From positions 124,001-188,000 of the forward strand of contig NZ_CP070352.1 of NCBI RefSeq assembly GCF_016919405.1: a stretch of DNA of 64,000 bases, read 5' to 3'. The notes under the pieces were generated by a model. It did no database searches. It saw only the letters and a program-made list of their open reading frames with translations, and was not told the origin of the DNA. A program made the position numbers and the translations under genes. Source of the DNA: Ensifer sp. PDNC004 (GTDB taxonomy: Bacteria; Pseudomonadota; Alphaproteobacteria; Rhizobiales; Rhizobiaceae). Shown piece after piece: positions 1-64,000 of the stretch; position 1 is the first letter of the stretch; every line of letters starts with the position of its first letter.

Positions 1-1109
1 ACACGCAAGCCGTCGATCATCGGCCCCAGCTCGATCGGCCGGTATTCAGCCTTGTTCTCAGGCCCAAGGGCCAGCACGTAGCGGCGCCCCTGATCGGTAC
101 CGATCGCCTGATCGTCGATCAGAACGGTGCGGGCGGGCTCGGCTGTCACCAGGTTCACCCGTGCAAAAAGGCCGGGCGCGAGCAGTCCGTCCGGGTTCGC
201 GACGATCGCGCGGGCCCGGATCGTGCCGGTGCTGCGTTCGACCTGGTTGCTGATGAAATCGAGAACGCCGGCATGGGGGAAACCGGTATCCGTCATGACG
301 CCAATCCCGACGGGCAGCGTCTCGGTGGCGCCTTCTCCCTTGTCAGGCCGCGCTCGCCCGACAAAATCGAGAAACGTCGCCTCGTCTATGTCGAAGTAGA
401 CATAAAGCGGGTCCATCGAAACGATGGTGGTCAGGAGCGTGGCGGCGCCGGCATTGCCCCCTGAAACCAGGTTGCCTTCGGTCACTCGCACGCGATCGAC
501 CCGCCCACCGATCGGAGCCACGACGCGGGTGAAGGAGAGATCGAGCTCTGCCGCAGCCACTGCCGCCTTGGCAATTTCGACCTCGGCCTGCCGTTGGCGC
601 TGGACGGCTTCGGCATCGTCATAGGTCTTGCGCGACACGGTTCCGTTCGGAACCAGGGTTTTGGCGCGCTGGAACGCGATGTCGGCGTGATCGAGCAGGA
701 CGATCGCCTGTTTCAACCGCGCCGTGGCGGCGTCCAGGGCGACCTGGAACGGTCGCGGATCTATCTGAAACAGGATCTGTCCTGCTTTCACGAGCGCGCC
801 TTCGGGAACACTGACGCTGTCGACGGCGCCGCCGACGCGCGGACGCAGTTCAACGGATTTTGCCGCCTCGAAATGGCCCGTGAATTCCACCGCCGGCGCG
901 ACCTCGCGCGTGACGACCTCGGCGACCGGAACCTTGGGCATGGGCGCACCCGTGGTACCGGTCGCCGCGACTGCCTCGGACGCACTGGTCGAGGAGGCAA
1001 GCGCAAGAAGGCGTTTGGCGAAGGTTCCCGCTCCATCGTTGTTGACAAGGGCAAGCCCCCCAACGGCTGCGATACCGGCTAGAAACAGGGCGGCGGCCTT
1101 TTTACGCAT
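1..1109 (-). CDS. RND efflux periplasmic adaptor (MFP/HlyD family), C-terminus off the left edge
   Basis: This reads without a stop from an ATG at 1109 to base 1, so about 369 residues are present and the C-terminus is missing. Membrane fusion proteins of this family link an inner-membrane RND pump to an outer-membrane channel. Visible parts are an N-terminal hydrophobic segment after MRKKAAALF, a lipoyl half-motif (ELRPRVGGAVDSVSVPEGA), the DPRPF segment, an alpha-hairpin rich in A, K, E and Q, the return half (FTRVVAPIGGRVDRV), and a beta-barrel with DPLYVYFDIDE. These match the AcrA/MexE subfamily well. The RND pump gene is expected just beyond the left edge. The family call is secure; the substrate is unknown. 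Confidence 0.9.
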   Translation of the reverse strand, partial: MRKKAAALFLAGIAAVGGLALVNNDGAGTFAKRLLALASSTSASEAVAATGTTGAPMPKVPVAEVVTREVAPAVEFTGHFEAAKSVELRPRVGGAVDSVSVPEGALVKAGQILFQIDPRPFQVALDAATARLKQAIVLLDHADIAFQRAKTLVPNGTVSRKTYDDAEAVQRQRQAEVEIAKAAVAAAELDLSFTRVVAPIGGRVDRVRVTEGNLVSGGNAGAATLLTTIVSMDPLYVYFDIDEATFLDFVGRARPDKGEGATETLPVGIGVMTDTGFPHAGVLDFISNQVERSTGTIRARAIVANPDGLLAPGLFARVNLVTAEPARTVLIDDQAIGTDQGRRYVLALGPENKAEYRPIELGPMIDGLR

Positions 1110-1592
1110 TCTCGTTCACCTTCATTTGTTCACGCGCCCGGCCGGAGTGGCCACGGCAACGATCAGTTCTTCGCGAAGGTGCGGTTTCCAACGATGGAAA
1201 GGTCAAGACCTCCAGAAATTTCTTTCGCTTACCCTGATGCGAATGATCAGGATCTGCCGGAAAGAGATTGGAAAATCTGCATTTTCGTCTTGTGTATTCT
1301 TAGCGGCCGGCACTCCGGTAGGGGAGCCGCCGCGCACGATTGAGCCGTGCTCTCCGCTGGGGCGCCACGCCACTCTCATTGGTGCCGTCGCGCCGAAAGT
1401 CCCGCCAGGCGATCGGTGCAGCTTCGCCGTCGCATTCAGAGCCTACGGCATCCGAACCCAAAAGCGTCGGCCGTAATCCGACACCCCTTGACCTTACCAG
1501 CGCTGGAAGCCGCAGCCTGCGGGCATTTCCGCTTGCCGCCGTCAGAAGCCGGCCGGCGAGCGGATCCGAACTCTCATGAGGAAACATTTGAT
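1110..1592. other. 483-bp divergent intergenic region
   Basis: This lies between the divergent efflux adaptor and the ferredoxin reductase and should carry both promoters. Overlapping frames run through it, but none shows a recognisable protein family or a ribosome binding site in front of a start. I see no clear operator palindrome. Confidence 0.5.
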
Positions 1593-2606
1593 ATGACCGT
1601 CAAACGCATAGACATACGATCGGCGCGGACAAACCTGGAGGTGCATGCCGACCAGACCATTCTCGACGCCGCGCTCGCGGCCAAGCTTCCTTACCCCCAT
1701 GGCTGCAGGTCCGGGCGGTGCGGCGCTTGCAAGTCTCGGCTGATCGAAGGCGAGGTGGAGCTGCTCCAGCATTCGCTCTTCGCTCTCACCGATGAGGAGA
1801 AAGCCGGCGGCCTTATCCTCGCCTGTCGGGCGCTTCCCGTAACGGACACTGCCGTGGCATGGCTTGGAAACGGCGAAGAAGATACGCCTCAGTCGCCCCA
1901 ACTGCTAAACGGCATCGTGACGCATCTGGAGGACCTCACGCACGACATCAAGCTGGTGCGCATCGATGCCGTGGGTGGGGCGAGTTCGCGCTTCGTCGCG
2001 GGGCAATATGCCGATGTCCGCTTTGAAGGGGTCCCGGCCCGCAGCTATTCCATGGCCAATCGACACGGCGATGGCGGTGTGGAGTTCCACATTCGTCATG
2101 TCGTCGGCGGCGCGACCTCGCAACATGTGCACGGCGCTCTGAAGGCAGGCGACAGGGTGGCGCTGGAATACCCGATGGGATCGTCGTATCTGCGGGAGAA
2201 CCATTCCGGTCCGATCCTCTGCATCGCCGGCGGCTCCGGTCTAGCACCGATCAAGTCGATCGTCGAAACGGCCCTTGCCCACGGCATGAAGCAGCCGATC
2301 CATCTCTACTTCGGCGCACGCAGCGAGCGCGATCTCTATCTCGTCGATCATTTCCGCGCGCTCGCCGAGTGGCACGCCAATCTCGTCTTCCAGGCGGTCT
2401 TGTCGGAGGCGGATTCGGCGCACCACCGCCGGGGGTTTGTGACAGAGGCCGTGGCCGAGGATCTGTCTGACCTCGACGGATGGAAAGCCTATGTCGCCGG
2501 CCCACCGCCGATGGTGGATGCGGCGATGGAGGTCGCCTTTGCGCGTGGCCTGAACCGCTCGGACATGCATGCCGACGTGTTTTTCACGCCCGAACCGGCG
2601 GAATAG
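1593..2606 (+). CDS. 2Fe-2S ferredoxin / FAD-NAD(P)H oxidoreductase
   Basis: A 337-aa electron-transfer reductase of the class I oxygenase-reductase type. The plant-type ferredoxin domain (residues about 1-90) has the cluster cysteines C38, C43, C46 and C78 in the motif CRSGRCGAC. It is followed by an FAD domain with ARSYSMAN (about 165-172) and an NAD(P) domain with CIAGGSGLAPIKS and the terminal AGPPPMVDAAM. An in-frame upstream extension exists, but ATG 1593 is preferred because GAGG lies 10-15 bases upstream and the ferredoxin fold begins immediately. Relatives pass electrons from NAD(P)H to ring-hydroxylating oxygenases, monooxygenases or CDP-deoxyglucoseen dehydratase. No oxygenase component lies next to it, so the partner is unknown. 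Confidence 0.88.
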   Translation: MTVKRIDIRSARTNLEVHADQTILDAALAAKLPYPHGCRSGRCGACKSRLIEGEVELLQHSLFALTDEEKAGGLILACRALPVTDTAVAWLGNGEEDTPQSPQLLNGIVTHLEDLTHDIKLVRIDAVGGASSRFVAGQYADVRFEGVPARSYSMANRHGDGGVEFHIRHVVGGATSQHVHGALKAGDRVALEYPMGSSYLRENHSGPILCIAGGSGLAPIKSIVETALAHGMKQPIHLYFGARSERDLYLVDHFRALAEWHANLVFQAVLSEADSAHHRRGFVTEAVAEDLSDLDGWKAYVAGPPPMVDAAMEVAFARGLNRSDMHADVFFTPEPAE

Positions 2607-2675
2607 CCACTGTCGGGCGTGAAAACTGGCGGAGCGGCTGCTTAACTCGCGATGCGGAAGCAGCCTGGCGGAAGC

Positions 2676-2978
2676 TCAGCGAAACTGCGCGCCCGCCATC
2701 TCCTCCAACTGCGGCCTTCTGATTCTGACCTTGTCGACGTTGCGGCCATCCAAGGCGACGACTTCATAGGTCAGGCCACCGAAGCTGACGCTTTCACCCT
2801 GGTTTGGCAAATGCCCCAGGCGCCAGAGAACGAGGCCCGCCAGCGTGGAGTAGCGGTCGGCCTCATCCACGAGATCGACGTCCAGCAGCTTTGAGACATG
2901 GCGGATATCGATCCATCCGTCGACGAGCAGCGCGCCGTCTTCCTCGTGCTCGACCGTCAACTGGTCGTGATCAGGCAA
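2676..2978 (-). CDS. Orphan CorC/HlyC transporter-associated domain protein (truncated hemolysin family)
   Basis: About 100 residues match only the C-terminal CorC/HlyC domain of the hemolysin/CBS-domain membrane protein family, from DGALLVDGWIDIR through YSTLAGLVLWRLGHLP to VALDGRNVDKVRIRRP. The membrane (DUF21) and CBS domains are absent upstream, and the frame further upstream (to 3179) has no family resemblance. A TTG at 2978 preceded by AGAAGGA could start a stand-alone protein. The alternative is a pseudogene remnant of a longer hemolysin whose 5' part was lost. The domain is certain; whether the gene is expressed is not. Confidence 0.6.
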   Translation of the reverse strand: MPDHDQLTVEHEEDGALLVDGWIDIRHVSKLLDVDLVDEADRYSTLAGLVLWRLGHLPNQGESVSFGGLTYEVVALDGRNVDKVRIRRPQLEEMAGAQFR

Positions 2979-3351
2979 GGCCAATCCTTCTATTGTTAAG
3001 GGGAAAAGAAAATGCGTCGCGCGCCCGTCTGGCAGACGGCTACGAGCGCAACGGAAGTGACCGCGGAACCGCTTCAGCGGCGCCGCGATTGTAGGGTCTG
3101 ATAAAGGTTGGTCAGGGTCGGCGTCGTCAGGCATGCCGCGTGGTCTGCCTTGTCGGATAGGCCAGATAAGGCGCGGCAAACAGCAAGCCGAACGCGGCCC
3201 ATCCTGCGCGACCGGAGAGGTGGCGGGTCGTCGTGACCGGATGGCGGACAGGCAATGGGCTTGGTGCAGCTGGGATCATGAGAAGAGGATGGTCTTTGTA
3301 GGAGGCTGGCTTCCGGGGGAGGGGGATGATCCCCGGAAGCCAAAAGCGGCG
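2979..3351. other. 373-bp region without a supported gene
   Basis: This separates the DUF2076 gene from the truncated hemolysin fragment. Short open frames exist, including a roughly 46-codon minus-strand frame with one hydrophobic stretch (FGLLFAAPYLAY), but it has no ribosome binding site and no known relative. Confidence 0.4.
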
Positions 3352-3918
3352 TCAAATATCTTCGTCGCCGCCGAAATCCATGTCGTCAGCGGGCGCTTCC
3401 GGCTCCGGAGCCGGGGCGGCGGGTTGAGCGGCCTGGGCCTCGTTGCCGCCAAACATGCCCGCGATCGCGTTGCCGAGCAGGACGCCACCGGCGACGCCCA
3501 TCGCAGTCTGCGCGGCGCCCGCGAGGAAGCCGCCGCCGGCGCGCTGTTGCATCGGCTGGCCGTAAGCCTGGCTCTGGTTGCCCCATGGCGAGCTCGGCGC
3601 GGCATGGCCATACCCGGCCTGTTGCGGCGCCGGGCGCGGAGGGGCAGCATTGCTGCCAAACATCGAGGCGAAGAAGCCACCGCGCTGCTGGCTCTGTGCA
3701 CTGTGCGCTTCCAGTTCTTCAATGCGGCGTTGAGCCGCCTCCAGCGCCTGCTCTTGCACGACGATCGTCTGCGCCATGTAATAGGGCGCGCCCTGCTGCT
3801 GGCCGATCCGCTCCTGAATGAATCGGTCCGCTTGCGCGTCGCGCGGAGCGGATTGCCGCTCCGCCTGGGCGAGCTTGGAGAACAGGCCGTCGATAGCCTG
3901 CTGATCATTGCGATCCAT
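3352..3918 (-). CDS. DUF2076 family protein
   Basis: A 188-aa protein. The N-terminal half (residues 1-75) is charged and helical, starting MDRNDQQAIDGLFSKL and containing YYMAQTIVVQEQALEAA followed by a probable coiled coil. This is characteristic of DUF2076, annotated in places as a periplasmic ligand-binding sensor-like protein with no proven function. The middle is low-complexity and rich in Gln, Pro and Ala. A glycine-rich hydrophobic segment (GGFLAGAAQTAMGVAGG, about 129-155) could insert in a membrane, and the tail is acidic (DDMDFGGDEDI). It starts 27 bp after the Bax-inhibitor-1 gene stops, so it is probably the last gene of the sigma-factor operon. Confidence 0.8.
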   Translation of the reverse strand: MDRNDQQAIDGLFSKLAQAERQSAPRDAQADRFIQERIGQQQGAPYYMAQTIVVQEQALEAAQRRIEELEAHSAQSQQRGGFFASMFGSNAAPPRPAPQQAGYGHAAPSSPWGNQSQAYGQPMQQRAGGGFLAGAAQTAMGVAGGVLLGNAIAGMFGGNEAQAAQPAAPAPEPEAPADDMDFGGDEDI

Positions 3919-3945
3919 GAGATATGTCCTTGATATCGGCGACTG

Positions 3946-4662
3946 TTATTCTTCCCGCTGGCCGGTGAAATTCAGCAGCAGCTGGAAGATGTTGACGAAG
4001 TTCAGGTAGAGCGAGAGGGCGCCGAAGACCGCCAGCTTCTGCTGGGATTCCTGGTCGAAGTTGTCGGCATACTGCTCCTTGATGTTCTGCGTGTCCCAGG
4101 CGGTCAGACCGACGAAGACGACGATGCCGATCACCGAGACGGCAAACTGAAGAGCGCTGGAGCCGAGGAAGATGTTGACGATCGAAGCGATCATCACGCC
4201 GATCAGGCCCATGATCATGAACGAACCGAACTTCGCAAGGTCCCGTTTCGTCACGTAGCCGTAGAGGCTCGTCGCGCCGAACATCGTGGCGGCGATGAAG
4301 AAGGTGCGGGCGATGCTGGCGCCGGTGAAGACCAGGAACACCGAGGCGAGCGACAGCCCCATGACGGCGCAGAAAGCCCAGAAGGTCATCTGCGCCGAAG
4401 ATGCCGACATCGAGTGCATCTTGAACGAGAAGAAAAAGACGAAGGCGAGGGGCGCCAGCATCACCACCCACTTCAGCGGGGTGGAGAAGATCGGCACGTA
4501 AAGCGCCGGCGTTGTGCCGACGATGAAGGCGACGAGGCCCGTCACCACGAGGCCGAGGCCCATATAGTTGAACACGCGCAGCATGTGCTGGCGAAGGCCC
4601 TCGTCGAGGGCGGCGGCCGAAGCCTGGCTCATACCGCCGAAGCGGTTCTGATTCTGATACAT
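3946..4662 (-). CDS. Bax inhibitor-1 / YccA family membrane protein
   Basis: A 238-aa integral membrane protein with about seven hydrophobic segments and the BI-1 family signature near the C-terminus (ALSLYLNFVNIFQLLLNF) plus the DTQNIKEQY segment before the last helix. Relatives are TMBIM/YccA/YbhL proteins, proposed pH-sensitive Ca2+ leak channels or interactors of membrane proteases. ATG 4662 is chosen over the longer open frame (to 4785) because GAGGAAACC stands just upstream and the extra N-terminus overlaps the anti-sigma gene. It begins 10 bp after the anti-sigma stop, which implies co-transcription with the ECF sigma pair. Confidence 0.9.
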   Translation of the reverse strand: MYQNQNRFGGMSQASAAALDEGLRQHMLRVFNYMGLGLVVTGLVAFIVGTTPALYVPIFSTPLKWVVMLAPLAFVFFFSFKMHSMSASSAQMTFWAFCAVMGLSLASVFLVFTGASIARTFFIAATMFGATSLYGYVTKRDLAKFGSFMIMGLIGVMIASIVNIFLGSSALQFAVSVIGIVVFVGLTAWDTQNIKEQYADNFDQESQQKLAVFGALSLYLNFVNIFQLLLNFTGQREE

Positions 4663-4672
4663 GAAGGTTTCC

Positions 4673-5449
4673 TCAGTAAAGTGAGTTCTTGAGAAGCTCG
4701 GCCTCGTCGCTGAGGCCGATGCCCGGCGTGCTTGAAACGACGGCATAGGCAACCTCGCCGACCTGCCACCAGGCAGCCTCGGCATTGGATAGGTTGAGGT
4801 CCTTCACGGGTTCGACCGCGAAGCGACCGGGCCTGCCGGCGAAAAGTGAAATGACTGTGCCCGCATCGGTCTTGACGCTCATCTCGACGCTGGGGCCAAA
4901 TTCCGAGGGGAACACCTGGACATCGACGACGTTCCAGCCCTTCGGGAGCTCCGGCATGACGATGGCGGTCGCGGCACGAATGTCGTCCCGGTCATAGGTC
5001 TGAACCTCCGGCTGCGACGGCATTCCCGCCCTGACGACCGAGGTCTGATGGGCGCGGATGGCGTGCTCCACGAAAGCCGGCGGATGGGCCGAGGCATTGA
5101 CTTCGCTCGGGCCGACCGCCGAATGCGCAATCCACCCGACTGACACCAGCAAGCCGACCGCCGCAACTTTTTGCAGCGCGTTCCAAACGCGCGCATTGGC
5201 CAGGCCAGATGAAAGGCGCCGAGCCGCCTCGCGCGTTTCCGGACGACCGGCAACGGCGTCCGACGTCATCGCCAGCTTGAGCGTGGTGCGCATGCCAAGG
5301 TCGGCCATGACGCGCGCCGCAGCATCCGGGTTCCTGGCAAGCCAGGTCTCGACCCGTAGCCGACCGGTCGCATCCAGCTGATTGTCGATGTAGGCGTCGA
5401 GATCGCCATCGGTAATCGTATCGACGTCAGTCACTGTCGCCTCCGACAA
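4673..5449 (-). CDS. Anti-sigma factor, single-pass membrane protein
   Basis: A 258-aa protein. The N-terminal cytoplasmic region (1-88) has the typical alphaproteobacterial anti-sigma opening ITDGDLDAYIDNQLD and WLARNPDAAARV. One membrane segment follows at about 92-111 (VAAVGLLVSVGWIAHSAVG), then a periplasmic domain. No HxxxCxxC zinc motif is seen, so it would be a non-ZAS type. Its start overlaps the sigma gene by 23 bp, the usual sign of translational coupling between an ECF sigma factor and its inhibitor. The function follows from topology and position; the inducing signal is unknown. Confidence 0.85.
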   Translation of the reverse strand: MSEATVTDVDTITDGDLDAYIDNQLDATGRLRVETWLARNPDAAARVMADLGMRTTLKLAMTSDAVAGRPETREAARRLSSGLANARVWNALQKVAAVGLLVSVGWIAHSAVGPSEVNASAHPPAFVEHAIRAHQTSVVRAGMPSQPEVQTYDRDDIRAATAIVMPELPKGWNVVDVQVFPSEFGPSVEMSVKTDAGTVISLFAGRPGRFAVEPVKDLNLSNAEAAWWQVGEVAYAVVSSTPGIGLSDEAELLKNSLY

Positions 5450-5957
5450 GCTTCAGATGGTTGGGCTTCTTCCGACCGCTTTCGAAATCCCTGAGGGCCG
5501 CTCGTGCGCGCGAGACGCGCGACATCAAGGTCCCGACGGGAATATCGAGTATGTCGGCCGCTTCCTGGTAGGAGAGATCTTCGACCGCAACGAGGTGTAG
5601 GGCTTCGCGCTGCTCTTCCGGCAACAGCATGAACGCTTCGCGAACCTGAGCGAGCCGGACGCTGTGTTCCTGGTGGGCCGGGTAGGACGCCGCCGCTTCC
5701 TGCGCCGTCTGGCAGTCACGCTGGCCGCGCGACATCGCCGACCGCACGCGATCGATATGGGCGTTGCGAACGATGGCGAAGAGCCAGTTCCGAAGGTTCG
5801 CACCTGACCGGAACGTCGAGCGCCGCTCGTAGGCTCTCACCAGGGCATCGTGGACGAGATCTTCAGCGTCCGGCGAATTGCGCGCAAGCGAACGCGCATA
5901 GCGCCGCAGCGCGGCCAGCTGCCCAATAACGTCGAAAGCACCCTTCTTAGAATCCAT
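5427..5957 (-). CDS. ECF-type RNA polymerase sigma factor
   Basis: A 176-aa sigma-70 family factor of the extracytoplasmic-function group. Region 2 is visible as ARNSPDAEDLVHDALVRA with NLRNWLFAIVRNAHIDRVR. Region 4 is LPEEQREALHLVAVEDLSYQ and the helix-turn-helix AADILDIPVGTLMSRVSRAR. The reading frame allows an extra 11 residues (start at 5990); I prefer the ATG at 5957 (MDSKKGAF), which begins near the usual start of region 2. It is first in an apparent operon with the anti-sigma, BI-1 and DUF2076 genes, so these are likely its regulon. ECF operons are commonly autoregulated, but I could not identify a convincing ECF promoter upstream. Confidence 0.92.
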   Translation of the reverse strand: MDSKKGAFDVIGQLAALRRYARSLARNSPDAEDLVHDALVRAYERRSTFRSGANLRNWLFAIVRNAHIDRVRSAMSRGQRDCQTAQEAAASYPAHQEHSVRLAQVREAFMLLPEEQREALHLVAVEDLSYQEAADILDIPVGTLMSRVSRARAALRDFESGRKKPNHLKLVGGDSD

Positions 5958-6098
5958 ACCCGCATATACGGAGCCGATGCGATTTCTCATCCATGGTCGA
6001 CGAAAAAAATATCATCCACCCGGATGCGGCACATTCGGATGGCATATTCGCCATCATAAGCGGAGCGCGCTTGCGCTTTGGTTGCCCGGGCGCTGCCC

Positions 6099-7361
6099 CT
6101 ATGTGCTCGCGGCTAGCGCTTCGAGGGTTGCGGCAAACAGCATACGGGCACCGTCGATGGAATGCGCGGGCTCGACATATTCCGCTTCATTGTGGCTGAG
6201 CCCGTCGCGGCAAGGCACGAAGATCATGGCGGCCGGCGCAACGCGATTGAGGAACAGGGCATCGTGGAAGGCGCCGGAAAGCATGCGCTTGGTCTTTAAT
6301 CCGAGCGAGGCGGCGGCGCGATCGAGACAGGCGAGCAGGCCGTCCGAGAACAGGGCGGGCGGCATGTCGAAGATTTGCCGCGCTGTGCTCTGGCAACCGT
6401 TCGCTTTGGAGGCGCTGTCTAATGCCTGCCGGACCCGCGCCTCCAAGTCGTCGATGGCTTTGGTCTCCGGGTGGCGCAGATCGACGCTAAACGTGACCGA
6501 ACCAGGTATCGCGTTCACCGAACCTGGTTCGACTGCGAAGCGGCCGACGGTGAAGCGTGCGCGCGGGTCGCTCGGCATGACATTCTTGTAAAGTGGTTCA
6601 AGCGCGGCAACGGCGGCGGCCATCGGGTCGCGACGGAATTCGAGCGCCGTCGTGCCGGCATGCGCTGCCTGTCCATCGATCGTGACCTCCAACCACCGCG
6701 TGCCTTGGATGCCGTAGACGATACCAACCGGTATGTTTTCCCGCTCGAGCGACGGCCCCTGTTCGATATGAAGCTCCAGGTATCCGGAGATCGGGAAGCC
6801 AAGTGGGCGCAATTCGGCGTCCGGCAAGGCTTTCAGTGTTGCCTCCAACTCGTCGACGAACGACGCTCCGTCGCGCCCGCGAAGATCGGACCAGGCCTCG
6901 GGGATCGCGCCGGCGGCAAATGCCATAGACCCCATCGTGCCCGGGGCAAAACGGCTTCCTTCCTCGTTGGTCCAGGCGACGACCTCAAGCGGAAGATCGG
7001 TCTCGATAGCGGCATCTTCGAGGCTCTCCATAACCTCGAAGGCCGTCAGGGTGCCGAGTGCCCCGTCAAAGCGCCCGCCGGTCGGCTGGCTGTCGAGGTG
7101 GCTGCCGATGACGAACGGCGGGCGATGAGGAAAACGGCTCTCCCGCCTGATGAACAGGTTGGCCATCGGATCCTGAAAGACACGAAAACCGCGCGCAAGC
7201 GCGAGTTCCGCCAGCATGAGGCGGGAGGCGCGATCCTCCGGCGACAAAGCCTGCCGGTTGACACCGCCGGCCGGCGTCCCGCCGATTCTTGCGAAATCGT
7301 CGAGACGCTTGAGCAGGCGCTTGCCGTTGATCGTTGTTCGAGAGGTCATCGTCGTTCTCAC
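6099..7361 (-). CDS. M20-family Zn-dependent amidohydrolase (allantoate / N-carbamoyl-L-amino acid hydrolase type)
   Basis: A 420-aa metal-dependent amidohydrolase. The two-metal ligands are all present: IGSHLDSQPTGGRFDGALG (H, D, D), NEEGSRF (EE), LELHIEQGP (H) and the C-terminal SGAFHDALF (H). The dimerisation domain has GQAAHAGTT. Family members cleave N-carbamoyl or ureido amides such as allantoate, N-carbamoyl-amino acids and beta-ureidopropionate. Relatives also deformylate aminopyrimidines, which is notable because the gene directly follows a TenA-like gene (12 bp apart). The start is the GTG at 7361 with AAGGCG upstream; ATG 7349 is an alternative. It is last in the btpA-tenA-amidohydrolase set. 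The true substrate is unknown. Confidence 0.85.
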   Translation of the reverse strand: MRTTMTSRTTINGKRLLKRLDDFARIGGTPAGGVNRQALSPEDRASRLMLAELALARGFRVFQDPMANLFIRRESRFPHRPPFVIGSHLDSQPTGGRFDGALGTLTAFEVMESLEDAAIETDLPLEVVAWTNEEGSRFAPGTMGSMAFAAGAIPEAWSDLRGRDGASFVDELEATLKALPDAELRPLGFPISGYLELHIEQGPSLERENIPVGIVYGIQGTRWLEVTIDGQAAHAGTTALEFRRDPMAAAVAALEPLYKNVMPSDPRARFTVGRFAVEPGSVNAIPGSVTFSVDLRHPETKAIDDLEARVRQALDSASKANGCQSTARQIFDMPPALFSDGLLACLDRAAASLGLKTKRMLSGAFHDALFLNRVAPAAMIFVPCRDGLSHNEAEYVEPAHSIDGARMLFAATLEALAAST

Positions 7362-7373
7362 ATGTCGCCTTGA

Positions 7374-8021
7374 TCAGCCGTAGGCTGCATCATGAAAGGC
7401 GATTTCCAGCTGCTGCGCTCGCCCGAAGATCGCGCTCAGGCGCTTGCGCTCGGAAGCGTCGAGCGTGTTGCCGGCCGCATCGAGTTCTTGCTTCAGCCAC
7501 ATCGCCTGGGCCGCGAACTCATCATCGGCGTGCATTTCCACCCATTCCTTCAAATGCGGATCGGCAAACGATGACCGGACGGCCCTTTTCGACCAGGTCC
7601 AGTACATCCACTCGGCCGCGAACATGGCAGCGACGGTATCGAGGAAACCGCCGTTTCGGGCGATCTCGAGCATGCCCGCCCGGAAAGCCTCGACCTCAGC
7701 AACATCGAGATCATAGGCGCCGGGATCGATGTTGCGCTCGGCAAAAATCCGCTCGAAATAGGCGATCTGCTGGTTGGCGAGCGCGTCCAGAACGGCAACC
7801 AGCCAGCGCTTCTGTTCAATTGTCTCGGCTTTCGCCGTCGCGAAGGCGAAGATCGAGATCGCGGTTTCCACGAACGCGCCCTCATAGACGAGATAGCGTT
7901 CGAAAACCGGCGTGGGCAGGCGCTCCGTGACAATGTCATAGACAAAGCGATGGTTCACCATGGCTTCGAAGACGGCGGCGTTCTCCCGCAGGATCTGTTC
8001 CGAAAGCGTTTCAGCCGCCAT
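7374..8021 (-). CDS. TenA/PQQC-fold protein (TenA_E-like, lacks the classical Cys)
   Basis: A 215-aa all-helical TenA family protein. In classical TenA (thiaminase II, aminopyrimidine aminohydrolase) the catalytic cysteine sits in a PCYWLYY-type motif. Here the aligned segment reads AAEWMYWTW, with no cysteine. The catalytic C-terminal glutamate appears conserved (QLEIAFHD). The N-terminal substrate aspartate of QDSYYL aligns with Glu in VYEGAFVE. It therefore resembles the cysteine-less TenA_E class. The ATG at 8021 is 2 bp after the BtpA-family stop, and a GTG at 8027 overlaps that stop, so the two are translationally coupled. The family call is strong; the reaction is inferred only. Confidence 0.85.
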   Translation of the reverse strand: MAAETLSEQILRENAAVFEAMVNHRFVYDIVTERLPTPVFERYLVYEGAFVETAISIFAFATAKAETIEQKRWLVAVLDALANQQIAYFERIFAERNIDPGAYDLDVAEVEAFRAGMLEIARNGGFLDTVAAMFAAEWMYWTWSKRAVRSSFADPHLKEWVEMHADDEFAAQAMWLKQELDAAGNTLDASERKRLSAIFGRAQQLEIAFHDAAYG

Positions 8022-8023
8022 CG

Positions 8024-8866
8024 TCACGCCTCGAGCGCGGGTTCGGCAGCGGCGCGGAAAGCCTTCACCCGCTCGATATCGACCGGGTTCCACCAGACCC
8101 CGCCGTGCTTCAGCGACGAGGCAACGATCACGCCGTTGGTGCGTTTGAGGATTTCGAGGATGTTGTCCTTGGTCACGCCCGAGCCGACCAGAAGCGGCAG
8201 GTTTGTCGCCGAGCCGATCTCCTCGATTTCCGCGATGGTGGCCGTATTGCCGGTGCGCTGACCGGTGGCGATCACGCCATCGGCGTCGAAGAAGGCGAGG
8301 TCGCGCGTCAGTTCCTGGATCGAGCGATCGGCAACGATGGCGTGGGCACCGTGCTTCACATGGCTGTCGGCAAAGACCTTGATGTGCTCGGCGCGCAGCA
8401 ACGATCGGTAGCGCATCGCTTCTGCGGCCCGCCCTTCCATGAAGCCTTCGTTGGCGACATAGGCATTGGCCCACTGGTTGACGCGAATGAATTTGGCACC
8501 GCCAGCCATGGCGATGGCAAAGGCCGGGATCGGCGCATTGGCGAGAACGTTGATGCCGAGCGGCACACCCGTCGCCCGGGCGATCCGGTCGGTGACGACG
8601 GACATGAAGGCGGCCGTTTCGTGACCGATATCTTCCGGTTTGGAGAACGGCACGTCGCCGTGATTTTCGATCATCAGGCCATGCAGCCCCCCCTCGACCA
8701 AGGCCTCGGCATCGCGCATGCAGGCGTCGTAGATCGCGGACATATCGGCGCCCCGATAACGCGGCGCACCGGGGAAGGCCGGGCAATGGATCATGCCGAT
8801 CAGAACCTTGTCAGTCCCGAATATTTCCCTTATGGCGCTTGAGGACTTGTCAGATATTTCCTGCAT
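8024..8866 (-). CDS. BtpA/SgcQ family TIM-barrel protein
   Basis: A 280-aa protein of the BtpA/SgcQ family, recognised from VLIGMIHCPAFPGAPRY, GLMIENHGDVPF, GVPLGINVLAN, AKFIRVNQWANAYV, DGVIATGQRTGN and LLVGSGVTKDNI. SgcQ belongs to a sugar-utilisation operon of E. coli and BtpA was linked to photosystem I stability in cyanobacteria. The biochemical activity is not established to my knowledge, though the fold suggests a nucleosidase- or aldolase-like enzyme. ATG 8866 is preferred over 8893 because AAAGGGAGAG stands directly before it. It is first in a three-gene minus-strand unit and its start lies only 25 bp from the divergent PfkB start. Confidence 0.88.
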   Translation of the reverse strand: MQEISDKSSSAIREIFGTDKVLIGMIHCPAFPGAPRYRGADMSAIYDACMRDAEALVEGGLHGLMIENHGDVPFSKPEDIGHETAAFMSVVTDRIARATGVPLGINVLANAPIPAFAIAMAGGAKFIRVNQWANAYVANEGFMEGRAAEAMRYRSLLRAEHIKVFADSHVKHGAHAIVADRSIQELTRDLAFFDADGVIATGQRTGNTATIAEIEEIGSATNLPLLVGSGVTKDNILEILKRTNGVIVASSLKHGGVWWNPVDIERVKAFRAAAEPALEA

Positions 8867-8891
8867 TTCTCTCCCTTTCGAAGGTATGTTC

Positions 8892-9791
8892 ATGCACGCT
8901 TACGTAATCGGTAATGTGACGGTGGACGAGACCATCGCCGTGTCGGAAATGCCGGCTGCGGGCGCATCGATCCACGGTAGCCAGCGGTCCCGGGACCTTG
9001 GTGGCAAGGGCGCGAACCAGGCTGTCGTCATGGCCCGCACGGGCCTGCCGACGAGCCTTGTCGCAGCCTTCGGCGACGGTTTTCGCGCCGACATGATCCG
9101 CCAGCATCTGGCGAGCGAGCCGGTGGTCAGCAGGCTTGTGCCGGTCCTCGGGAAGTCCACCGACTTCTCGATCGTGCTGACCACGCCGGATGGCGAAAAC
9201 GTCAACATCACGACCACCGACTCTGCACAGAACCTCACGCTTGCCGACGCCATCGCTCCGCTGACCGACGCGGTCCCCGGCGACCTTGCGGTGCTCCAGG
9301 GAAACCTGTCGGACGAAACGACACGCGGCATCCTTGAAGCTGCACGCGCTCGCCACATGATCACCGCCTTCAATCCGTCTCCCTTGCGTCCCTATTTCGG
9401 CACCCTGTGGCCTTTGATCGACATCGCCTTCCTCAACCAGGGCGAGGCGCAGGCAATGACCGGCACCAGCGGCGAAGAGGCTGCCCGCAAGCTGCTTGCG
9501 GCCGGCGTTCGCGAAGTCGTTCTGACCTTCGGCGGCGACGGAGCCATGCTCGTCACCGCCGAAAGCAGTGTCCGGATCGGCGCCGTCGAATGTGACGTCG
9601 TCGACACCACGGGCGCCGGCGACACGTTCATGGCGGTGGCGCTCGCATCCGCTGCACTTCGTGGCAGTCGTCTCGATCGCACCGCGATCGAACATGCAAC
9701 ACGGGCCGCCGCCATCACTGTCAGCCGTCCCGGAACCCGTTCGGCGTTTCCGTCGATTGAGCAGTTGCAAGCGATCCTCGCCGCGCGCTGA
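8892..9791 (+). CDS. PfkB family carbohydrate/nucleoside kinase
   Basis: A 299-aa ribokinase-like kinase. The PfkB N-terminal motif is RDLGGKGANQAVVMARTG and the C-terminal motif with the catalytic base Asp is DTTGAGDTFMA. The GAAGG ribosome site 8 bp before the ATG at 8892 decides the start against in-frame 8793 and 8886. It would phosphorylate a sugar, nucleoside or related alcohol delivered by the neighbouring ribose-type ABC transporter. It is the only plus-strand gene in the cluster, divergent from btpA and convergent (31 bp) with the GATase-like gene. Confidence 0.9.
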   Translation: MHAYVIGNVTVDETIAVSEMPAAGASIHGSQRSRDLGGKGANQAVVMARTGLPTSLVAAFGDGFRADMIRQHLASEPVVSRLVPVLGKSTDFSIVLTTPDGENVNITTTDSAQNLTLADAIAPLTDAVPGDLAVLQGNLSDETTRGILEAARARHMITAFNPSPLRPYFGTLWPLIDIAFLNQGEAQAMTGTSGEEAARKLLAAGVREVVLTFGGDGAMLVTAESSVRIGAVECDVVDTTGAGDTFMAVALASAALRGSRLDRTAIEHATRAAAITVSRPGTRSAFPSIEQLQAILAAR

Positions 9792-9822
9792 GGCTCTTCC
9801 CAGCGCGCGGTCCTCGCCGTGC

Positions 9823-10590
9823 TTAGCGCGCCGTCTCCGTCATCCATCCAAGGATGTTCTTCCAGAGGCGGCCGTAGCCTTCCCACTCGCAGAATGCCGG
9901 CGACAGCCAGTGCGGGCCGATATCGGACGTCCAGGCGGCGGTGCGCCCCTTGCCAAAGCCACCAAGCACGAGCAGCGGGTGCCCGCCCTGGTCTTCCGGG
10001 AGCCGGGCGATGACCTCGGCTCCATCGCGTACCTCCACTTCGTTGACGCCAAGAAGCAACGGCCAGCTGCCCGAAAGCCCCGCCATGGTCGGATGATCCG
10101 GCTTGACGACGTCGGCGACGGCACCCTCGGGAATCTCGACGCGGTCGTCATAAGGAAGGCAGGTGACCGGAAGCGTGTCTTCTACGGCCGTGCGGCGCCA
10201 GCGGGCCTTGCCGTCGATGCCCTGGAAGGAGAAGTAGCCGCCGACCATCAGCAGCGCTCCACCCTTTTCGACCCAGGCCTTGATGAGCTTCAAGCGGTTC
10301 GGAACGGTGCGCGAATGCAGCCATACTGCCGGCGGCAGCAACAGCGAGTTGGCGCCGATGTCGGAAAGGATGATCGCATCATACTGGTCGAGGCCGGCCA
10401 TCTCATAGGGGAACTGGTCGACGGCGTCGTGCGCGGTCATGTAGGTCAGCTCGAATTCGCTGTCCTTGAGCACCTTGACGAGCGGTTCCGCGCCCAGGTG
10501 GAAGGTGACGCTGCCGAACTGGTCGAAACCCTTGTAGTGGGTGGCGGAGCTTACCCAGCTCTCACCGACGAGAAGCACTTTCTTTGTCAT
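9823..10590 (-). CDS. Class I glutamine amidotransferase-like protein without catalytic Cys (COG5426/ThuA-like)
   Basis: A 255-aa alpha/beta protein with a flavodoxin-like GATase fold: MTKKVLLVGESWVSS, YDAIILSDIGANS, WVEKGGALLMVGGYFSFQG and GGFGKGRTAAWTSDIGPHW. At the nucleophile elbow, where amidotransferases have GxCxG, the sequence is GGYFSFQG, so it is unlikely to hydrolyse glutamine. Related ThuA-like proteins sit in sugar-catabolic operons with ABC transporters and dehydrogenases, but their function is mostly unproven. It lies 39 bp downstream of the phosphotriesterase-family gene, at the 3' end of the LacI-controlled operon. Confidence 0.75.
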   Translation of the reverse strand: MTKKVLLVGESWVSSATHYKGFDQFGSVTFHLGAEPLVKVLKDSEFELTYMTAHDAVDQFPYEMAGLDQYDAIILSDIGANSLLLPPAVWLHSRTVPNRLKLIKAWVEKGGALLMVGGYFSFQGIDGKARWRRTAVEDTLPVTCLPYDDRVEIPEGAVADVVKPDHPTMAGLSGSWPLLLGVNEVEVRDGAEVIARLPEDQGGHPLLVLGGFGKGRTAAWTSDIGPHWLSPAFCEWEGYGRLWKNILGWMTETAR

Positions 10591-10629
10591 GGTCTATCCG
10601 TATGTCTTGAATTGCGTTGGGAGCCGATG

Positions 10630-11697
10630 TCAGGCCCCGGTTTGGAATACCGAGCGGGGATTGTCCCGCATCATTCTGTCGAGCGTGCCGTCGTCCAGTC
10701 CGTGCCGTTTGAGGCGCGGCAAGAAGTGGCGCAGGACGTAGGCGTAGCCGTTGCCTCCGTAGTGGCTGAGCATCATTTTCAGGAACACGTCGTGCGAAAG
10801 CAGGATGCGGTCCATGTGGCCGGTGTCCACCAGCCTGGCGATCGCCCGTGCCGCCTCTTCGTCACTCGGGCATTGCACCTGCTGATCGGCATAGAAGAAG
10901 TCCATGCCGATCATGTCGTATTCGATGAACGCCCCGCGCTCGGCGAGTTCGCTTTGATAGGCGAAGTCGCCGTGGGACGGGTTCATGTGGCAAAGTACGG
11001 TGTGGCGCAGATCCCCACCTTCCTCGGCGACGACATCGAGCACCCGGTGGCCGAGCCGGAACCAGCCGGGCAGGTGCACCATCAGCGGCAAGCCGGTCCG
11101 GACCTGCGCCCGGGCGGCCCCACGCAGGGACTTCTCCTCCGCTGGAGTGAAATCGGAGGAGACACCGATCTCGCCGATCAGCCCGATTTTGACGCCCGTG
11201 CCGTCGACACCGTCGATGGCCTCGCGAACGATGCCGTCGGCGATCTGGTCGACGCTCATGTCGGCGACCTCGGCCGGATGCGAGGAGGCAAGATAGTACC
11301 CGGCTCCCATCACGATGTTGAGGCCCGTCGCCTTGGAGATCCGCTGCAAGGCGAGCGGGTTTCTACCGATGCCCTTGCAGGTGGGTTCAACCACCGTGCG
11401 GCCGCCTTCAGTCGCGAAAGCCTGCAATTCGGCGATCGCCAGGGGTTCGTCGTCAAGCGTGATGTTATGCTTGTTGACGAAGGGGTCCTGGCGCAGTTCG
11501 CCAAGGATCTCCATGCAGACGAAGCCTTCAGCGAGATACTGACGCTCCTTCGTTTGCGGCGCGTTCCACCAGCAGCGGCAATCGTTGAGGATATGCTCGT
11601 GCATCAGCGTGATGCCGAGTTGATCCGCACCGATCGCGCCGTGCACCGTCATCACCTTGCCGGACCGCACATGTCCTTCGGACAGTTCCTTGCTCAT
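10630..11697 (-). CDS. Phosphotriesterase-family metal-dependent hydrolase (COG1735)
   Basis: A 355-aa TIM-barrel amidohydrolase-superfamily enzyme. The metal ligands are visible: LMHEHIL (HxH), LIGEIGVSS (the glutamate expected to bridge the metals, as in E. coli phosphotriesterase-homology protein), MVHLPGW (H), LCHMNPS (H) and LLSHDVF (D). EPTCKGIGRNP is another family hallmark. Natural members include lactonases acting on sugar or phosphosugar lactones; true organophosphate hydrolysis is rare. ATG 11697 is used; an alternative ATG at 11706 overlaps the permease stop as ATGA. Either way it is coupled to the ABC transporter genes, which suggests it acts on the imported compound. Confidence 0.87.
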   Translation of the reverse strand: MSKELSEGHVRSGKVMTVHGAIGADQLGITLMHEHILNDCRCWWNAPQTKERQYLAEGFVCMEILGELRQDPFVNKHNITLDDEPLAIAELQAFATEGGRTVVEPTCKGIGRNPLALQRISKATGLNIVMGAGYYLASSHPAEVADMSVDQIADGIVREAIDGVDGTGVKIGLIGEIGVSSDFTPAEEKSLRGAARAQVRTGLPLMVHLPGWFRLGHRVLDVVAEEGGDLRHTVLCHMNPSHGDFAYQSELAERGAFIEYDMIGMDFFYADQQVQCPSDEEAARAIARLVDTGHMDRILLSHDVFLKMMLSHYGGNGYAYVLRHFLPRLKRHGLDDGTLDRMMRDNPRSVFQTGA

Positions 11698-11702
11698 GGC
11701 GG

Positions 11703-12701
11703 TCATCTCTTGCCGCCGAAGCGGAAGTTGGCGGTGAAGATCCGCGTATTGAGCCAGATCGCAACGAGAATGATCGCGCCGGTAACAATCTGCGTGAAGA
11801 ACGGCGAGATATGCATGAGGATGAGGCCGTTGCCGATGACGGCGATCGTCATGGTGCCGAGCACGGTGCCCAGGATCGTTCCGCGGCCCCCCATCAGCGA
11901 CGTCCCGCCAAGCACCACCGCGGCGATGACCTGAAGCTCGAAGCCGACAGCAGCATTCGAGGAACCGGAGCCGAGGCGCGCAGCGATCAAGAGGCCGGCA
12001 AGGGCGCAGGCGACGCCAGCGATCATATAGACCGAAGCGATCACCCATTTCGCCGGCATGCCGACGCGGCGGGCGGCTTCCATGTTGGACCCGACGGCGA
12101 CGACCTGGCGGCCGTACTTGGTCGAGGATATGACGACATAACCAGCGACCGCGACCGCAACCGCGATCAGGGCAGGCATCGGAATACCCAGCAATTCGCC
12201 GCGGCCGAGCATGAAGAAGCCCGGGGCATCCTTGATCGGGATCGAATAGCCCTGCGTCAGATAGAGCGCCAAGCCGCGCAGGATCGACAGGCCGGCAAGC
12301 GTGACGATGAAGGCCGGAATCCCCTGATAGGCAGTGAACCATCCCTGCACGAAGCCAAGGAAGGCACCAAAGAAGAGCATCGCGATGACGACGAGAGGCC
12401 AGGGATACCCCATCGCCAAGACGATGGCCGCGACCGCATTGACCAGGGCGACCTGCGAACCGACCGAGAGGTCGATGCCGCCGGTGATAATCACCAGTGT
12501 CATGGCGACCGCGACGATGAGGATCGGCGCTGCTTGGCGGATGACGTTCAGAATGTTGCCGAGCGTCATGAAGGTATCGGTCGTGGCCGCGAAAAAGACG
12601 ACGCAGGCCAGGAAGAAGAAGGCGATCGACAGGACCTGGGCGTTTTCCGAGAGGAAGTCTGCCGCGGGTGAGCCTTTCGCGCGTTCGGTGTAGGCCGTCA
12701 T
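11703..12701 (-). CDS. Ribose-type sugar ABC transporter permease
   Basis: A 332-aa BPD_transp_2 family permease with 8-10 hydrophobic segments and the hallmark GGIDLSVGSQVALVNAV and AVVLGGTSLMGGRGTI motifs of RbsC/FrcC proteins. It imports the ligand of the adjacent binding protein across the inner membrane. Its start overlaps the ATPase stop by 4 bp and its stop overlaps the next start, so the transporter genes are tightly coupled. Confidence 0.93.
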   Translation of the reverse strand: MTAYTERAKGSPAADFLSENAQVLSIAFFFLACVVFFAATTDTFMTLGNILNVIRQAAPILIVAVAMTLVIITGGIDLSVGSQVALVNAVAAIVLAMGYPWPLVVIAMLFFGAFLGFVQGWFTAYQGIPAFIVTLAGLSILRGLALYLTQGYSIPIKDAPGFFMLGRGELLGIPMPALIAVAVAVAGYVVISSTKYGRQVVAVGSNMEAARRVGMPAKWVIASVYMIAGVACALAGLLIAARLGSGSSNAAVGFELQVIAAVVLGGTSLMGGRGTILGTVLGTMTIAVIGNGLILMHISPFFTQIVTGAIILVAIWLNTRIFTANFRFGGKR

Positions 12702-13504
12702 TGCTTGGCTCCTTCCCCGACGATCAGCTTGACGAGGTCTTCCAGGTTGGTCTTGCCGATTTCGCGCTCTGCCACCTTGGTGCCTTCGTACATGACGGCA
12801 ATGCGGTCGCAGACGCGGAACAGGTCCTGGAGGCGATGGGTGATCAGGATGACCGAGACACCCTTTGCCTTGACGCGGTTGATCAGCGCGAGCACGGCTT
12901 CGACCTCCGCCACGGCGAGTGCCGAGGTGGGCTCGTCCATGATCAGGACCTTCGGATTGAACGATGCGGCACGCGCAATCGCGATCGCCTGCCGTTGTCC
13001 GCCCGAGAGCTGGGCGACCTTGCCGGTCAGCCGCGGAATGCGGATTTCCAGCGCGTCGAGCATCTTGCGTGCTTCGGCGAGCATGGTCTTCGTGTCAAGG
13101 AATGGTCCCTTGCTGATTTCTCGACCGAGGAAGAGATTGCCGACCACGTCGATGTGGTCGCAAAGGCTCAAGTCCTGGAAGACCATTTCGATATTGCGGT
13201 TGCGCGCATCTGCAGGTCCTGAAAAGCGGACCTCTTCGCCTTCCAGGGTAATGGTCCCGCCATCGGGAATGTAGGTTCCAGAGATGACCTTCGTCAGCGT
13301 CGACTTGCCGGCGGCATTGTCACCGACGAGGCCAAGGCATTCGCCAGGATAAATATCGAGGTCGACGCCGCGCAGCGCCTGGTGCGATCCGAACGTCTTG
13401 ACGATCCCCTTCAGGGACACGCGGGGGCTGACACCGGCGCGGGAGGGCAAAGCCCCCCCGACACCAGCGACAGCGGGAGGATGCTGTCTTTCAGTCGTCA
13501 TCAT
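12698..13504 (-). CDS. Sugar ABC transporter ATP-binding protein (single NBD)
   Basis: A 268-aa ATPase with one nucleotide-binding domain: Walker A GDNAAGKST, signature LSGGQRQ and Walker B VLIMDEP. The usual RbsA partner of ribose-type permeases has two NBDs and about 500 residues. This single-domain form matches the FrcA-type arrangement of rhizobia and presumably works as a homodimer. ATG 13504 overlaps the binding-protein stop (ATGA); the in-frame sequence upstream lies inside that gene. A proline- and glycine-rich N-terminal extension of about 25 residues precedes the NBD. Confidence 0.93.
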   Translation of the reverse strand: MMTTERQHPPAVAGVGGALPSRAGVSPRVSLKGIVKTFGSHQALRGVDLDIYPGECLGLVGDNAAGKSTLTKVISGTYIPDGGTITLEGEEVRFSGPADARNRNIEMVFQDLSLCDHIDVVGNLFLGREISKGPFLDTKTMLAEARKMLDALEIRIPRLTGKVAQLSGGQRQAIAIARAASFNPKVLIMDEPTSALAVAEVEAVLALINRVKAKGVSVILITHRLQDLFRVCDRIAVMYEGTKVAEREIGKTNLEDLVKLIVGEGAKQ

Positions 13505-14457
13505 TTGAAGATCGCCCGATATGGCTCGACGTTGTCCTTGGTGACGATCGTTACCGGCACGGCGATGGTCTTCTCGACGCTGCCGCCGTCGGAGACCTTC
13601 TTCAAGGCGTCGACGGCAGCGGCGCCCATTGCAGAAGGATCCTGCTGGATCACGGCGGTGACGTAGCCTGCGTCGATGCCGGCGATCGCCTGGGCGGTAA
13701 GATCCCAACCGAAGACCTTGACGCTATCCTGCTTGCTCTGGCTTTCAACCGCGGCGATGGCACCCATCAGGGCCGGCTCGCCGGTCGCATAGATCGCGGT
13801 CAGGTCGGGGTTGCCGGTAATCAGGTTCTCGGCGGCCGCAAGCGCGTTGTCCTGCACGTTCTGTCCATCGACGACGCCGGCCGAACTGATGCCGTCGACA
13901 TCCTTGATGGTCTTTTCAAATCCTTCCTGGCGAACGTTCTGAATGAACGAGTTGAGCGCGCCGACGACACCGATCTTGGCTTTGCCATCGGCGTTGGCCT
14001 TGATGTAATCGAGGAAGAACTTGCCCATGTCGGCGCCCGCCGTGGCGTTGTCGACTCCGATCTGCGCCTTCTGCGGGCCTTCCGGAAGGATCGCATCGAT
14101 GGCAACGACGGGGATCCCGGCTTCGGCCGCCTGATTGACGGCCGGCATGATGCCGTTGACGTCGATTGCGACGACGGCGATGCCATCGACCTTCTGCTGA
14201 ATGTAGGTTTCGATCGCACTATTCTGCGCGGCCGGGTCGTTGTTGGCATTGAAGATGACGAGCTTCGCGCCGGCAGCGTCAGCTGCCTTCTGCGCGCCTT
14301 CGTTCATCTGGTTGAAGAAAAGCGCCTGCTGGTTGATCTGCACGAGTGCAAAGGTCTTTTCGGCGGCAAGGGCCGGCGAGAGAGCCGCGCCGAGGGTCGT
14401 CAACGCCGTGAATCCAAGCGTGGCGATTAAGGTCCTGCGTTTCAAATTCCAGTTCAT
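13501..14457 (-). CDS. Sugar-type ABC transporter periplasmic binding protein
   Basis: A 318-aa RbsB-type (Peripla_BP_4) binding protein. A signal peptide covers about residues 1-31 (positive start NLKRR, then a hydrophobic core ending SPALA). The mature part has FFNQMNEGAQKAADAAGAKL, GIAVVAIDVNGIMP and TAIYATGEPALMGAI, typical of ligand cleft strands. ATG 14457 is preferred because the upstream extension lacks a signal-peptide start. It lies 34 bp after lacI and is likely the first transporter gene of that operon. The ligand cannot be read from sequence. Confidence 0.92.
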   Translation of the reverse strand: MNWNLKRRTLIATLGFTALTTLGAALSPALAAEKTFALVQINQQALFFNQMNEGAQKAADAAGAKLVIFNANNDPAAQNSAIETYIQQKVDGIAVVAIDVNGIMPAVNQAAEAGIPVVAIDAILPEGPQKAQIGVDNATAGADMGKFFLDYIKANADGKAKIGVVGALNSFIQNVRQEGFEKTIKDVDGISSAGVVDGQNVQDNALAAAENLITGNPDLTAIYATGEPALMGAIAAVESQSKQDSVKVFGWDLTAQAIAGIDAGYVTAVIQQDPSAMGAAAVDALKKVSDGGSVEKTIAVPVTIVTKDNVEPYRAIFK

Positions 14458-14491
14458 GTTCTCATCCTCTGTTGGTTCTCCATTGCGTGAT

Positions 14492-15514
14492 TTATCGTTT
14501 CGCCGGCGGAGCAACGGATTTCCGCACGACGATTTCGACTGGCAGGAGCTCTTCGACGAGAGCCTGCTTGCCCTGCCAGTTTGTTTCGAGAAGAAGGGAG
14601 AGGGCACGCTCGCCGATCGCGCGGACCGGCTGGCGGATGGCGGTCATGGGCGGACCGAAAAGATGCAGCGGGCCGACATCGTCGAAGCCGATGACAGAGA
14701 CATCGTCGGGAACGGACACCCCCTGGTCCCGGAAGACCTCGATCATGCCGATGGCGATTTCGTCCGAGCTGGCGAAGATCGCCGTTGCTGGGCGGCCTTC
14801 CTCGATGAAGCGTTTCGCCGCCCACCGACCAAAGGTCACGGTGTAGTCGCCCGCGTATTTTGACAGCCGGAAATCTTCGCCGAACGCATCGCGCAGCGCC
14901 CGCTCAAGACCGTTGAAGCGTCGATGCGAACTGATCATCGCTTCGGGGCCGCCGACGAAGAGCACATCCCTATGCCCGAATTCGGCCAGATGCCGGCCGG
15001 CGAGCGATCCACCCATCTCGTTGTCGCAGAACAGCTTCGGTGCCTGGGCGCCGGGGACGTCTTCGTCGGCGATCACGACTTTGCCGGTGCGGTTTATCAA
15101 GGTGGCGAGTTGACCGTCATCCGGGTGGTTGGTGACGAAGATCAGGCCGTCGACGTGATTGCGTTCAATCAGTTGGAGATAGGCGACCTCACGACCGGCC
15201 CGGTTCAGGGTGGCGTAAAGAGAGACGGCAAGACCGCGGGTATCCGCCTCTTCTTCGACGGCTGCCACGAGGGTTGCGAAAAAGGGGTTGGCAATATCCG
15301 GAACGACAAGACCGATCGTGTCGGAGCGACCGCGGCTAAGCCGGCGGGCATGCGGGTTGGGCTGGTAATTGAGGTCGCGGATCGCATCCGAGATCCGCTT
15401 CTTCGTCTCGAAGGGCAGGTCGAGCGATCCGTTCAGCAGGCGCGACACCGTCGTCACTGAAACGCCGGCAGCTCGGGCTACATCCTTCAGACCTGTGACG
15501 CGTCGTGTGGTCAC
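14492..15514 (-). CDS. LacI family transcriptional regulator
   Basis: A 340-aa LacI/GalR regulator. The N-terminal helix-turn-helix reads GLKDVARAAGVSVTTVSRLL with the hinge NYQPNPHARRL. The effector domain is periplasmic-binding-protein-like (TIGLVVPDIANPFFATLV, SDEIAIGMIEVFRD, VSVIGFDDV). It heads the operon containing the binding protein, ATPase, permease, phosphotriesterase and GATase-like genes. Two palindromes with a central CG lie 23-49 bp upstream of its start, so autoregulation and repression of the whole operon are likely. The inducer is presumably the imported compound or its phosphorylated form. Confidence 0.93.
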   Translation of the reverse strand: MTTRRVTGLKDVARAAGVSVTTVSRLLNGSLDLPFETKKRISDAIRDLNYQPNPHARRLSRGRSDTIGLVVPDIANPFFATLVAAVEEEADTRGLAVSLYATLNRAGREVAYLQLIERNHVDGLIFVTNHPDDGQLATLINRTGKVVIADEDVPGAQAPKLFCDNEMGGSLAGRHLAEFGHRDVLFVGGPEAMISSHRRFNGLERALRDAFGEDFRLSKYAGDYTVTFGRWAAKRFIEEGRPATAIFASSDEIAIGMIEVFRDQGVSVPDDVSVIGFDDVGPLHLFGPPMTAIRQPVRAIGERALSLLLETNWQGKQALVEELLPVEIVVRKSVAPPAKR

Positions 15515-15536
15515 CTTGGCTCCATCCCTTGCCGTT

Positions 15537-15563
15537 GTAAACCGATTTACTAAAACGCTTTAC
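15537..15563. promoter_or_regulatory. Tandem LacI-type operators
   Basis: Two adjacent 14-bp palindromes share one base: GTAAACCGATTTAC (15537-15550) and CTAAAACGCTTTAC (15550-15563). Each has the central CG and AAA/TTT arms common to LacI-family operators, and their centres are 13 bp apart. They lie just upstream of lacI (start 15514) and are presumed to be its binding sites. Confidence 0.75.
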
Positions 15564-15756
15564 AATAAGATTTCGAGTTTCATGTTCTGTCAAGAGACTT
15601 TCTCGGACGCGGCGGTGGCGCGCGCATCTGGCCACGGATTTGGGACGATTGGCGGCGGCGAAAAGACCTAGAGACAGATGGCGTTTGCTCTTGAGAAAAC
15701 AGCATCTTGGCGCCGCGAGGCGGGAACAAATCAGCGCCCTGATCGATTGAGCGATC

Positions 15757-16734
15757 ATGGAAAACAAAGTTCTTTGGGCAGCGCTGATGTTGCTATCCCC
15801 CGCCGTGCTGGCCAATGCCCAGACGCTTCAGCCCGAAGCCATCGACCGCGCTTCGATCACGCCCACCACGTTGGAGCGGACGACCGAGGTCTCGGACACG
15901 CCGGATGCGGCCATCGTCCGGCTTCAGGTTCTTCTCGATCGGGCAGGGACTTCGCCCGGCGTGATCGACGGATTCGCCGGCGAGAATGTCGCCAAGGCGA
16001 TCGCCGCCTTCGAGACCATGCAAGGCCTGCCCGCTGACGGAAAACTGGACGCCGACGTGATCGAGCGACTGTTGGACCAGACGACGGTGGTCGAGCCCTA
16101 TGTCATCTCCGAGGACGACGTCAAAGGGCTGGTGGCTGAGATTCCCGAAGACTATTCCGAGCAGGCGAAGATGGATCAGCTCGCATACACGAGCGTTGCC
16201 GAGAGGCTGGCCGAGCGCTTCCACATGGATATCGATCTCCTCAAGGCACTCACTCCGATTTCAACGTTCTCGGTCGGTGATACGGTCTCCGTTGTGAACC
16301 CAGGCGCGCCGAGGCAAGGAACGGTCAAACGCATCGAAGCACACCGGCGCACCGGTCAAATCTTGGCGCTTAGCGCTGATGGTACGCTGATCGCGGCCTA
16401 TCCGGCGACCATCGGCAGCAGGGAGACACCGTCTCCTTCGGGAACGCACGAGGTCAAAGGCGTCGCCCGAATGCCGCCCTACGTCTACAATCCGAGGATC
16501 AACTTCAAGCAGGGCGATAACCGAAAGGTCCTGACCTTGCCGGGTGGCCCGAACGGCCCGGTCGGCACCGTCTGGATCGATCTCTCGAAGCCCACTTACG
16601 GAATCCACGGGACGCCCGAACCTTCGATGATCGACAAGTCGGGATCGCACGGATGCGTTCGCCTGACCAACTGGGATGCGGAGGAGTTGGCGGCGATGGT
16701 CAAGCCTGGCGTCATCGTCAAGTTCGTCGACTAA
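15757..16734 (+). CDS. L,D-transpeptidase (YkuD) with peptidoglycan-binding domain
   Basis: A 325-aa exported enzyme. A signal peptide covers about residues 1-22 (MENKVLWAALMLLSPAVLA...). A PG_binding_1 domain at about 50-110 contains LQVLLDRAGTSPGVIDGF and AIAAFETMQGLPADG. The C-terminal YkuD domain (about 200-325) carries the catalytic motif SHGCVRL with nucleophile Cys at about 300 and the partner HGTPEPSMIDKSG. Such enzymes make 3-3 peptidoglycan cross-links or anchor proteins to peptidoglycan. It is divergent from lacI, separated by about 240 bp, and appears monocistronic. Confidence 0.93.
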   Translation: MENKVLWAALMLLSPAVLANAQTLQPEAIDRASITPTTLERTTEVSDTPDAAIVRLQVLLDRAGTSPGVIDGFAGENVAKAIAAFETMQGLPADGKLDADVIERLLDQTTVVEPYVISEDDVKGLVAEIPEDYSEQAKMDQLAYTSVAERLAERFHMDIDLLKALTPISTFSVGDTVSVVNPGAPRQGTVKRIEAHRRTGQILALSADGTLIAAYPATIGSRETPSPSGTHEVKGVARMPPYVYNPRINFKQGDNRKVLTLPGGPNGPVGTVWIDLSKPTYGIHGTPEPSMIDKSGSHGCVRLTNWDAEELAAMVKPGVIVKFVD

Positions 16735-16830
16735 GCTACCGAAGACGCTCAGGAATTTCCGAATGGTCAAAAGCCGAAATCGGCCACCGAACACGCCGGT
16801 GATCGTTCCCGCAATTCCCAAGTCAAAACT

Positions 16831-17019
16831 TCAGCGGATGCGCGTCTGAACGCGCACGATGTTCATCTGAAGCTCGTGGCTGGTTGCGTATCTGCCAAGC
16901 ACCTTGATAAGGCGCAGCTCTTCGGTCTTGTGAATTCCGGTCCGCCGGCAATAATCCGCGACGTCCCAGATATGCTTGATCTGGGAGCTGTCGACTGTTC
17001 GAACATCCGTGTGTTTCAT
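16831..17019 (-). CDS. Small DUF3606-like protein
   Basis: A 62-residue protein resembling DUF3606, a short domain common in rhizobia and other alphaproteobacteria. The match is a basic N-terminus, then IWDVADYCRRTGIHKTEELRLI with a predicted helix-turn-helix-like shape. The upstream region is short and no strong ribosome site was seen. The function is unknown. Confidence 0.55.
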   Translation of the reverse strand: MKHTDVRTVDSSQIKHIWDVADYCRRTGIHKTEELRLIKVLGRYATSHELQMNIVRVQTRIR

Positions 17020-17130
17020 CCCGTGCCTCCCCTAACCCAACACAACGTTTGGAGGCCGGTTTGGTTCCGCCAGGATAGGTTCCCGGCGGTTATCGCCTAT
17101 GCGTGCCGTGCCATAGTGGATGAGCGACGG

Positions 17131-17853
17131 CTACAGGGTGCAGAGCGAGCGCGACGTCGGGGTCAGCCTCGAAACCTCGATCCTTCGCCAGCACTGGCTA
17201 TCCATTCGAGGAAAGACCTCATTGGTCCATCTGACGTCGTTGCTCAACCGCTCCTGATGCCGTGAAAGGCCGTCCTCGTCCTCATGCATTTCAAACCAGG
17301 CAAGCACCGTGTCGCCTTGACGGACGGGGAGCCTCGGGAAGGCGTTTGCGCTGCGCTCGGTGACGAAAACCGCATCGATTCGAGCGCCGGCTTCTTCGAA
17401 GATCGGCAGCGCCTCGGCGATGAAGAATGCGGCGAAACGGTCCTCCGTGCCGGGGGCCAGCGAGCAGATGTTCACAGTGACGAGACCTTTGGTCGACCGT
17501 GCCTGCTTCTCCCTTGCAAGATTGCGGGCAAACGGCTGTGTGCCGGCGACAGGCTTCAGCAGCAACACGTTGTCCGAGTTGAGCATCGTCTCGTTTGCTA
17601 GAGATCCATGCTCTTTCCAGACCGGCCCCGAATAAAAGGCCGCCAACGCCTCCGTTCGCGTCTCCATATCCGCAAAGGACCGTACCCAGACGAAGGCGTC
17701 GGGATCACCGCAGTCGCGGAATTCACCTTCGACACGCATTCCAAGCGCTTCCTGCGGATCGACAAATTCGCGGTCGAACAGATCGATCAGGCGCTCCCTT
17801 CCGCCGGGATGAAGTCGGTAGCGGCGAAGTTCGTAAACGGCGTGCGGTTTCAT
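17131..17853 (-). CDS. NIPSNAP family protein
   Basis: A 240-aa protein with two ferredoxin-like NIPSNAP/dimeric alpha-beta barrel halves. The first has YELRRYRLHPGGRERLIDLF and FVWVRSFADMETR with FYSGPVWKEH. The second has VTVNICSLAPGTEDRFAAFF and VLAWFEMHEDEDG. Family members are small stress- or detoxification-associated proteins without a firmly assigned reaction. It is divergent from a TetR gene and its promoter region contains two palindromes that probably bind that regulator. Confidence 0.85.
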   Translation of the reverse strand: MKPHAVYELRRYRLHPGGRERLIDLFDREFVDPQEALGMRVEGEFRDCGDPDAFVWVRSFADMETRTEALAAFYSGPVWKEHGSLANETMLNSDNVLLLKPVAGTQPFARNLAREKQARSTKGLVTVNICSLAPGTEDRFAAFFIAEALPIFEEAGARIDAVFVTERSANAFPRLPVRQGDTVLAWFEMHEDEDGLSRHQERLSNDVRWTNEVFPRMDSQCWRRIEVSRLTPTSRSLCTL

Positions 17854-17864
17854 GATTCCTCCAA

Positions 17865-17910
17865 AACAGGTCGATTGTCCTGTTTTTAATAACAGGTTGA
17901 TCGACCTGTT
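17865..17910. promoter_or_regulatory. Two TetR-type palindromic operators
   Basis: Two 20-bp inverted repeats lie between the NIPSNAP gene and the TetR gene. The one at 17891-17910, AACAGGTTGATCGACCTGTT, has perfect 7-bp arms. The one at 17865-17884, AACAGGTCGATTGTCCTGTT, has 6-bp arms. The starts are 26 bp apart. They are well placed to control both divergent genes. Confidence 0.8.
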
Positions 17911-17951
17911 TTGTCAAGGCACTATGTGAATCGAATTGTCAGGCGACGGTC

Positions 17952-18560
17952 ATGATCGAACACAAAAGAACCAACGACCCGCAAGCGGTGCGCCGCAGGA
18001 TCGTGGATGCGGCCTATCAGGCCTTTGTCACGCAAGGATACCTCGCGACGGGAATGTCGGAACTGCGCGCGACGGCTTCCGTGTCGGGCGGTGCAATGGC
18101 GCACCACTTCCCGGCCAAAAGAGAACTTGGATTGGCCGTTATCCGCGATCGCGTCGCTGAGGCGGTGCAGGAGACGTGGATCGACCCGCTGCGTACCGCC
18201 AGCGATACGCCTGCAGCAATTGATCGGATAATCACCGAGATCATCAAAGAACTCTCCGAGAACGGTTCCGTCTCCGGCTGCCCGCTGAACAATATGGCGA
18301 TCGAAGTCTCCAAGCACGATGACGAGATGCAGGAGGCACTGGGTGCGATTTTCGACGCCTGGGAGAAAGCGCTGGCGGCGCGATTCCACGAAGACATCCG
18401 CCTGAAACGCGTCGCGGACATTCAACCTAACAGTCTCGCGACCTTCATCATCGCCGCCTATTCCGGCGCCATGGCGATGGCAAAAGCCAGTCAGGACACG
18501 CGCCCGCTCGTGAACTGTCAGGCGGAGCTCGCAGCCCTTCTCGCGTCCAAATACGCCTAG
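17952..18560 (+). CDS. TetR/AcrR family transcriptional regulator
   Basis: A 202-aa regulator. The N-terminal TetR DNA-binding domain reads RRRIVDAAYQAFVTQGYLATG with the recognition helix in VSGGAMAHHFPAKRELG. The C-terminal half (from about residue 85) has ENGSVSGCPLNNMAIEVS, which resembles LmrA/YxaF-type TetR proteins where a conserved Cys lies in GCPLNN. It probably represses itself and the divergent NIPSNAP gene through the paired palindromes. Confidence 0.9.
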   Translation: MIEHKRTNDPQAVRRRIVDAAYQAFVTQGYLATGMSELRATASVSGGAMAHHFPAKRELGLAVIRDRVAEAVQETWIDPLRTASDTPAAIDRIITEIIKELSENGSVSGCPLNNMAIEVSKHDDEMQEALGAIFDAWEKALAARFHEDIRLKRVADIQPNSLATFIIAAYSGAMAMAKASQDTRPLVNCQAELAALLASKYA

Positions 18561-18739
18561 GTCGGTCCGACCGATGCGCTCGCTTTCGGTTGGTGGTTTT
18601 GACACCCTTTCGGCTTCCAAGCCGAAGGCCTTCATTCGAGATTCTTCGCAAATGTCGCCGGTGTGGGCGACAGGCCACAGCTCTAGATGCTAGAGGTGTT
18701 CATCGGGAAGGGGCACTCCAGTAAACAGGAGACTTCTCG

Positions 18740-20137
18740 ATGAGCAGAACAGCCATGAACGCCCTTGGACAACCGCTTCATTACAGCGGAAGTTCGACCG
18801 CATGGTTTTCCGCAACCGGATCCGGGTCCACGCTCTACGGAACACCCGGTAACGATTCGATCTGGGGCGACAGTTCCGTCGACGTGACCATGTTCGGCGG
18901 CACGGGCGACGACATCTACTACCTCTATTCATCGGCGAACCGGGCCGAAGAGGCGCCCGGCGAAGGGATCGACACGATCGATACCTGGATGAGCTACATC
19001 TTGCCGGAGAACTTCGAAAACCTGACCGTCACCGGTGACGGCCGACACGCCTTCGGCAATGCCGCCGACAACATCATTGCCGGTGGCTCCGGCAGCCAGA
19101 CCATCGATGGACGCGCCGGCAACGACGTGCTGATCGGTTCCGGCGGCGCGGATACCTTCGCGCTCAAGCGCGGCAACGGCAGCGACCTTGTCGCCGATTT
19201 CAGCTCCAACGATACCATCCGCCTCGACGGATACGGGATCACCTCGTTCGAAGAGGTGCTGGCGAGTGCGGCCCAGGAGGGAAACGATCTCCGCCTCCAT
19301 CTCGACGATGGCGAAAGCCTGGTCCTGGCGGATACGACAGCCGATGAATTGCAAGAAGGCCAGTTCCAGTTGAGCCTGGACCGATCCGGCCTGACGCAGA
19401 CCTTCTCGGACGATTTCGAGATGCTTCAGCTCACCGACGGCACGAGCGGCATTTGGGATGCGAAATACTGGTGGGCGCCGGAGGAGGGGGCGACGCTCTC
19501 GGAAAACGGTGAACTGCAATGGTACATCAATCCGAGCTACGGGCCGACCGCATCCGCCAACCCGTTTTCGGTCGAGGATGGTGTTCTAACGATCACCGCA
19601 GAACGTGGACCGGAGGCGATCCAGTCCGAGATCGGCGGTTATGACTACACGTCCGGAATGTTGACGACCTATTCGTCCTTTGCCCAGACCTACGGTTACT
19701 TCGAGATGCGGGCCGACATGCCGGACGATCAAGGCGCCTGGCCCGCTTTCTGGCTGCTCCCCGCCGACGGTTCCTGGCCGCCGGAGCTTGATGTCGTCGA
19801 AATGCGCGGGCAGGACGCCAACACCGTCATCACCACCGCCCATTCCAACGAAAACGGCGAGCACACGATCGTCCGAGACGGCGCGCAAGTCGCCGATACC
19901 GACGGGTTCCACGACTACGGCGTGCTTTGGACGGAAGACGAGATCGTCTGGTACTTCGACGACACGGAGATCGCCCGCGCCGATACACCAGCGGACATGC
20001 ACGAGCCGATGTATATGCTCGTCAATCTCGCGGTCGGCGGAATGGCCGGTTCGCCCGATGGCGATTTTGACGATGGGGCGGAGATGAAGATCGATTCCAT
20101 CGAGGCCTATGCGCTCGACGCCGACTGGCTGATCTAG
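18740..20137 (+). CDS. exsH: Secreted endo-1,3-1,4-beta-glycanase of GH16 with RTX repeats (ExsH-like)
   Basis: A 465-aa protein, the same length as S. meliloti ExsH, which depolymerises nascent succinoglycan. There is no N-terminal signal peptide. Residues about 30-150 have RTX-type Ca2+-binding repeats (GTPGNDSIWG, GGTGDDIYYL, GRAGNDVLIG), as in substrates of the PrsDE type I secretion system. Residues about 220-463 form the GH16 domain with the catalytic motif ELDVVEMRG: E349 nucleophile, D351 and E354 acid/base. GYFEMRADMPDDQGAWPAFW is another GH16 hallmark. It stands alone between a TetR gene and a strong hairpin, away from any exo/exs cluster in this window. The symbol is assigned by similarity. 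Confidence 0.85.
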   Translation: MSRTAMNALGQPLHYSGSSTAWFSATGSGSTLYGTPGNDSIWGDSSVDVTMFGGTGDDIYYLYSSANRAEEAPGEGIDTIDTWMSYILPENFENLTVTGDGRHAFGNAADNIIAGGSGSQTIDGRAGNDVLIGSGGADTFALKRGNGSDLVADFSSNDTIRLDGYGITSFEEVLASAAQEGNDLRLHLDDGESLVLADTTADELQEGQFQLSLDRSGLTQTFSDDFEMLQLTDGTSGIWDAKYWWAPEEGATLSENGELQWYINPSYGPTASANPFSVEDGVLTITAERGPEAIQSEIGGYDYTSGMLTTYSSFAQTYGYFEMRADMPDDQGAWPAFWLLPADGSWPPELDVVEMRGQDANTVITTAHSNENGEHTIVRDGAQVADTDGFHDYGVLWTEDEIVWYFDDTEIARADTPADMHEPMYMLVNLAVGGMAGSPDGDFDDGAEMKIDSIEAYALDADWLI

Positions 20138-20154
20138 ACGGACGAGAGACGAAG

Positions 20155-20184
20155 GGAGCCGGCAGCATCCACGCTGCCGGCTCC
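20155..20184. terminator. Strong hairpin between convergent exsH and peptide-SBP gene
   Basis: A perfect 12-bp stem (GGAGCCGGCAGC at 20155-20166, complement at 20173-20184) with a 6-nt loop. There is no long T-run, but the position between convergent genes suits a bidirectional terminator. Confidence 0.7.
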
Positions 20185-20248
20185 GGCTGAGCCTATCTGG
20201 TAGTGAAGGGGAGCTGCGACGGTCCGCCGTTTCAGCTCCGCAACAGAG

Positions 20249-21808
20249 CTACTCCGCGATATGCGTGAGCCAATGGCGCGGCTTGTTGTCGGCGAGCTGA
20301 GCGACCTTATCGATCTTGTTGCTCATCACCCAGGCCATTGGCTGCTGGTGCAGCGGCAGCATGATGATCTCGTCCTTGACCATCTGCATTGCCTTGGTCT
20401 GCAGATCGAGCCGCTTCGTCCGGTCCATTTCCGTCGAGGCCTGGATGATCAGCTTGTCGATCTCAGGATAGCTCCAGCCGCCCCAGTTGAAGACGCCCGC
20501 CTTGTCGCTCCTCGTCTCGATCATCTGAAGCAGGATAGAATAGCTGTCGAGCATCGGCTCGTTCGCCCAACCGATGATGTAGACGTCCGACAGACCGCCC
20601 GTGCGCTTGGGCGCCTGTGCGGCCGTCGGGCCGATGTCGAGCTGGGGCTTGAAGCCGGCGCGGCTCAGCATGTTGACGATGCTCTGGCAAAGCTCCTCTT
20701 CGTTGACATAGGCCTCGTTCGTGCAGACGAGCGTGAAGGGGAGATCGCTGGCGCCGGCCTCGGCAAGCAGTTTCTTCGACAATTCGGGATCGTACGGTAC
20801 GACCTTGTCCAGTGCCTCGACATATCCCGGGATCTCCGGCGCAACGATCGCACCCGCTGTCCTCGACTTGCCGCGCATGACCCGCTTCTGGATGAGCTCT
20901 GTGTCGAGCGCGTGGGCGACGGCCTGGCGGACACGCAGGTCGTTGAACTTGTTGTCGACGCCGTCAGCCAGTTTCGGCTTGCGGTTGAAGCCCATCATGA
21001 TGGTGCGAAGGTCCGTGCGCTCCATGACCTTCAGGTCCGGCTGCGCGACAAGGCGTGGAAGATCCTGCGCCGGCGCATTCTCAGTGAAGTCGATCTCGCC
21101 TGACAGCAGTGCCGCCACGCGTGTCGCGGCCGAGACGATCGGCGTGAACTCGATGCGATCGATGTTGGATTTCGCCGGGTCCCACCACTCGTCGTTCTTG
21201 ACGAGAACGGTCTTGCTGTCGGGCGTGCGGCTTTCGAGCTTGAACGGGCCCGTACCGTTGGTGTGATAGGTGGCGTAGCCCTCGATCTTCTTGCCGACAT
21301 CTGTCGGCTTCAGCGAATTGTTGTCGGCGAGCCATGTGGCGTCGAAAATGTGGATGTTCGTCAGGTCGTTCAAGAGCAGGGGATAGGGGCCGGTCAGTTC
21401 GATATCGACAGTGCGGTCGTCGACCTTCTTCGCAGACTTGTAGGCCGGGAGGTTGCCCCGCAGCGGTGATGCCGGATCGCTAACCCGCGTCAGCGAGGCG
21501 ATCACGTCATCGGCCGTGAAATCGGCGCCATTGTGGAACTTGACGCCCTCGCGCAGATGGAACCGCCAGACGGTGTCCGATACCGTCTCCCAGGAGGTCG
21601 CCAAGGCCGGCTCGATCTTCAGGTCGGCGTCAAAGCGGACGAGCCCTTCATAGACGTGATTGAGGAAGGACAGCGTGTAGCTGTCGCCATAGGAATAGGG
21701 GTCGAGCGAGTAGATATCGCGCGAAGAGCCCCATTTGAGCGTCTCCGCGTGAGCCGCCGCGGAAAGCGCCGTCGACATGGCGGCTGCGAGGATCAGTTTC
21801 TTGAGCAT
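20249..21808 (-). CDS. Peptide/nickel-type ABC transporter substrate-binding protein (orphan)
   Basis: A 519-aa SBP_bac_5 (DppA/OppA-type) protein. A signal peptide occupies about residues 1-21 (MLKKLILAAAMSTALSAAAHA). The mature protein has LKWGSSRDIYSLDPYSYGD, WRFHLREGVKFHNGADFTA, YHTNGTGPFKLESR and a C-terminal MLPLHQQPMAWVMSNK. ATG 21808 is chosen because the signal peptide starts there. Cognate permease and ATPase genes are not adjacent, so it must serve a transporter encoded elsewhere or be a leftover of a lost operon. The ligand is unknown. Confidence 0.9.
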   Translation of the reverse strand: MLKKLILAAAMSTALSAAAHAETLKWGSSRDIYSLDPYSYGDSYTLSFLNHVYEGLVRFDADLKIEPALATSWETVSDTVWRFHLREGVKFHNGADFTADDVIASLTRVSDPASPLRGNLPAYKSAKKVDDRTVDIELTGPYPLLLNDLTNIHIFDATWLADNNSLKPTDVGKKIEGYATYHTNGTGPFKLESRTPDSKTVLVKNDEWWDPAKSNIDRIEFTPIVSAATRVAALLSGEIDFTENAPAQDLPRLVAQPDLKVMERTDLRTIMMGFNRKPKLADGVDNKFNDLRVRQAVAHALDTELIQKRVMRGKSRTAGAIVAPEIPGYVEALDKVVPYDPELSKKLLAEAGASDLPFTLVCTNEAYVNEEELCQSIVNMLSRAGFKPQLDIGPTAAQAPKRTGGLSDVYIIGWANEPMLDSYSILLQMIETRSDKAGVFNWGGWSYPEIDKLIIQASTEMDRTKRLDLQTKAMQMVKDEIIMLPLHQQPMAWVMSNKIDKVAQLADNKPRHWLTHIAE

Positions 21809-22500
21809 TCTGCTGTTCTCCTTTGTTGAGGTCACCGGTCCCCTTGACGGGAATCTTCTTTTTAAGAGGCATGAACGGCGCACAGGCCGTCCGTCTCGCC
21901 GCCCGGTAAGGGCGGCCAGTGGCATGATCTATCGTTGGCGCGGGCATGACCTTCGCGGTCGTGTCGATCACCGCAAAGACCTTTGAGTGCCTATGCGGGG
22001 ATCTTGATCAACTGGCGTTCTTGGATGGCGATGCGCCCAAGCGAAAGCCTCCTGGCAATGCTTGAAGCGCCAGATCCTGTTGTCGATAGCGGTCGTTCGA
22101 TGGCCAACGCCAGACATCGACTCGAACAGGGACACATCTCTGCGCCGCTTATGGATGCGGCTCAGAAACCCAATGTTCGGCGGTGCACGCTTGGAATGGC
22201 GTGCGAATGAGGAGATGTCAGGCGTGCCGGCCCGGCGGTGCAGGCGGGTATGTTTGGTATCGCGAAAAGACGTGCGAGTACGCTGTCTTCTGAAGCCCTT
22301 GCATCAACCTGCTCCTCCCTAGCTCGTTGCTGCTAGGCGGCACCATCGCACGCCAAAAGTATTTGTCAACGCTTTTGTCGACAATCATGAATACGATTAT
22401 GGCGACAATCTTGGTGGCGACTGATCGGCCCGCTACGGTTGTCGCTCGCAACGTTCTGAACAAGTGAGATGGCTTTCAGGCCAGGGCGCGCACCGCCTTG
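21809..22500. other. 692-bp region without a recognisable gene
   Basis: This is upstream of the orphan binding protein and downstream of tauR. Several frames of 60-90 codons cross it, but none has a known motif or a good ribosome site. At 22375-22384 there is a perfect palindrome TTGTCGACAA within a run of GTC/GAC half-sites (TTGTCAACG before it, GCGACAATC after it), which looks like a GntR-type operator. A decayed regulator gene is possible but not shown. Confidence 0.4.
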
Positions 22501-23997
22501 TCACTTTGCGATGAAGGTTTGCTCGCTCCCGCCGCAAAGCGTGTCGATGCGGGCGCGGACGCGGGCAACGCCCTCGGCAATGCTTGTGCTCGGAATCGAC
22601 GAATATCCCATCCGGAAGTAGCGGCAGGGCTGGTCGCTTCTGGGGAAGAAGGGCGAGCCGGATTCGACCAGCACGCCGTCCTGCCGCAATTCGCTGACCA
22701 GCCGGTCGGCGTCGAGCCCTTCCGGTCCCTCCATCCAGAAAGACGTGCCGCCGAAGGTCGAGGAGCCTGCGACTTTCAAGTTCGCCCTGCGTAGGGACTC
22801 GGCCATGATCACATGGCGTTTGTGATATTCGGTCCGCATGCGGTGGAGCACGGCGTCATAATGGCCGAGCGCGAGGAAATAGGCTGCGGTGCGCTGAAGA
22901 TGCCCGGGCGGATGACGCAGCATCAGCGAGCGAAGCGCGCGCGCCTCGCGAATGAAGGGGGCAGGTGCGACGAGGTAGCCAAGCCGAAGCCCGGGAAACA
23001 GCGACTTCGAGAAGCTGCCGATGTAGAGCACCCGACCCGACGGATCGAGCGCCTTCAGCGCCGGCGAGGGCGGGGCGAGGTAGCTGATCTCGAACTCGTA
23101 ATCGTCCTCGACGATGACGAAATCCCGTTCCTCCGCAGCCTGCAGCAGTTGCGTTCGCCGGTCGACCGGCATGGTCGCGCCGGTTGGCGAGTGATGGCTC
23201 GGGGTCACGAAAACGGCGTCCACCTTCTCCGGTAAGGCATCCGGTGACAGGCCCTCGCCATCGACATCGACGGTCGTGACATCCGCACCGCTCAACAGCA
23301 GCGAGGCGCTGATATCGGGGTGGCAAGGGTTTTCGCAGACGGCGGCGGAGCCCTTCTCCAGGATCAGGCGGGTCACGATCCAGAGCGCATTCTGCGCGCC
23401 GACGGTAACGAGGATTTCGTCCGGCGTGGCGTGGATGCCGCGGCGCGGCAGCGTGCGGGAGCAGATATAGTTCACCAGCCGCACGTCGTCGGCCGCGGCA
23501 AAGTCGCTCGCCATCAGCACGAAGTCCTCGCGCGCCAGAGCGCGGCGGGCACAGTCGCGCCAGGCATTGAGGTCGAAGAGCGTCGGATCCATCTGGCCAT
23601 AGAGGAAGGGGAACGGGTAGCGCCGCCAGTCCAGCGGCTTGGCGACCTGGCGCACGACGCCGAAGCTCATCTTGATCTTACGGCTCCAGTCGACCGGATT
23701 GGACCCGGCGGATGGACGCTCCCCCTCCACATCCATGCCCGGCGGATTGCCGGAGATCCGATACGAACTGCGGTTGACCGCCTCGACGTAACCCTGGTTG
23801 ATCAGCTCCTGATAGGCGAGCGTCACCGTGATGCGCGAAATCCTGAGATAGTCGGCGAGCTTTCGGCTCGACGGCAGATGCGCGCGCGGCTGCACCCGTC
23901 CGGCGAGCACGGCCGAAACGACTGTCTCACGCAGCTGCGCCTGCAGGCCGATACCGCTCTCTCGGTCGATGAAAAAAATGGTTTCTGAAACGTTCAT
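22501..23997 (-). CDS. tauR: TauR, MocR-type (GntR HTH + aminotransferase fold) regulator of taurine genes
   Basis: A 498-aa fusion regulator. The N-terminal GntR winged helix (about 15-85) reads LPSSRKLADYLRISRITVTLAYQ split across the domain. The C-terminal type I aminotransferase-like domain (about 130-490) has the PLP-lysine region IGSFSKSLFPGLRLGY, plus FVTPSHHSPTG. MocR regulators sense an amino compound through PLP. Position divergent from tauABC strongly suggests TauR, which activates taurine genes in Rhodobacter capsulatus. ATG 23997 is used because the GntR domain starts shortly after; the longer frame enters the tau promoter. Confidence 0.9.
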   Translation of the reverse strand: MNVSETIFFIDRESGIGLQAQLRETVVSAVLAGRVQPRAHLPSSRKLADYLRISRITVTLAYQELINQGYVEAVNRSSYRISGNPPGMDVEGERPSAGSNPVDWSRKIKMSFGVVRQVAKPLDWRRYPFPFLYGQMDPTLFDLNAWRDCARRALAREDFVLMASDFAAADDVRLVNYICSRTLPRRGIHATPDEILVTVGAQNALWIVTRLILEKGSAAVCENPCHPDISASLLLSGADVTTVDVDGEGLSPDALPEKVDAVFVTPSHHSPTGATMPVDRRTQLLQAAEERDFVIVEDDYEFEISYLAPPSPALKALDPSGRVLYIGSFSKSLFPGLRLGYLVAPAPFIREARALRSLMLRHPPGHLQRTAAYFLALGHYDAVLHRMRTEYHKRHVIMAESLRRANLKVAGSSTFGGTSFWMEGPEGLDADRLVSELRQDGVLVESGSPFFPRSDQPCRYFRMGYSSIPSTSIAEGVARVRARIDTLCGGSEQTFIAK

Positions 23998-24030
23998 CTG
24001 CACGGCGCCTGCTCCCCTTGGCGACGTTAA

Positions 24031-24064
24031 ACTGGATCTATTCAACTTCCAGACTGGATATAAC
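24031..24064. promoter_or_regulatory. Putative TauR binding repeats upstream of tauA
   Basis: Direct repeats ACTGGATCTATT (from 24031) and ACTGGATATAAC (from 24053) are spaced 22 bp, two helical turns. They resemble the CTGGAC-type direct repeats described for TauR/MocR regulators, and lie between tauR and tauA. Confidence 0.65.
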
Positions 24065-24156
24065 GCAAGCCGGATCTCGGCCTTATCGTCATCAACAAGA
24101 CCGGAGAAACGGTCAGCGAATAAACAAAAGGGAATAAACAAAGAGGAGGAAGACGA

Positions 24157-25173
24157 ATGCTACATGGACATTTCAGACGACTGGCCGCGGCGGCCAGTAT
24201 AGTCGCGAGCCTCGCCGCATCCGGCGTCGCTTATGCCGAAACGAAACTCGTCGTCGGCTATCAGCAGATCGTGGGCCCGTTCGTGGCCGCGATCGCCGAT
24301 GGCCGCTTCGATGCAGCCGCCAAGGAGGCCGGCTATTCGATCGACTGGCGCCAGTTCAGCTCGGCCGGCGACATCACCACGGCGCTCGCCTCGGGCGACG
24401 TGCCGATCGGGGTTCTCGGTTCGACCGGCACGGCATCTGCCGCAACGCGCGGTGTCGAGCTGCAGCTTTTCTGGATCCTCGACAATATCGGCCAGTCGGA
24501 AGCGCTGGTCGCCCGTGAGGGTTCGGGCATCGAGACGCCGGCAGACCTGAAAGGCAAGAAGGTTGCCGTGCCGTTCGTCTCGACGTCGCATTTCCACCTG
24601 CTGGTCGGCATGAACAAGGTCTGGAACGTCGATCCGCGCGAGGTGGAAATTCTGAACCTGAAGCCACCACAGATCGTGGCCGCTTGGCAGCGTGGCGATA
24701 TCGACGCCGCCTATGTCTGGCCGCCGGCGCTCTCGGAAATCCAGAAGACCGGCAAGACGATTTCCGACTCTGAAGTAATCGGCGCTGCGAGCGTCCCGAC
24801 CTTCGACGGGCTGGTGGTGGACAAGGCCTGGGCCGCGGAAAATCCGAAACTCATGGAAGCCTTCACCAAGGTTCTGGCCGATGCCTATGCCGACTACAAC
24901 GCCAACAAGGCGGCATGGACGGAGGAATCGCCTCAGGTCGAAGGCATCGTCAAGCTGATCGGCGGCGATGGTCCGAGCACGGTCGAAGCCCTACGCCTGC
25001 TTTCGTTCCCGAATGCGGATGAGCAAGCCTCCGAGGTCTGGCTCGGCGGCGGCGCCACGCGTGCGCTGACCGAAAGCGCCAAATTCCTCGTCGAGCAGAA
25101 GCAGATCAGCCAGTCGCTCGACGACTATGCGCCTTACGTGAACGCCGACTTTGCCAAGGCGGCCGCACAATAG
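24157..25173 (+). CDS. tauA: Taurine ABC transporter periplasmic binding protein
   Basis: A 338-aa binding protein. A signal peptide spans about residues 1-27 (HFRRLAAAAS... ending GVAYA). The mature part has VVGYQQIVGPFVAAIADG, FSSAGDITTALASGDVPIG, GSTGTASAATRGVELQLFW and YVWPPALSEI, matching TauA/SsuA-type proteins. GAGGAGGAAG stands before the ATG. It is the first gene of the taurine operon. An intercistronic hairpin downstream probably stabilises its message relative to tauB. Confidence 0.93.
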   Translation: MLHGHFRRLAAAASIVASLAASGVAYAETKLVVGYQQIVGPFVAAIADGRFDAAAKEAGYSIDWRQFSSAGDITTALASGDVPIGVLGSTGTASAATRGVELQLFWILDNIGQSEALVAREGSGIETPADLKGKKVAVPFVSTSHFHLLVGMNKVWNVDPREVEILNLKPPQIVAAWQRGDIDAAYVWPPALSEIQKTGKTISDSEVIGAASVPTFDGLVVDKAWAAENPKLMEAFTKVLADAYADYNANKAAWTEESPQVEGIVKLIGGDGPSTVEALRLLSFPNADEQASEVWLGGGATRALTESAKFLVEQKQISQSLDDYAPYVNADFAKAAAQ

Positions 25174-25188
25174 GCTAAGCTGCCGATT

Positions 25189-25216
25189 GCGCCGGCCGTT
25201 GAGGAGCGGCCGGCGC
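25189..25216 (+). terminator. tauA-tauB intercistronic hairpin
   Basis: A perfect 10-bp GC stem (GCGCCGGCCG at 25189-25198, complement at 25207-25216) with an 8-nt loop and no T-run. It is more likely an mRNA-stabilising or partial-termination element that lets the binding protein be made in excess. Confidence 0.6.
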
Positions 25217-25257
25217 ACCATCATAGACCGTGACCGAGGTGCAGGGAGGCATTTCTC

Positions 25258-26070
25258 ATGGAAACACTCAGCGTCAGAAACATCAGTCTGACCTATCCGG
25301 GCCTCTACTCGGACCAGGCGATCATCGCCCTGAAAGGCGTCAATCTTACCATCAACAGCGGCGACTTCGTCGTCGCCCTCGGTGCCTCGGGCTGCGGCAA
25401 GACTACCTTGCTCAACCTGATGGCAGGCTTCATGGCGCCGTCGGAAGGTGACATCACGCTTGGCAACCACCAGGTCAACGGCCCGGGCGCCGAACGCGGC
25501 GTCGTCTTCCAGAAACACGCGCTTCTGCCGTGGCTGAACGTCATGGAGAACACTGAATTCGGCCTCAAGCTGCGTGGCGTCGACAAGGCGACCCGGCGGG
25601 AGCTTGCCACCAAGAACCTGGCACTTGTCGGCCTGCAGGACTTTCACCGCCACATGATCTATCATCTGTCGGGCGGCATGCAGCAGCGTGTGGGCATAGC
25701 AAGGGCGTTGACCTGCGACCCCGCGATGCTCCTGATGGACGAGCCTATGGCAGCGCTCGACGCGCTGACGCGCGAGACCATCCAGGAACTGCTCTTGAAG
25801 GTCTGGCAGCTCACCAACAAGATGTTCTTCTTCATCACCCACAGTGTGGAGGAAGCGCTGTTCCTCGGCTCGCGGCTGATCGTCATGTCGCCGCGCCCGG
25901 GCCGCATCACCCACACCTACGAGCTCAACTTCAACAAGCGTTTCCTCGCCGAGGGCAATGCGCGCGCGATCAAGTCCAGCCCGGAATTCATCCGCATGCG
26001 CGAAGAAGTGCTCGGCATCATCTATGGCGACGAACGCGCGTCCGGCAACCCGGAGGTGGCCCATGCTTGA
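25258..26070 (+). CDS. tauB: Taurine ABC transporter ATP-binding protein
   Basis: A 270-aa ABC ATPase of the nitrate/sulfonate/taurine family. Walker A is GASGCGKTT (residues 42-50), the Q-loop is VVFQKHALLPW, the signature is LSGGMQQR (137-144), and Walker B is LLMDEP (near 158-163), followed by FFITHSVEEALFLG. It energises uptake through TauC. It is preceded by GGGAGGC and overlaps tauC by 8 bp. Confidence 0.94.
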   Translation: METLSVRNISLTYPGLYSDQAIIALKGVNLTINSGDFVVALGASGCGKTTLLNLMAGFMAPSEGDITLGNHQVNGPGAERGVVFQKHALLPWLNVMENTEFGLKLRGVDKATRRELATKNLALVGLQDFHRHMIYHLSGGMQQRVGIARALTCDPAMLLMDEPMAALDALTRETIQELLLKVWQLTNKMFFFITHSVEEALFLGSRLIVMSPRPGRITHTYELNFNKRFLAEGNARAIKSSPEFIRMREEVLGIIYGDERASGNPEVAHA

Positions 26071-26890
26071 CAGAGTGACCCGGGCCAAGCCCGTAAAGGC
26101 CGGCAAGATCTTCGGCGCTCCCGGTGACGGAAACAGCGGCCTCATCAGCTTTTCGACAACGGTCGTGATCGTCGCGCTCTGGTTTCTCGTGACCGAGGGC
26201 GGCTGGGTCAAGCCGCTCTTCCTACCGTCGCCTCTGGCGGTCTGGGACAAGTTCATGCTGGCGATGACCGACGGCGTTTCGAACTCGACCTTGATGCAGC
26301 ACACGCTCGCCAGTATCGGCCGCGTCTTCGGCGCCTTCCTGCTGGCATTGGTGACCGCTGTGCCGATCGGCGTACTGATGGGCGTCAACCGCTTCGTGCG
26401 CGGACTGTTCGACCCGATCATCGAATTCTACCGGCCGCTGCCGCCGCTTGCCTACCTGCCGCTCGTCATCATCTGGCTCGGCATCGGCGAGTTCCCGAAG
26501 GTCTTCCTGATCTATCTGGCGATCTTCGCCCCGATGGCGATTGCCGCAAGGGCAGGGGTGCGTTCTGTCTCTACCGAGCAGATCCACGCGGCCTATGCGA
26601 TGGGCGCCACCCGTGGCCAGGTGATCAGCCAGGTGATCATGAAGGCGGCTTTGCCCGAGATCTTCACCGGCATGCGCATCGGTATCGGCGTCGGCTGGAC
26701 GACCCTGGTGGCCGCGGAAATGGTGGCGGCCAACCGAGGCCTCGGCTTCATGGTACTCAACGCCGCCGAGAACCTCGAAAGCGATACGGTGATCATGGGC
26801 ATCTTCATCATCGGCATCTTCGCATTCGCCTTCGATCTTTTGATCCGCTACCTCGAAAAGGCGCTGATCCCCTGGAAGGGCCGCCTCTAA
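26063..26890 (+). CDS. tauC: Taurine ABC transporter permease
   Basis: A 275-aa inner-membrane permease with about six membrane segments and the EAA-like loop EQIHAAYAMGATRGQVI of BPD_transp_1 permeases. FYRPLPPLAYLPLVIIWLG is a typical TauC/SsuC segment. It starts at ATG 26063 inside the end of tauB, so translation is coupled. A longer frame exists upstream but lies inside tauB. Confidence 0.93.
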   Translation: MLDRVTRAKPVKAGKIFGAPGDGNSGLISFSTTVVIVALWFLVTEGGWVKPLFLPSPLAVWDKFMLAMTDGVSNSTLMQHTLASIGRVFGAFLLALVTAVPIGVLMGVNRFVRGLFDPIIEFYRPLPPLAYLPLVIIWLGIGEFPKVFLIYLAIFAPMAIAARAGVRSVSTEQIHAAYAMGATRGQVISQVIMKAALPEIFTGMRIGIGVGWTTLVAAEMVAANRGLGFMVLNAAENLESDTVIMGIFIIGIFAFAFDLLIRYLEKALIPWKGRL

Positions 26891-27001
26891 CCGGCGACCA
26901 CCTCCGACACTTCAACTGAATAAGGCCTGGCGGCCTTTTGAAGACGGTCTTTCCCGTCTCCGGCGAAGCCATGCCTGACGATCAAGCCAAAGGACAGGAC
27001 C

Positions 27002-27388
27002 ATGACACTGACGGCAACCGATCTCAAAACCTTGTTCGATGCCTTCAACCGGCATGACATCGATGGGGTCATGCACTTCTTTTCCGAGGATTGCGTGTTC
27101 AACGCGGTTGGCGGCCCCGAGGTCTACGGCAACCGTTTCGTCGGTACTGGTCCGATCGCCGATGCCTTCAGCGGCGTCTGGAAATCGATGCCGGATGCCG
27201 AATGGGCCAACCACAGCCACTTCGTGGACGGTGACCGCGGCGTGTCCGAGTGGACTTTTTCGGGGACGGCTGCCGACGGCAGCCGCATCGAGGCCGAAGG
27301 CTGCGACCTCTTCACCTTCCGCAACGGCAAGATCGTGCGCAAGCAGGCGTTCCGCAAGAACCGCCCGGTCCTGCAGCCCCGCTACTAA
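27002..27388 (+). CDS. tauX: NTF2-like protein, probable taurine dehydrogenase small subunit
   Basis: A 128-aa nuclear-transport-factor-2/SnoaL-fold protein: TLFDAFNRHDIDGVMHFF at the N-terminus, FVDGDRGVSEWTF in the middle, LFTFRNGKIVRKQAF at the end. Its position directly before the FAD oxidoreductase and its size match TauX, reported as the small subunit of taurine dehydrogenase in Paracoccus-type clusters. The symbol rests on gene order and size. It lies 18 bp from tauY and was probably co-evolved with it. How an NTF2 fold contributes to the dehydrogenase is not clear. Confidence 0.75.
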   Translation: MTLTATDLKTLFDAFNRHDIDGVMHFFSEDCVFNAVGGPEVYGNRFVGTGPIADAFSGVWKSMPDAEWANHSHFVDGDRGVSEWTFSGTAADGSRIEAEGCDLFTFRNGKIVRKQAFRKNRPVLQPRY

Positions 27389-27406
27389 TGGCCTGGAGCG
27401 AAAGCC

Positions 27407-28807
27407 ATGCAACTGCGCGCCACCCCTATCAAGCCTGCCAAAGAGCCGTTTGATCCGGCCTATGACCCTAACCATGCCCGCAGCCCCGGCACGGGCAAGG
27501 ACTATGCGCCGACCTACTGGATCGGCACGGCCGGTCCGGAACCGGAGGACGACGGTCCGGTCACGGGCGATATCGATGTCGACGTCGCGATCATCGGTTC
27601 CGGCTATACCGGCCTCTCCTGCGCCATCCATCTGGCGCGCGAGCACGGCATCAAGGCAACGGTGCTCGAGGCCAATGGTGTCGCCTGGGGCTGCAGCACC
27701 CGCAACGGCGGGCAGGCGCAAATCTCCGCCGGCCGGCTGAAGCGCTCGCAATGGATCGCCCGCTGGGGCGTGGACGTTGCCCGCAAGATGCACGCGGAGA
27801 TCTCTGAGGGCTTCGACCTTTTCCGCTCGCTTGTTCGTGAACCAGAAATCGACTGCGATCCGCAGGATGGCGGCCACCTCTATATCGCCCATCGCGACAA
27901 GATGCTGCCGGCTTTGCAAAGCGAGGTCCGCGTCCTCAACGATACCTTCGGCTATCGCGCCCGCATGGTTTCGCGCGACGAGATCCACCGCGACTTCGTC
28001 CGCGACGAGGAAGCGCGCGGCGCGATGTACGAGCCCGACGGCATGGGCATTCATGCGGCCAAGCTCGCCTTCGGCTACCTCAAGCTTGCCCGCAAGCTGG
28101 GCGCCAAGGTCCATACGTCGAGCCCGGTGCTTGACTGCACCGCCAAGGGCGGCGTGCATTACCTGACGACGCCTAGCGGAACGGTCAAAGCGCGTGCCGT
28201 CTGCATTGCGACGGCCGGCTATACCTCGCCGGGGATGAATGCGCTCACCCGTCACCGGCTGATGCCGATCCTGTCGAACTCGATCGTCACGCGGCCGCTG
28301 AGCGAAAGCGAGCAGCAGGCGCTGAACTTCAAGACGCGCATCCCGCTCACCGACACACGCACGCTGCGGCACTATTACCGCATGCTGCCTGACGGACGCG
28401 TGCAGATCGGCAGCCGCAGCGCCATTACCGGACGCGACGCGAGCAACCCGAAGCACCTCGAGCTGCTGCTTGCCGGTCTCTACCGCAAGTTCCCGGCGCT
28501 TCGCGGCATCGACATCGACTACTCCTGGTGGGGGTGGGTGGATGTCAGCCACGACATGATGCCGCGCATCTTCCAGCCGGACCCGAGCCAGCGGCTGTTC
28601 TACGCCATGGGCTATGGCGGCAACGGCGTCATGTATTCCGCCCAGGCCGGCCGTCGCATGGCGCAGATGGTCGCTGGCAAAGGCGGCGGCCTCGACCTTC
28701 CCATCTTCACATCACCCTTGCCGGGCCACGGGCTTCTGACGCCGTTCCGACGGCTTGGCCAATGGGGAATGTACCGCTGGTACTACCTCCGTGACGAGAT
28801 CCTCTAA
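27407..28807 (+). CDS. tauY: FAD-dependent oxidoreductase, probable taurine dehydrogenase large subunit
   Basis: A 466-aa DAO-family flavoprotein. The FAD-binding beta-alpha-beta motif is VDVAIIGSGYTGLSCAIHLA (GSGYTG at residues 64-69). CSTRNGGQAQIS and GYGGNGVMYSAQAGRRMA are typical of amine-oxidising members such as gamma-glutamylputrescine oxidase. Between tauABC/tauX and xsc it fits TauY, which deaminates taurine to sulfoacetaldehyde and ammonia, passing electrons to the respiratory chain. No taurine:pyruvate aminotransferase (tpa) gene is present, consistent with the dehydrogenase route. Confidence 0.85.
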   Translation: MQLRATPIKPAKEPFDPAYDPNHARSPGTGKDYAPTYWIGTAGPEPEDDGPVTGDIDVDVAIIGSGYTGLSCAIHLAREHGIKATVLEANGVAWGCSTRNGGQAQISAGRLKRSQWIARWGVDVARKMHAEISEGFDLFRSLVREPEIDCDPQDGGHLYIAHRDKMLPALQSEVRVLNDTFGYRARMVSRDEIHRDFVRDEEARGAMYEPDGMGIHAAKLAFGYLKLARKLGAKVHTSSPVLDCTAKGGVHYLTTPSGTVKARAVCIATAGYTSPGMNALTRHRLMPILSNSIVTRPLSESEQQALNFKTRIPLTDTRTLRHYYRMLPDGRVQIGSRSAITGRDASNPKHLELLLAGLYRKFPALRGIDIDYSWWGWVDVSHDMMPRIFQPDPSQRLFYAMGYGGNGVMYSAQAGRRMAQMVAGKGGGLDLPIFTSPLPGHGLLTPFRRLGQWGMYRWYYLRDEIL

Positions 28808-28841
28808 CTCTTTGAAATAATACCAGGAAAGGAACCACCCC

Positions 28842-30617
28842 ATGAAAATGACCACCGAGGAAGCCTTCGTCAAAGTTCTTCAGATGCATGGCCTCGAACA
28901 TGCCTTCGGCATCATCGGCTCGGCCATGATGCCGGTGTCGGACCTGTTCCCGAAGGCCGGCATCAAGTTCTGGGACTGCGCCCACGAGACCAATGCGGGT
29001 ATGATGGCCGACGGCTTCAGCCGCGCGACCGGCACGATGTCGGTCGCAATCGGCCAGAACGGCCCCGGCGTCACCGGCTTCATCACCGCGATCAAGACCG
29101 CCTACTGGAACCACACGCCGCTTCTGATGGTCACGCCCCAGGCGGCCAACAAGACGATCGGGCAGGGCGGTTTCCAGGAAGTCGACCAGATGGCGATGTT
29201 CGAGGAGATGGTCTGCTACCAGGAAGAAGTGCGTGATCCCTCGCGCATCCCGGAAGTCCTCAACCGCGTCATCGAGAAGGCCTGGCGCGGTTGTGCTCCG
29301 GCGCAGATCAACATTCCGCGCGACTACTGGACCCAGGTGATCGACGTCGACCTGCCGGCGATCGTTCGTTTCGAGCGTCCGGCGGGCGGTCCGCAGGCGA
29401 TCGCCGAAGCCGCCAAGCTTTTGTCGGAAGCGAAGTTCCCGGTCATTCTCAACGGCGCCGGCGTTGTCATCGGCAATGCCATCTCCGATAGCATGAAGCT
29501 CGCCGAGCGTCTCGATGCGCCGGTCTGCTGCGGTTACCAGCACAACGACGCCTTCCCCGGCAGCCATCGCCTCTCGGTCGGCCCACTCGGCTATAACGGC
29601 TCGAAGGCGGCGATGGAGATGATCTCCAAGGCCGATGTCGTTCTCGCCCTCGGCACGCGGCTCAATCCATTCTCGACGCTCCCGGGCTACGGCATCGACT
29701 ACTGGCCGAAGAACGCCTCGATCATCCAGGTCGACATCAACGCCGACCGGATCGGCCTGACCAAGAAGGTATCGGTCGGCATCTGCGGCGATGCCAAGCA
29801 GGTCGCCCGCCAGATACTCGAGCTGCTCTCGCCAACGGCAGGCGACACCGGACGCGAAGAGCGCAAGGCTGCAATCCACCAGACCCGCTCAGCCTGGCAG
29901 CAGCAGCTCTCCTCGATGGACCACGAGGACGATGATCCGGGCACGGAATGGAACGAAAGCGCACGTTCGCGCGAGCCGAACCGCATGTCGCCGCGCCAGG
30001 CCTGGCGGGCGATCCAGGCGGCCTTGCCGAAGGAAGCGATCATCTCGACCGACATCGGTAACAACTGCGCGATCGGCAATGCCTATCCGACCTTCGAAGC
30101 CGGCCGAAAGTATCTGGCGCCGGGCATGTTCGGCCCCTGCGGCTACGGCTTCCCGTCGATCGTCGGCGCCAAGATCGGTTGCCCTGACGTGCCGGTGGTC
30201 GGCTTTGCTGGTGACGGTGCCTTCGGCATCTCCATGAATGAAATGGGCTCGATCGGCCGCGAGGGTTGGCCGGCGATCACCATGGTGATCTTCCGCAACT
30301 ACCAATGGGGCGCGGAGAAACGCAACACGACGCTCTGGTACGCCAACAACTTCGTCGGCACGGAGCTCAACCCCAACCTCTCCTACGCGAAGGTGGCTGA
30401 GGGCTGCGGCCTGAAGGGGGTGGCCGTCAACACGACCGCGGCCCTGACCGAAGCGCTTTCCAACGCGATCGCCGACCAGGAAAAGGGCGTGACGACATTC
30501 ATCGAAGTCATCCTCAACCAGGAGCTCGGCGAACCTTTCCGCCGTGACGCCATGAAGAAGCCCGTGCCGGTCGCCGGCATCGACCGCGCCGACATGCGTC
30601 CGCAGAAGCGCGCCTGA
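28842..30617 (+). CDS. xsc: Sulfoacetaldehyde acetyltransferase
   Basis: A 591-aa thiamine-diphosphate enzyme of the acetolactate synthase superfamily. It converts sulfoacetaldehyde plus phosphate to acetyl phosphate plus sulfite. The activating glutamate is visible in CAHETNAGMMADGF (E49). The ThDP/Mg motif starts at G457 with GDGAFGISMNEMGS and ends with FRNYQWGAEKRNT, an Xsc hallmark. The length is typical (about 590). GGAAAGGAAC precedes the ATG. It sits between tauY and the exporter/pta genes, the expected order. Confidence 0.96.
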   Translation: MKMTTEEAFVKVLQMHGLEHAFGIIGSAMMPVSDLFPKAGIKFWDCAHETNAGMMADGFSRATGTMSVAIGQNGPGVTGFITAIKTAYWNHTPLLMVTPQAANKTIGQGGFQEVDQMAMFEEMVCYQEEVRDPSRIPEVLNRVIEKAWRGCAPAQINIPRDYWTQVIDVDLPAIVRFERPAGGPQAIAEAAKLLSEAKFPVILNGAGVVIGNAISDSMKLAERLDAPVCCGYQHNDAFPGSHRLSVGPLGYNGSKAAMEMISKADVVLALGTRLNPFSTLPGYGIDYWPKNASIIQVDINADRIGLTKKVSVGICGDAKQVARQILELLSPTAGDTGREERKAAIHQTRSAWQQQLSSMDHEDDDPGTEWNESARSREPNRMSPRQAWRAIQAALPKEAIISTDIGNNCAIGNAYPTFEAGRKYLAPGMFGPCGYGFPSIVGAKIGCPDVPVVGFAGDGAFGISMNEMGSIGREGWPAITMVIFRNYQWGAEKRNTTLWYANNFVGTELNPNLSYAKVAEGCGLKGVAVNTTAALTEALSNAIADQEKGVTTFIEVILNQELGEPFRRDAMKKPVPVAGIDRADMRPQKRA

Positions 30618-30634
30618 TCCACGCTCTACCTCAA

Positions 30635-30661
30635 GCCCCGCCCGGTGCGCCCGGGCGGGGC
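30635..30661 (+). terminator. Hairpin between xsc and the exporter gene
   Basis: A perfect 11-bp GC stem (GCCCCGCCCGG at 30635-30645, complement at 30651-30661) with a 5-nt loop and no T-run. It probably attenuates read-through or protects the xsc message rather than ending the operon. Confidence 0.6.
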
Positions 30662-30692
30662 GAAGCTTCTCGCAGATGACCGGAACAGAACC

Positions 30693-31730
30693 ATGACCTT
30701 CGTCGCCTCCGTCCACGAACGCTTCCGAAGCGTACCCTCCGGCTTTGCGGCCTACTGGCCGGGCTTTGCCGTTACCGCGGCCGTCGCCGTCGCCGCACAG
30801 TTCCTTTCCGATCACTACGGCGCACCGGCCATGCTGATGGCGCTGCTGCTCGGCATCGCCTTTCATTTCCTGTCCGAGGAAGGGCGCTGCGTCGCCGGCA
30901 TCGATTTCTGCGCCAAGAAGGTGCTGCGCATCGGCGTGGCGCTGCTCGGCATGCGCATCAGCGTCGACCTCCTGATCGGCCTTGGCGCAAGCACGATCCT
31001 GCTGCTCATCTCGGCCATCGCCGCGACCATCGGCTTCGGACTGCTTGCCGCAAAATTGCTCGGTCGCGGCTGGCGGCTTGCGCTCATCACCAGCGGTTCG
31101 GTCGCGATCTGCGGCGCGTCGGCGGCCATGGCGATCGCAGCGGTGCTGCCGAAGAACGAGTTCTCCGAGCGTAATCTGATCTTCACCGTGCTGTCGGTCA
31201 CGGTGCTCTCTACGCTTGCGATGATTGCCTACCCGATTCTTGCCCAGACCATGGGGCTGGACGCGCGCGCCACCGGCATCTTCTTCGGTGGCACCATCCA
31301 TGACGTCGCGCAGGTCGTCGGCGCCGGCTTCTCGGTCTCGCCGGAGGCGGGCGAGACGGCCACACTCGTCAAGCTGATCCGCGTCACCATGCTCGCACCA
31401 GTCGTCCTCATCTTCTCCCTGTCGCTGCGCAGGGTACCGCAGCCCGAAGGCGAAACCGGCAAGCGCCCGCCGCTGCTGCCTGGCTTCGTCGTCGCCTTCC
31501 TGATCTTTGCGGCGCTGAATTCCTTCGGTTTCGTTCCGGAAATGGTCACCAAGGCCGGCATGGAGACATCGCGCTGGGCGCTGCTCGCCGGCATCGTCGC
31601 CGTCGGCATGCGGACGTCACTTCGCCGCGTGCTCGACGTCGGTGGCGACGCGGTCGCGCTGATCGTCGCCGAAACCGTCTTCATCGCTCTCTTCATCCTC
31701 GTCGGCATTCACTATCTGGGGCACGCCTGA
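30693..31730 (+). CDS. YeiH/UPF0324 family membrane protein, putative sulfate/sulfite exporter (TauZ-like)
   Basis: A 345-aa integral membrane protein with about ten hydrophobic segments. UPF0324 signatures are present: SGSVAICGASAAMAIAAVLP and FFGGTIHDVAQVVGAGF. Members of this family in sulfonate-degradation clusters (TauZ, SuyZ) are proposed exporters of the sulfite or sulfate released by desulfonation. The start at 30693 (MTFVASVHER) is preferred to an in-frame upstream start inside the hairpin. It overlaps pta by one base (TGATG), so translation is coupled. Direction and substrate are inferred from context. Confidence 0.82.
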   Translation: MTFVASVHERFRSVPSGFAAYWPGFAVTAAVAVAAQFLSDHYGAPAMLMALLLGIAFHFLSEEGRCVAGIDFCAKKVLRIGVALLGMRISVDLLIGLGASTILLLISAIAATIGFGLLAAKLLGRGWRLALITSGSVAICGASAAMAIAAVLPKNEFSERNLIFTVLSVTVLSTLAMIAYPILAQTMGLDARATGIFFGGTIHDVAQVVGAGFSVSPEAGETATLVKLIRVTMLAPVVLIFSLSLRRVPQPEGETGKRPPLLPGFVVAFLIFAALNSFGFVPEMVTKAGMETSRWALLAGIVAVGMRTSLRRVLDVGGDAVALIVAETVFIALFILVGIHYLGHA

Positions 31731-32731
31731 TGAAACCGCTCGACCGCATACTCGAGGCTGCAGAAGCCGCGCCGCGCCATATCGTGCTCGCCGAAGGCGA
31801 AGACCCACGGATCGTCGAAGGCGCCTTGCGTGCGTCGCGTGCCGGCATTGCCGCGATCACGCTCGTGGGCGACAGGAAGATCGTCGCGGCGCAACTGCAC
31901 GCCGCCGGCGGCAGCCCAGACGAAATCCGCATCGAGGATCCGGCTTCGTCTCCGCTGACTGAGCATCTTGCCGCCGCCTACCACGACCTCCGGCGTGGCA
32001 AAGGTATCGATGAAGCCGCAGCCGCCGCAGCCGTTCGCTCGCCGCTCGTTTTTGCGGCCATGATGGTGCGCGAGGATCACGCAGACGGAACGGTCGGGGG
32101 GGCTGTCGCCACCACCGCCGATACGGTGCGCGCCGCACTCCAGACCATCGGCCGGGCACCGGATGTCGGCCTGGTGTCGAGCTTCTTCCTGATGATGCTC
32201 TGCGCGCCGCACCACGAAAAGAAGGGTGCCTTCGTCTTCGCCGATTGCGGGTTGATTGTGGATCCTGATGCCACCGGCCTTGCTGATATCGCGGTAACCT
32301 CGGCGCGCTCCTACGAGGCGCTCTCCGGCAAGCCGGCGAAGGTGGCAATGCTCTCCTTCTCGACGGCGGGCAGTGCTGCGCATGAGCGCGTTTCGAAGGT
32401 GGTGGAGGCGACGCGGCTCGCCCATGCCTCGGCACCAGGGCTGGTGATCGACGGGGAATTGCAGTTCGACACCGCCTTCGTCGAAGCCGTCAGCGCGGCA
32501 AAGGCGCCGCAATCGGCGCTACATGGCGAGGCCAATGTCTTCGTCTTCCCCAACCTCGACGCGGCAAACATCGGCTACAAGATCGCCCAACGCATCGGCG
32601 GCGCGACCGCGATCGGCCCGATCCTGCAAGGTCTTGCCAAGCCCGCCAACGACCTCTCGCGCGGCTGCAACGCCAACGACGTGTTCCACATGATCGCCGT
32701 CACGGTCGTTCAGGCGGGCCGAGGCCGGTGA
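31730..32731 (+). CDS. pta: Phosphate acetyltransferase
   Basis: A 333-aa PTA_PTB family enzyme that turns the acetyl phosphate made by Xsc into acetyl-CoA. Family segments include HIVLAEGEDPRIVEGALRA, VAMLSFSTAGSA near residues 204-215, VIDGELQFDTAF and the C-terminal GPILQGLAKPANDLSRGC. It is the short, single-domain form without the CobQ/DRTGG N-terminus, as found in tau and sulfonate clusters. It is the last gene of the taurine operon. Confidence 0.94.
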   Translation: MKPLDRILEAAEAAPRHIVLAEGEDPRIVEGALRASRAGIAAITLVGDRKIVAAQLHAAGGSPDEIRIEDPASSPLTEHLAAAYHDLRRGKGIDEAAAAAAVRSPLVFAAMMVREDHADGTVGGAVATTADTVRAALQTIGRAPDVGLVSSFFLMMLCAPHHEKKGAFVFADCGLIVDPDATGLADIAVTSARSYEALSGKPAKVAMLSFSTAGSAAHERVSKVVEATRLAHASAPGLVIDGELQFDTAFVEAVSAAKAPQSALHGEANVFVFPNLDAANIGYKIAQRIGGATAIGPILQGLAKPANDLSRGCNANDVFHMIAVTVVQAGRGR

Positions 32732-32912
32732 GTCCGGTGGCGTGCTTCAAGTGCACCCGGATGGTTTGAAGAATGCCATCGCGGCGCGCTTCATCAAGGC
32801 GCAAAGGGCCTTCGACGCCCGAATGCTCTGCACCCACTAGGTGCCCGATCTTCTCTCTGAGTACCCGTCGTGTTCGCGGCGGAGCAAAGTCCGGTTGCGC
32901 GCAGGCTGCCGG

Positions 32913-33497
32913 TCACGAAGTCATGATGAAGGGCCGGCACGTCTCCGACGGCAGGCCGTCAAGCAGCAGTTTTCGGAACGCAGCGTCGACTTCGCGGGGA
33001 GGCATTTCCGGTCGCTCTTCCAGCCACCACCGCAAAACGGCGTTGAACGTGGAGACCATGTGGCGGATCACGAGGTCGCGGGGAAGAGCGGCATGCATCG
33101 TGCCAGGAAGCGACTGGCGGAGGACTTCCGCAAGCACATCATCGACCGCATCGCGCACGATGCCGCCTCCGCGTCCGCCGGCAAGCGCGACCTGGATGTC
33201 GGCGTGTTCGGCGACGTGCTCGAACAAGGCGCGGCTGGGATCCCATGCTTCTTCATGGCGTGCCGACGAGATCGCCTTGTCCTTTGCAGTCACCAGCAGA
33301 TCGCGAAGACGTTCCAGACTGCGTTTCAAAAGGTCGTCTTTCGACGTGAAGTGCGCATAGAACGTCGATCGTCCGATGTTCGCCTCGGTCAGGATGTCTT
33401 CGACGGTGATCAGCTCGTAGTGCTTGCGGCGTATCAAGGCGAGAAGCGCTTCATAAAGCGCCGTGCGCGTTCGGGCCACGCGTCGATCGATCGCCAA
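32913..33497 (-). CDS. TetR/AcrR family transcriptional regulator
   Basis: A 194-aa TetR regulator: RRVARTRTALYEALLALIRR, then ITVEDILTEANIGRSTFYAHF with the recognition helix, then a helical ligand domain. The reading frame extends to an ATG at 33539, but a TTG at 33497 has AAGGAG seven bases upstream and puts the HTH at the usual distance from the N-terminus, so TTG is preferred. It is divergent from a small membrane protein gene that it probably represses. Confidence 0.88.
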   Translation of the reverse strand: MAIDRRVARTRTALYEALLALIRRKHYELITVEDILTEANIGRSTFYAHFTSKDDLLKRSLERLRDLLVTAKDKAISSARHEEAWDPSRALFEHVAEHADIQVALAGGRGGGIVRDAVDDVLAEVLRQSLPGTMHAALPRDLVIRHMVSTFNAVLRWWLEERPEMPPREVDAAFRKLLLDGLPSETCRPFIMTS

Positions 33498-33576
33498 GTT
33501 TGCTCTCCTTTTTCCGGACGAGCGCGCGCTCCAGTCCAATTCGGTACAAGTGGTGCCCGTCTGTTTCGCAACTTCC

Positions 33577-33589
33577 GAACACCATGTTC
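33577..33589. promoter_or_regulatory. Palindrome in the TetR/membrane-protein intergenic region
   Basis: A perfect inverted repeat GAACACCATGTTC with partly symmetric CCG/CGG flanks, centred between the divergent starts (33497 and 33637). A plausible site for the adjacent TetR regulator. Confidence 0.5.
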
Positions 33590-33636
33590 CGGATCGTGCT
33601 AGCCGATTGTCGTCTAGTCAACATCGAGGAACAGCC

Positions 33637-34122
33637 ATGGTTGAACTTTCCGCAACGTCGCCTCTCTCTTCGCCTTTTCGAAAAGCCGGTGCCGGTGCGC
33701 TTCTGCTGCTCGCTCTGACGAGCCTGCACCACGCCTATGGCGCCTATATCTATGAAACACCGTGGCGCCTCCACATCGTCCATTTGGCCGTGCCGGCGGC
33801 GATCATCATAACAACCGCTCTGTATGTCGGTCGGTCAAAGGGCGGGACCATGGCCGGACGTGTCGCGATATGGCTGGCGGCCCTTGTCGTGCTCGCCTTC
33901 CCGGTCGCGATGATCGGTATCTACGAGGGAGGCTGGAACCATGTGATCAAGAATATCGCCTATTTCGGCTTCGGAACGGATGCGGCACGGTTCCTGTTTC
34001 CCGAGCCGGTGTACCGGTTGCCGGACGATTTTCTCTTTGAATTGACGGGGATTGCCCAATTCCCGCTCGCCATCGTCACCGCGCTCAACACGATCAACCT
34101 GTTGCGGCGACCCATCCGGTGA
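33637..34122 (+). CDS. Conserved hypothetical membrane protein
   Basis: A 161-aa protein with about four hydrophobic segments (ALLLLALTSLHHAYGAYI, HLAVPAAIIITTALYVG, VAIWLAALVVLAFPVAMIG, and a C-terminal AIVTALNTINL). GAGGAACAGCC precedes the ATG at 33637. I do not recognise a named family. Divergence from a TetR gene with a shared palindrome suggests an inducible inner-membrane function, perhaps stress- or efflux-related. Confidence 0.8.
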   Translation: MVELSATSPLSSPFRKAGAGALLLLALTSLHHAYGAYIYETPWRLHIVHLAVPAAIIITTALYVGRSKGGTMAGRVAIWLAALVVLAFPVAMIGIYEGGWNHVIKNIAYFGFGTDAARFLFPEPVYRLPDDFLFELTGIAQFPLAIVTALNTINLLRRPIR

Positions 34123-34192
34123 TCGGATCTAGCTGCCGGCGGCCGCGCCCTCGTGCCGGCCGCCCGCAGGGTTGCGGTCGAAGGCCGCTACC

Positions 34193-34680
34193 TCAGCCTG
34201 CACTGCGTGGAGATTTGCCATCCCCTTTAATGAAATCGGCAAAGGCTGCGACCAGGTAATCGAACACCGCTGCGATCCTGGCCACCGATCTGAGATTCTC
34301 GTGGGCGACGATCCAGGTATCCAGTGACGTCACCACTACCTCCGGCAGGAGACGCTGAAGTCCTGGGTCCCTCTCTCCGATCGGAACCTGCATGATCGTG
34401 ATGCCGAGGCCGGCCCGTGTCGCGGCAATGCGCGCGGGATGGCAATCCGTCCGCATCGCATAGCGCATCGGGGGTAGTTCTGGTGCGGCGCTCTTGCCGA
34501 TCTTCATGTCGACGGGGGAGCGATACGGCCCGAGGACGTCGTGACTGGCGAGATCGGCCAAGGAGCCCGGCCGTCCCCGGCGCGCGATGTAGTCGGCGCT
34601 GGCGAACAAGCCGAGCGGGATGGAACCGACTTTGCGGGCGATCAAGGCATCCTGCGTCGGCGCAACTGTTGTCCGCAGTG
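34193..34680 (-). pseudogene. LysR-family regulator, C-terminal fragment
   Basis: About 160 residues match only the C-terminal half of the LysR effector domain: APTQDALIARKVGSIPLGLF, GRPGSLADLASHDVLGPY and VARIAAVFDYLVAAF. Upstream of about 34680 the frame stays open but stops resembling LysR, and the HTH domain is absent. The break faces a similarly truncated MFS gene, so one deletion or rearrangement probably removed both 5' halves. It cannot act as a DNA-binding regulator. Confidence 0.8.
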
Positions 34681-34940
34681 CCGATCGTGCATCCCGATCA
34701 ATGTCGCAGCCGAACCCTCGGCGCGCGGGAATTGCGCAGCCCGATCCATCCGCCAGGCTACGTCCACCAGACGCCAGCCTTGAAGGCGGTGGGTTTTGAG
34801 CATTATGCGCGGCTAGCCTGAGAGGGCACTCAGCCTCGGAGATCGAGCGCTCCTTCCGGGCGCTCACAAAGCAAGACCTGTTGCGGGATTTCCCGTTCGG
34901 GCGACAATTCGACGACAGGAAAACATATGCAGACTCGGCG

Positions 34941-35738
34941 ATGCTGCTGGGCGGCGGCGCCTTGGGAGCGCAGGCGTCTCCTGTCATCTCGGACTTGACT
35001 GGCAGTTGGCGCATCGGGCTCGGTTCGCTGGCAGCGCTCGGCGTTGTCGCCGTCGCTGTTGCCTGGGTCGCGCTTCCCAGCGACGGCCCACGGAAACCGG
35101 AGGGCAATCTCGTCCGAAATTTGCTCACGAAGCCGCGGGCCTGGCTCCTCATGGTGTTCTTCGGTCTGGTCAATGGCGGCTACACTTCGGTGGTGGTCTG
35201 GCTCGCTCCACACTACCAGCAGCTTGGCTGGGGCCCTTCGGCGAGCGGCAGTCTGCTCGCGGTCATGGCGGTCTTCCAGGCAGCGGCTGCGCTCATCCTG
35301 CCGGTCTTGGCCTGCCGCAACGGGATGGACCGGCGGCCGTGGCTGTGGTTCACGCTCGGGTGCCAGTTCGCAGGCTTTGCGGGCTTTGCCTTCGCGCCGC
35401 ATGCAGCACCGTTTGCGTTCGTCGCGCTGACCGGCGCCGGGCTCGGCGGCTGCTTCGCCCTGTCGATGGTGGTCGCGCTCGATCATCTGGCCGACCCCGC
35501 ACAGGCAACTGCGCTATCGGCCGTGATGCAAGGCGGTGGTTTTCTGCTGGCGGCCACACCGCCGATGATCGTGTCCGCACTCCACGACCTGACCGGAAGC
35601 TTTGCCGCCGGCTGGACGTGGCACCTCGGTTCTATTCTCATCGCGGCCGCGCTCACCGCACGCCTGGCGCCGCGAGGCTATGCAGCCGCAAGGCCACTGG
35701 CACAGGCGACGACCAGCACCGACCGGCCATTCGGATAA
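34941..35738 (+). pseudogene. MFS transporter (CynX/NimT type), N-terminally truncated
   Basis: About 265 residues correspond to the distal two-thirds of a roughly 400-aa CynX-like major facilitator. Homology begins abruptly at MLLGGGALGAQASPVIS, normally about membrane segment five. It continues through GNLVRNLLTKPRAWLL and GLGGCFALSMVVALDHLADP to the C-terminus. The first four or five helices are missing and upstream sequence (34681-34940) is unrelated. An open frame starts at 34881, but the product would lack half the transporter. Confidence 0.8.
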
Positions 35739-35759
35739 GGCAACGCTCGAACAAGCGCG

Positions 35760-36398
35760 TCAGGCGATCGTTCGTGCGCTATCCGTCATCAGCTTCAGCC
35801 CAAGTGCGCCCACCACGGCGCCGGCGGCGCGGTCGATCCAGGTCTTTGAGCGCAGATAGACGACCCGCGGCCCCTGGGAGGAAAAGCCGAGGGCGACGAT
35901 CGCGTACCACAGGAACTCGTTGATGAAGAGCAGCGGGGGGAGAGCGAGAAGCATCCAGGTGGGCGCCGGCGACGGCAGCAGCGCGGCAAACATCGAGGCG
36001 TAGAAGATCGCCGTCTTCGGGTTGGAGATCTGAACGAAGAGCCCCCGTAGCAGGGATTTCCAGAGCGTGCTCGGCTGGTCGGCGGGCGTCTCGGCAATCG
36101 TAATCTTCTGCGGTGCTGCCCGCCAGATGCCGATGCCGATCCAGACGAGATAGGCGCCGCCGGCGAGCCTTAGGAGGATGTTGAGCCATTCGACCTGAAG
36201 GAGGATCGCCGTCAGGCCAGCGACCGCAATACAGGCGAAGAAAAAGCCGCCAATGCCCATGCCGACCGCTGCCATCAATCCATCGGCGCGTGACCGCGCA
36301 ATCGCGATCCGCGACACGACGATGAAGCTCGGGCCGGGGCTCATGGCTCCAAGCAGGAAGACGCCCAGGATGGAGGCAAGAATTGCAAGTTCATGCAT
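35760..36398 (-). CDS. LysE family amino-acid exporter
   Basis: A 212-aa membrane protein of the LysE/RhtB family. The N-terminal signature FLLGAMSPGPSFIVVSRIAI contains the SPGP motif, and the middle has GLFVQISNPKTAIFYASMF. About six hydrophobic segments are seen. Family members export amino acids or related metabolites. It is convergent with the truncated MFS gene and lies 123 bp downstream of fsr on the same strand. The substrate is unknown. Confidence 0.92.
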   Translation of the reverse strand: MHELAILASILGVFLLGAMSPGPSFIVVSRIAIARSRADGLMAAVGMGIGGFFFACIAVAGLTAILLQVEWLNILLRLAGGAYLVWIGIGIWRAAPQKITIAETPADQPSTLWKSLLRGLFVQISNPKTAIFYASMFAALLPSPAPTWMLLALPPLLFINEFLWYAIVALGFSSQGPRVVYLRSKTWIDRAAGAVVGALGLKLMTDSARTIA

Positions 36399-36521
36399 GT
36401 CGCTATCCTCTCATTGGAGCGCTGCCGCCAGCGCGGGGTGATTATGTAATGCGTCGCGTCATTCCTCAATCGGGCGCGTGCCACACCTGCCTGCTCCGCG
36501 GGGAAACCGAAGATGTATCCC

Positions 36522-37727
36522 TCAATGGCGCCCCTCCTCGATCTTCGGGAGGAACCAAGCGAGAAGCCCCGCAAGCGGAAGGAACGAGCAGATATAATAG
36601 ACCGTTTCGACACCGTAGCGGTCGGCCAATATGCCGAGAAGCGCTGCGGCAATGCCACCCAAGCCGAAGTTCAGGCCGTAGAACAGCCCTCCGATCAGTC
36701 CGATGCGGTTCGGTAGCAGTTCGATGGCGTAGATCAGGATCGATGCAAAGGCGCTTGCCATGATCAGGTTGATCATCACCGTCAGCACGCCGGTCCAGAA
36801 CAGATCGACGTGGGGCAGGATCAGCGTCAGGGGAAGCGGCCCCAGAACCGAGATCCAGATGATCCGGTACCGCCCGATGCGATCGCCGATAATGCCTCCG
36901 ATCAGTGCGCCTGCGGCCGAGGCGAGCAGGAAGATGAACAACATCATCTGTGCGGAAGGAATGGAAAGTCCGAACCTTTCCATGAGGTAGAAGGTGTAGA
37001 ACGAACGGAAACTTTCGCCGTAGGCGTTCTTGGTGAACATCAGCAGCGTCAGGACCACCAGAGCGACAGCGATCGTTGCCGGCGCGTGACGGACGCTGCC
37101 GGCCTTCTTGCTCTCCGCCCGCAGCGCCATGAATGCAGCGCTGATCTCGCGCTGCTTGCTGCCAATCCAGGCGAGAAGCATCATGGCCAGCAACGCCAGG
37201 GCGGCGAACCACGCAAGGCTCGGCTGCCCCCAGGGAACGATGATCACCGCGGCAAAGACCGGGCCGAGCGCACCGCCTGCCTGGCCGCCGACCTGAAACA
37301 GTCCCTGCGCCAAGCCCTGCCGGCCGCCGGCGGCATAGCGCGCCATGCGCGTGGCTTCGGGATGGAAGATGGACGACCCGATGCCGATCAGTGCGACCGA
37401 GACAAGGATCATGGCATAGCTATCGGCAAGGGCGAGGCTGACCAGGCCCGACAGCGTGAACATCATCCCGACGACCGGCGAATAGGGGGCAGGGTGCTTG
37501 TCCGTGACCATTCCGATCGCCGGCTGCAGCAGAGACCCGGCAATCTGGAAGGTCATCGTGATCATGCCGATCTGTACGAAGTCGAGCGCGTAGGCGTCCT
37601 TCAGGATCGGATAGGCGGCCGGGATCAGCGACTGCATGAGGTCGTTGAGGAGATGGGTGACCCCGAGAACGACCAGGACGGCAAGATGCGTCTTCGGGCG
37701 TGTCACGGCAGGGATGGCGACTGTCAT
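36522..37727 (-). CDS. fsr: MFS efflux protein of the fosmidomycin-resistance (Fsr) type
   Basis: A 401-aa major facilitator with about twelve hydrophobic segments. Fsr-type features are VTHLLNDLMQSLIPAAYP near the N-terminus, IGIGSSIFHPEATRMAR at about 115-132, QVGGQAGGALGPVFAA, and ALLGILADRYGVETVY near the end. Relatives export fosmidomycin and some antiseptics. The symbol is by family; substrate specificity cannot be read from sequence. It is monocistronic or co-transcribed with the LysE gene. Confidence 0.85.
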   Translation of the reverse strand: MTVAIPAVTRPKTHLAVLVVLGVTHLLNDLMQSLIPAAYPILKDAYALDFVQIGMITMTFQIAGSLLQPAIGMVTDKHPAPYSPVVGMMFTLSGLVSLALADSYAMILVSVALIGIGSSIFHPEATRMARYAAGGRQGLAQGLFQVGGQAGGALGPVFAAVIIVPWGQPSLAWFAALALLAMMLLAWIGSKQREISAAFMALRAESKKAGSVRHAPATIAVALVVLTLLMFTKNAYGESFRSFYTFYLMERFGLSIPSAQMMLFIFLLASAAGALIGGIIGDRIGRYRIIWISVLGPLPLTLILPHVDLFWTGVLTVMINLIMASAFASILIYAIELLPNRIGLIGGLFYGLNFGLGGIAAALLGILADRYGVETVYYICSFLPLAGLLAWFLPKIEEGRH

Positions 37728-38162
37728 GGTAGATTTCTAGACTCCAGGATGCCGTGAAACGGCCTGCGGCGAAGCCGCGCGGCGGGGAGCTTATGCATCC
37801 TCCGATAGGCGGGCAACCACCGGATGACGTCGCGCGCGAAAAAATGGGCTATCGGGCCAGAAGGTTAGGCCCGTTCGGGCGCTTTCTTCGTCTGTCTACG
37901 ACAGCGGGCACCTCGGCGCTTGCCGTCAACGTCCGGTTCCCGCCTCGCATGCTCTCGTTCGCGCCGACTCAGGCCTCGTGTCTGAAACCGGTCTCATGGC
38001 GCTCTCGCTTTCGGGTAGCAAGGTCCGCGATCGCGAGGAAAACACCGATGGCCAGGGGCTCGGCCGGCCGAGGTTATCGGTCCTTAACCAGCCGATCGGA
38101 AGCGAACCGTCGGATAGCCCGCCGCGCTACCGCGGAGCCGGCTCATTCACGCGTGGTCAAGG
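37728..38162. other. 435-bp region without a supported gene
   Basis: This lies upstream of fsr and before the alpha/beta hydrolase remnant. Several open frames overlap, none with a family motif, and codon patterns look degenerate. It may hold the fsr promoter and decayed hydrolase sequence. Confidence 0.4.
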
Positions 38163-38286
38163 CGAAATGTCCGTGGTTCCCGGGGCCTATCACGGCTTCG
38201 ATACGATGGTGCCGCAAGCGCGCGTTTCGGCGGATTTCGTCGCCAGCTGGAAATCGGCCTTGGGCCGATCGTTGGAAACAGACTGA
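38163..38286 (+). pseudogene. Alpha/beta hydrolase C-terminal remnant
   Basis: About 40 codons read SVVPGAYHGFDTMVPQARVS to the stop at 38286. This is the C-terminal end of the acetyl-esterase/lipase type of alpha/beta hydrolase, where GAYHGFD holds the catalytic histidine. The rest of the protein is not found in any upstream frame, so this is a deletion remnant. Confidence 0.6.
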
Positions 38287-38399
38287 AGGGCCGGCGCACT
38301 GCACAGTTGGCGCCGCACGGTTGCCACAGCGCAACAGGCTGTCCGCCCAAAGGCGGGCATCTCGCTTGACGACCACTACCTTTTCTTCCGATAGGGTCA

Positions 38400-39131
38400 G
38401 TGTACGCGCAGATGCAAGGCGAGGTGGCGACGGTGGCAATGCTCTTGGTTCCCGGCTTCATGCTGGACGCCGATCTCTGGCGCGACGTTGCTCCCGCGCT
38501 TGGCGACTACGGGCCTGCGATCCATGCCGACCTGTCGCAGGATGCCTCGATCGCTGCCATGGCCCGTCGCGCGCTGCTGGATGCGCCGGATCGCTTCATA
38601 CTCGTTGGGTTCTCCATGGGCGGGTACGTCGCCCGGGAAATCGTCAGACAGGCGCCCGAGCGAGTGAGCGCCCTTGTCCTCATCGCTACGTCCGCGCGCG
38701 GCGAAAGCGACGTGGAGCGCCAACGAAAGGCAGCCGTCGCCGGGCAGTCGGCCGGCACGGCATTCAGAGGCCTCAGCCGTTTGGCCATCCTCTCGTCCCT
38801 GCACCCCGACAATGCCGGGCGGACCGATATCCTTGAGCGAATCCAGGCGGCCGGCCAGCGAATGGGAGGCGACGCCTTTCGCCGCCAGTCGCTCGTCGAG
38901 CGGAAGGACGAGCGGGATGCCCTGGCTTCGATCCGAAGCCCCAGCCTCGTCATTGCCGGTGAAGAGGATCGCTTGAGATCGCGCGCTGAGGCGCTCGAAC
39001 TGCACCACGGGCTCGTCGGCTCAAGCTTCGAGGTCGTCGCTGAGACCGGCCATATGGTTCCGATGGAAGCGCCGCAACGCCTTGCGGCCGTCATTCGGGA
39101 TTGGCTTGATCAATTGAACACCGGCGCCTAA
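38400..39131 (+). CDS. Alpha/beta hydrolase
   Basis: A 243-aa intact alpha/beta-hydrolase-fold enzyme. The oxyanion region is LLVPGFMLDADLWRD. The nucleophile elbow GFSMGG carries the catalytic Ser (about residue 68). The acid is in VIAGEEDRL and the catalytic His in ETGHMVPMEAP. The start is GTG 38400; ATG 38412 is an alternative. The cap is short, as in YbfF- or esterase-like members. The substrate is unknown. Confidence 0.87.
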   Translation: MYAQMQGEVATVAMLLVPGFMLDADLWRDVAPALGDYGPAIHADLSQDASIAAMARRALLDAPDRFILVGFSMGGYVAREIVRQAPERVSALVLIATSARGESDVERQRKAAVAGQSAGTAFRGLSRLAILSSLHPDNAGRTDILERIQAAGQRMGGDAFRRQSLVERKDERDALASIRSPSLVIAGEEDRLRSRAEALELHHGLVGSSFEVVAETGHMVPMEAPQRLAAVIRDWLDQLNTGA

Positions 39132-39495
39132 CGATCGCTGCTGTCAATGGGCGCCCGTTCGAGCGGCCATGGTCTCCACCTTTTCCATTTCCAGCCTGCT
39201 CCTCTTGCCAATCGAGCGGATATCTCACCGGGGCCGCGGGCGTGCCCATGAACGCTCCGGCAGGACCGAGCACGCCGCATAAGCGGCCGACTAACTCGCC
39301 ACGTCCGCTCACCTCCCGTGGACGTAACAGAACAGCGTGAAGAACGCTGTTGACAAAACACACCGATGACTGGCAAATGTCAGAAATGTACAGAGGACGC
39401 CGGCTGCGGCTGGTTTCAGGGGAGACAGGAGCCTGAAACCGAAGGGTCGGGAAGCATATCCGTCTGCACAGATGCCAGCATGGGAGGGGGACATC
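39132..39495. promoter_or_regulatory. Promoter region of the SorC-controlled transporter operon
   Basis: This 364-bp region holds TTGACA at 39350-39355 as a candidate -35 box. Downstream is CAAATGTCA at 39374-39382, with a second half-match GAAATGTAC starting at 39383. Its reverse complement TGACATTTG recurs in front of the SorC regulator gene. No gene is supported within it. Confidence 0.6.
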
Positions 39496-40482
39496 GTGGC
39501 TTTTCAGATGGATCGGCAGCTCGGCTTTCTTGCCACTGTGAACGTTGCCGCGATTGTCGCCGGTGCGGTGCTCGTCGGCGCCAGCTTCGTCGAGCTCTAT
39601 AACTTCCAGTCCATGGCGTCGCAGGTCCCCGAGCTGGGTTTCCTCGCGCTTGGCGTCATGCTGGCCATGATGTCCGGCAATGGCGGCATCGACCTTTCCG
39701 GCATCGCGCTGGCCAATCTCTCCGGGGTTGCCGCCTACTTCTTCCTGCGCGATGTGATTTCCGCCGACGACGCTCCGCTTCTCTTCACCTGGAGCCTGAT
39801 CGGCCTTGCGCTTGGCGTCGGCCTTGTCGGCGGCATGCTGAACGGGTTCCTGATCGCGAAGGTCGGATTGACGCCGATCATCGCCACGCTCGGCACGCAA
39901 TTGCTCTTCACGGGGTTGGCGATCGTTCTCACCAACGGTTCGGCGCTCAGCATCGGCTATGTCGAGCCGCTCGACGATTTCGGCAATGCCACGATCCTGA
40001 GCGTGCCCCAATGCTTCGCTCTGTTCCTGGTCGTCGCACTTGCGATCGGCGCCATCCTGCGTTTCACGCCCTTCGGCCAGCGTCTGCTTCTGCTCGGCAA
40101 CAATGCCAAGGCGGCGCGCTACGCCGGCATCCCGGAGAAGCGCATCCTGTTCCTGACCTATACGGTTTGCGGGCTGTTGGCATCGGTTGCCGGCATCGTC
40201 ATCGCCGCGCGCACCTCGAGCGTCAAGTGGGACTACGGCACCTCCTATGTCCTCATCGCGATCCTGATCGCGGTCATGGCTGGCGTTCGCCCTGAGGGCG
40301 GCTATGGGCGGGTCATCTGCGTCGTGCTTTCGGCAACATCGCTGCAGATGCTCTCCAGCCTCTTCAACTTCATGAACATCTCGAACTTCTTCCGGGATCT
40401 CGCCTGGGGCGTTCTTCTGCTCGTCTTCATCGCCACCTCCGGCTTCGATCTCAAAGCCTGGTTCAGGGCGACCCGCAGCTAA
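39496..40482 (+). CDS. Sugar ABC transporter permease 1
   Basis: A 328-aa RbsC-like permease with about nine hydrophobic segments: LGVMLAMMSGNGGIDLSGIA, GMLNGFLIAKVGLTPIIATLG and ILIAVMAGVRPEGGYGRVI. A GTG at 39496 with GGGAGGGGG five bases upstream is the likely start. It pairs with the second permease (43211-44248), giving a heteromeric channel as in LsrCD or rhizobial rhamnose systems. It is first in the operon, before the binding protein, an unusual order. Confidence 0.88.
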   Translation: MAFQMDRQLGFLATVNVAAIVAGAVLVGASFVELYNFQSMASQVPELGFLALGVMLAMMSGNGGIDLSGIALANLSGVAAYFFLRDVISADDAPLLFTWSLIGLALGVGLVGGMLNGFLIAKVGLTPIIATLGTQLLFTGLAIVLTNGSALSIGYVEPLDDFGNATILSVPQCFALFLVVALAIGAILRFTPFGQRLLLLGNNAKAARYAGIPEKRILFLTYTVCGLLASVAGIVIAARTSSVKWDYGTSYVLIAILIAVMAGVRPEGGYGRVICVVLSATSLQMLSSLFNFMNISNFFRDLAWGVLLLVFIATSGFDLKAWFRATRS

Positions 40483-40559
40483 CCCCGTTTCCGCCAGGGC
40501 CGGGCGCGAGCCTTCGCGCGCCACAGCTCTTTCCCTTCGAAGGCGCAATGGGAGGAACT

Positions 40560-41561
40560 ATGCCTGATTTTCGTAAAATTGCCGCCTGCACCGTGGCCCT
40601 CGGCACCATCTGGGCCGCAACGGCGGCCACTGCCGAGGAGAAGCCGAGCATCGTGACCGTCGTGAAGGTCACCGGCGAGAACTGGTTTACCCGCATGGAG
40701 GAAGGCGTTGTCGCCTACGGCAACGACAATGATACGGTTGCCACGAGCCAGATTGGCCCCGGCAAGGCAGACGCTGCCCAGCAGGCGCGCCTGATCGAAG
40801 ACCTCGTCGCCAAGAAGGTCAGCGCGATTGCCGTCGTGCCGATGGATGCAGCGTCGCTCGAAGGCGTGCTGAAGCGCGCCGCCCAGCGCGGCATCAAGGT
40901 TGTGACCCACGAAGCCGACAGCATGAAGAACACGCTCGTCGACATCGAAGCCTTCGAAAACAAGGCCTTCGGCGCTCGCTTCAACGAAAAGATCGCCGAG
41001 TGCATGGGCAAGTCCGGCAAGTGGACCTCCTTCGTCGGTTCGCTCGGCAGCCTGACGCACGTGCAGTGGGCTGACGGCGGCGCTGAAAATGCAAAGAAGT
41101 ACCCGGACATGGAACTGGTCTCGGAGAAGAACGAATCCTTCAACGACGCCAACCGCGCCTACGAGAAGGCCCGCGAGATCCTGCGCAAATACCCCGATAT
41201 CAAGGGATTCCAGGGCGGCTCTGCCATCGACGTCATCGGCATCGGCCGCGCCGTCGAAGAGGCTGGCCTTCAGGACAAGACCTGCGTATTCGGTATCGGC
41301 CTGCCGAAGGATACCGGATCCTATCTGGAGTCCGGTGCTGTGGATGGCATCAGCTTCTGGGATCCTAAGGATGCCGGCTACGTCATGAACAAGGTCGCCG
41401 ACATGGTCATCAAGGGCGAAGAGATCAAGGACGGCATGGATCTCGGCGTGCCCGGCTACGAAAAGGTGACGGTCAAGAAGGGTGCAGGTGACGGCATGAT
41501 TGTCGTCGGCGAAGCCTGGGTCGACGTCGACAAGTCGAACTACAGCAAATACCCGTTCTGA
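40560..41561 (+). CDS. Sugar ABC transporter binding protein (LsrB-like)
   Basis: A 333-aa Peripla_BP_4 protein. A signal peptide covers about residues 1-26 (FRKIAACTVALGTIWAATAATA). The mature part has VTVVKVTGENWFTRMEEGV, VSAIAVVPMDAASLEGVLKR and GFQGGSAIDVIGIGRAVEE, like AI-2/rhamnose-type binding proteins. ATG 40560 with GGGAGGAAC is chosen over 40548. The ligand is unknown; the downstream kinase and aldolase suggest a sugar or polyol. Confidence 0.92.
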   Translation: MPDFRKIAACTVALGTIWAATAATAEEKPSIVTVVKVTGENWFTRMEEGVVAYGNDNDTVATSQIGPGKADAAQQARLIEDLVAKKVSAIAVVPMDAASLEGVLKRAAQRGIKVVTHEADSMKNTLVDIEAFENKAFGARFNEKIAECMGKSGKWTSFVGSLGSLTHVQWADGGAENAKKYPDMELVSEKNESFNDANRAYEKAREILRKYPDIKGFQGGSAIDVIGIGRAVEEAGLQDKTCVFGIGLPKDTGSYLESGAVDGISFWDPKDAGYVMNKVADMVIKGEEIKDGMDLGVPGYEKVTVKKGAGDGMIVVGEAWVDVDKSNYSKYPF

Positions 41562-41624
41562 TCGGTTCAGCCGATCAATGCCGTCGCGCCCACCGGCGCG
41601 GCGGCAGGACACTCGAACGCCCTC

Positions 41625-43214
41625 ATGCCCCGTCAGGACAAAGCCATGCAGCCCCAGCCCACTGGCGGTGAACCGCATCTCAAGCCCGCGACCCCGTTTC
41701 TGGAGGTGCGCAACATCGAGAAGCACTTCGGTGGCGTGCGAGCGCTGAAGGGCGTCAGCCTTTCGATCGAGGCCGGCAACATCTATCACCTGATGGGTGA
41801 GAACGGCTGCGGCAAGAGCACGCTCATCAAGATCATTTCCGGGGCTCAAGGGGCCGATGCAGGCGAACTCCTGATCGACGGCAAGACGGTCACCGGACTG
41901 ACGCCAGTCGCCGCCCTCGCTGCCGGCATCGAAACGGTCTATCAGGATTTCTCGCTGCTCCCCAACCTCTCCGTCGCAGAGAACATCGGCCTGACGCAGC
42001 AGCTCGTATCCTCGTCGGGCAAGCTTGCGCGGCGGCTCGACATACCGAAAATGCGGGCGACAGCCGAGCGCGCCCTTGCGGCCGTCGGCCTGCCCGCGAG
42101 CAGGGCCTTTCTGTCGACGCGCACGGACGAGTTGCCGATGGCGACGCGGCAGTTGATCGCCATTGCCCGTGCGATCGCCTCCGACGCCCGCCTCGTCATT
42201 ATGGACGAGCCGACGACGGCGCTGACCAAACACGAGGTCGACAATCTTATCGGCGTCGTCGATCGCCTGCGCGCCAAGGGCGTTGCCGTGCTGTTTGTCA
42301 CCCACAAGCTCGACGAGTGCAAATCGCTCGGCGGGCGGGCGATCATCATGCGCGACGGCCAGAAGGTCGCCGAATGCGATGTCGAAGGCCATTCGAAGAC
42401 CGATCTGGCCTTCTGGATGACCGGCAAGGTGCTGGACGATACGCGCCAGCGCTCTGCCGTCACGCTCGGCGAGAAGTTGCTCAATGTCGAGAAGCTCTCG
42501 CGGAGCGGCTTTTTCGCTGACGTCTCCTTGTCGCTGCGCAAGGGCGAAATCGTCGGCATTACCGGGCTGCTTGATTCCGGGCGCAACGAACTGGCGCTTG
42601 CGCTCGCCGGCGTTTCGCCGGCTGACGGCGGCGGCATTTTTCTCGAGGGCGACGAGATCCGCCTTGGCAAACCCGCCGACGCGATAGCGTCTGGCATTGG
42701 CTACGTTCCCGAGGACCGGCTCTCGGAGGGGTTGTTCCTCTCGCAATCGATCAAGGACAATATCGTGGTTCCGGTCCTCGACCGGCTGCGCAATGCCCTC
42801 GGTATCGTTGACGGACGCCGCAGCCGTGCGCTTGCCGAGCGCACGGTCGACGATCTCCAGGTCGTCTCGGCCGGCGTCGACAAGCCGGTGCAGTCCCTAT
42901 CCGGCGGCAACCAGCAGCGCGTGCTGATCGGGCGCTGGCTGACGATCGAGCCAAAACTTCTGATCCTGCATGGCCCGACGGTCGGCGTCGATGTGGGCTC
43001 CAAAGACACGATCTATCGGATCATCCAGCGGCTCGCCGGCGACGGCATGGGCGTCATCATCATCAGCGACGACCTGCCCGAATTGTTGCAGAACTGCGAC
43101 CGCATCATGGTCATGCGCAAGGGTCGCGTCGTCAAAACCTTTGCCGCCGAAGGGCTGGCCGAAGACGTCCTCTCGCGTGCGCTGACGGACGATACCATTG
43201 CGAGGCTTCAATGA
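41625..43214 (+). CDS. Sugar ABC transporter ATP-binding protein (double NBD, second NBD degenerate)
   Basis: A 529-aa RbsA/LsrA-type protein with two ABC domains. The first has Walker A GENGCGKST and Walker B LVIMDEP, with LPMATRQL in place of the LSGGQ-like signature. The second has LSGGNQQRVLIG, but its Walker A region reads GLLDSGRNE without the GKS/T lysine, and Walker B reads LLILHGP, lacking the D-E pair. Only the first site probably hydrolyses ATP. It overlaps the next permease by four bases. Confidence 0.92.
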   Translation: MPRQDKAMQPQPTGGEPHLKPATPFLEVRNIEKHFGGVRALKGVSLSIEAGNIYHLMGENGCGKSTLIKIISGAQGADAGELLIDGKTVTGLTPVAALAAGIETVYQDFSLLPNLSVAENIGLTQQLVSSSGKLARRLDIPKMRATAERALAAVGLPASRAFLSTRTDELPMATRQLIAIARAIASDARLVIMDEPTTALTKHEVDNLIGVVDRLRAKGVAVLFVTHKLDECKSLGGRAIIMRDGQKVAECDVEGHSKTDLAFWMTGKVLDDTRQRSAVTLGEKLLNVEKLSRSGFFADVSLSLRKGEIVGITGLLDSGRNELALALAGVSPADGGGIFLEGDEIRLGKPADAIASGIGYVPEDRLSEGLFLSQSIKDNIVVPVLDRLRNALGIVDGRRSRALAERTVDDLQVVSAGVDKPVQSLSGGNQQRVLIGRWLTIEPKLLILHGPTVGVDVGSKDTIYRIIQRLAGDGMGVIIISDDLPELLQNCDRIMVMRKGRVVKTFAAEGLAEDVLSRALTDDTIARLQ

Positions 43215-44248
43215 CCGAAACCACCTTTTCCTCGGCTGCACCCCGGTCTGAAAGCGCAGGCGCGGTTGCCGGCATTTGGGCGTGGCTCATGCGGCATCCC
43301 CCGGCCTTCACGCTGATCCTGATCGTCGCCGTCTCGCTCGTCGTCGGCGCGATCAACACGGACTTCTGGCAGGTATCGAATCTCTTCGACATCCTGCGCG
43401 CGTCCGTCGTGCGTGGCCTTTTCGCGCTCGGCGTGCTCGTCGTGTTGGCCTCCGGTGGCATTGACGTCTCGTTCACGGCGATCGCCGCCTTCGTCATGTA
43501 CGCCGTCACCATGCTGGTCGTGAACGTGGTGCCCGACATGCCGATCGTGGCGATCCTTGCGCTCGGCGCTGTCGGCGGCGCCTGTTTCGGCGCGCTCAAC
43601 GGTGTTCTCGTTCATGCGCTCAAGGCGCCGTCGCTGATCGTGACGATCGGCACGCAATATGTCATTCGCAGCTTCCTGCTCACCTTTGTCGGCACAGCGC
43701 TGTTCATGAACATTCCGGCAGCAATGGACGCGTTCGGAAAGCTTGCGCTCTTCACCCACCACAGTGCCAACGGCTCAACCTCGACGCTGCCTGCCTTCGT
43801 GCTGATCCTTGCGGTCGCCGCGATCGTCACCTGGTGGATCCTCGAGCGCACCCTGATCGGCCGCGCGGTCTATGCCGTCGGCGGCAATGCCGGTGTGGCC
43901 GAGCGGCTCGGCTACAACCTGCGCACGGTCCGCATCTTTGTCTTTGCCTATGCGGGGCTTCTCGCCGGCATCGCCGGGATCATTCACGTCTCCAGCAACC
44001 GGCTGGCGAACCCGTTCGACCTCGCGGGCGCCGAACTCGAAATCATTGCCGCGGTCGTTCTCGGCGGCGCGCGCATCACCGGCGGCTCCGGGAGTGTCAT
44101 CGGCACGCTTCTGGGCGTGGTTCTCATCACACTGGTCAGCAACGTCCTCATTCTTGTCGGCATCCCGAGCACCTGGCAGCTCGTCATCGTCGGCATCTTC
44201 ATCATTCTCGCCGGCGGGATCTTCTCGATCCGCGGCCGACAATCCTGA
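43211..44248 (+). CDS. Sugar ABC transporter permease 2
   Basis: A 345-aa RbsC-like permease. Hydrophobic segments flank VLASGGIDVSFTAIAAFVMY, CFGALNGVLVHALKAPSLIV, and AAVVLGGARITGGSGSVIGT. It starts inside the end of the ATPase gene (ATGA overlap), so it is co-translated. With permease 1 it should form the heterodimeric transmembrane channel. Confidence 0.92.
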   Translation: MTETTFSSAAPRSESAGAVAGIWAWLMRHPPAFTLILIVAVSLVVGAINTDFWQVSNLFDILRASVVRGLFALGVLVVLASGGIDVSFTAIAAFVMYAVTMLVVNVVPDMPIVAILALGAVGGACFGALNGVLVHALKAPSLIVTIGTQYVIRSFLLTFVGTALFMNIPAAMDAFGKLALFTHHSANGSTSTLPAFVLILAVAAIVTWWILERTLIGRAVYAVGGNAGVAERLGYNLRTVRIFVFAYAGLLAGIAGIIHVSSNRLANPFDLAGAELEIIAAVVLGGARITGGSGSVIGTLLGVVLITLVSNVLILVGIPSTWQLVIVGIFIILAGGIFSIRGRQS

Positions 44249-44329
44249 CGGCCGGCCTTAAGGCCGCCAAGCCGCGGTCGGGGCCGGTGTCTTTCGACAC
44301 CCCTGTTTCTTTGAGAAAGGTTTGAGTGC

Positions 44330-45277
44330 ATGGCGCACGATGTTTCGGTCATCGGACTTTACATTCTCGACATCCTCGGTCGCCCCGTCGACCGAATTCC
44401 CGAGGGCGGCAATGTCGAGTTCATTGACGAGATCCGCCTGACGGTTGCCGGTACCGCCGGCGGCACAGTGGTCGACCTTGCAAAGCTCGGTCTCAACTGC
44501 CTTGCGGTTGGCGCCGTCGGCGACGACGAGAAGGCCGACTTCGTGCTTTCGACCCTGCAGCGCTTCGGCGTCGACACCGCGGAGATGCAGCGGATCGCCG
44601 GCGTTCCGACGTCCGCCACGATCCTCAACATCCGCCGCAACGGCGAAAGGCCGGCGCTTCACGTCCGCGGCGCGTCCGGTCATTTCGAGATCGCAGCCGA
44701 AGCCCTCGATCGCGTGACAGACGCGCCGATCGTTCATCTTGGCGGCACGGGACTGCTCGACCGCCTCGACGGCGAGCCGAGCCGCGTGCTTCTCGAAGCA
44801 GCCAAGGCCAAGGGCCGCACCGTCACCTTCGATCTGCTCGGTGCCAGCGAGAAGACGCTCTCCCTCATCCGCCCGCTCTTCCCCTATATCGACTACTTCA
44901 TGCCGTCGGTGGAGGAAGCCATGCTGATCTCCGGGCGGAAAACCGCCGAGGATGCGGCGCTCTTCTTCTGCGATCTCGGTGTGAAGCACTGCGTCTTCAC
45001 GCTCGGCGGCGACGGCGTCTACTTCATGGATCCGGACCGAAAGACCGTGAAACTGCCAGCCTTCGAGATCGACGTCGTCGATACGACGGGCTGCGGCGAT
45101 GCCTTCAACGCCGGCTTCATCGCCGCCCTGCACCACAAGATGGACACGGAGACGTCGCTGAAGTTCGCGCAGGCCTCGGCCGCGCTGGTGGCGACCGGTC
45201 TCGGTTCGGATGCCGGCATCACCTCTTTTGAGGCGACGCAGGCATTCATGCGCACGGCGCGCGTCAAGACGAACTGA
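44330..45277 (+). CDS. PfkB family carbohydrate kinase
   Basis: A 315-aa ribokinase-like enzyme. The N-terminal substrate motif is AGTAGGTVVDLAKLG, and the C-terminal motif DTTGCGDAFNAGF contains the catalytic Asp and anion hole. It probably phosphorylates the imported sugar, or the ketose made by the dehydrogenase domain of the downstream fusion protein. GAGAAAGG lies upstream of the ATG. It ends before a bidirectional hairpin and is convergent with the SorC gene. Confidence 0.93.
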   Translation: MAHDVSVIGLYILDILGRPVDRIPEGGNVEFIDEIRLTVAGTAGGTVVDLAKLGLNCLAVGAVGDDEKADFVLSTLQRFGVDTAEMQRIAGVPTSATILNIRRNGERPALHVRGASGHFEIAAEALDRVTDAPIVHLGGTGLLDRLDGEPSRVLLEAAKAKGRTVTFDLLGASEKTLSLIRPLFPYIDYFMPSVEEAMLISGRKTAEDAALFFCDLGVKHCVFTLGGDGVYFMDPDRKTVKLPAFEIDVVDTTGCGDAFNAGFIAALHHKMDTETSLKFAQASAALVATGLGSDAGITSFEATQAFMRTARVKTN

Positions 45278-45288
45278 TAGGCTGGCGG

Positions 45289-45308
45289 GGCGCTCCTGTC
45301 GGAGCGCC
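45289..45308. terminator. Bidirectional terminator between kinase and SorC genes
   Basis: An 8-bp perfect stem GGCGCTCC (45289-45296) / GGAGCGCC (45301-45308) with loop TGTC between two convergent stops. Confidence 0.65.
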
Positions 45309-45314
45309 TCAGGC

Positions 45315-46298
45315 CTATTCGGCCAGCAGCATCTCGGCGGTTGCGATGTCGGTGACGAGGTGGGTGGCGTAGCCGCCCTTCATCGTCGCGCGGATCGCCG
45401 TGACCTTGTTCGCACCGCCGGCGACACAAACGCGGCTCGGGATACGCACGAGTTCGTCGAGCTCGATACCCACCATGCGATCGTCGAGTTCACCGCTCAC
45501 CTGTCGGCCCGCCTCATCGATGAAACGGCAGATCAGCACCGCGACGGCGCCGTGCGCTTGATAGGAATCGAAGTCCTCCTGGCTTGCGACATTGGCCGAG
45601 CGGATCAGCGTGTCGGGGCCGATATCGCCGACGCCGAAGACCAGGATGTTGGTGGAATGAATAAGCTCGAACTGCTTGACGAGCACCGGTTCCGAAAGCA
45701 GCCAGCGCTTGAGTTCCGGCGTCGACAGCAGCGCCGGCGCCAAAAGGTTGACGCAGCGTGCGTGAATGCGCTGGGACATCAGCGAGGTGCAGAATTCCGG
45801 CGAGAACTCGGGATTGGCGATCGAGCTGCCCGAAACCTGGACGACAGTGAGCCCATCGAGCGGTTCGGCCAGCGAGATCTGGTCGGCGACGGCAAGCACT
45901 GTCCGTCCCCAGGCAACGCCGATCGTGTCGCCTTGCTTGATCATGTCGGCAAGCAGGCGGGCGCCGGCCTCACCGAGCCGCGTGACCAGCGACGCCGGCT
46001 CTCCGGCTGGAATGACCAGCGCTCCTTCGAGCCCGAACTTCTCCTTCAGCTTGCGCGCGATGGCCACGCGTCCACCGACATCGGTGTTGACGCGGATGGT
46101 AACGAGGCCGCGTTCACGGGCCTCCTGAAGGTAATTGACGATGGTCGCGCGAGACATGCCGAGGATCTTGGCGATGTCGCTCTGGGTCAGTTGATCGACG
46201 TAGTAGAGCCAGGCGGCCCAAACGACCCCGTCATCGAACTCGGGCGGCAACGACTTGCCTTCGCCGATCATCCAACTTGCCCGTGCGCTCTCCGCCAT
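45315..46298 (-). CDS. SorC/DeoR-type sugar-binding transcriptional regulator
   Basis: A 327-aa regulator. The N-terminal helix-turn-helix is YVDQLTQSDIAKILGMSRAT with IVNYLQEARERGLV. The sugar-phosphate-sensing domain follows, with GVAWGRTVLAVADQI and the C-terminal VCVAGGANKVTAIRATMKGG. SorC proteins control operons for sugar or polyol uptake and usually respond to a phosphorylated intermediate. Flanked by the transporter operon and the aldolase-dehydrogenase gene, it very likely controls both. Confidence 0.92.
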   Translation of the reverse strand: MAESARASWMIGEGKSLPPEFDDGVVWAAWLYYVDQLTQSDIAKILGMSRATIVNYLQEARERGLVTIRVNTDVGGRVAIARKLKEKFGLEGALVIPAGEPASLVTRLGEAGARLLADMIKQGDTIGVAWGRTVLAVADQISLAEPLDGLTVVQVSGSSIANPEFSPEFCTSLMSQRIHARCVNLLAPALLSTPELKRWLLSEPVLVKQFELIHSTNILVFGVGDIGPDTLIRSANVASQEDFDSYQAHGAVAVLICRFIDEAGRQVSGELDDRMVGIELDELVRIPSRVCVAGGANKVTAIRATMKGGYATHLVTDIATAEMLLAE

Positions 46299-46670
46299 CC
46301 GTCACTCCGCCTGATACTGTTTGCGCCACCTCAAACCGGAAATGAGGCCGCCGTCAAACAAATTCGAACGCTCAATTGACATTTGACACATGATGTTGTC
46401 ATTTGTTTACGCCCCGTTGTAACGGGCGATCGAGAACGGAATCGCGTTTGAGCATGCGGCCACGAATGCGGCCGCATGGGCAGACGAGACTGCGGCAGAC
46501 TGGATCGGATCCGCGCCTTCTTCGACGCGGCCCGCGCCAGACGCCGATCCCAAATTTCCCAAGCGGCCTTTCCTGCCAGCCTTCCACGGCTCGGCGGGCA
46601 CGGTCCCGCCATGTCATTTTTGTCCGGAGCCGTCGCAGGTGATGTCCGCCGGAAGCTGAGGAGCCTTTGC
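46299..46670. other. 372-bp divergent promoter region of sorC and aldolase-dehydrogenase
   Basis: This holds the direct repeat described at 46378-46406 and the ribosome site of the fusion gene (GAGGAGCC). No independent gene is supported. GTCAAACAAATTCG near 46354 may be a further half-site. Confidence 0.5.
46378..46406. promoter_or_regulatory. Putative SorC boxes (direct repeat)
   Basis: TGACATTTG (46378-46386) and TGTCATTTG (46398-46406) are direct repeats 20 bp apart, two helical turns. The same TGACATTTG occurs inverted at 39374-39382 in front of the transporter operon, which supports one shared regulator. Confidence 0.65.
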
Positions 46671-48719
46671 ATGAAATCGAGATGGTCCGAAACCGAATAT
46701 GCCGATGTCGTCGACGCCTACGTCCGCAACGGCGTCAACCGTGATCTGGCGATCCGCACCTACACCACGCGCCTGCTCGGATCCGACCCGGAGCTGGTGC
46801 TGCATGGCGGCGGAAACACGTCGGTAAAGACCGTTTTCACCGATCTCGACGGCTCTGAAATTCCGGTTCTTTGCGTCAAGGGAAGCGGCTGGGACATGGG
46901 CACGATCGAACCGCCAGGCCTGCCTGCCGTCCGCCTGCAACCGCTCCAGGCGATGGTCGGTTTCCAAACGCTCAGTGACGACGACATGGTCATGCTGCAG
47001 CGCCGCTTGCTGCTCGATCCGGCAGCGCCCAATCCGTCGGTCGAAGCGATCCTCCATGCCAACCTGCCGTTCAAGCACATCGACCACACCCATGCCAACG
47101 CGATCGTGTCGCTGACAAACCAGCCGCACGGCGAAGAAATCGTGCGCGAACTCTTCCCTAAGGCGATCATCGTTCCCTATGTCATGCCCGGCTTCGATCT
47201 TGCGAAAGCCTGCGATGAGGCTTTCCGCGCCGATCCGACCGCCGACGGCATGATCCTCTTGAAGCACGGCATCTTCACCTGGTCGGAAGACCCGCGCGAA
47301 TCCTACGAGAAGATGATCGCCGCAATCGACCGGGCCGAACGCCGCATTGCCGAAGGCAATCCGCGTCCGTTCGTCCAGGTGAAGCAGCCAATAGCGCTTG
47401 CAACGGCTGCGGAAATTGCGCCGGTCCTGCGCGGTGCCATCGCGATCGACACCGGTGTCGAAGGCTGCCCGAAACGCTTCGTGCTGGAGCACCGGGCAAG
47501 CGACGCGGTGCTTGCGTTCTGCAATGCGCAGAATGCCGGCGATCTCGCGCGCCGCGGCAATGCTACACCGGAGCATGTCATCCACATCAAGCGCTTCGGG
47601 CTGGTCCTGCCGGCGCCGGTTGCCGATGAAATGGCCACCTGGGCAGAGACGGTGCGCACGGCCGTGGCCGACTACGTCGCCGAATACCGCGCTTATTTCG
47701 AGCGCAACAACGCGCGCGTCGGTGGCAACAAGAAGATGCTCGACCCGATGCCCCGCGTCTTCTACGTCGCCGGCGTCGGCCTCTTTGCGGCCGGCCCCAG
47801 TAAGAAGGCCGCACGCGTCGGCGCCGATGTCGCGGAAGCCACGATCAACGTCATCCGTAACGCTGAAGGAATCGAGAGCTTCGAGGCGCTGTCGGAACAT
47901 GATCTCTTCGACATCGAATACTGGTCGCTCGAGCAAGTCAAACTGACGAAACAGGTGGAGAAGCCGCTCAGCCGCCAAGTTGCGGTGGTGACTGGTGGTG
48001 CCGGCGGCCTTGGCCTTGCGATTGCCGAGGCGCTGCGCGCGGAAGGTGCGGAAATCGCGCTCGTCGATCTTGCCGAAGCGACGGTCAAGAAGGAGGCCGC
48101 CCGGCTCGGAGGGCTTGGCGTCGCCTGCGACGTGACCAATCCTCAGGCCGTTGACGCCGCTATCGCCAGCGTTGCCGAACATTTCGGCGGTATCGACATC
48201 GTCATTTCGAATGCGGGTGCCGCCTTCCAGGGCGCCATGATCGAGGTCGCCGACGAACTCTTCGAGAAAGCCTTCGCCCTCAACTTCTGGGGACACCATT
48301 ACATCGCCCGGGCAGCAACCAGGGTGATGAAGACGCAACGCACCGGCGGCGCACTGGTGTTCAACGTCTCCAAGCAGGCGGTCAATCCCGGCCCCGATTT
48401 CGGTCCCTACGGAACGTCGAAGGCGGCGCTGATGGCACTGATGCGGCAATACGCCGTCGAACACGGTGCGGACGGCATCACCTCGAACGCCGTCAACGCC
48501 GATCGCATCCGCACCGGCCTCATGACCGACCAGATGGTCGAGGAGCGCAGCCGCGCCCGCGGCATCACGCCGGAAGCCTATATGCGCGGCAACCTCGTCC
48601 ACCGCGAAGTCGCCGCCAAGGATGTGGCCGAAGCCTTCGTGCACCTTGCCAAGGCGCGCGCAAGCACAGGCGCGGTCATCACCGTCGATGGCGGCAATGT
48701 CGCGGCGATGATGCGATAG
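46671..48719 (+). CDS. Bifunctional class II aldolase / short-chain dehydrogenase
   Basis: A 682-aa fusion. Residues 1-about 410 are a class II (AraD/FucA-type) aldolase with LVLHGGGNTSVKT, Zn ligands in HIDHTHANAI and LKHGIFTWSE. Residues about 435-682 are an SDR with NAD(P) motif TGGAGGLGLAIA, catalytic Ser in NVSKQAV and YGTSK. RhaD of rhizobial rhamnose catabolism has this architecture, converting a ketose-1-phosphate to DHAP plus an aldehyde, which the SDR then oxidises or reduces. ATG 46671 with GAGGAGCC is preferred over a longer frame. No isomerase is adjacent. Confidence 0.92.
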   Translation: MKSRWSETEYADVVDAYVRNGVNRDLAIRTYTTRLLGSDPELVLHGGGNTSVKTVFTDLDGSEIPVLCVKGSGWDMGTIEPPGLPAVRLQPLQAMVGFQTLSDDDMVMLQRRLLLDPAAPNPSVEAILHANLPFKHIDHTHANAIVSLTNQPHGEEIVRELFPKAIIVPYVMPGFDLAKACDEAFRADPTADGMILLKHGIFTWSEDPRESYEKMIAAIDRAERRIAEGNPRPFVQVKQPIALATAAEIAPVLRGAIAIDTGVEGCPKRFVLEHRASDAVLAFCNAQNAGDLARRGNATPEHVIHIKRFGLVLPAPVADEMATWAETVRTAVADYVAEYRAYFERNNARVGGNKKMLDPMPRVFYVAGVGLFAAGPSKKAARVGADVAEATINVIRNAEGIESFEALSEHDLFDIEYWSLEQVKLTKQVEKPLSRQVAVVTGGAGGLGLAIAEALRAEGAEIALVDLAEATVKKEAARLGGLGVACDVTNPQAVDAAIASVAEHFGGIDIVISNAGAAFQGAMIEVADELFEKAFALNFWGHHYIARAATRVMKTQRTGGALVFNVSKQAVNPGPDFGPYGTSKAALMALMRQYAVEHGADGITSNAVNADRIRTGLMTDQMVEERSRARGITPEAYMRGNLVHREVAAKDVAEAFVHLAKARASTGAVITVDGGNVAAMMR

Positions 48720-48731
48720 AAGGATAATGGG

Positions 48732-48758
48732 CGGCCGCGGTGGGAACCCCCGCGGCCG
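48732..48758 (+). terminator. Terminator hairpin after the aldolase-dehydrogenase gene
   Basis: A 9-bp GC stem CGGCCGCGG (48732-48740) / CCGCGGCCG (48750-48758) with a 9-nt loop, 12 bp after the stop. No T-run is present. Confidence 0.65.
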
Positions 48759-48891
48759 TGCCCAACGAAATGAAACACATCGGCACGATCTTCGGCCGAG
48801 TGGTGTCGCCGTAGCGGAGGCAACAGGCCACGCGACGGCCTATGCCGCCGCTGACGAGCAGGGCCCAGCCAACGACCCGGCGCTGGCGCTC

Positions 48892-49197
48892 CTAGATCCC
48901 GGAGCCGTCCAGTTCCTGCTCGTCCTCGCCTTCCCAGGGCAGCGGCATCGCGGCGCGATCGAGATTGGCCGTGGGCATCGGCATCCAACACTTCAACTCA
49001 GGCTCGGGATACTCGATGATGCGGCCGGGCGAGGAATCGGAGGCGCGCCAGCCTTCAGTCCCGAACTGATCACCCTTCGACCAATAGGCGAGATCGACTT
49101 CCGCGGGGCCCTGCTCGGACGGCCGGATCGTGACGAGGATCCGGCTCCCGTTTTTCGGAGCGCTTGCCATATGACGCCAGTGGTCCGCCTCAGCCAT
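48892..49197 (-). CDS. Small DUF551-like hypothetical protein
   Basis: A 101-aa protein with the pattern HWRHMASAPKNGSRILVTI, then DLAYWSKGDQFGTEGWRA and CWMPMP. This W-x-M-x-S-A-P...W-M-P layout is found in DUF551-like proteins common in alphaproteobacteria and their phages. The function is unknown. The start is ATG 49197, with a second Met one codon upstream. Confidence 0.65.
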   Translation of the reverse strand: MAEADHWRHMASAPKNGSRILVTIRPSEQGPAEVDLAYWSKGDQFGTEGWRASDSSPGRIIEYPEPELKCWMPMPTANLDRAAMPLPWEGEDEQELDGSGI

Positions 49198-49200
49198 CAC

Positions 49201-49459
49201 TTACCTCCTGCCTTGCTGCACCTGACAAGTGTCGCCTCGCCATCAAAAGCGGTCAACTCATAGTTTACGTGGGGGGAGGGAGGAGAAGGCGTGCGCCTGC
49301 GCGGTGTGTCTCGTGGCCGACAACGCCTTGTCCGCGCTACATTTGGCCAAGACCAGTGATCGCAAGTACGGCTCTGTTAGACGGCGAGACTGCACTCTCG
49401 TTGGCATGACCGGGAGCGCCCGGCCGCAACCAATAGATTCGATTTAAGGCTATCTCGAA
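49201..49459. other. 259-bp spacer before the 59-aa gene
   Basis: No supported gene. It contains a purine-rich run (GGGGGGAGGGAGGAGAAGG) at about 49271-49289 without a convincing start after it. Confidence 0.35.
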
Positions 49460-49639
49460 ATGGATCAGTTCCTGAAGTCTATCCGCAGCCGCAAGACGAT
49501 CATTGAAACTCGAATCGCCGAGGAACAGGCGCGGCCAGCCCCTGATCGCTTTCGTCTCTGGACGCTGAAGAAACTCAGGCTGCAATTTTTGGAGCAGATC
49601 GCATTCGTCGAGCGCACGAACCGTCTGCTTCCGACGTAA
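49460..49639 (+). CDS. Small conserved-type protein, 59 aa
   Basis: An ATG-initiated 59-aa frame: MDQFLKSIRSRKTIIETR, then a helical Arg/Lys/Leu-rich middle (RFRLWTLKKLRLQFLEQIAF) and end RTNRLLPT. Strongly amphipathic with coiled-coil character, it resembles the DUF465/YdcH-like small proteins of rhizobia. No strong ribosome site is visible (TATCTCGAA upstream). Probably real, function unknown. Confidence 0.5.
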   Translation: MDQFLKSIRSRKTIIETRIAEEQARPAPDRFRLWTLKKLRLQFLEQIAFVERTNRLLPT

Positions 49640-49787
49640 GGTCCGATAGCACAGCCGCGAGCCACGGCTTGACGAACGACGTCGCCCCCGACGCGCGGAT
49701 TGATTCCCGATGGTGTACCTTTAGCGGCATCGCGATGCCTGGCTTCCCGGACGCTGATTGCCTGTCAGCGTCCGGCGCCAGTAGGCC

Positions 49788-50168
49788 TTACGGGATGGCG
49801 ATGACAGCCTCGATCTCCACCTTCGCGCCCTTCGGCAGCGCGCTGACTTCGTAGCAGGCGCGGGCCGGAAACGGCTTGGCGAAGAAGCCCGCATAGACCT
49901 TGTTGATTTCCGCGAACTGCCCGAGGTCGGTCAGCAGAACCGTGGTCTTGACGGTGTTCGAAAGGGTAGTGCCCGCGGCAGTCGCGATGGCAGCAAGGTT
50001 CTTCAGGCACTGCTCGGCCTGCGCGATCGCGTCGTCCGAGTTGAACTCTCCGGTGGCCGGATCGATCGGAAGCTGGCCGGAGACGAACAGGAGGTTGCCG
50101 ACCTTGATCGCCTGCGAGAAGGGACCGACGGCGCCCGGCGCGTCGGTGGTGTGGATTTCCTGGATCAT
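49788..50168 (-). CDS. ridA: RidA family (enamine/imine deaminase)
   Basis: A 126-aa YjgF/RidA protein. Family motifs are APGAVGPFSQAIKVGNLLFV, SGQLPIDPATGE, and the C-terminal PARACYEVSALPKGAKVEIE, whose Arg contacts the substrate carboxylate. RidA hydrolyses reactive 2-aminoacrylate and iminopropionate. As last gene of an alanine racemase and D-amino acid dehydrogenase operon (37 bp after dadA), it would hydrolyse the imine released by DadA. Confidence 0.93.
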   Translation of the reverse strand: MIQEIHTTDAPGAVGPFSQAIKVGNLLFVSGQLPIDPATGEFNSDDAIAQAEQCLKNLAAIATAAGTTLSNTVKTTVLLTDLGQFAEINKVYAGFFAKPFPARACYEVSALPKGAKVEIEAVIAIP

Positions 50169-50205
50169 GATCCGTCTCCGAGATTGGTGGTTGAATTGAG
50201 CACGC

Positions 50206-51456
50206 TTATGCGTAGCGGGCGATCGCGAGATCGGTGGCGTCGATTTCCGGCTTACGCCCGCTGACGAGATCGGCGATCACCCGTGCCGAACCGGAACTCA
50301 TCGTCCAGCCGAGCGTACCGTGACCGGTGTTGAGATAGAGGCCGGCGACCTTCGTCGGACCAATAACCGGCGTGCCATCCGGCGTCATCGGCCGAAGGCC
50401 GGACCAGAAGCTTGCCTTCGACACGTCGCCGCCCGGGAAGAGGTCGGTGACAGAGTGCTGCAGCGTCAGGCGACGGGGTTCGCCGAGATCGTTGGTGTAG
50501 CCGGAGATTTCCGCCATGCCGCCGACGCGGATGCGGTCGCCGAGCCTGGTGATGGCGATCTTGAAGGTTTCGTCCATGACCGTCGATTCCGGCGCGCGTG
50601 ACGCGTCGGTGATCGGGATCGTCAACGAGTAACCCTTGACCGGGTAGACCGGCAGGCGGATGTCATGCGGCCTGACGAGGAGAGGGGAGAAGCTGCCGAG
50701 CGCCACGACGACGGCGTCGGCCTTGAGCGTGCCGTGCGCCGTGACGACGCCCTTGATCCGACCACCTTCCACGTCGAGACTGCGGATGATGCTGCCATAG
50801 TTGAAGCGCACGCCGAGCGCTTCCGCCTTCTTCGCAAGCTCGTTGCTGAACTTGAAGCAGTCGCCGGTCTCGTCCTTCGGTGTCAGCAGGCCGCCGACGA
50901 TCTTTTCGCGCACATGTTTCAGCGCCGGTTCGACGCGAATGCAGCCGTCGCGATCCAGGACCTCGTAGGGGATGCCGTCGGCGGCAAGCGCCTTGACGTC
51001 CTTGCCGGAGGCGTCGAGCTGGGCCTGGGTCCGGAAAAGCTGCAGCGTTCCCTGCATGCGCTCGTCATAGGCGATGCCAGTTTCAGCGCGCAGCGCGGCG
51101 AGCGAGATGCGGCTGTAGTCGGCAAGCCTGAGCATGCGGCTCTTGTTGATCGCGTAGCGCCCGGACGTGCAGTTCGAGAGCATCTTGATCATCCAGGAGA
51201 TCATGGCGGCATCAACCTTCGGTCGAAGGATGAGTGGCGCATGCTCCATGAACAGCCATTTCATCGCCTTCATCGGAATGCCGGGTGCCGCCCAGGGCGA
51301 GCAGTAGCCGAAGGAAACCTCGCCGGCATTGGCAAAGCTCGTCTCCAGCGCCGGCCCCGGCTGGCGATCGATGACGGTGACCTCGTGTCCGCTCTTGGCA
51401 AGCTGGTAGGCCGAGGTGACGCCGACGATGCCGGCGCCGAGAACGATAACTTTCAT
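50206..51456 (-). CDS. dadA: D-amino acid dehydrogenase
   Basis: A 416-aa FAD-dependent DAO-family enzyme that oxidises D-alanine to pyruvate and ammonia at the membrane. The N-terminal FAD motif is [38 protein letters not shown] and the C-terminal [20 protein letters not shown] are hallmarks of DadA. The length is normal. It sits 24 bp after the alanine racemase gene. Confidence 0.95.
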
Positions 51457-51480
51457 GATGTCCTCAAAAGGAAAGGAAGC

Positions 51481-52611
51481 TCAGCGATACTGCCGTTCGT
51501 AGCGATGCCCGAGACCGGTCAGGATTTCGTAGGAGATGGTGCCGGCATCGCGTGCGATGTCTTCGAGTGTCTGGTTGGGCCCGAGGACCTCCACCAGGCT
51601 GCCGAGTTGCAGGCGCCCCTCCGGCAAGGCCGAGATGTCGATGGTGATGCTGTCCATCGACACCCGGCCGACGATCGGCAAGCGAACACCGTCGCAATAG
51701 ACCGCACCCCGATCGCTCAGGCTGCGCGGCAGGCCGTCGGCATAGCCGGCGGCAATTGTGGCAAGCCGGGTCGGGCTTGCGACGACATGGCTGCCGCCAT
51801 AGCCGACGCGCGCACCGGTCGGCACTTCACGCGTCTGCACCACCGCGACATCGAGCTTGATGACCGGCTCCATCGGGTTTGGGTGACCATCCGTCGGAGC
51901 CCCGCCGTAAAGCGCGATCCCCGGACGAACCAGCACGCCGTGATAGGCTTCGCCCAGGAAAATGCCACCGGAATTGGCGAAGCACAGCTCGTATTCCGGA
52001 AACTCCGCTGCAATGCGCCGGAGTTCGGCAAGCTGGCTGCCGTTCTGTTCGCTCAAGACGTCGTCGGCAGAGGCCAGATGGCTCATGACGAACTGGATGT
52101 CGATCATGCCGCAGGTCCGCAACATCGAGGCGACCGCCGGTCGTTCCTGCGGCGGGACGCCGAGCCGCGACATGCCCGTGTCGAACTGCAGCGACGCCGG
52201 GAGCCGGCGGTTGAGATTTACCGCCGCACCGGCCCATTGCCGCAATTGCTCAAGAGAATTGATCACCGGTACGATGCCGTCGTCGGCGCAGGCGAGCTCG
52301 TTGCCCGGCTGCAGGCCGTTCAGGACGAAGATCATCGCATCGCGGGCAAGCTGCGGTCGCAGGCGCCGAGCCTCCACGAACTGGGCCACGAAGAAATGCC
52401 GGCAGCCATGGTCATAAAGGCGCGCCGCGACCCGGTCTGCGCCAAGCCCATAGGCATCCGCCTTGACGACGGCTGCGGCCCGCGCCGGCGCAATTTCAGA
52501 CACCAGCCGGTCGTAATTGCGAACCAGCGCCGCAAGATCGATCGTGAGGTAGCCCGAGGCGCCGCCCTTGATCGCTTTCTGCTGCGTACTTTCCCTGACT
52601 GCGCCGTCCAT
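51481..52611 (-). CDS. dadX: Alanine racemase, catabolic (DadX-type)
   Basis: A 376-aa PLP enzyme. The PLP lysine is K50 in VVKADAYGLGADRV; the opposite catalytic Tyr is in RVGYGGSHVV; the C-terminal barrel has GRVSMDSITIDISALP. ATG 52611 is chosen because the frame further up enters the divergent regulator gene. Operon context with dadA supports a catabolic role: L-Ala to D-Ala for DadA. The alternative symbol would be alr. Confidence 0.93.
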   Translation of the reverse strand: MDGAVRESTQQKAIKGGASGYLTIDLAALVRNYDRLVSEIAPARAAAVVKADAYGLGADRVAARLYDHGCRHFFVAQFVEARRLRPQLARDAMIFVLNGLQPGNELACADDGIVPVINSLEQLRQWAGAAVNLNRRLPASLQFDTGMSRLGVPPQERPAVASMLRTCGMIDIQFVMSHLASADDVLSEQNGSQLAELRRIAAEFPEYELCFANSGGIFLGEAYHGVLVRPGIALYGGAPTDGHPNPMEPVIKLDVAVVQTREVPTGARVGYGGSHVVASPTRLATIAAGYADGLPRSLSDRGAVYCDGVRLPIVGRVSMDSITIDISALPEGRLQLGSLVEVLGPNQTLEDIARDAGTISYEILTGLGHRYERQYR

Positions 52612-52690
52612 GGCCGAGCCTCCCAACCTGTCCGGAGGGTAGTGAAACGATCGCAAAATTGTCGACGAATTGTCGATTGATCGTTGTGCA

Positions 52691-52724
52691 AATTCGTGAT
52701 CTTTGAATGAAACGATCACGAATT
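52691..52724. promoter_or_regulatory. 34-bp inverted repeat between dadX and the AsnC regulator
   Basis: AATTCGTGATC (52691-52701) and its exact complement GATCACGAATT (52714-52724) flank a 12-bp spacer. Upstream at about 52658-52676 is a tandem AATTGTCGA repeat. The site sits 13 bp before the regulator start and between the divergent starts, a plausible AsnC/Lrp operator. Confidence 0.75.
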
Positions 52725-52737
52725 GGAATAATCTGCA

Positions 52738-53202
52738 ATGACTGCGCTCGACACCATAGACCGCAATATCCTGCGGCTGCTGCGCCTGGATGCGCGCCGG
52801 AGCAACGCCAGCCTCGCGAGCGAGGTCGGGCTCTCGCCTTCCGCCTGTCTGAGGCGGATAAAACTGATGGAGCAGTCCGGCGTCATTCGCGGCTATACCG
52901 CCCTGGTGGACACCTCGAACGTCGAGGCCACCATTGCCGTTATCATCAACATCACGCTGGACCGCCAGACGGAGGACTATCTCGACCGGTTCGAGGCGGC
53001 GGTGCGACGACATCCCGAGCTACGCGAATGTTTTCTGATGACCGGTGGATCGGACTATCTGCTGCGCGTCGAAGTCGCCAATGCCGGCGAGTTCGAGCGC
53101 ATCCACAAGGAGATTCTCTCGGCCTTACCGGGGGTCTCCAGAATCCATTCGAGCTTTGCGATCCGCAACGTTCTTGCGACACGCCCCAAGGCACGTCGAT
53201 AG
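52738..53202 (+). CDS. Lrp/AsnC family regulator (DadR-like)
   Basis: A 154-aa feast/famine regulator. The N-terminal HTH is LDTIDRNILRLLRLDARRSN with ASEVGLSPSACLRRIKLME. The RAM/AsnC ligand domain follows (TIAVIINITLDRQTEDY, ECFLMTGGSDYLLRV). Divergent position over dadX-dadA-ridA makes it a likely alanine-responsive activator of that operon, like DadR/BkdR proteins. Confidence 0.92.
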   Translation: MTALDTIDRNILRLLRLDARRSNASLASEVGLSPSACLRRIKLMEQSGVIRGYTALVDTSNVEATIAVIINITLDRQTEDYLDRFEAAVRRHPELRECFLMTGGSDYLLRVEVANAGEFERIHKEILSALPGVSRIHSSFAIRNVLATRPKARR

Positions 53203-53553
53203 GCCGCAATCCCGGAACCCGCGCGGCCGTCCCTAGCAGAGCAGGAGGGCGACGGGCATCGAGGCGAGGAGATAGGCAAACCCATCCTCCGCAAGGCGCT
53301 CGCGCAGGCTGTGCGTGATTGGCGAGTTGCACCTCGCCCGGGACGATCGAGCGTCGTGCGTTCCTATATGAAACAGAACGAATATTCCGAGGGTGGAAAT
53401 TTGCGAATTCTGCATTCTATTTTCTCTTGCAGGTTCGTTAGCGTTCGTTTTTAATCAGCGCACTTTCGCTGCGAAAGTCAGGCGCGACTGATTGAGGAGG
53501 ATCAACGCGACTGAGCACCGAGACTTGTCGTCTCAATATTGGGAGGAATCGCC
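53203..53553. other. 351-bp region with ugp promoter and a doubtful 60-aa frame
   Basis: This lies between the AsnC regulator and ugpB. A minus-strand frame at 53233-53415 ends LAEDGFAYLLASMPVALLLC and could encode a small hydrophobic peptide, but no ribosome site or relative is seen. At 53462-53478 the inverted repeat ACTTTCG-CTG-CGAAAGT, and at about 53434-53450 a GTTCGTT direct repeat, are possible regulatory sites. I did not find a convincing PHO box. Confidence 0.4.
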
Positions 53554-54858
53554 ATGACAGTTTTGAAATGGACGCTTGCGGCCACATCTGCGATGTCAGT
53601 CTTCGCCGCCCCGAACGCCTTCGCGGCGACGGAGCTTGCCTGGTGGCACGCAATGACGGGCGCCAACAACGAAACCGTTGAACGGCTTGCGAAGGAATTC
53701 AACGAAAGCCAGTCGGAATACAAGATTGTCCCCGTCTTCAAGGGCACCTATGGCGAGACGCTGAATGCGGGCATCGCTGCGTTCCGCTCCAAGCAGGCTC
53801 CCGCGATCCTGCAGGTGTTCGACGCCGGCAGTGGCGTGATGTTGGGCGCCGAAGGTGCCGTGGTCCCCGTGGCGGAAGTGCTTCAGAAGGGCGGCTACGA
53901 GTTCAACAAGGACCAGTACCTGCCGGGCATCGTCGCCTATTATTCCAAGGCTGACGGGACCATGCTGTCCTTCCCCTTCAACTCGTCGTCCCCGATCCTC
54001 TATTTCAACAAGGACGCCTTTACGAAAGCCGGCATCGATACCGACAAGCCACCGGCCACCTGGCCCGAGGTCTTCGAAGCGGCCAAGAAGATCAAGGCGA
54101 GCGGAGCGGCAAACTGCGGGTTCACCTCGACCTGGCTGACCTGGATCCAGACCGAAAACTTCTCGGCCTGGAACAACGTGCCCTACGGCACGAACGAAAA
54201 CGGGCTTGCCGGGCTCGAAGTGGAACTGAAGATCGACGCGCCGCTCTTCGTCGACCATTTCCAGTCGATTGCAGATCTCGCCAAGGATGGCACCTTCCGC
54301 TACGGCGGCCGCACCTCCGAGGCCAAGCAGCTGTTCATGTCGGGCGAGTGCGCGATCCTGACGGAATCCTCCGGCGGTCTCGGCGACATCGTCAAGTCGG
54401 GCATCAACTACGGTGTCGGCGAGCTTCCCTATTATGAAGGCCATGGCCCGCAGAACACCATCCCCGGCGGCGCAAGCCTCTGGGTCTTCGCCGGCAAGAG
54501 CGACGCCGAATACAAGGGCGTGGCCGAGTTCTTCCACTTCCTCTCGAAAACGGAAACCCAGGCGCAGCTTCACCAGGTCTCGGGCTACCTGCCGGTGACG
54601 CTTGCAGCCTACGAGGAAACCAAGAAGTCCGGCTTCTATGAAAAGAACCCGGGCCGGGAGACGCCGATCAAGCAGATGATGGGCAAGGCGCCGACCGAAA
54701 ACTCCAAGGGCGTCCGCCTGGTCAACCTTCCGCAGGTTCGCGACATCCTCAACGAAGAGTTCGAAGCGATGCTTGCCGGCCAGAAGGATGCCAAGACGGC
54801 GCTCAGCGAAGGTGTCGTGAAGGCAAACGCTGCGATCAAGACTGCGATCGGCAACTGA
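53554..54858 (+). CDS. ugpB: sn-Glycerol-3-phosphate ABC transporter binding protein
   Basis: A 434-aa SBP_bac_1 protein. A signal peptide spans about residues 1-24 (ending APNAFA). Mature features are LAWWHAMTGANNETVERLAK, FKGTYGETLNAGIAAFRS, LQVFDAGSGVMLGAEGAVVP and SSSPILYFNKDAF, all close to UgpB. GGGAGGAATC precedes ATG 53554. It is first of the ugpBAEC operon for glycerol-3-phosphate and glycerophosphodiester uptake, usually phosphate-starvation induced. Confidence 0.94.
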   Translation: MTVLKWTLAATSAMSVFAAPNAFAATELAWWHAMTGANNETVERLAKEFNESQSEYKIVPVFKGTYGETLNAGIAAFRSKQAPAILQVFDAGSGVMLGAEGAVVPVAEVLQKGGYEFNKDQYLPGIVAYYSKADGTMLSFPFNSSSPILYFNKDAFTKAGIDTDKPPATWPEVFEAAKKIKASGAANCGFTSTWLTWIQTENFSAWNNVPYGTNENGLAGLEVELKIDAPLFVDHFQSIADLAKDGTFRYGGRTSEAKQLFMSGECAILTESSGGLGDIVKSGINYGVGELPYYEGHGPQNTIPGGASLWVFAGKSDAEYKGVAEFFHFLSKTETQAQLHQVSGYLPVTLAAYEETKKSGFYEKNPGRETPIKQMMGKAPTENSKGVRLVNLPQVRDILNEEFEAMLAGQKDAKTALSEGVVKANAAIKTAIGN

Positions 54859-54872
54859 CCTCCAGACGAAAT

Positions 54873-54901
54873 GTCCGCATCGCCCGCAAGGCGGTGCGGA
54901 C
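54873..54901 (+). terminator. ugpB-ugpA intercistronic hairpin with T-run
   Basis: A 12-bp stem with one wobble pair (GTCCGCATCGCC at 54873-54884, GGCGGTGCGGAC at 54890-54901), a 5-nt loop, then TGGTTTTTG. It probably acts as a partial terminator or RNA-stability element that favours ugpB expression. Confidence 0.65.
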
Positions 54902-54926
54902 TGGTTTTTGATGGGGAGGGGAGACC

Positions 54927-55808
54927 ATGCAGTCCGTCGTATTTCCAAACAAGGTGCTGCCGTATCTTCTGCTGGCACCGCAGATCGTCTTGACGGTCAT
55001 CTTCTTTTTTTGGCCGGCAAGCCAGGCGCTCTATCAGTCGGTGCTGCGCGAGGATCCGTTCGGCCTGAAATCCGGCTTCGTCGGTCTCGCCAACTTCCGG
55101 GCGATCCTCGCCAATCCCGACTATCTGCATTCGCTCAAGGTCACGGTGGCCTTCAGTGTTGCGACAGCGCTGTTGTCGATGGCGCTCGCGTTGCTGCTCG
55201 CAACGGCGGCCGACCGGGTGGTGCGCGGCCGCAACGTCTACCGCACGCTCCTGATCTGGCCCTATGCGGTTGCCCCGGCCGTGGCCGGCATGCTGTGGCT
55301 GTTCATGTTCAACCCGGCGATGGGAACCTTCTCTTACATTCTGCGCCGCAATGGCTTTGCGTGGGATCCGTTGCTCAACGGCAACCAGGCGATGTTCCTG
55401 GTGATCGTCGCGGCAGCCTGGAAGCAGATCAGCTACAACTTCCTCTTCTTCGTCGCAGGCCTGCAGGCGATCCCGAAGTCGCTCATCGAAGCGGCAGCCA
55501 TCGATGGCGCCCGCGGCACCAAGCGGTTCTGGACCATCGTCTTCCCGCTGCTCGCGCCCACGACGTTCTTCCTGCTTGTCGTCAACACCGTCTACGCCTT
55601 CTTCGATACCTTCGGCATCATTCACGCGGTCACCGGAGGCGGCCCCGCCAAGGCCACGGAGACGCTCGTGTATAAGGTCTACAACGATGGCTTCGTCAAT
55701 CTCGACCTCGGCAGTTCGGCAGCACAATCGGTGATCCTGATGGTCATCGTCATCGCGCTGACAGCGTTCCAGTTCCGCTTCGTCGAGAAGCGGGTCCACT
55801 ATTCGTGA
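54927..55808 (+). CDS. ugpA: Glycerol-3-phosphate ABC transporter permease UgpA
   Basis: A 293-aa MalF/UgpA-type permease with about six membrane segments. The cytoplasmic EAA loop is [18 protein letters not shown], followed by [17 protein letters not shown] and [20 protein letters not shown], the last typical of UgpA. It starts behind GGGGAGGGGAG and lies seven bases from ugpE. Confidence 0.94.
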
Positions 55809-55815
55809 GGCGCCG

Positions 55816-56664
55816 ATGATCGAGAATCGTCCCATATCAACTGCGATCAGCCACCTGATACTCGTCATCGGGATCATCATCGTCGCGCTGCCGATCTATT
55901 ATACCTTCGTCGCCTCGAGCCACAGTTCGATCGAGATCGTGCGGCCGCCGATGTCGCTCGTCGTCGGAGATCACCTCGTCGAGAACTATCGGGAGGCGGT
56001 CGGCGGCGGCGTCGAGCGCGTCGTCGGCGTCAGCCTCGAGCGTCTGCTGTTCAATTCCACCGTCGTTGCGATCGCGATCGCCGTCGGCAAGATCGTCATC
56101 TCCTTCCTGTCGGCGTTCGCGATCGTGTTCTTCCGCTTTCCGCTGAAGATGCTGTTCTTCTGGATGATCTTCATCACCCTGATGCTGCCGGTCGAGGTGC
56201 GCATCCTGCCGACCTACAAGGTGATCGTCGATCTCGGCCTGATCGACACCTATGCGGGGCTGACGCTGCCGCTGATGGCTTCGGCGACGGCGACGTTCCT
56301 CTTTCGCCAGTTCTTCCTGACGATACCGGGCGAGCTGGTGGAGGCGGCGCGCATCGACAATGCCGGTCCGTTCCGCTTCATGAAGGATATCCTGCTGCCG
56401 CTTTCGGCAACGAACATCGCGGCGCTCTTCGTTATCCTCTTCATCTATGGCTGGACCCAGTATCTCTGGCCGCTGCTCGTCACCAACGACGCGAAGATGA
56501 ACACGATCATCATCGGGCTCCGGCGGATGATCGATTTTACCGACGCCTCGACGCCCTGGAACTATGTGATGGTGACGGCGATCCTTGCAATCATCCCGCC
56601 GATCCTCGTCGTCGTGCTGATGCAGCGCTGGTTTGTCAAAGGTCTTGTGGAGACAGAAAAGTAA
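55816..56664 (+). CDS. ugpE: Glycerol-3-phosphate ABC transporter permease UgpE
   Basis: A 282-aa MalG-type permease. The EAA loop is [20 protein letters not shown]; other segments are [19 protein letters not shown] and [17 protein letters not shown]. Its stop overlaps the ugpC start (TAATG). It partners UgpA in the transport channel. Confidence 0.94.
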
Positions 56665-57713
56665 TGGCTGAAATTACCCTGAAGGACGTCCGCAAGACCT
56701 ATGGCACGGTGGAAGCGATCAAGGGCGTTTCGCTCGACATCAAGGACGGAGAGTTCGTCGTTCTTGTCGGACCGTCCGGCTGCGGCAAGTCCACGCTGCT
56801 GCGCATGATCGCCGGGCTCGAGAACATCAGTGGTGGAGACATCCTGATTGGCGGTCGTCGGGTCAACGATGTCGAGCCGGCGGAACGCGACATTGCGATG
56901 GTCTTCCAGAACTATGCGCTCTATCCGCACATGACGGTGCGCCAGAACCTTGCCTACGGGCTCAAGAACCGGAAGACCCCGGCGGCCGAGATCGACCAGC
57001 GCATTGCCACGGCCGCAAGGACGCTCGAAATCGAGCCCTATCTCGACCGCAAGCCACGGCAGCTTTCGGGCGGCCAACGGCAGCGCGTTGCCATGGGGCG
57101 GGCGATCGTTCGCCAACCCGCCGCGTTTCTGTTCGATGAGCCGCTGTCGAACCTCGATGCGAAGCTGCGCGGGCAGATGCGCATCGAAATCAAGCGGTTG
57201 CAGCGTTCACTCGCAACGACGAGCGTCTACGTCACCCATGATCAGATGGAAGCGATGACCCTTGCAGACCGGCTTGTCGTCGTCAGCGCCGGCCGCATCG
57301 AGCAGGTCGGCACGCCACTGGAGCTTTACGAGAAGCCCGCAACCACCTTCGTTGCCACTTTCATCGGCTCGCCGTCGATGAACCTGCTGCACGGCAAGAA
57401 TTTGTCGGCAGGATGGTCGCTCGCCTCGGACGCGGCACGCCCGAATGGCGATTACACGCTCGGCGTCCGTCCGGAAGACATTTCGCCGATGTCAGCCGAC
57501 GCCCCGGCGCGAGCCTTCGAAGCGACGGTTCGCATCGACGGCATCGAACTGGTCGGCGCCGAAAGCCTCATACACGGTCGCCTCCAAAACGGAGACGAGT
57601 TGGTCTTTCGCGTTTCCGGGCGCGCGCGCAACGAGATCGGTGACGAGGTGAAGGTTGGGGCGAGCACCGAAGCGCTCCATATGTTTGATGGTAGTGGGAA
57701 CCGGCATGGATGA
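56664..57713 (+). CDS. ugpC: Glycerol-3-phosphate ABC transporter ATP-binding protein UgpC
   Basis: A 349-aa MalK-type ATPase. Walker [10 protein letters not shown] (36-44), Q-loop [10 protein letters not shown], signature LSGGQRQ (134-140), Walker B FLFDEP (155-160), H-loop [16 protein letters not shown]. The C-terminal TOBE domain (about 235-349) includes [12 protein letters not shown]. It energises the UgpAE channel and is the last gene of the operon. Confidence 0.95.
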
Positions 57714-57985
57714 TAGCCGGAAGGTCGGCGCGAGATCAGCAGAGGTTCGTTGATCTCGCGAGCGTAAACTGTTGAATTGTTGGAAAACATTGGGGGCTAT
57801 GGTCACGACCACAGGGAACGTAGCTCTTTGGCCTGTGGTCGCTTCTTTCAGGGCGTCTCGCTAAAATAGTCCGAAAGGACGCCCGCAGGCGAGTTCCATA
57901 ATACTTGTTATGCGACTTAAATTTGTAGCCGGGCGGATTCCATTTTCAAATGCAACGGAGGCAAATTGGCCATCGTTTCAGGGGG

Positions 57986-58316
57986 ATGGATGTGGCCCGC
58001 TCTTTTGTGCAGTTGAGTATGGATGAACGCCGCGTCATTGCTCGGATGCATGGAGAATAAGATCAGCCAGGCGGAGATCGCGCGGACGCTTCGTCGCGAC
58101 CGTTCGACCATCTGCCGCGAGCTACGACGGAGTTTCTGGCACGATCGTGAAGTCCGCATTGCCGAGGGCTATTGGCACGTGACGGCTCAACAGATGGCTG
58201 AGGACCGGCGTCGGCGCTACCGGAAGCTACACCACCCGCGCAAGTGCCTGGGGCTCCAGACGCCGAAGGAGATCTTCAGCCAGTACCTGTTGGCTATGAG
58301 GGGTCAAAGCATGTAG
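57986..58316 (+). pseudogene. IS30-family transposase relic
   Basis: The frame from ATG 57986 (VQLSMDERRVIARMHGE) breaks at a stop near 58049. The next frame then continues with NKISQAEIARTLRRDRSTI, VTAQQMAEDRRRRYRKL and jumps directly to PRKCLGLQTPKEIFSQYL, the C-terminal end of IS30 transposases. So there is one frameshift and the DDE catalytic core is deleted. I could not find flanking inverted repeats. Confidence 0.85.
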
Positions 58317-58431
58317 GTTTCTCGCGATCATTGCATTCAATCTGGAACCACCACCGCAAAGTTAGAGCGTCCTGATCCTGCAAAGTTGGAATGTCACTCT
58401 CCCCGGGTTTTGATGAGCTGGGAGATTGCGG

Positions 58432-58615
58432 ATGGGATTGATTGCGATGAGCGAGCGCGATCTGCAGCGGATTGAGGTTTTGTCGAATGTGATCGCCGGA
58501 CGCATGACGCTGATGTCGCCGGCGCACGTGCTGGAGCTGAGCACCCGCAGGTTCGCCGGTTGCTGGATCGGGGCAGCACTGGCGGTGCGGCGTCGATCCG
58601 GCCGCACGCTATGAC
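58432..58615 (+). pseudogene. ISNCY-type transposase N-terminal relic
   Basis: The frame begins MGLIAMSERDLQRIEVLSNV and LSTRR, then needs a one-base shift near 58553 to read VRRLLDRGSTGGAASIRP. This matches the N-terminal HTH of ISNCY/IS1202-like transposases. The rest of the element is absent. It lies 115 bp from the IS30 relic. Confidence 0.7.
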
Positions 58616-59074
58616 CGTGCGAACCGTATGTTCGGCATCTTCCTAAGACATGTCGTTTTCGAGCTACCCTGAAGATCGGCTAAAGGGCGCGTGGTGGCTC
58701 GGTCGGTCGTCGAGCGCGCGCCGGATAAGCGTTGAAGGCGGGACGTAAGCTAAAAGATGCTCCGCAAACAGGCGCTTACGATTGTCAACTTCAGCTGCGC
58801 AACGCAGGCCGACATCTCTCAAAAGATGACCCGAAGCCTCTGATAAGGCAAGCCAATTGCAAAGCGGCATCGACTGCGGATTGACAGTCGACAGAAATGA
58901 GCGGATAGCCCGGATGCCATTTAAGGCTTCAAAGCACCCTGCTTCCGGTTCTAGGGCTTTGGCAGCGATGCCGTTGACGGGCAGATGGGCCAACCGGTTA
59001 TGAAGCCGACCCCGGGTTCTCGGCCACCCGGCAAAGCCACAAGAATTCTTCCACGCCGACAATCAGAGGACACC
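58616..59074. other. 459-bp region after the IS relics
   Basis: A minus-strand frame of 132 codons (58664-59062) has a segment LCNWLALSEASGHLLRDVGL faintly like YjiS/DUF1127 small proteins, but start context and similarity are weak, so no gene is called. Confidence 0.35.
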
Positions 59075-59281
59075 ATGGAAACGGTAGAAATCAGCGATCG
59101 AAACGACTTTGCCCTTTGGGCCATTCAGCGCGCACAGGAAATCGTGACGGGAGAAGGCGCAGCCTTCGCAATCGCAGCCCAGGGCGCAGACGAAGAAGCT
59201 CTGTCGCAAACCGCGGCTGCCCTCGGCAAGGCGATCAGTGAGGCCATGCTCGAGGTTTTCGACGGTCTCGTCGCCTCATAA
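59075..59281 (+). CDS. Small hypothetical protein, 68 aa
   Basis: AGAGGACACC stands directly before ATG 59075. The protein is acidic and alanine-rich (METVEISDRNDFALWAIQRA, ALSQTAAALGKAISEAML), probably helical. No family is recognised. The good ribosome site and balanced codon use support expression. It lies between IS relics and gdhA. Confidence 0.6.
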   Translation: METVEISDRNDFALWAIQRAQEIVTGEGAAFAIAAQGADEEALSQTAAALGKAISEAMLEVFDGLVAS

Positions 59282-59444
59282 ATTCAACCTTCGCCGAATT
59301 GGCTCTAGTTGCCGTCTCGCGATCCGCATTGGCGGGCGGCACGGGTATGTCCCCGCGAGATCGGGACCAATCTTCAGCGTCCTCAGGCCCGAGCCGAATT
59401 GTCGAAGGAAGCCAGCGCAAGCTGGCTCCCGACAGATTGAAGCA

Positions 59445-61049
<1,605 letters not shown>

Positions 61050-62375
61050 TCACTCCTCGCGGAAGGCTCGAAGCATTTGGTCGGTGAAGGGCTTCGTCAG
61101 ATAGGAGATGGCCGTGCGCTCGTCCGTCTGGACATAGACTTCGACCGGCATGCCCGGCATCAGCTTGCGGTCGCCGAGCTTGTCCAGCGCCTGGGTGATG
61201 TCGACCGTGGCGAGATAGTAGGGCTGTCCGGTGGCGCGATCGATCGTCGTTGCGGCGGCGACCACACCGACCCGGCCATCGAGTTCCGGGGTCGTACGCT
61301 GGTTGAAGACGGTGAAGCGCAGGCGGCTGGCCCGGCCCGGTGCGATGCGGTCGATGTCGGCCGGCGGGATGCGGATTTCGACAGTAAGATCATCGTCCTC
61401 GGGCACGATCGACATCACGCTGGCGCCGGGGGCGATGATGCCGCCGATCGTGTGGACCTGCAGGTCGTAGACGAGACCGTCGACAGGGGCGCGCACCACC
61501 ATGCGCGACAGTCGGTCGCGGGCGGCGACCTCGCGCTCGCTGAGTTCGGCGATCTTGGCCTCGATGCCGACGATCTGGGTCTGGGTTTCCTTGCGGATGT
61601 TCTGGTCGATGGCGAGCAGTTTGATGCGCAGTTCGCTGATCTGCCCGACTGCTTCTGCGATCCGCGCGACGAGTTCGCCCTTGGATCCATCGATGCGAGC
61701 CATCTGCCGCAGGAGGTCGCGGTGTTCGGAGACCGGCACCAGACCGCTCTTCAGCAAGGTCTCGAGCTTGGCGATTTCCTTCTCGACGATTTCCCTTTCG
61801 GCGTCGCTCGAGCCGGTCTGGGCCTTGAGGCCGCGGATCTGCTCCTCGAGCTGGGTGATCTGCAGGCGCATCTGCTCTTCCTGGCTGGTGATCATCCGGC
61901 GGTTGGCCTCAAACAGCTTGAGTTCGCTGACCTTCAGCACCTCGCTGACATCGAGGCCGTCGAAAGAAACAACGGTCTCGCCATCCCGCTCGGCCTTCAA
62001 CCGAGCGCGCATAGCGTAGAACTGTTGCAATTGGCCGCGCACGATCGCAAGCTCCACCCGGGTCTGTGTTTCGTCCAGACGGATGAGCACGTCGCCCTTC
62101 CTGACCTGGTCGCCGTTGCGCACCGCAATCTCGGAGACGATACCGCCGTCACGGTGCTGGATGAGCTTGACCTGCTGGGAGATGGCGACCTGGCCTTGCG
62201 TGATGACAGCCCCGGAAAGCCGGGCGTGGGCGGCCCACCCACCGACGCCGAAGAGCAGGGTTGCGGCAAAGGCGGCGGAGACGACGATGCGCGAGGTGAT
62301 GCCGAACTGGCTGCTGCCCTTTGCGATCTTGTCTTCGGCCTTGTTGGTCCTGCTCTCGTTCTCTCTGCTGATCAT
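61050..62375 (-). CDS. Type I secretion periplasmic adaptor (HlyD/PrsE family)
   Basis: A 441-aa membrane fusion protein. One membrane anchor at about residues 30-49, then the lipoyl half QVKLIQHRDGGIVSEIAV, a long coiled coil (about 130-275), the return RMVVRAPVDGLVYDLQV and the C-terminal LMPGMPVEVYVQTDERTAI typical of type I secretion HlyD proteins. It would bridge an ABC exporter and TolC. The adjacent RTX gene, 60 bp upstream, is its likely substrate. The ABC ATPase gene is not in the window. Confidence 0.92.
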   Translation of the reverse strand: MISRENESRTNKAEDKIAKGSSQFGITSRIVVSAAFAATLLFGVGGWAAHARLSGAVITQGQVAISQQVKLIQHRDGGIVSEIAVRNGDQVRKGDVLIRLDETQTRVELAIVRGQLQQFYAMRARLKAERDGETVVSFDGLDVSEVLKVSELKLFEANRRMITSQEEQMRLQITQLEEQIRGLKAQTGSSDAEREIVEKEIAKLETLLKSGLVPVSEHRDLLRQMARIDGSKGELVARIAEAVGQISELRIKLLAIDQNIRKETQTQIVGIEAKIAELSEREVAARDRLSRMVVRAPVDGLVYDLQVHTIGGIIAPGASVMSIVPEDDDLTVEIRIPPADIDRIAPGRASRLRFTVFNQRTTPELDGRVGVVAAATTIDRATGQPYYLATVDITQALDKLGDRKLMPGMPVEVYVQTDERTAISYLTKPFTDQMLRAFREE

Positions 62376-62435
62376 GGCCTTCTCCCGGTAACGCGTGACA
62401 ACTCTGGTTGATGCGGGTGGTGTGTTTGCGATTGC

Positions 62436-64000
62436 TTAGACGGCGTCTCTCTGCTGCTCCCCGGCCGTCTCGATGGCGGCGAGAATGAAGTCCTGCTCGG
62501 TCAGCGCGTGGCGGCCGGCGATCAGGAACTCGAGGTCCTCATCGCGCTCGAGATCGATGACGGCGCGCACGACCGTGCGCTCGCTGTCGCTGAAAGTCTC
62601 GTGATAGAAGGTGATGCGGTTGACCGGCGCCGGGCTGCCGTCGTCGGCAAAGGGCGCAAAGACGAGGCCGCCGATGGCTTCGGCAATCTTCGACAGGTCG
62701 ATGCGATCGCCGACCTGGAAGTCGCGGATCTCATCGCGCCCCTCCCCGCCATTGGCAAGAGCGGCGAGGCTGCGGAAGACGAAGATATCCGCCCCAGCAC
62801 CTCCGGCCAGGAAGTTGACGGCGTTGCTGGCGACGACGATGTCGTCGCCCTTGCCGCCGATCGCGGTTTCGACGGAACTCAGGCTGTCGTTGCCGATCTC
62901 GACGCCCGTGGCAATGCCGCGGTCGAGATCGATCACCACGGCCTGCGTGGCTGCGGAGGCATCGTAGCGATCAACGCCATCACCGCCGTCGATCGAATCG
63001 TCTCCGTCGTCGGTACCGGGCAGGAGGACCACGACGAAGGTATCGTTGCCATCCTCGCCCTTCAGTTCGTCGTCGCCGGCACCGCCGACGAGCACGTCAT
63101 CGCCGTCGCGGCCACGCAGCCTGTCGTCTCCGTTTCCGCCAAATAGCATGTCGTCGCCGCGACTGCCGGAAATCCGGTCGTTGCCGCGCCCGCCGACGAT
63201 GATCTCGAAGTCTTCGATGCGATCCTCGCCGATCTCCTCGCCCTCGGCGATGCCGGTCTCCATATCGGCGAGAACCGCCTGCACCAGCGCGGACAGATCG
63301 AGCGTGTCGATGCCATCGCCGCCGCTATAGGTGTCATCGCCGTCATCGTCAGCGTCGCCGCTGCCATCGAAGGCGAGCACCAGGATCGTGTCGTTGCCGG
63401 CGCCTCCGGAGACGACATCGTCACCCTTGCCGCCAATCAGCGTGTCGTCGCCGGCATTTCCGGCAATCACGTCGTTGCCGTCCTTGCCGATCAGTGTGTT
63501 GCAACGCTCGTCGCCGGTGATCCGGTCGTCGCCGGAACCGCCGATCACGCTTTCGATGCTCTCGATCGTATCGGAGCCGATTTCCGTACCTGTCGCAGTG
63601 CCTGCGGCGAGGTCGATGACAACCGTGTCCTGTGCGGTGCTGGCGTCGAGCGTGTCATGGCCTTCGCCACCGGAATAGCGGTCGTTACCGTCATTGGCGG
63701 GCGGCGATGCGCTGCGCGCTTCCTCGGCGGCAAGGCCGGTGACGATGACGTCGTCGCCGCCTCCGGCAAGCACTGTATCCTCGCCGGAACCGCCGGTCAG
63801 CCGGTCGTTACCGGCCCCGCCGTCGACGAGATCGTTGCCGGCATCGCCATCGAGTACATCGCGACCCTCCTCGCCAAACAGGCGATCGTTGCCAGCACCG
63901 CCGGAGAGATAGTCGTCGCCGGCCTCGCCAAGCAGGATATCGTCTCCCTCCTCGCCATAGAGATGATCGTCCCCTGCCCCGCCGAACAGGATGTCGTTGC
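62436..64000 (-). CDS. RTX calcium-binding protein, N-terminus off the right edge
   Basis: At least 520 residues are present, open without stop to base 64000. It is dense in RTX nonapeptides (GGAGDDHLYGEEGDDILLG-type). Three degenerate modules of about 115 residues each pair DAS/DLS, a V-I-D-L-x2-G-x-A-x-G-x-E-I-G segment and a GG-x-G-x-D-x-I block. Acidic, calcium-binding. The C-terminus (EQDFILAAIETAGE) resembles uncleaved type I secretion signals. Any catalytic domain lies beyond the window, so the function is not known. Confidence 0.92.
   Translation of the reverse strand, partial: NDILFGGAGDDHLYGEEGDDILLGEAGDDYLSGGAGNDRLFGEEGRDVLDGDAGNDLVDGGAGNDRLTGGSGEDTVLAGGGDDVIVTGLAAEEARSASPPANDGNDRYSGGEGHDTLDASTAQDTVVIDLAAGTATGTEIGSDTIESIESVIGGSGDDRITGDERCNTLIGKDGNDVIAGNAGDDTLIGGKGDDVVSGGAGNDTILVLAFDGSGDADDDGDDTYSGGDGIDTLDLSALVQAVLADMETGIAEGEEIGEDRIEDFEIIVGGRGNDRISGSRGDDMLFGGNGDDRLRGRDGDDVLVGGAGDDELKGEDGNDTFVVVLLPGTDDGDDSIDGGDGVDRYDASAATQAVVIDLDRGIATGVEIGNDSLSSVETAIGGKGDDIVVASNAVNFLAGGAGADIFVFRSLAALANGGEGRDEIRDFQVGDRIDLSKIAEAIGGLVFAPFADDGSPAPVNRITFYHETFSDSERTVVRAVIDLERDEDLEFLIAGRHALTEQDFILAAIETAGEQQRDAV

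Follow-up and report, generated by a model that had tools for sequence, protein, structure and literature searches.

A probable LacI-controlled sugar-conjugate catabolic operon whose pathway looks undescribed in an Ensifer genome

Closest described systems

As far as the available part of its description goes, the Salmonella rikA locus (STM3547-STM3550) is the nearest relative in print of the gene cluster analyzed here. A PfkB kinase, a GATase1_like protein (STM3548), a protein of the phosphotriesterase (PTE) family and a transporter are encoded side by side there, and the kinase phosphorylates D-ribose (PMC13432705). The same part of the paper states that RikA acts on free ribose, while the authors also allow an off-target activity and call the substrate or carbon source of the pathway unknown (PMC13432705). 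PfkB, GATase-like and PTE genes are likewise adjacent in our cluster, but the Salmonella locus has a DMT transporter in place of the ribose-type ABC importer, and BtpA, TenA and M20 are not among the genes named in the accessible text (PMC13432705).

Two other systems share parts of the gene set. The E. coli sgc operon includes SgcQ, a member of the BtpA/SgcQ family, which stands with SgcX (Zn-dependent exopeptidase domain) and SgcE (putative epimerase), all annotated as putative. It differs in having PTS components instead of an ABC importer, and PTE, GATase-like, PfkB and TenA genes are not annotated in the 15 kb that were read. The rbs operon has a CUT2 importer, a LacI regulator and a PfkB-fold kinase in common with the cluster. 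Unlike rbs, the cluster has a substrate-binding protein (SBP), kinase and ATPase that score under the curated cut-offs, an ATPase of half size, and additional enzymes. To our knowledge no reaction has been established for either the BtpA/SgcQ or the GATase1_like family, and we know of no substrate, product or phenotype for any member of the unit.

Gene layout

The window, i.e. the whole stretch of 64,000 nucleotides that was analyzed, contains ten genes at 6099-15514 that were identified from reading frames and Pfam matches. Every family named in an earlier note on this DNA is present among them.

15550-15563, minus strand: LacI operator 1, GTAAAGCGTTTTAG, candidate site by motif match
15537-15550, minus strand: LacI operator 2, GTAAATCGGTTTAC, candidate site by motif match
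14492-15514, minus strand: LacI-family repressor, 340 aa, first gene of the unit (Pfam PF00356, PF13377)
13501-14457, minus strand: ribose-type (CUT2) SBP (Pfam; 401 bits to 5hsg; conserved pocket residues)
12698-13504, minus strand: ABC ATPase, single 268-aa domain (Pfam and NCBIfam)
11703-12701, minus strand: ABC permease, ribose type (Pfam and NCBIfam)
10630-11697, minus strand: PTE-family metallohydrolase (Pfam; conserved H33, H35, E176, H208, H237 and D303)
9823-10590, minus strand: GATase1_like protein (Pfam PF07090; presumed nucleophile elbow without cysteine)
8886-9791, plus strand: PfkB ribokinase-like sugar kinase (Pfam), antisense to the other nine genes, between GATase-like and BtpA
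8024-8866 (or 8893), minus strand: BtpA/SgcQ protein (Pfam), phosphate-binding TIM barrel by prediction
7374-8027, minus strand: TenA-family protein without cysteine (Pfam)
6099-7343, minus strand: M20 hydantoinase/carbamoylase-family amidohydrolase, accessory gene (Pfam and NCBIfam)
6005-6026, minus strand: weak terminator-like stem and T-run 3' of M20, consensus match only

The arrangement looks like that of a LacI-controlled catabolic operon for a sugar conjugate, which is a known kind of system, but its pathway looks undescribed. Neither a pathway for the cluster nor an identical characterized cluster was found in the open-licence papers, which were searched by family names and locus tags; the tag ranges for R. 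leguminosarum were guessed, so that the right ones may be missed.

Conservation as a unit

Judged from genome comparison, most of the ten genes stay together across many related bacteria, and the gene set is an evolutionary unit. A PTE orthologue occurs in 12 of 121 genomes of the family, the own genome included; all 12 also have BtpA and GATase-like orthologues, and in 11 of them the genes lie side by side. The scan of species genomes gave 130 stretches encoding a relative of the TenA protein. With TenA as bait a core of nine genes was recovered in 79 of 80 fetched loci, and the contig of the 80th is cut. Occurrences of the core span Rhizobiales, Rhodobacterales and Enterobacterales, and several of the enzyme families are kept across orders with conserved residues. 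The antisense position of PfkB within the cluster is found in 62 loci.

These counts leave out two short loci from the own genome (L001, L002), L083 and L084, loci shorter than 7 kb, and sequences that contain an internal stop or lack a start codon. Because of these sequence filters, a gene is missing from the order table in a few loci where tblastn does find it. Distant TenA loci in Haladaptatus, Geminicoccaceae and Haloferax, in whose annotation the other core families are absent, were used in the TenA alignment but stand outside the cluster counts.

A search of the 80 loci for extra genes gave no constant gene after the cluster where M20 is absent; an inositol-monophosphatase-family gene follows in 11 of the 39 loci without M20. 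The remaining groups of widely shared reading frames (8, 9, 11-17, 19-22) are read as overlapping core genes, a reading based on position alone. In seven related clusters that lack TenA the flanks differ from one cluster to the next, except for a regulator gene in six. A conserved neighborhood does not prove one linear pathway.

Operators and transcription

Just upstream of lacI is a predicted tandem LacI-type operator (15537-15563). Of 91 loci, 81 have the motif GTAAANCGNTTTAC upstream of lacI. The motif scan gave four matches with at most two mismatches where 0.61 were expected, and one of 100 shuffles reached as many. Gene set and operators go beyond chance since both recur in other genomes. 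This bears out the view in the earlier note of a LacI-controlled cluster of unrecognized composition, the genes of which co-occur as a set and the end of which, placed at 15563, coincides with the end of the tandem operator. Of the two outcomes by which the earlier note would have been refuted, lack of conservation as a set did not occur, and the literature searched gave no identical cluster with a known substrate.

The search for a wider LacI regulon gave only one other exact site in the own genome, on contig 2. This site adjoins the end of a fasciclin-like reading frame, has housekeeping genes around it, and is taken as a chance match. Scans of the region for terminators (8 sites, 8.0 expected from shuffles) and promoters (1 match, 1.8 in shuffles) showed no excess.

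Importer and kinase

The best NCBIfam matches of the SBP, kinase, permease and repressor are all ribose families. This could point to a second ribose utilization system: free D-ribose would enter through the importer and be phosphorylated by PfkB as the ribokinase, with the remaining enzymes either passengers or active on side products. We consider this improbable. The SBP fails the RbsB model (112.5 bits, cut-off 337), the kinase scores 173.7 bits against a cut-off of 299.65 for ribokinase (TIGR02152), and enzyme families with residues conserved across orders are hardly passengers. Five pocket positions of the SBP differ consistently from the ribose-binding protein; the roles of these residues are presumed ones. 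The ATPase (268 aa, compared with about 500 aa for the tandem-domain RbsA) aligns with positions 5-240 of the 501 in the RbsA model, its first half only. The solved structures closest to the SBP and the kinase are 5hsg (401 bits) and 3i3y, which we take to be a binding protein and a kinase from Klebsiella, respectively.

A further candidate route, pseudouridine catabolism by PsuK and PsuG, was rejected on the score of the kinase family (NF007355, 27.3 with a cut-off of 540) and the lack of a PsuG family among the ten proteins.

GATase-like protein, PTE and BtpA

The GATase-like protein has two cysteines (144 and 234), neither of which is in the stretch GGYFSF that is taken to be the usual nucleophile elbow. 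The description of both this protein and TenA as cysteine-less is thus exact for TenA, which has none, and loose for the GATase-like protein, where it holds at the presumed elbow. The GATase-like protein matches structure 2gk3, presumably STM3548 of Salmonella, with 204 bits.

On an Agrobacterium Ti plasmid, a GATase-like gene of 38% identity is located near genes for hydantoinase A and B, a SIS-domain protein and a fructoselysine 6-kinase-like protein, and GATase-like or BtpA genes repeatedly have CUT2 importers and M20 or ArgE/DapE deacylases next to them. Such neighbors would suit Amadori- or opine-type catabolism of a ketose-amine or sugar-amide, e.g. the lactam of a deoxyfructosyl or deoxyribulosyl amino acid. 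PTE or the GATase-like protein would then open the lactam or lactone, PfkB would phosphorylate the sugar, and BtpA would replace a SIS-type deglycase. The kinase, however, is much closer to ribokinase (173.7 bits) than to fructoselysine 6-kinase (48.5 bits), and Pfam gives no SIS family for any of the ten proteins, which leaves this route rather unlikely.

Members of the PTE family are often lactonases or phosphotriesterases. The cluster could therefore serve scavenging of lactones or xenobiotics, with PTE acting on sugar lactones or organophosphate-like compounds and the kinase on the freed sugar. In line with this, importer, PTE and GATase-like genes make up L123, the version of the cluster with the fewest families. 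Yet PTE scores far under the cut-offs for organophosphate hydrolase (76.1, cut-off 500) and phospho-furanose lactonase (65.3, cut-off 630), and TenA and M20 point to nitrogen; we give this possibility a low probability.

BtpA passes the family cut-offs (PF03437, 238.5 with a cut-off of 30; TIGR00259, 224.8 with 153.4) but fails the model for photosystem I biogenesis BtpA (NF045918, 186.4 with 400). Its fold is predicted to be a phosphate-binding TIM barrel. The Foldseek and VIA-align rows were read as fold evidence only, and a barrel fold shows no reaction.

TenA and M20

TenA has no cysteine in its 217 aa, and the active-site cysteine of classical TenA is thus absent. E139 and E208 are invariant in 21 aligned proteins. 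The protein fails the thiaminase II model (TIGR04306, 51.4 bits, cut-off 130). M20 passes the hydantoinase/carbamoylase model (TIGR01879, 359.4 bits, cut-off 204), and its residues H82, D93, E128, H192 and H384, presumably the metal ligands, are conserved in 48 proteins.

The pairing of TenA with an M20 deformylase is known (YlmB and TenA). In a thiamin salvage pathway the two enzymes would deformylate and deaminate an imported formylaminopyrimidine, or a glycosylated form of it, to HMP. TenA adjoins a whole M20 gene in 41 of 80 loci and is the only TenA found in the own genome. Apart from this, the pointer to aminopyrimidine salvage in the earlier note found no backing: the TenA score is low, M20 belongs to another subfamily, there is no Rfam match at gathering scores in the 64-kb window and hence no TPP riboswitch match, and Pfam shows no thiamin-pathway family beyond the TenA fold among the ten proteins. 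TenA is wholly absent from sister clusters, and the ribose-type importer and ribokinase-like kinase would have no place in such a pathway. We regard it as very improbable.

M20 is present at the locus, as had been noted, but stands outside the invariant core: it is whole in 41 of the 80 TenA-bait loci, with remnants in four more. Its closest relatives lie directly 3' of BtpA in 6 of 7 TenA-less sister clusters, so M20 is accessory yet belongs to the cluster. In the 11 genomes tested with an M20-less locus, whole M20 relatives encoded elsewhere reach an identity of only 35-40%. Sister cluster L134 lacks both TenA and M20 within the 20 kb read.

Proposed pathway

In view of the above, we favor, with about even confidence, a LacI-repressed pathway dedicated to catabolism of a ribosyl (pentofuranosyl) conjugate, nucleoside-like, the partner of which carries amide or ureide nitrogen. 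The kinase family, the BtpA fold and the altered ribose-type pocket all fit the earlier suggestion of an N-glycoside or nucleoside-like substrate that is imported, phosphorylated and dismantled.

In the scheme that we infer, which covers the substrate class, the binding of the repressor, every reaction and the reaction order, LacI would stay on the tandem operator as long as neither substrate nor intermediate is present, and the ribose-type importer, with one permease and one ATPase, would bring in the intact conjugate. PTE would hydrolyze an amide, lactam or lactone bond in the cytoplasm and the GATase-like protein would act on the same conjugate, the order of the two being left free. The ribokinase-like PfkB would phosphorylate the 5-hydroxyl of the sugar, after which BtpA may split or isomerize the phosphoriboside to a pentose 5-phosphate that enters central metabolism. 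TenA, together with M20 where present, would free ammonia or carbamate from the partner, and PTE may contribute to this nitrogen release. If the kinase acts on already released ribose, the substrate of BtpA need not be a phosphoriboside.

More tentatively, and with distinctly less confidence, the substrates may be ribosylated ureides or amides, e.g. ring-opened or oxidized nucleosides released in soil or the rhizosphere. BtpA would then be a barrel for phosphoriboside splitting or Amadori-type isomerization, and the GATase-like protein, which lacks a nucleophile cysteine, would represent a new hydrolase or isomerase. This would give two widespread families a first biochemical role, none being known to us, and a riboside substrate would name a new root-zone nutrient. 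As the cluster is compact and regulated and includes an importer and binding protein of its own, both BtpA/SgcQ and GATase1_like can be tested directly in a laboratory strain of Ensifer or Rhizobium.

Variants of the cluster

The clusters of Klebsiella and Pantoea (L145, L085, L086) have all nine core families, as in the window, but differ in gene order and in the presence of another M20 family beside the GATase-like gene; the open-licence papers searched gave no pathway for them. In Pantoea the operator GTAAACCGGTTTAC precedes the ATPase gene. In the two smallest versions, L123 and L125, the importer, PTE and GATase-like genes occur without PfkB, BtpA and TenA in 20 kb; the phosphorylation branch is therefore not universal. 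L125 also carries an M20 of another family. A Proteus locus (L094), grouped with the rikA-type locus of Salmonella, has the order PfkB, GATase-like, PTE, with identities to the window proteins of 25%, 43% and 37%, respectively. In L145 an IS1-type transposase gene separates the two parts of the PfkB match.

Organization of the locus

The source genome (6.78 Mb) comprises three contigs, the first of which carries the window at positions 124001–188000. Reading frames and Pfam assignments define a cluster of lacI, a ribose-type (CUT2) substrate-binding protein, one ATPase, one permease, a PTE-family hydrolase, a GATase1_like protein, BtpA, TenA and M20, all on the minus strand, with PfkB on the plus strand.

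6099–15514, nine genes minus and PfkB plus: cluster of ten reading frames
8886–9791, plus: PfkB, antisense in the interval 8866–9823 between the GATase-like and BtpA genes
15537–15550: palindrome directly upstream of lacI
15550–15563: palindrome directly upstream of lacI

Overlaps of 4 bases join binding protein to ATPase, ATPase to permease and BtpA to TenA, and the gaps are 5 bases for permease/PTE, 30 for TenA/M20, 34 for lacI/binding protein and 39 for PTE/GATase-like. BtpA probably starts at 8866, since its relatives are 280 aa long in most of the 120 matches listed. The importer is of half size, with one permease and a single-domain ABC ATPase (12698–13504) of 268 aa, against about 500 in the ribose-type model.

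Conservation as a unit

A species-genome scan with TenA gave 130 relatives, the closest loci being from Ensifer, and the best 80 of these 130 were analysed. The nine-gene core (all genes except M20) is present in 79 of these 80 loci, a sample skewed by the use of TenA as bait. The PTE match is split in two pieces in L055, and the eightieth locus, L067, is a 7.5 kb contig holding the right-hand part only. An unbiased sample consisted of 121 family genomes from 109 genera, our own genome counted. At set E-value limits, orthologues of PTE were found in 12, of BtpA in 14, of the GATase-like protein in 23 and of TenA in 3. All 12 PTE genomes also hold BtpA and the GATase-like protein, close together in 11, and include the 3 TenA genomes; the chance values for co-occurrence are 8e-15, 1e-10 and 8e-4, with shared ancestry ignored. 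BtpA occurs without PTE in two of the 121 genomes and the GATase-like protein in eleven, so both families also serve elsewhere. At E ≤ 0.001 the GATase-like protein was matched in 20 of 398 genomes of the phylum; in four of the 20 the match is weak and partial and lies in a much longer frame. The gene cluster described in the earlier note, which had proposed this co-occurrence check, is borne out, and more strongly than its author could know.

Seven variants can be distinguished. In the window type (a) PfkB lies antisense inside the cluster, with flanking gaps of median about 25 bp on each side in the 62 loci measured. A scan of the window region detected no minus-strand terminator-like site between the GATase-like and BtpA genes, and the genes flanking PfkB could form one transcript passing through it. 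In the R. leguminosarum type (b) PfkB is downstream of TenA on the same strand, followed in 11 loci by an inositol-monophosphatase-family gene. Type (c) is TenA-less; of its seven loci studied, which come from Shinella and further Rhizobiaceae, six have a carbamoylase-type M20 immediately following BtpA, and L134 has neither M20 nor TenA. A common regulator gene precedes the binding protein in six of the seven; in L149 it is annotated as a cupin protein, an annotation that also occurs in L092, the seventh locus. Pantoea and Klebsiella (d) have the same core with a different M20 family beside the GATase-like gene, TenA not being matched in L127. In Paracoccus aminophilus (e) another M20 follows BtpA, and TenA was neither annotated nor matched at the locus. 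The smallest variant (f; L123 and L125) has importer, PTE and GATase-like protein, with PfkB, BtpA and TenA absent within 20 kb; L125 additionally has lacI and the M20 family seen in type (d). Finally, L136–L138 (g) carry a second module of GATase-like protein, another CUT2 importer and an ArgE/DapE deacylase. In Pantoea dispersa importers and a deacylase of this kind adjoin the main cluster, and in Acidisoma they adjoin a BtpA gene; the deacylases are 73–75% identical. An Acidisoma plasmid (L147, 8686–18641) has the same parts in another arrangement: BtpA is preceded by short PfkB-like matches, and the region also has two importers of the CUT2 type and an ArgE/DapE deacylase, with no match to PTE or the GATase-like protein.

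A whole M20 is found in 41 of the 80 TenA-type loci. L008, L033, L055 and L071 retain only pieces at the usual place directly behind TenA, which suggests repeated loss from the unit. Sequence comparison indicates that M20 is part of the system, since the window M20 is 58–67% identical to the M20s of variant (c) and at most 39% to paralogues in its own genome. It is nevertheless dispensable, because among 15 genomes searched (E ≤ 1e-60) the 11 without a whole M20 at the locus have only M20s elsewhere of 35–40% identity, while the four controls returned their own at 63–83%.

Regulation

The search for putative operators used GTAAANCGNTTTAC with at most one mismatch within 200 bp upstream of lacI in the 91 loci with a LacI relative. 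Sites were present in 81, usually two per locus (75 loci), with one site in 5 loci and three in a single locus. In the ten other loci LacI is merely 31–43% identical to that of the window; in five, namely those of Pantoea type and L125, sites instead precede the ATPase or binding-protein gene. Since the motif was derived from the loci in which it was counted, the off-site count serves as control: across the 1.81 Mb that these loci span there are only ten off-promoter matches, of which nine precede ATPase or binding-protein genes and one is 68 bp upstream of the Ponticoccus M20 gene. In our own genome the sole further exact match is at an unrelated place. This pattern supports LacI as a local, self-regulating repressor.

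Conserved residues and possible chemistry

In PTE, H33, H35, E176, H208, H237 and D303 are conserved in 98% or more of the 96 proteins compared. They are taken as the catalytic residues of the family, the glutamate occupying the position of the carboxylated lysine of phosphotriesterase. The closest solved structures are 3k2g and then 9efa (named phosphotriesterase-related protein), with Pmi1525 at almost equal score. Mammalian PTER is reported to hydrolyse N-acetyltaurine and to control N-acetyl-beta-alanine (PMC11374699, PMC13311154); by analogy, a fair guess is that PTE cleaves an amide. M20 scores above the hydantoinase/carbamoylase cut-off and keeps the metal ligands. TenA is cysteine-free, and its E139 and E208 are invariant across the alignment of 21 proteins. 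The GATase-like protein conserves E10, D77, N98, R99, Y119, D149, E152, H166, N183, D223, H227 and W228 (at least 98% of 106 proteins); its presumed elbow has no cysteine, as in 2gk3 and STM1381 (3soz). PfkB, aligned with ribokinase, keeps D14, GGKG, N44 and D246, and is much closer to 3i3y (250 bits) than to ribokinase 1gqt (108 bits). The binding protein matches 5hsg with 401 bits. Several positions of ribose-binding protein are kept in it and others are replaced with small residues, which suggests a sugar ligand carrying an attached group.

Of the readings compared, the strongest is the general one of the earlier note, in which a nucleoside-like compound is imported, phosphorylated and dismantled; it has about equal chances of being right or wrong. 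The hint at thiamin-precursor salvage in that note is not supported. Every member family is already known, so the cluster is not of a new kind.

Related systems

Among the described systems found, the nearest is the rikA arrangement of Salmonella. McCormick and colleagues (2026; PMC13432705) showed that STM3547 (RikA), a PfkB protein, phosphorylates D-ribose; its neighbors are the glutamine-amidotransferase-like STM3548, a DMT transporter and the PTE STM3550. The window cluster is related to this arrangement but larger, and includes a dedicated importer and repressor as well as BtpA, TenA and M20. In E. coli, the sgc genes place BtpA alongside a putative epimerase and a putative protein with an exopeptidase domain.

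On two actinobacterial plasmids (L093, L100) genes for a GATase-like protein, LacI and PfkB have neighbors encoding PRPP synthetase, nicotinate phosphoribosyltransferase, an HAD phosphatase and an LLM-class flavin oxidoreductase, a setting that would fit processing of a ring compound as a ribotide. On the Ti plasmid pTiA47a (L095) a GATase-like gene is near hydantoinase A and B and near genes for an SIS-domain protein and a protein resembling fructoselysine 6-kinase, a group perhaps for opine catabolism. The genome itself encodes a second, distant BtpA (L139; contig 3, 33641–34270), about 25% identical, which has closely related counterparts in Shinella, Rhizobium and Mesorhizobium.
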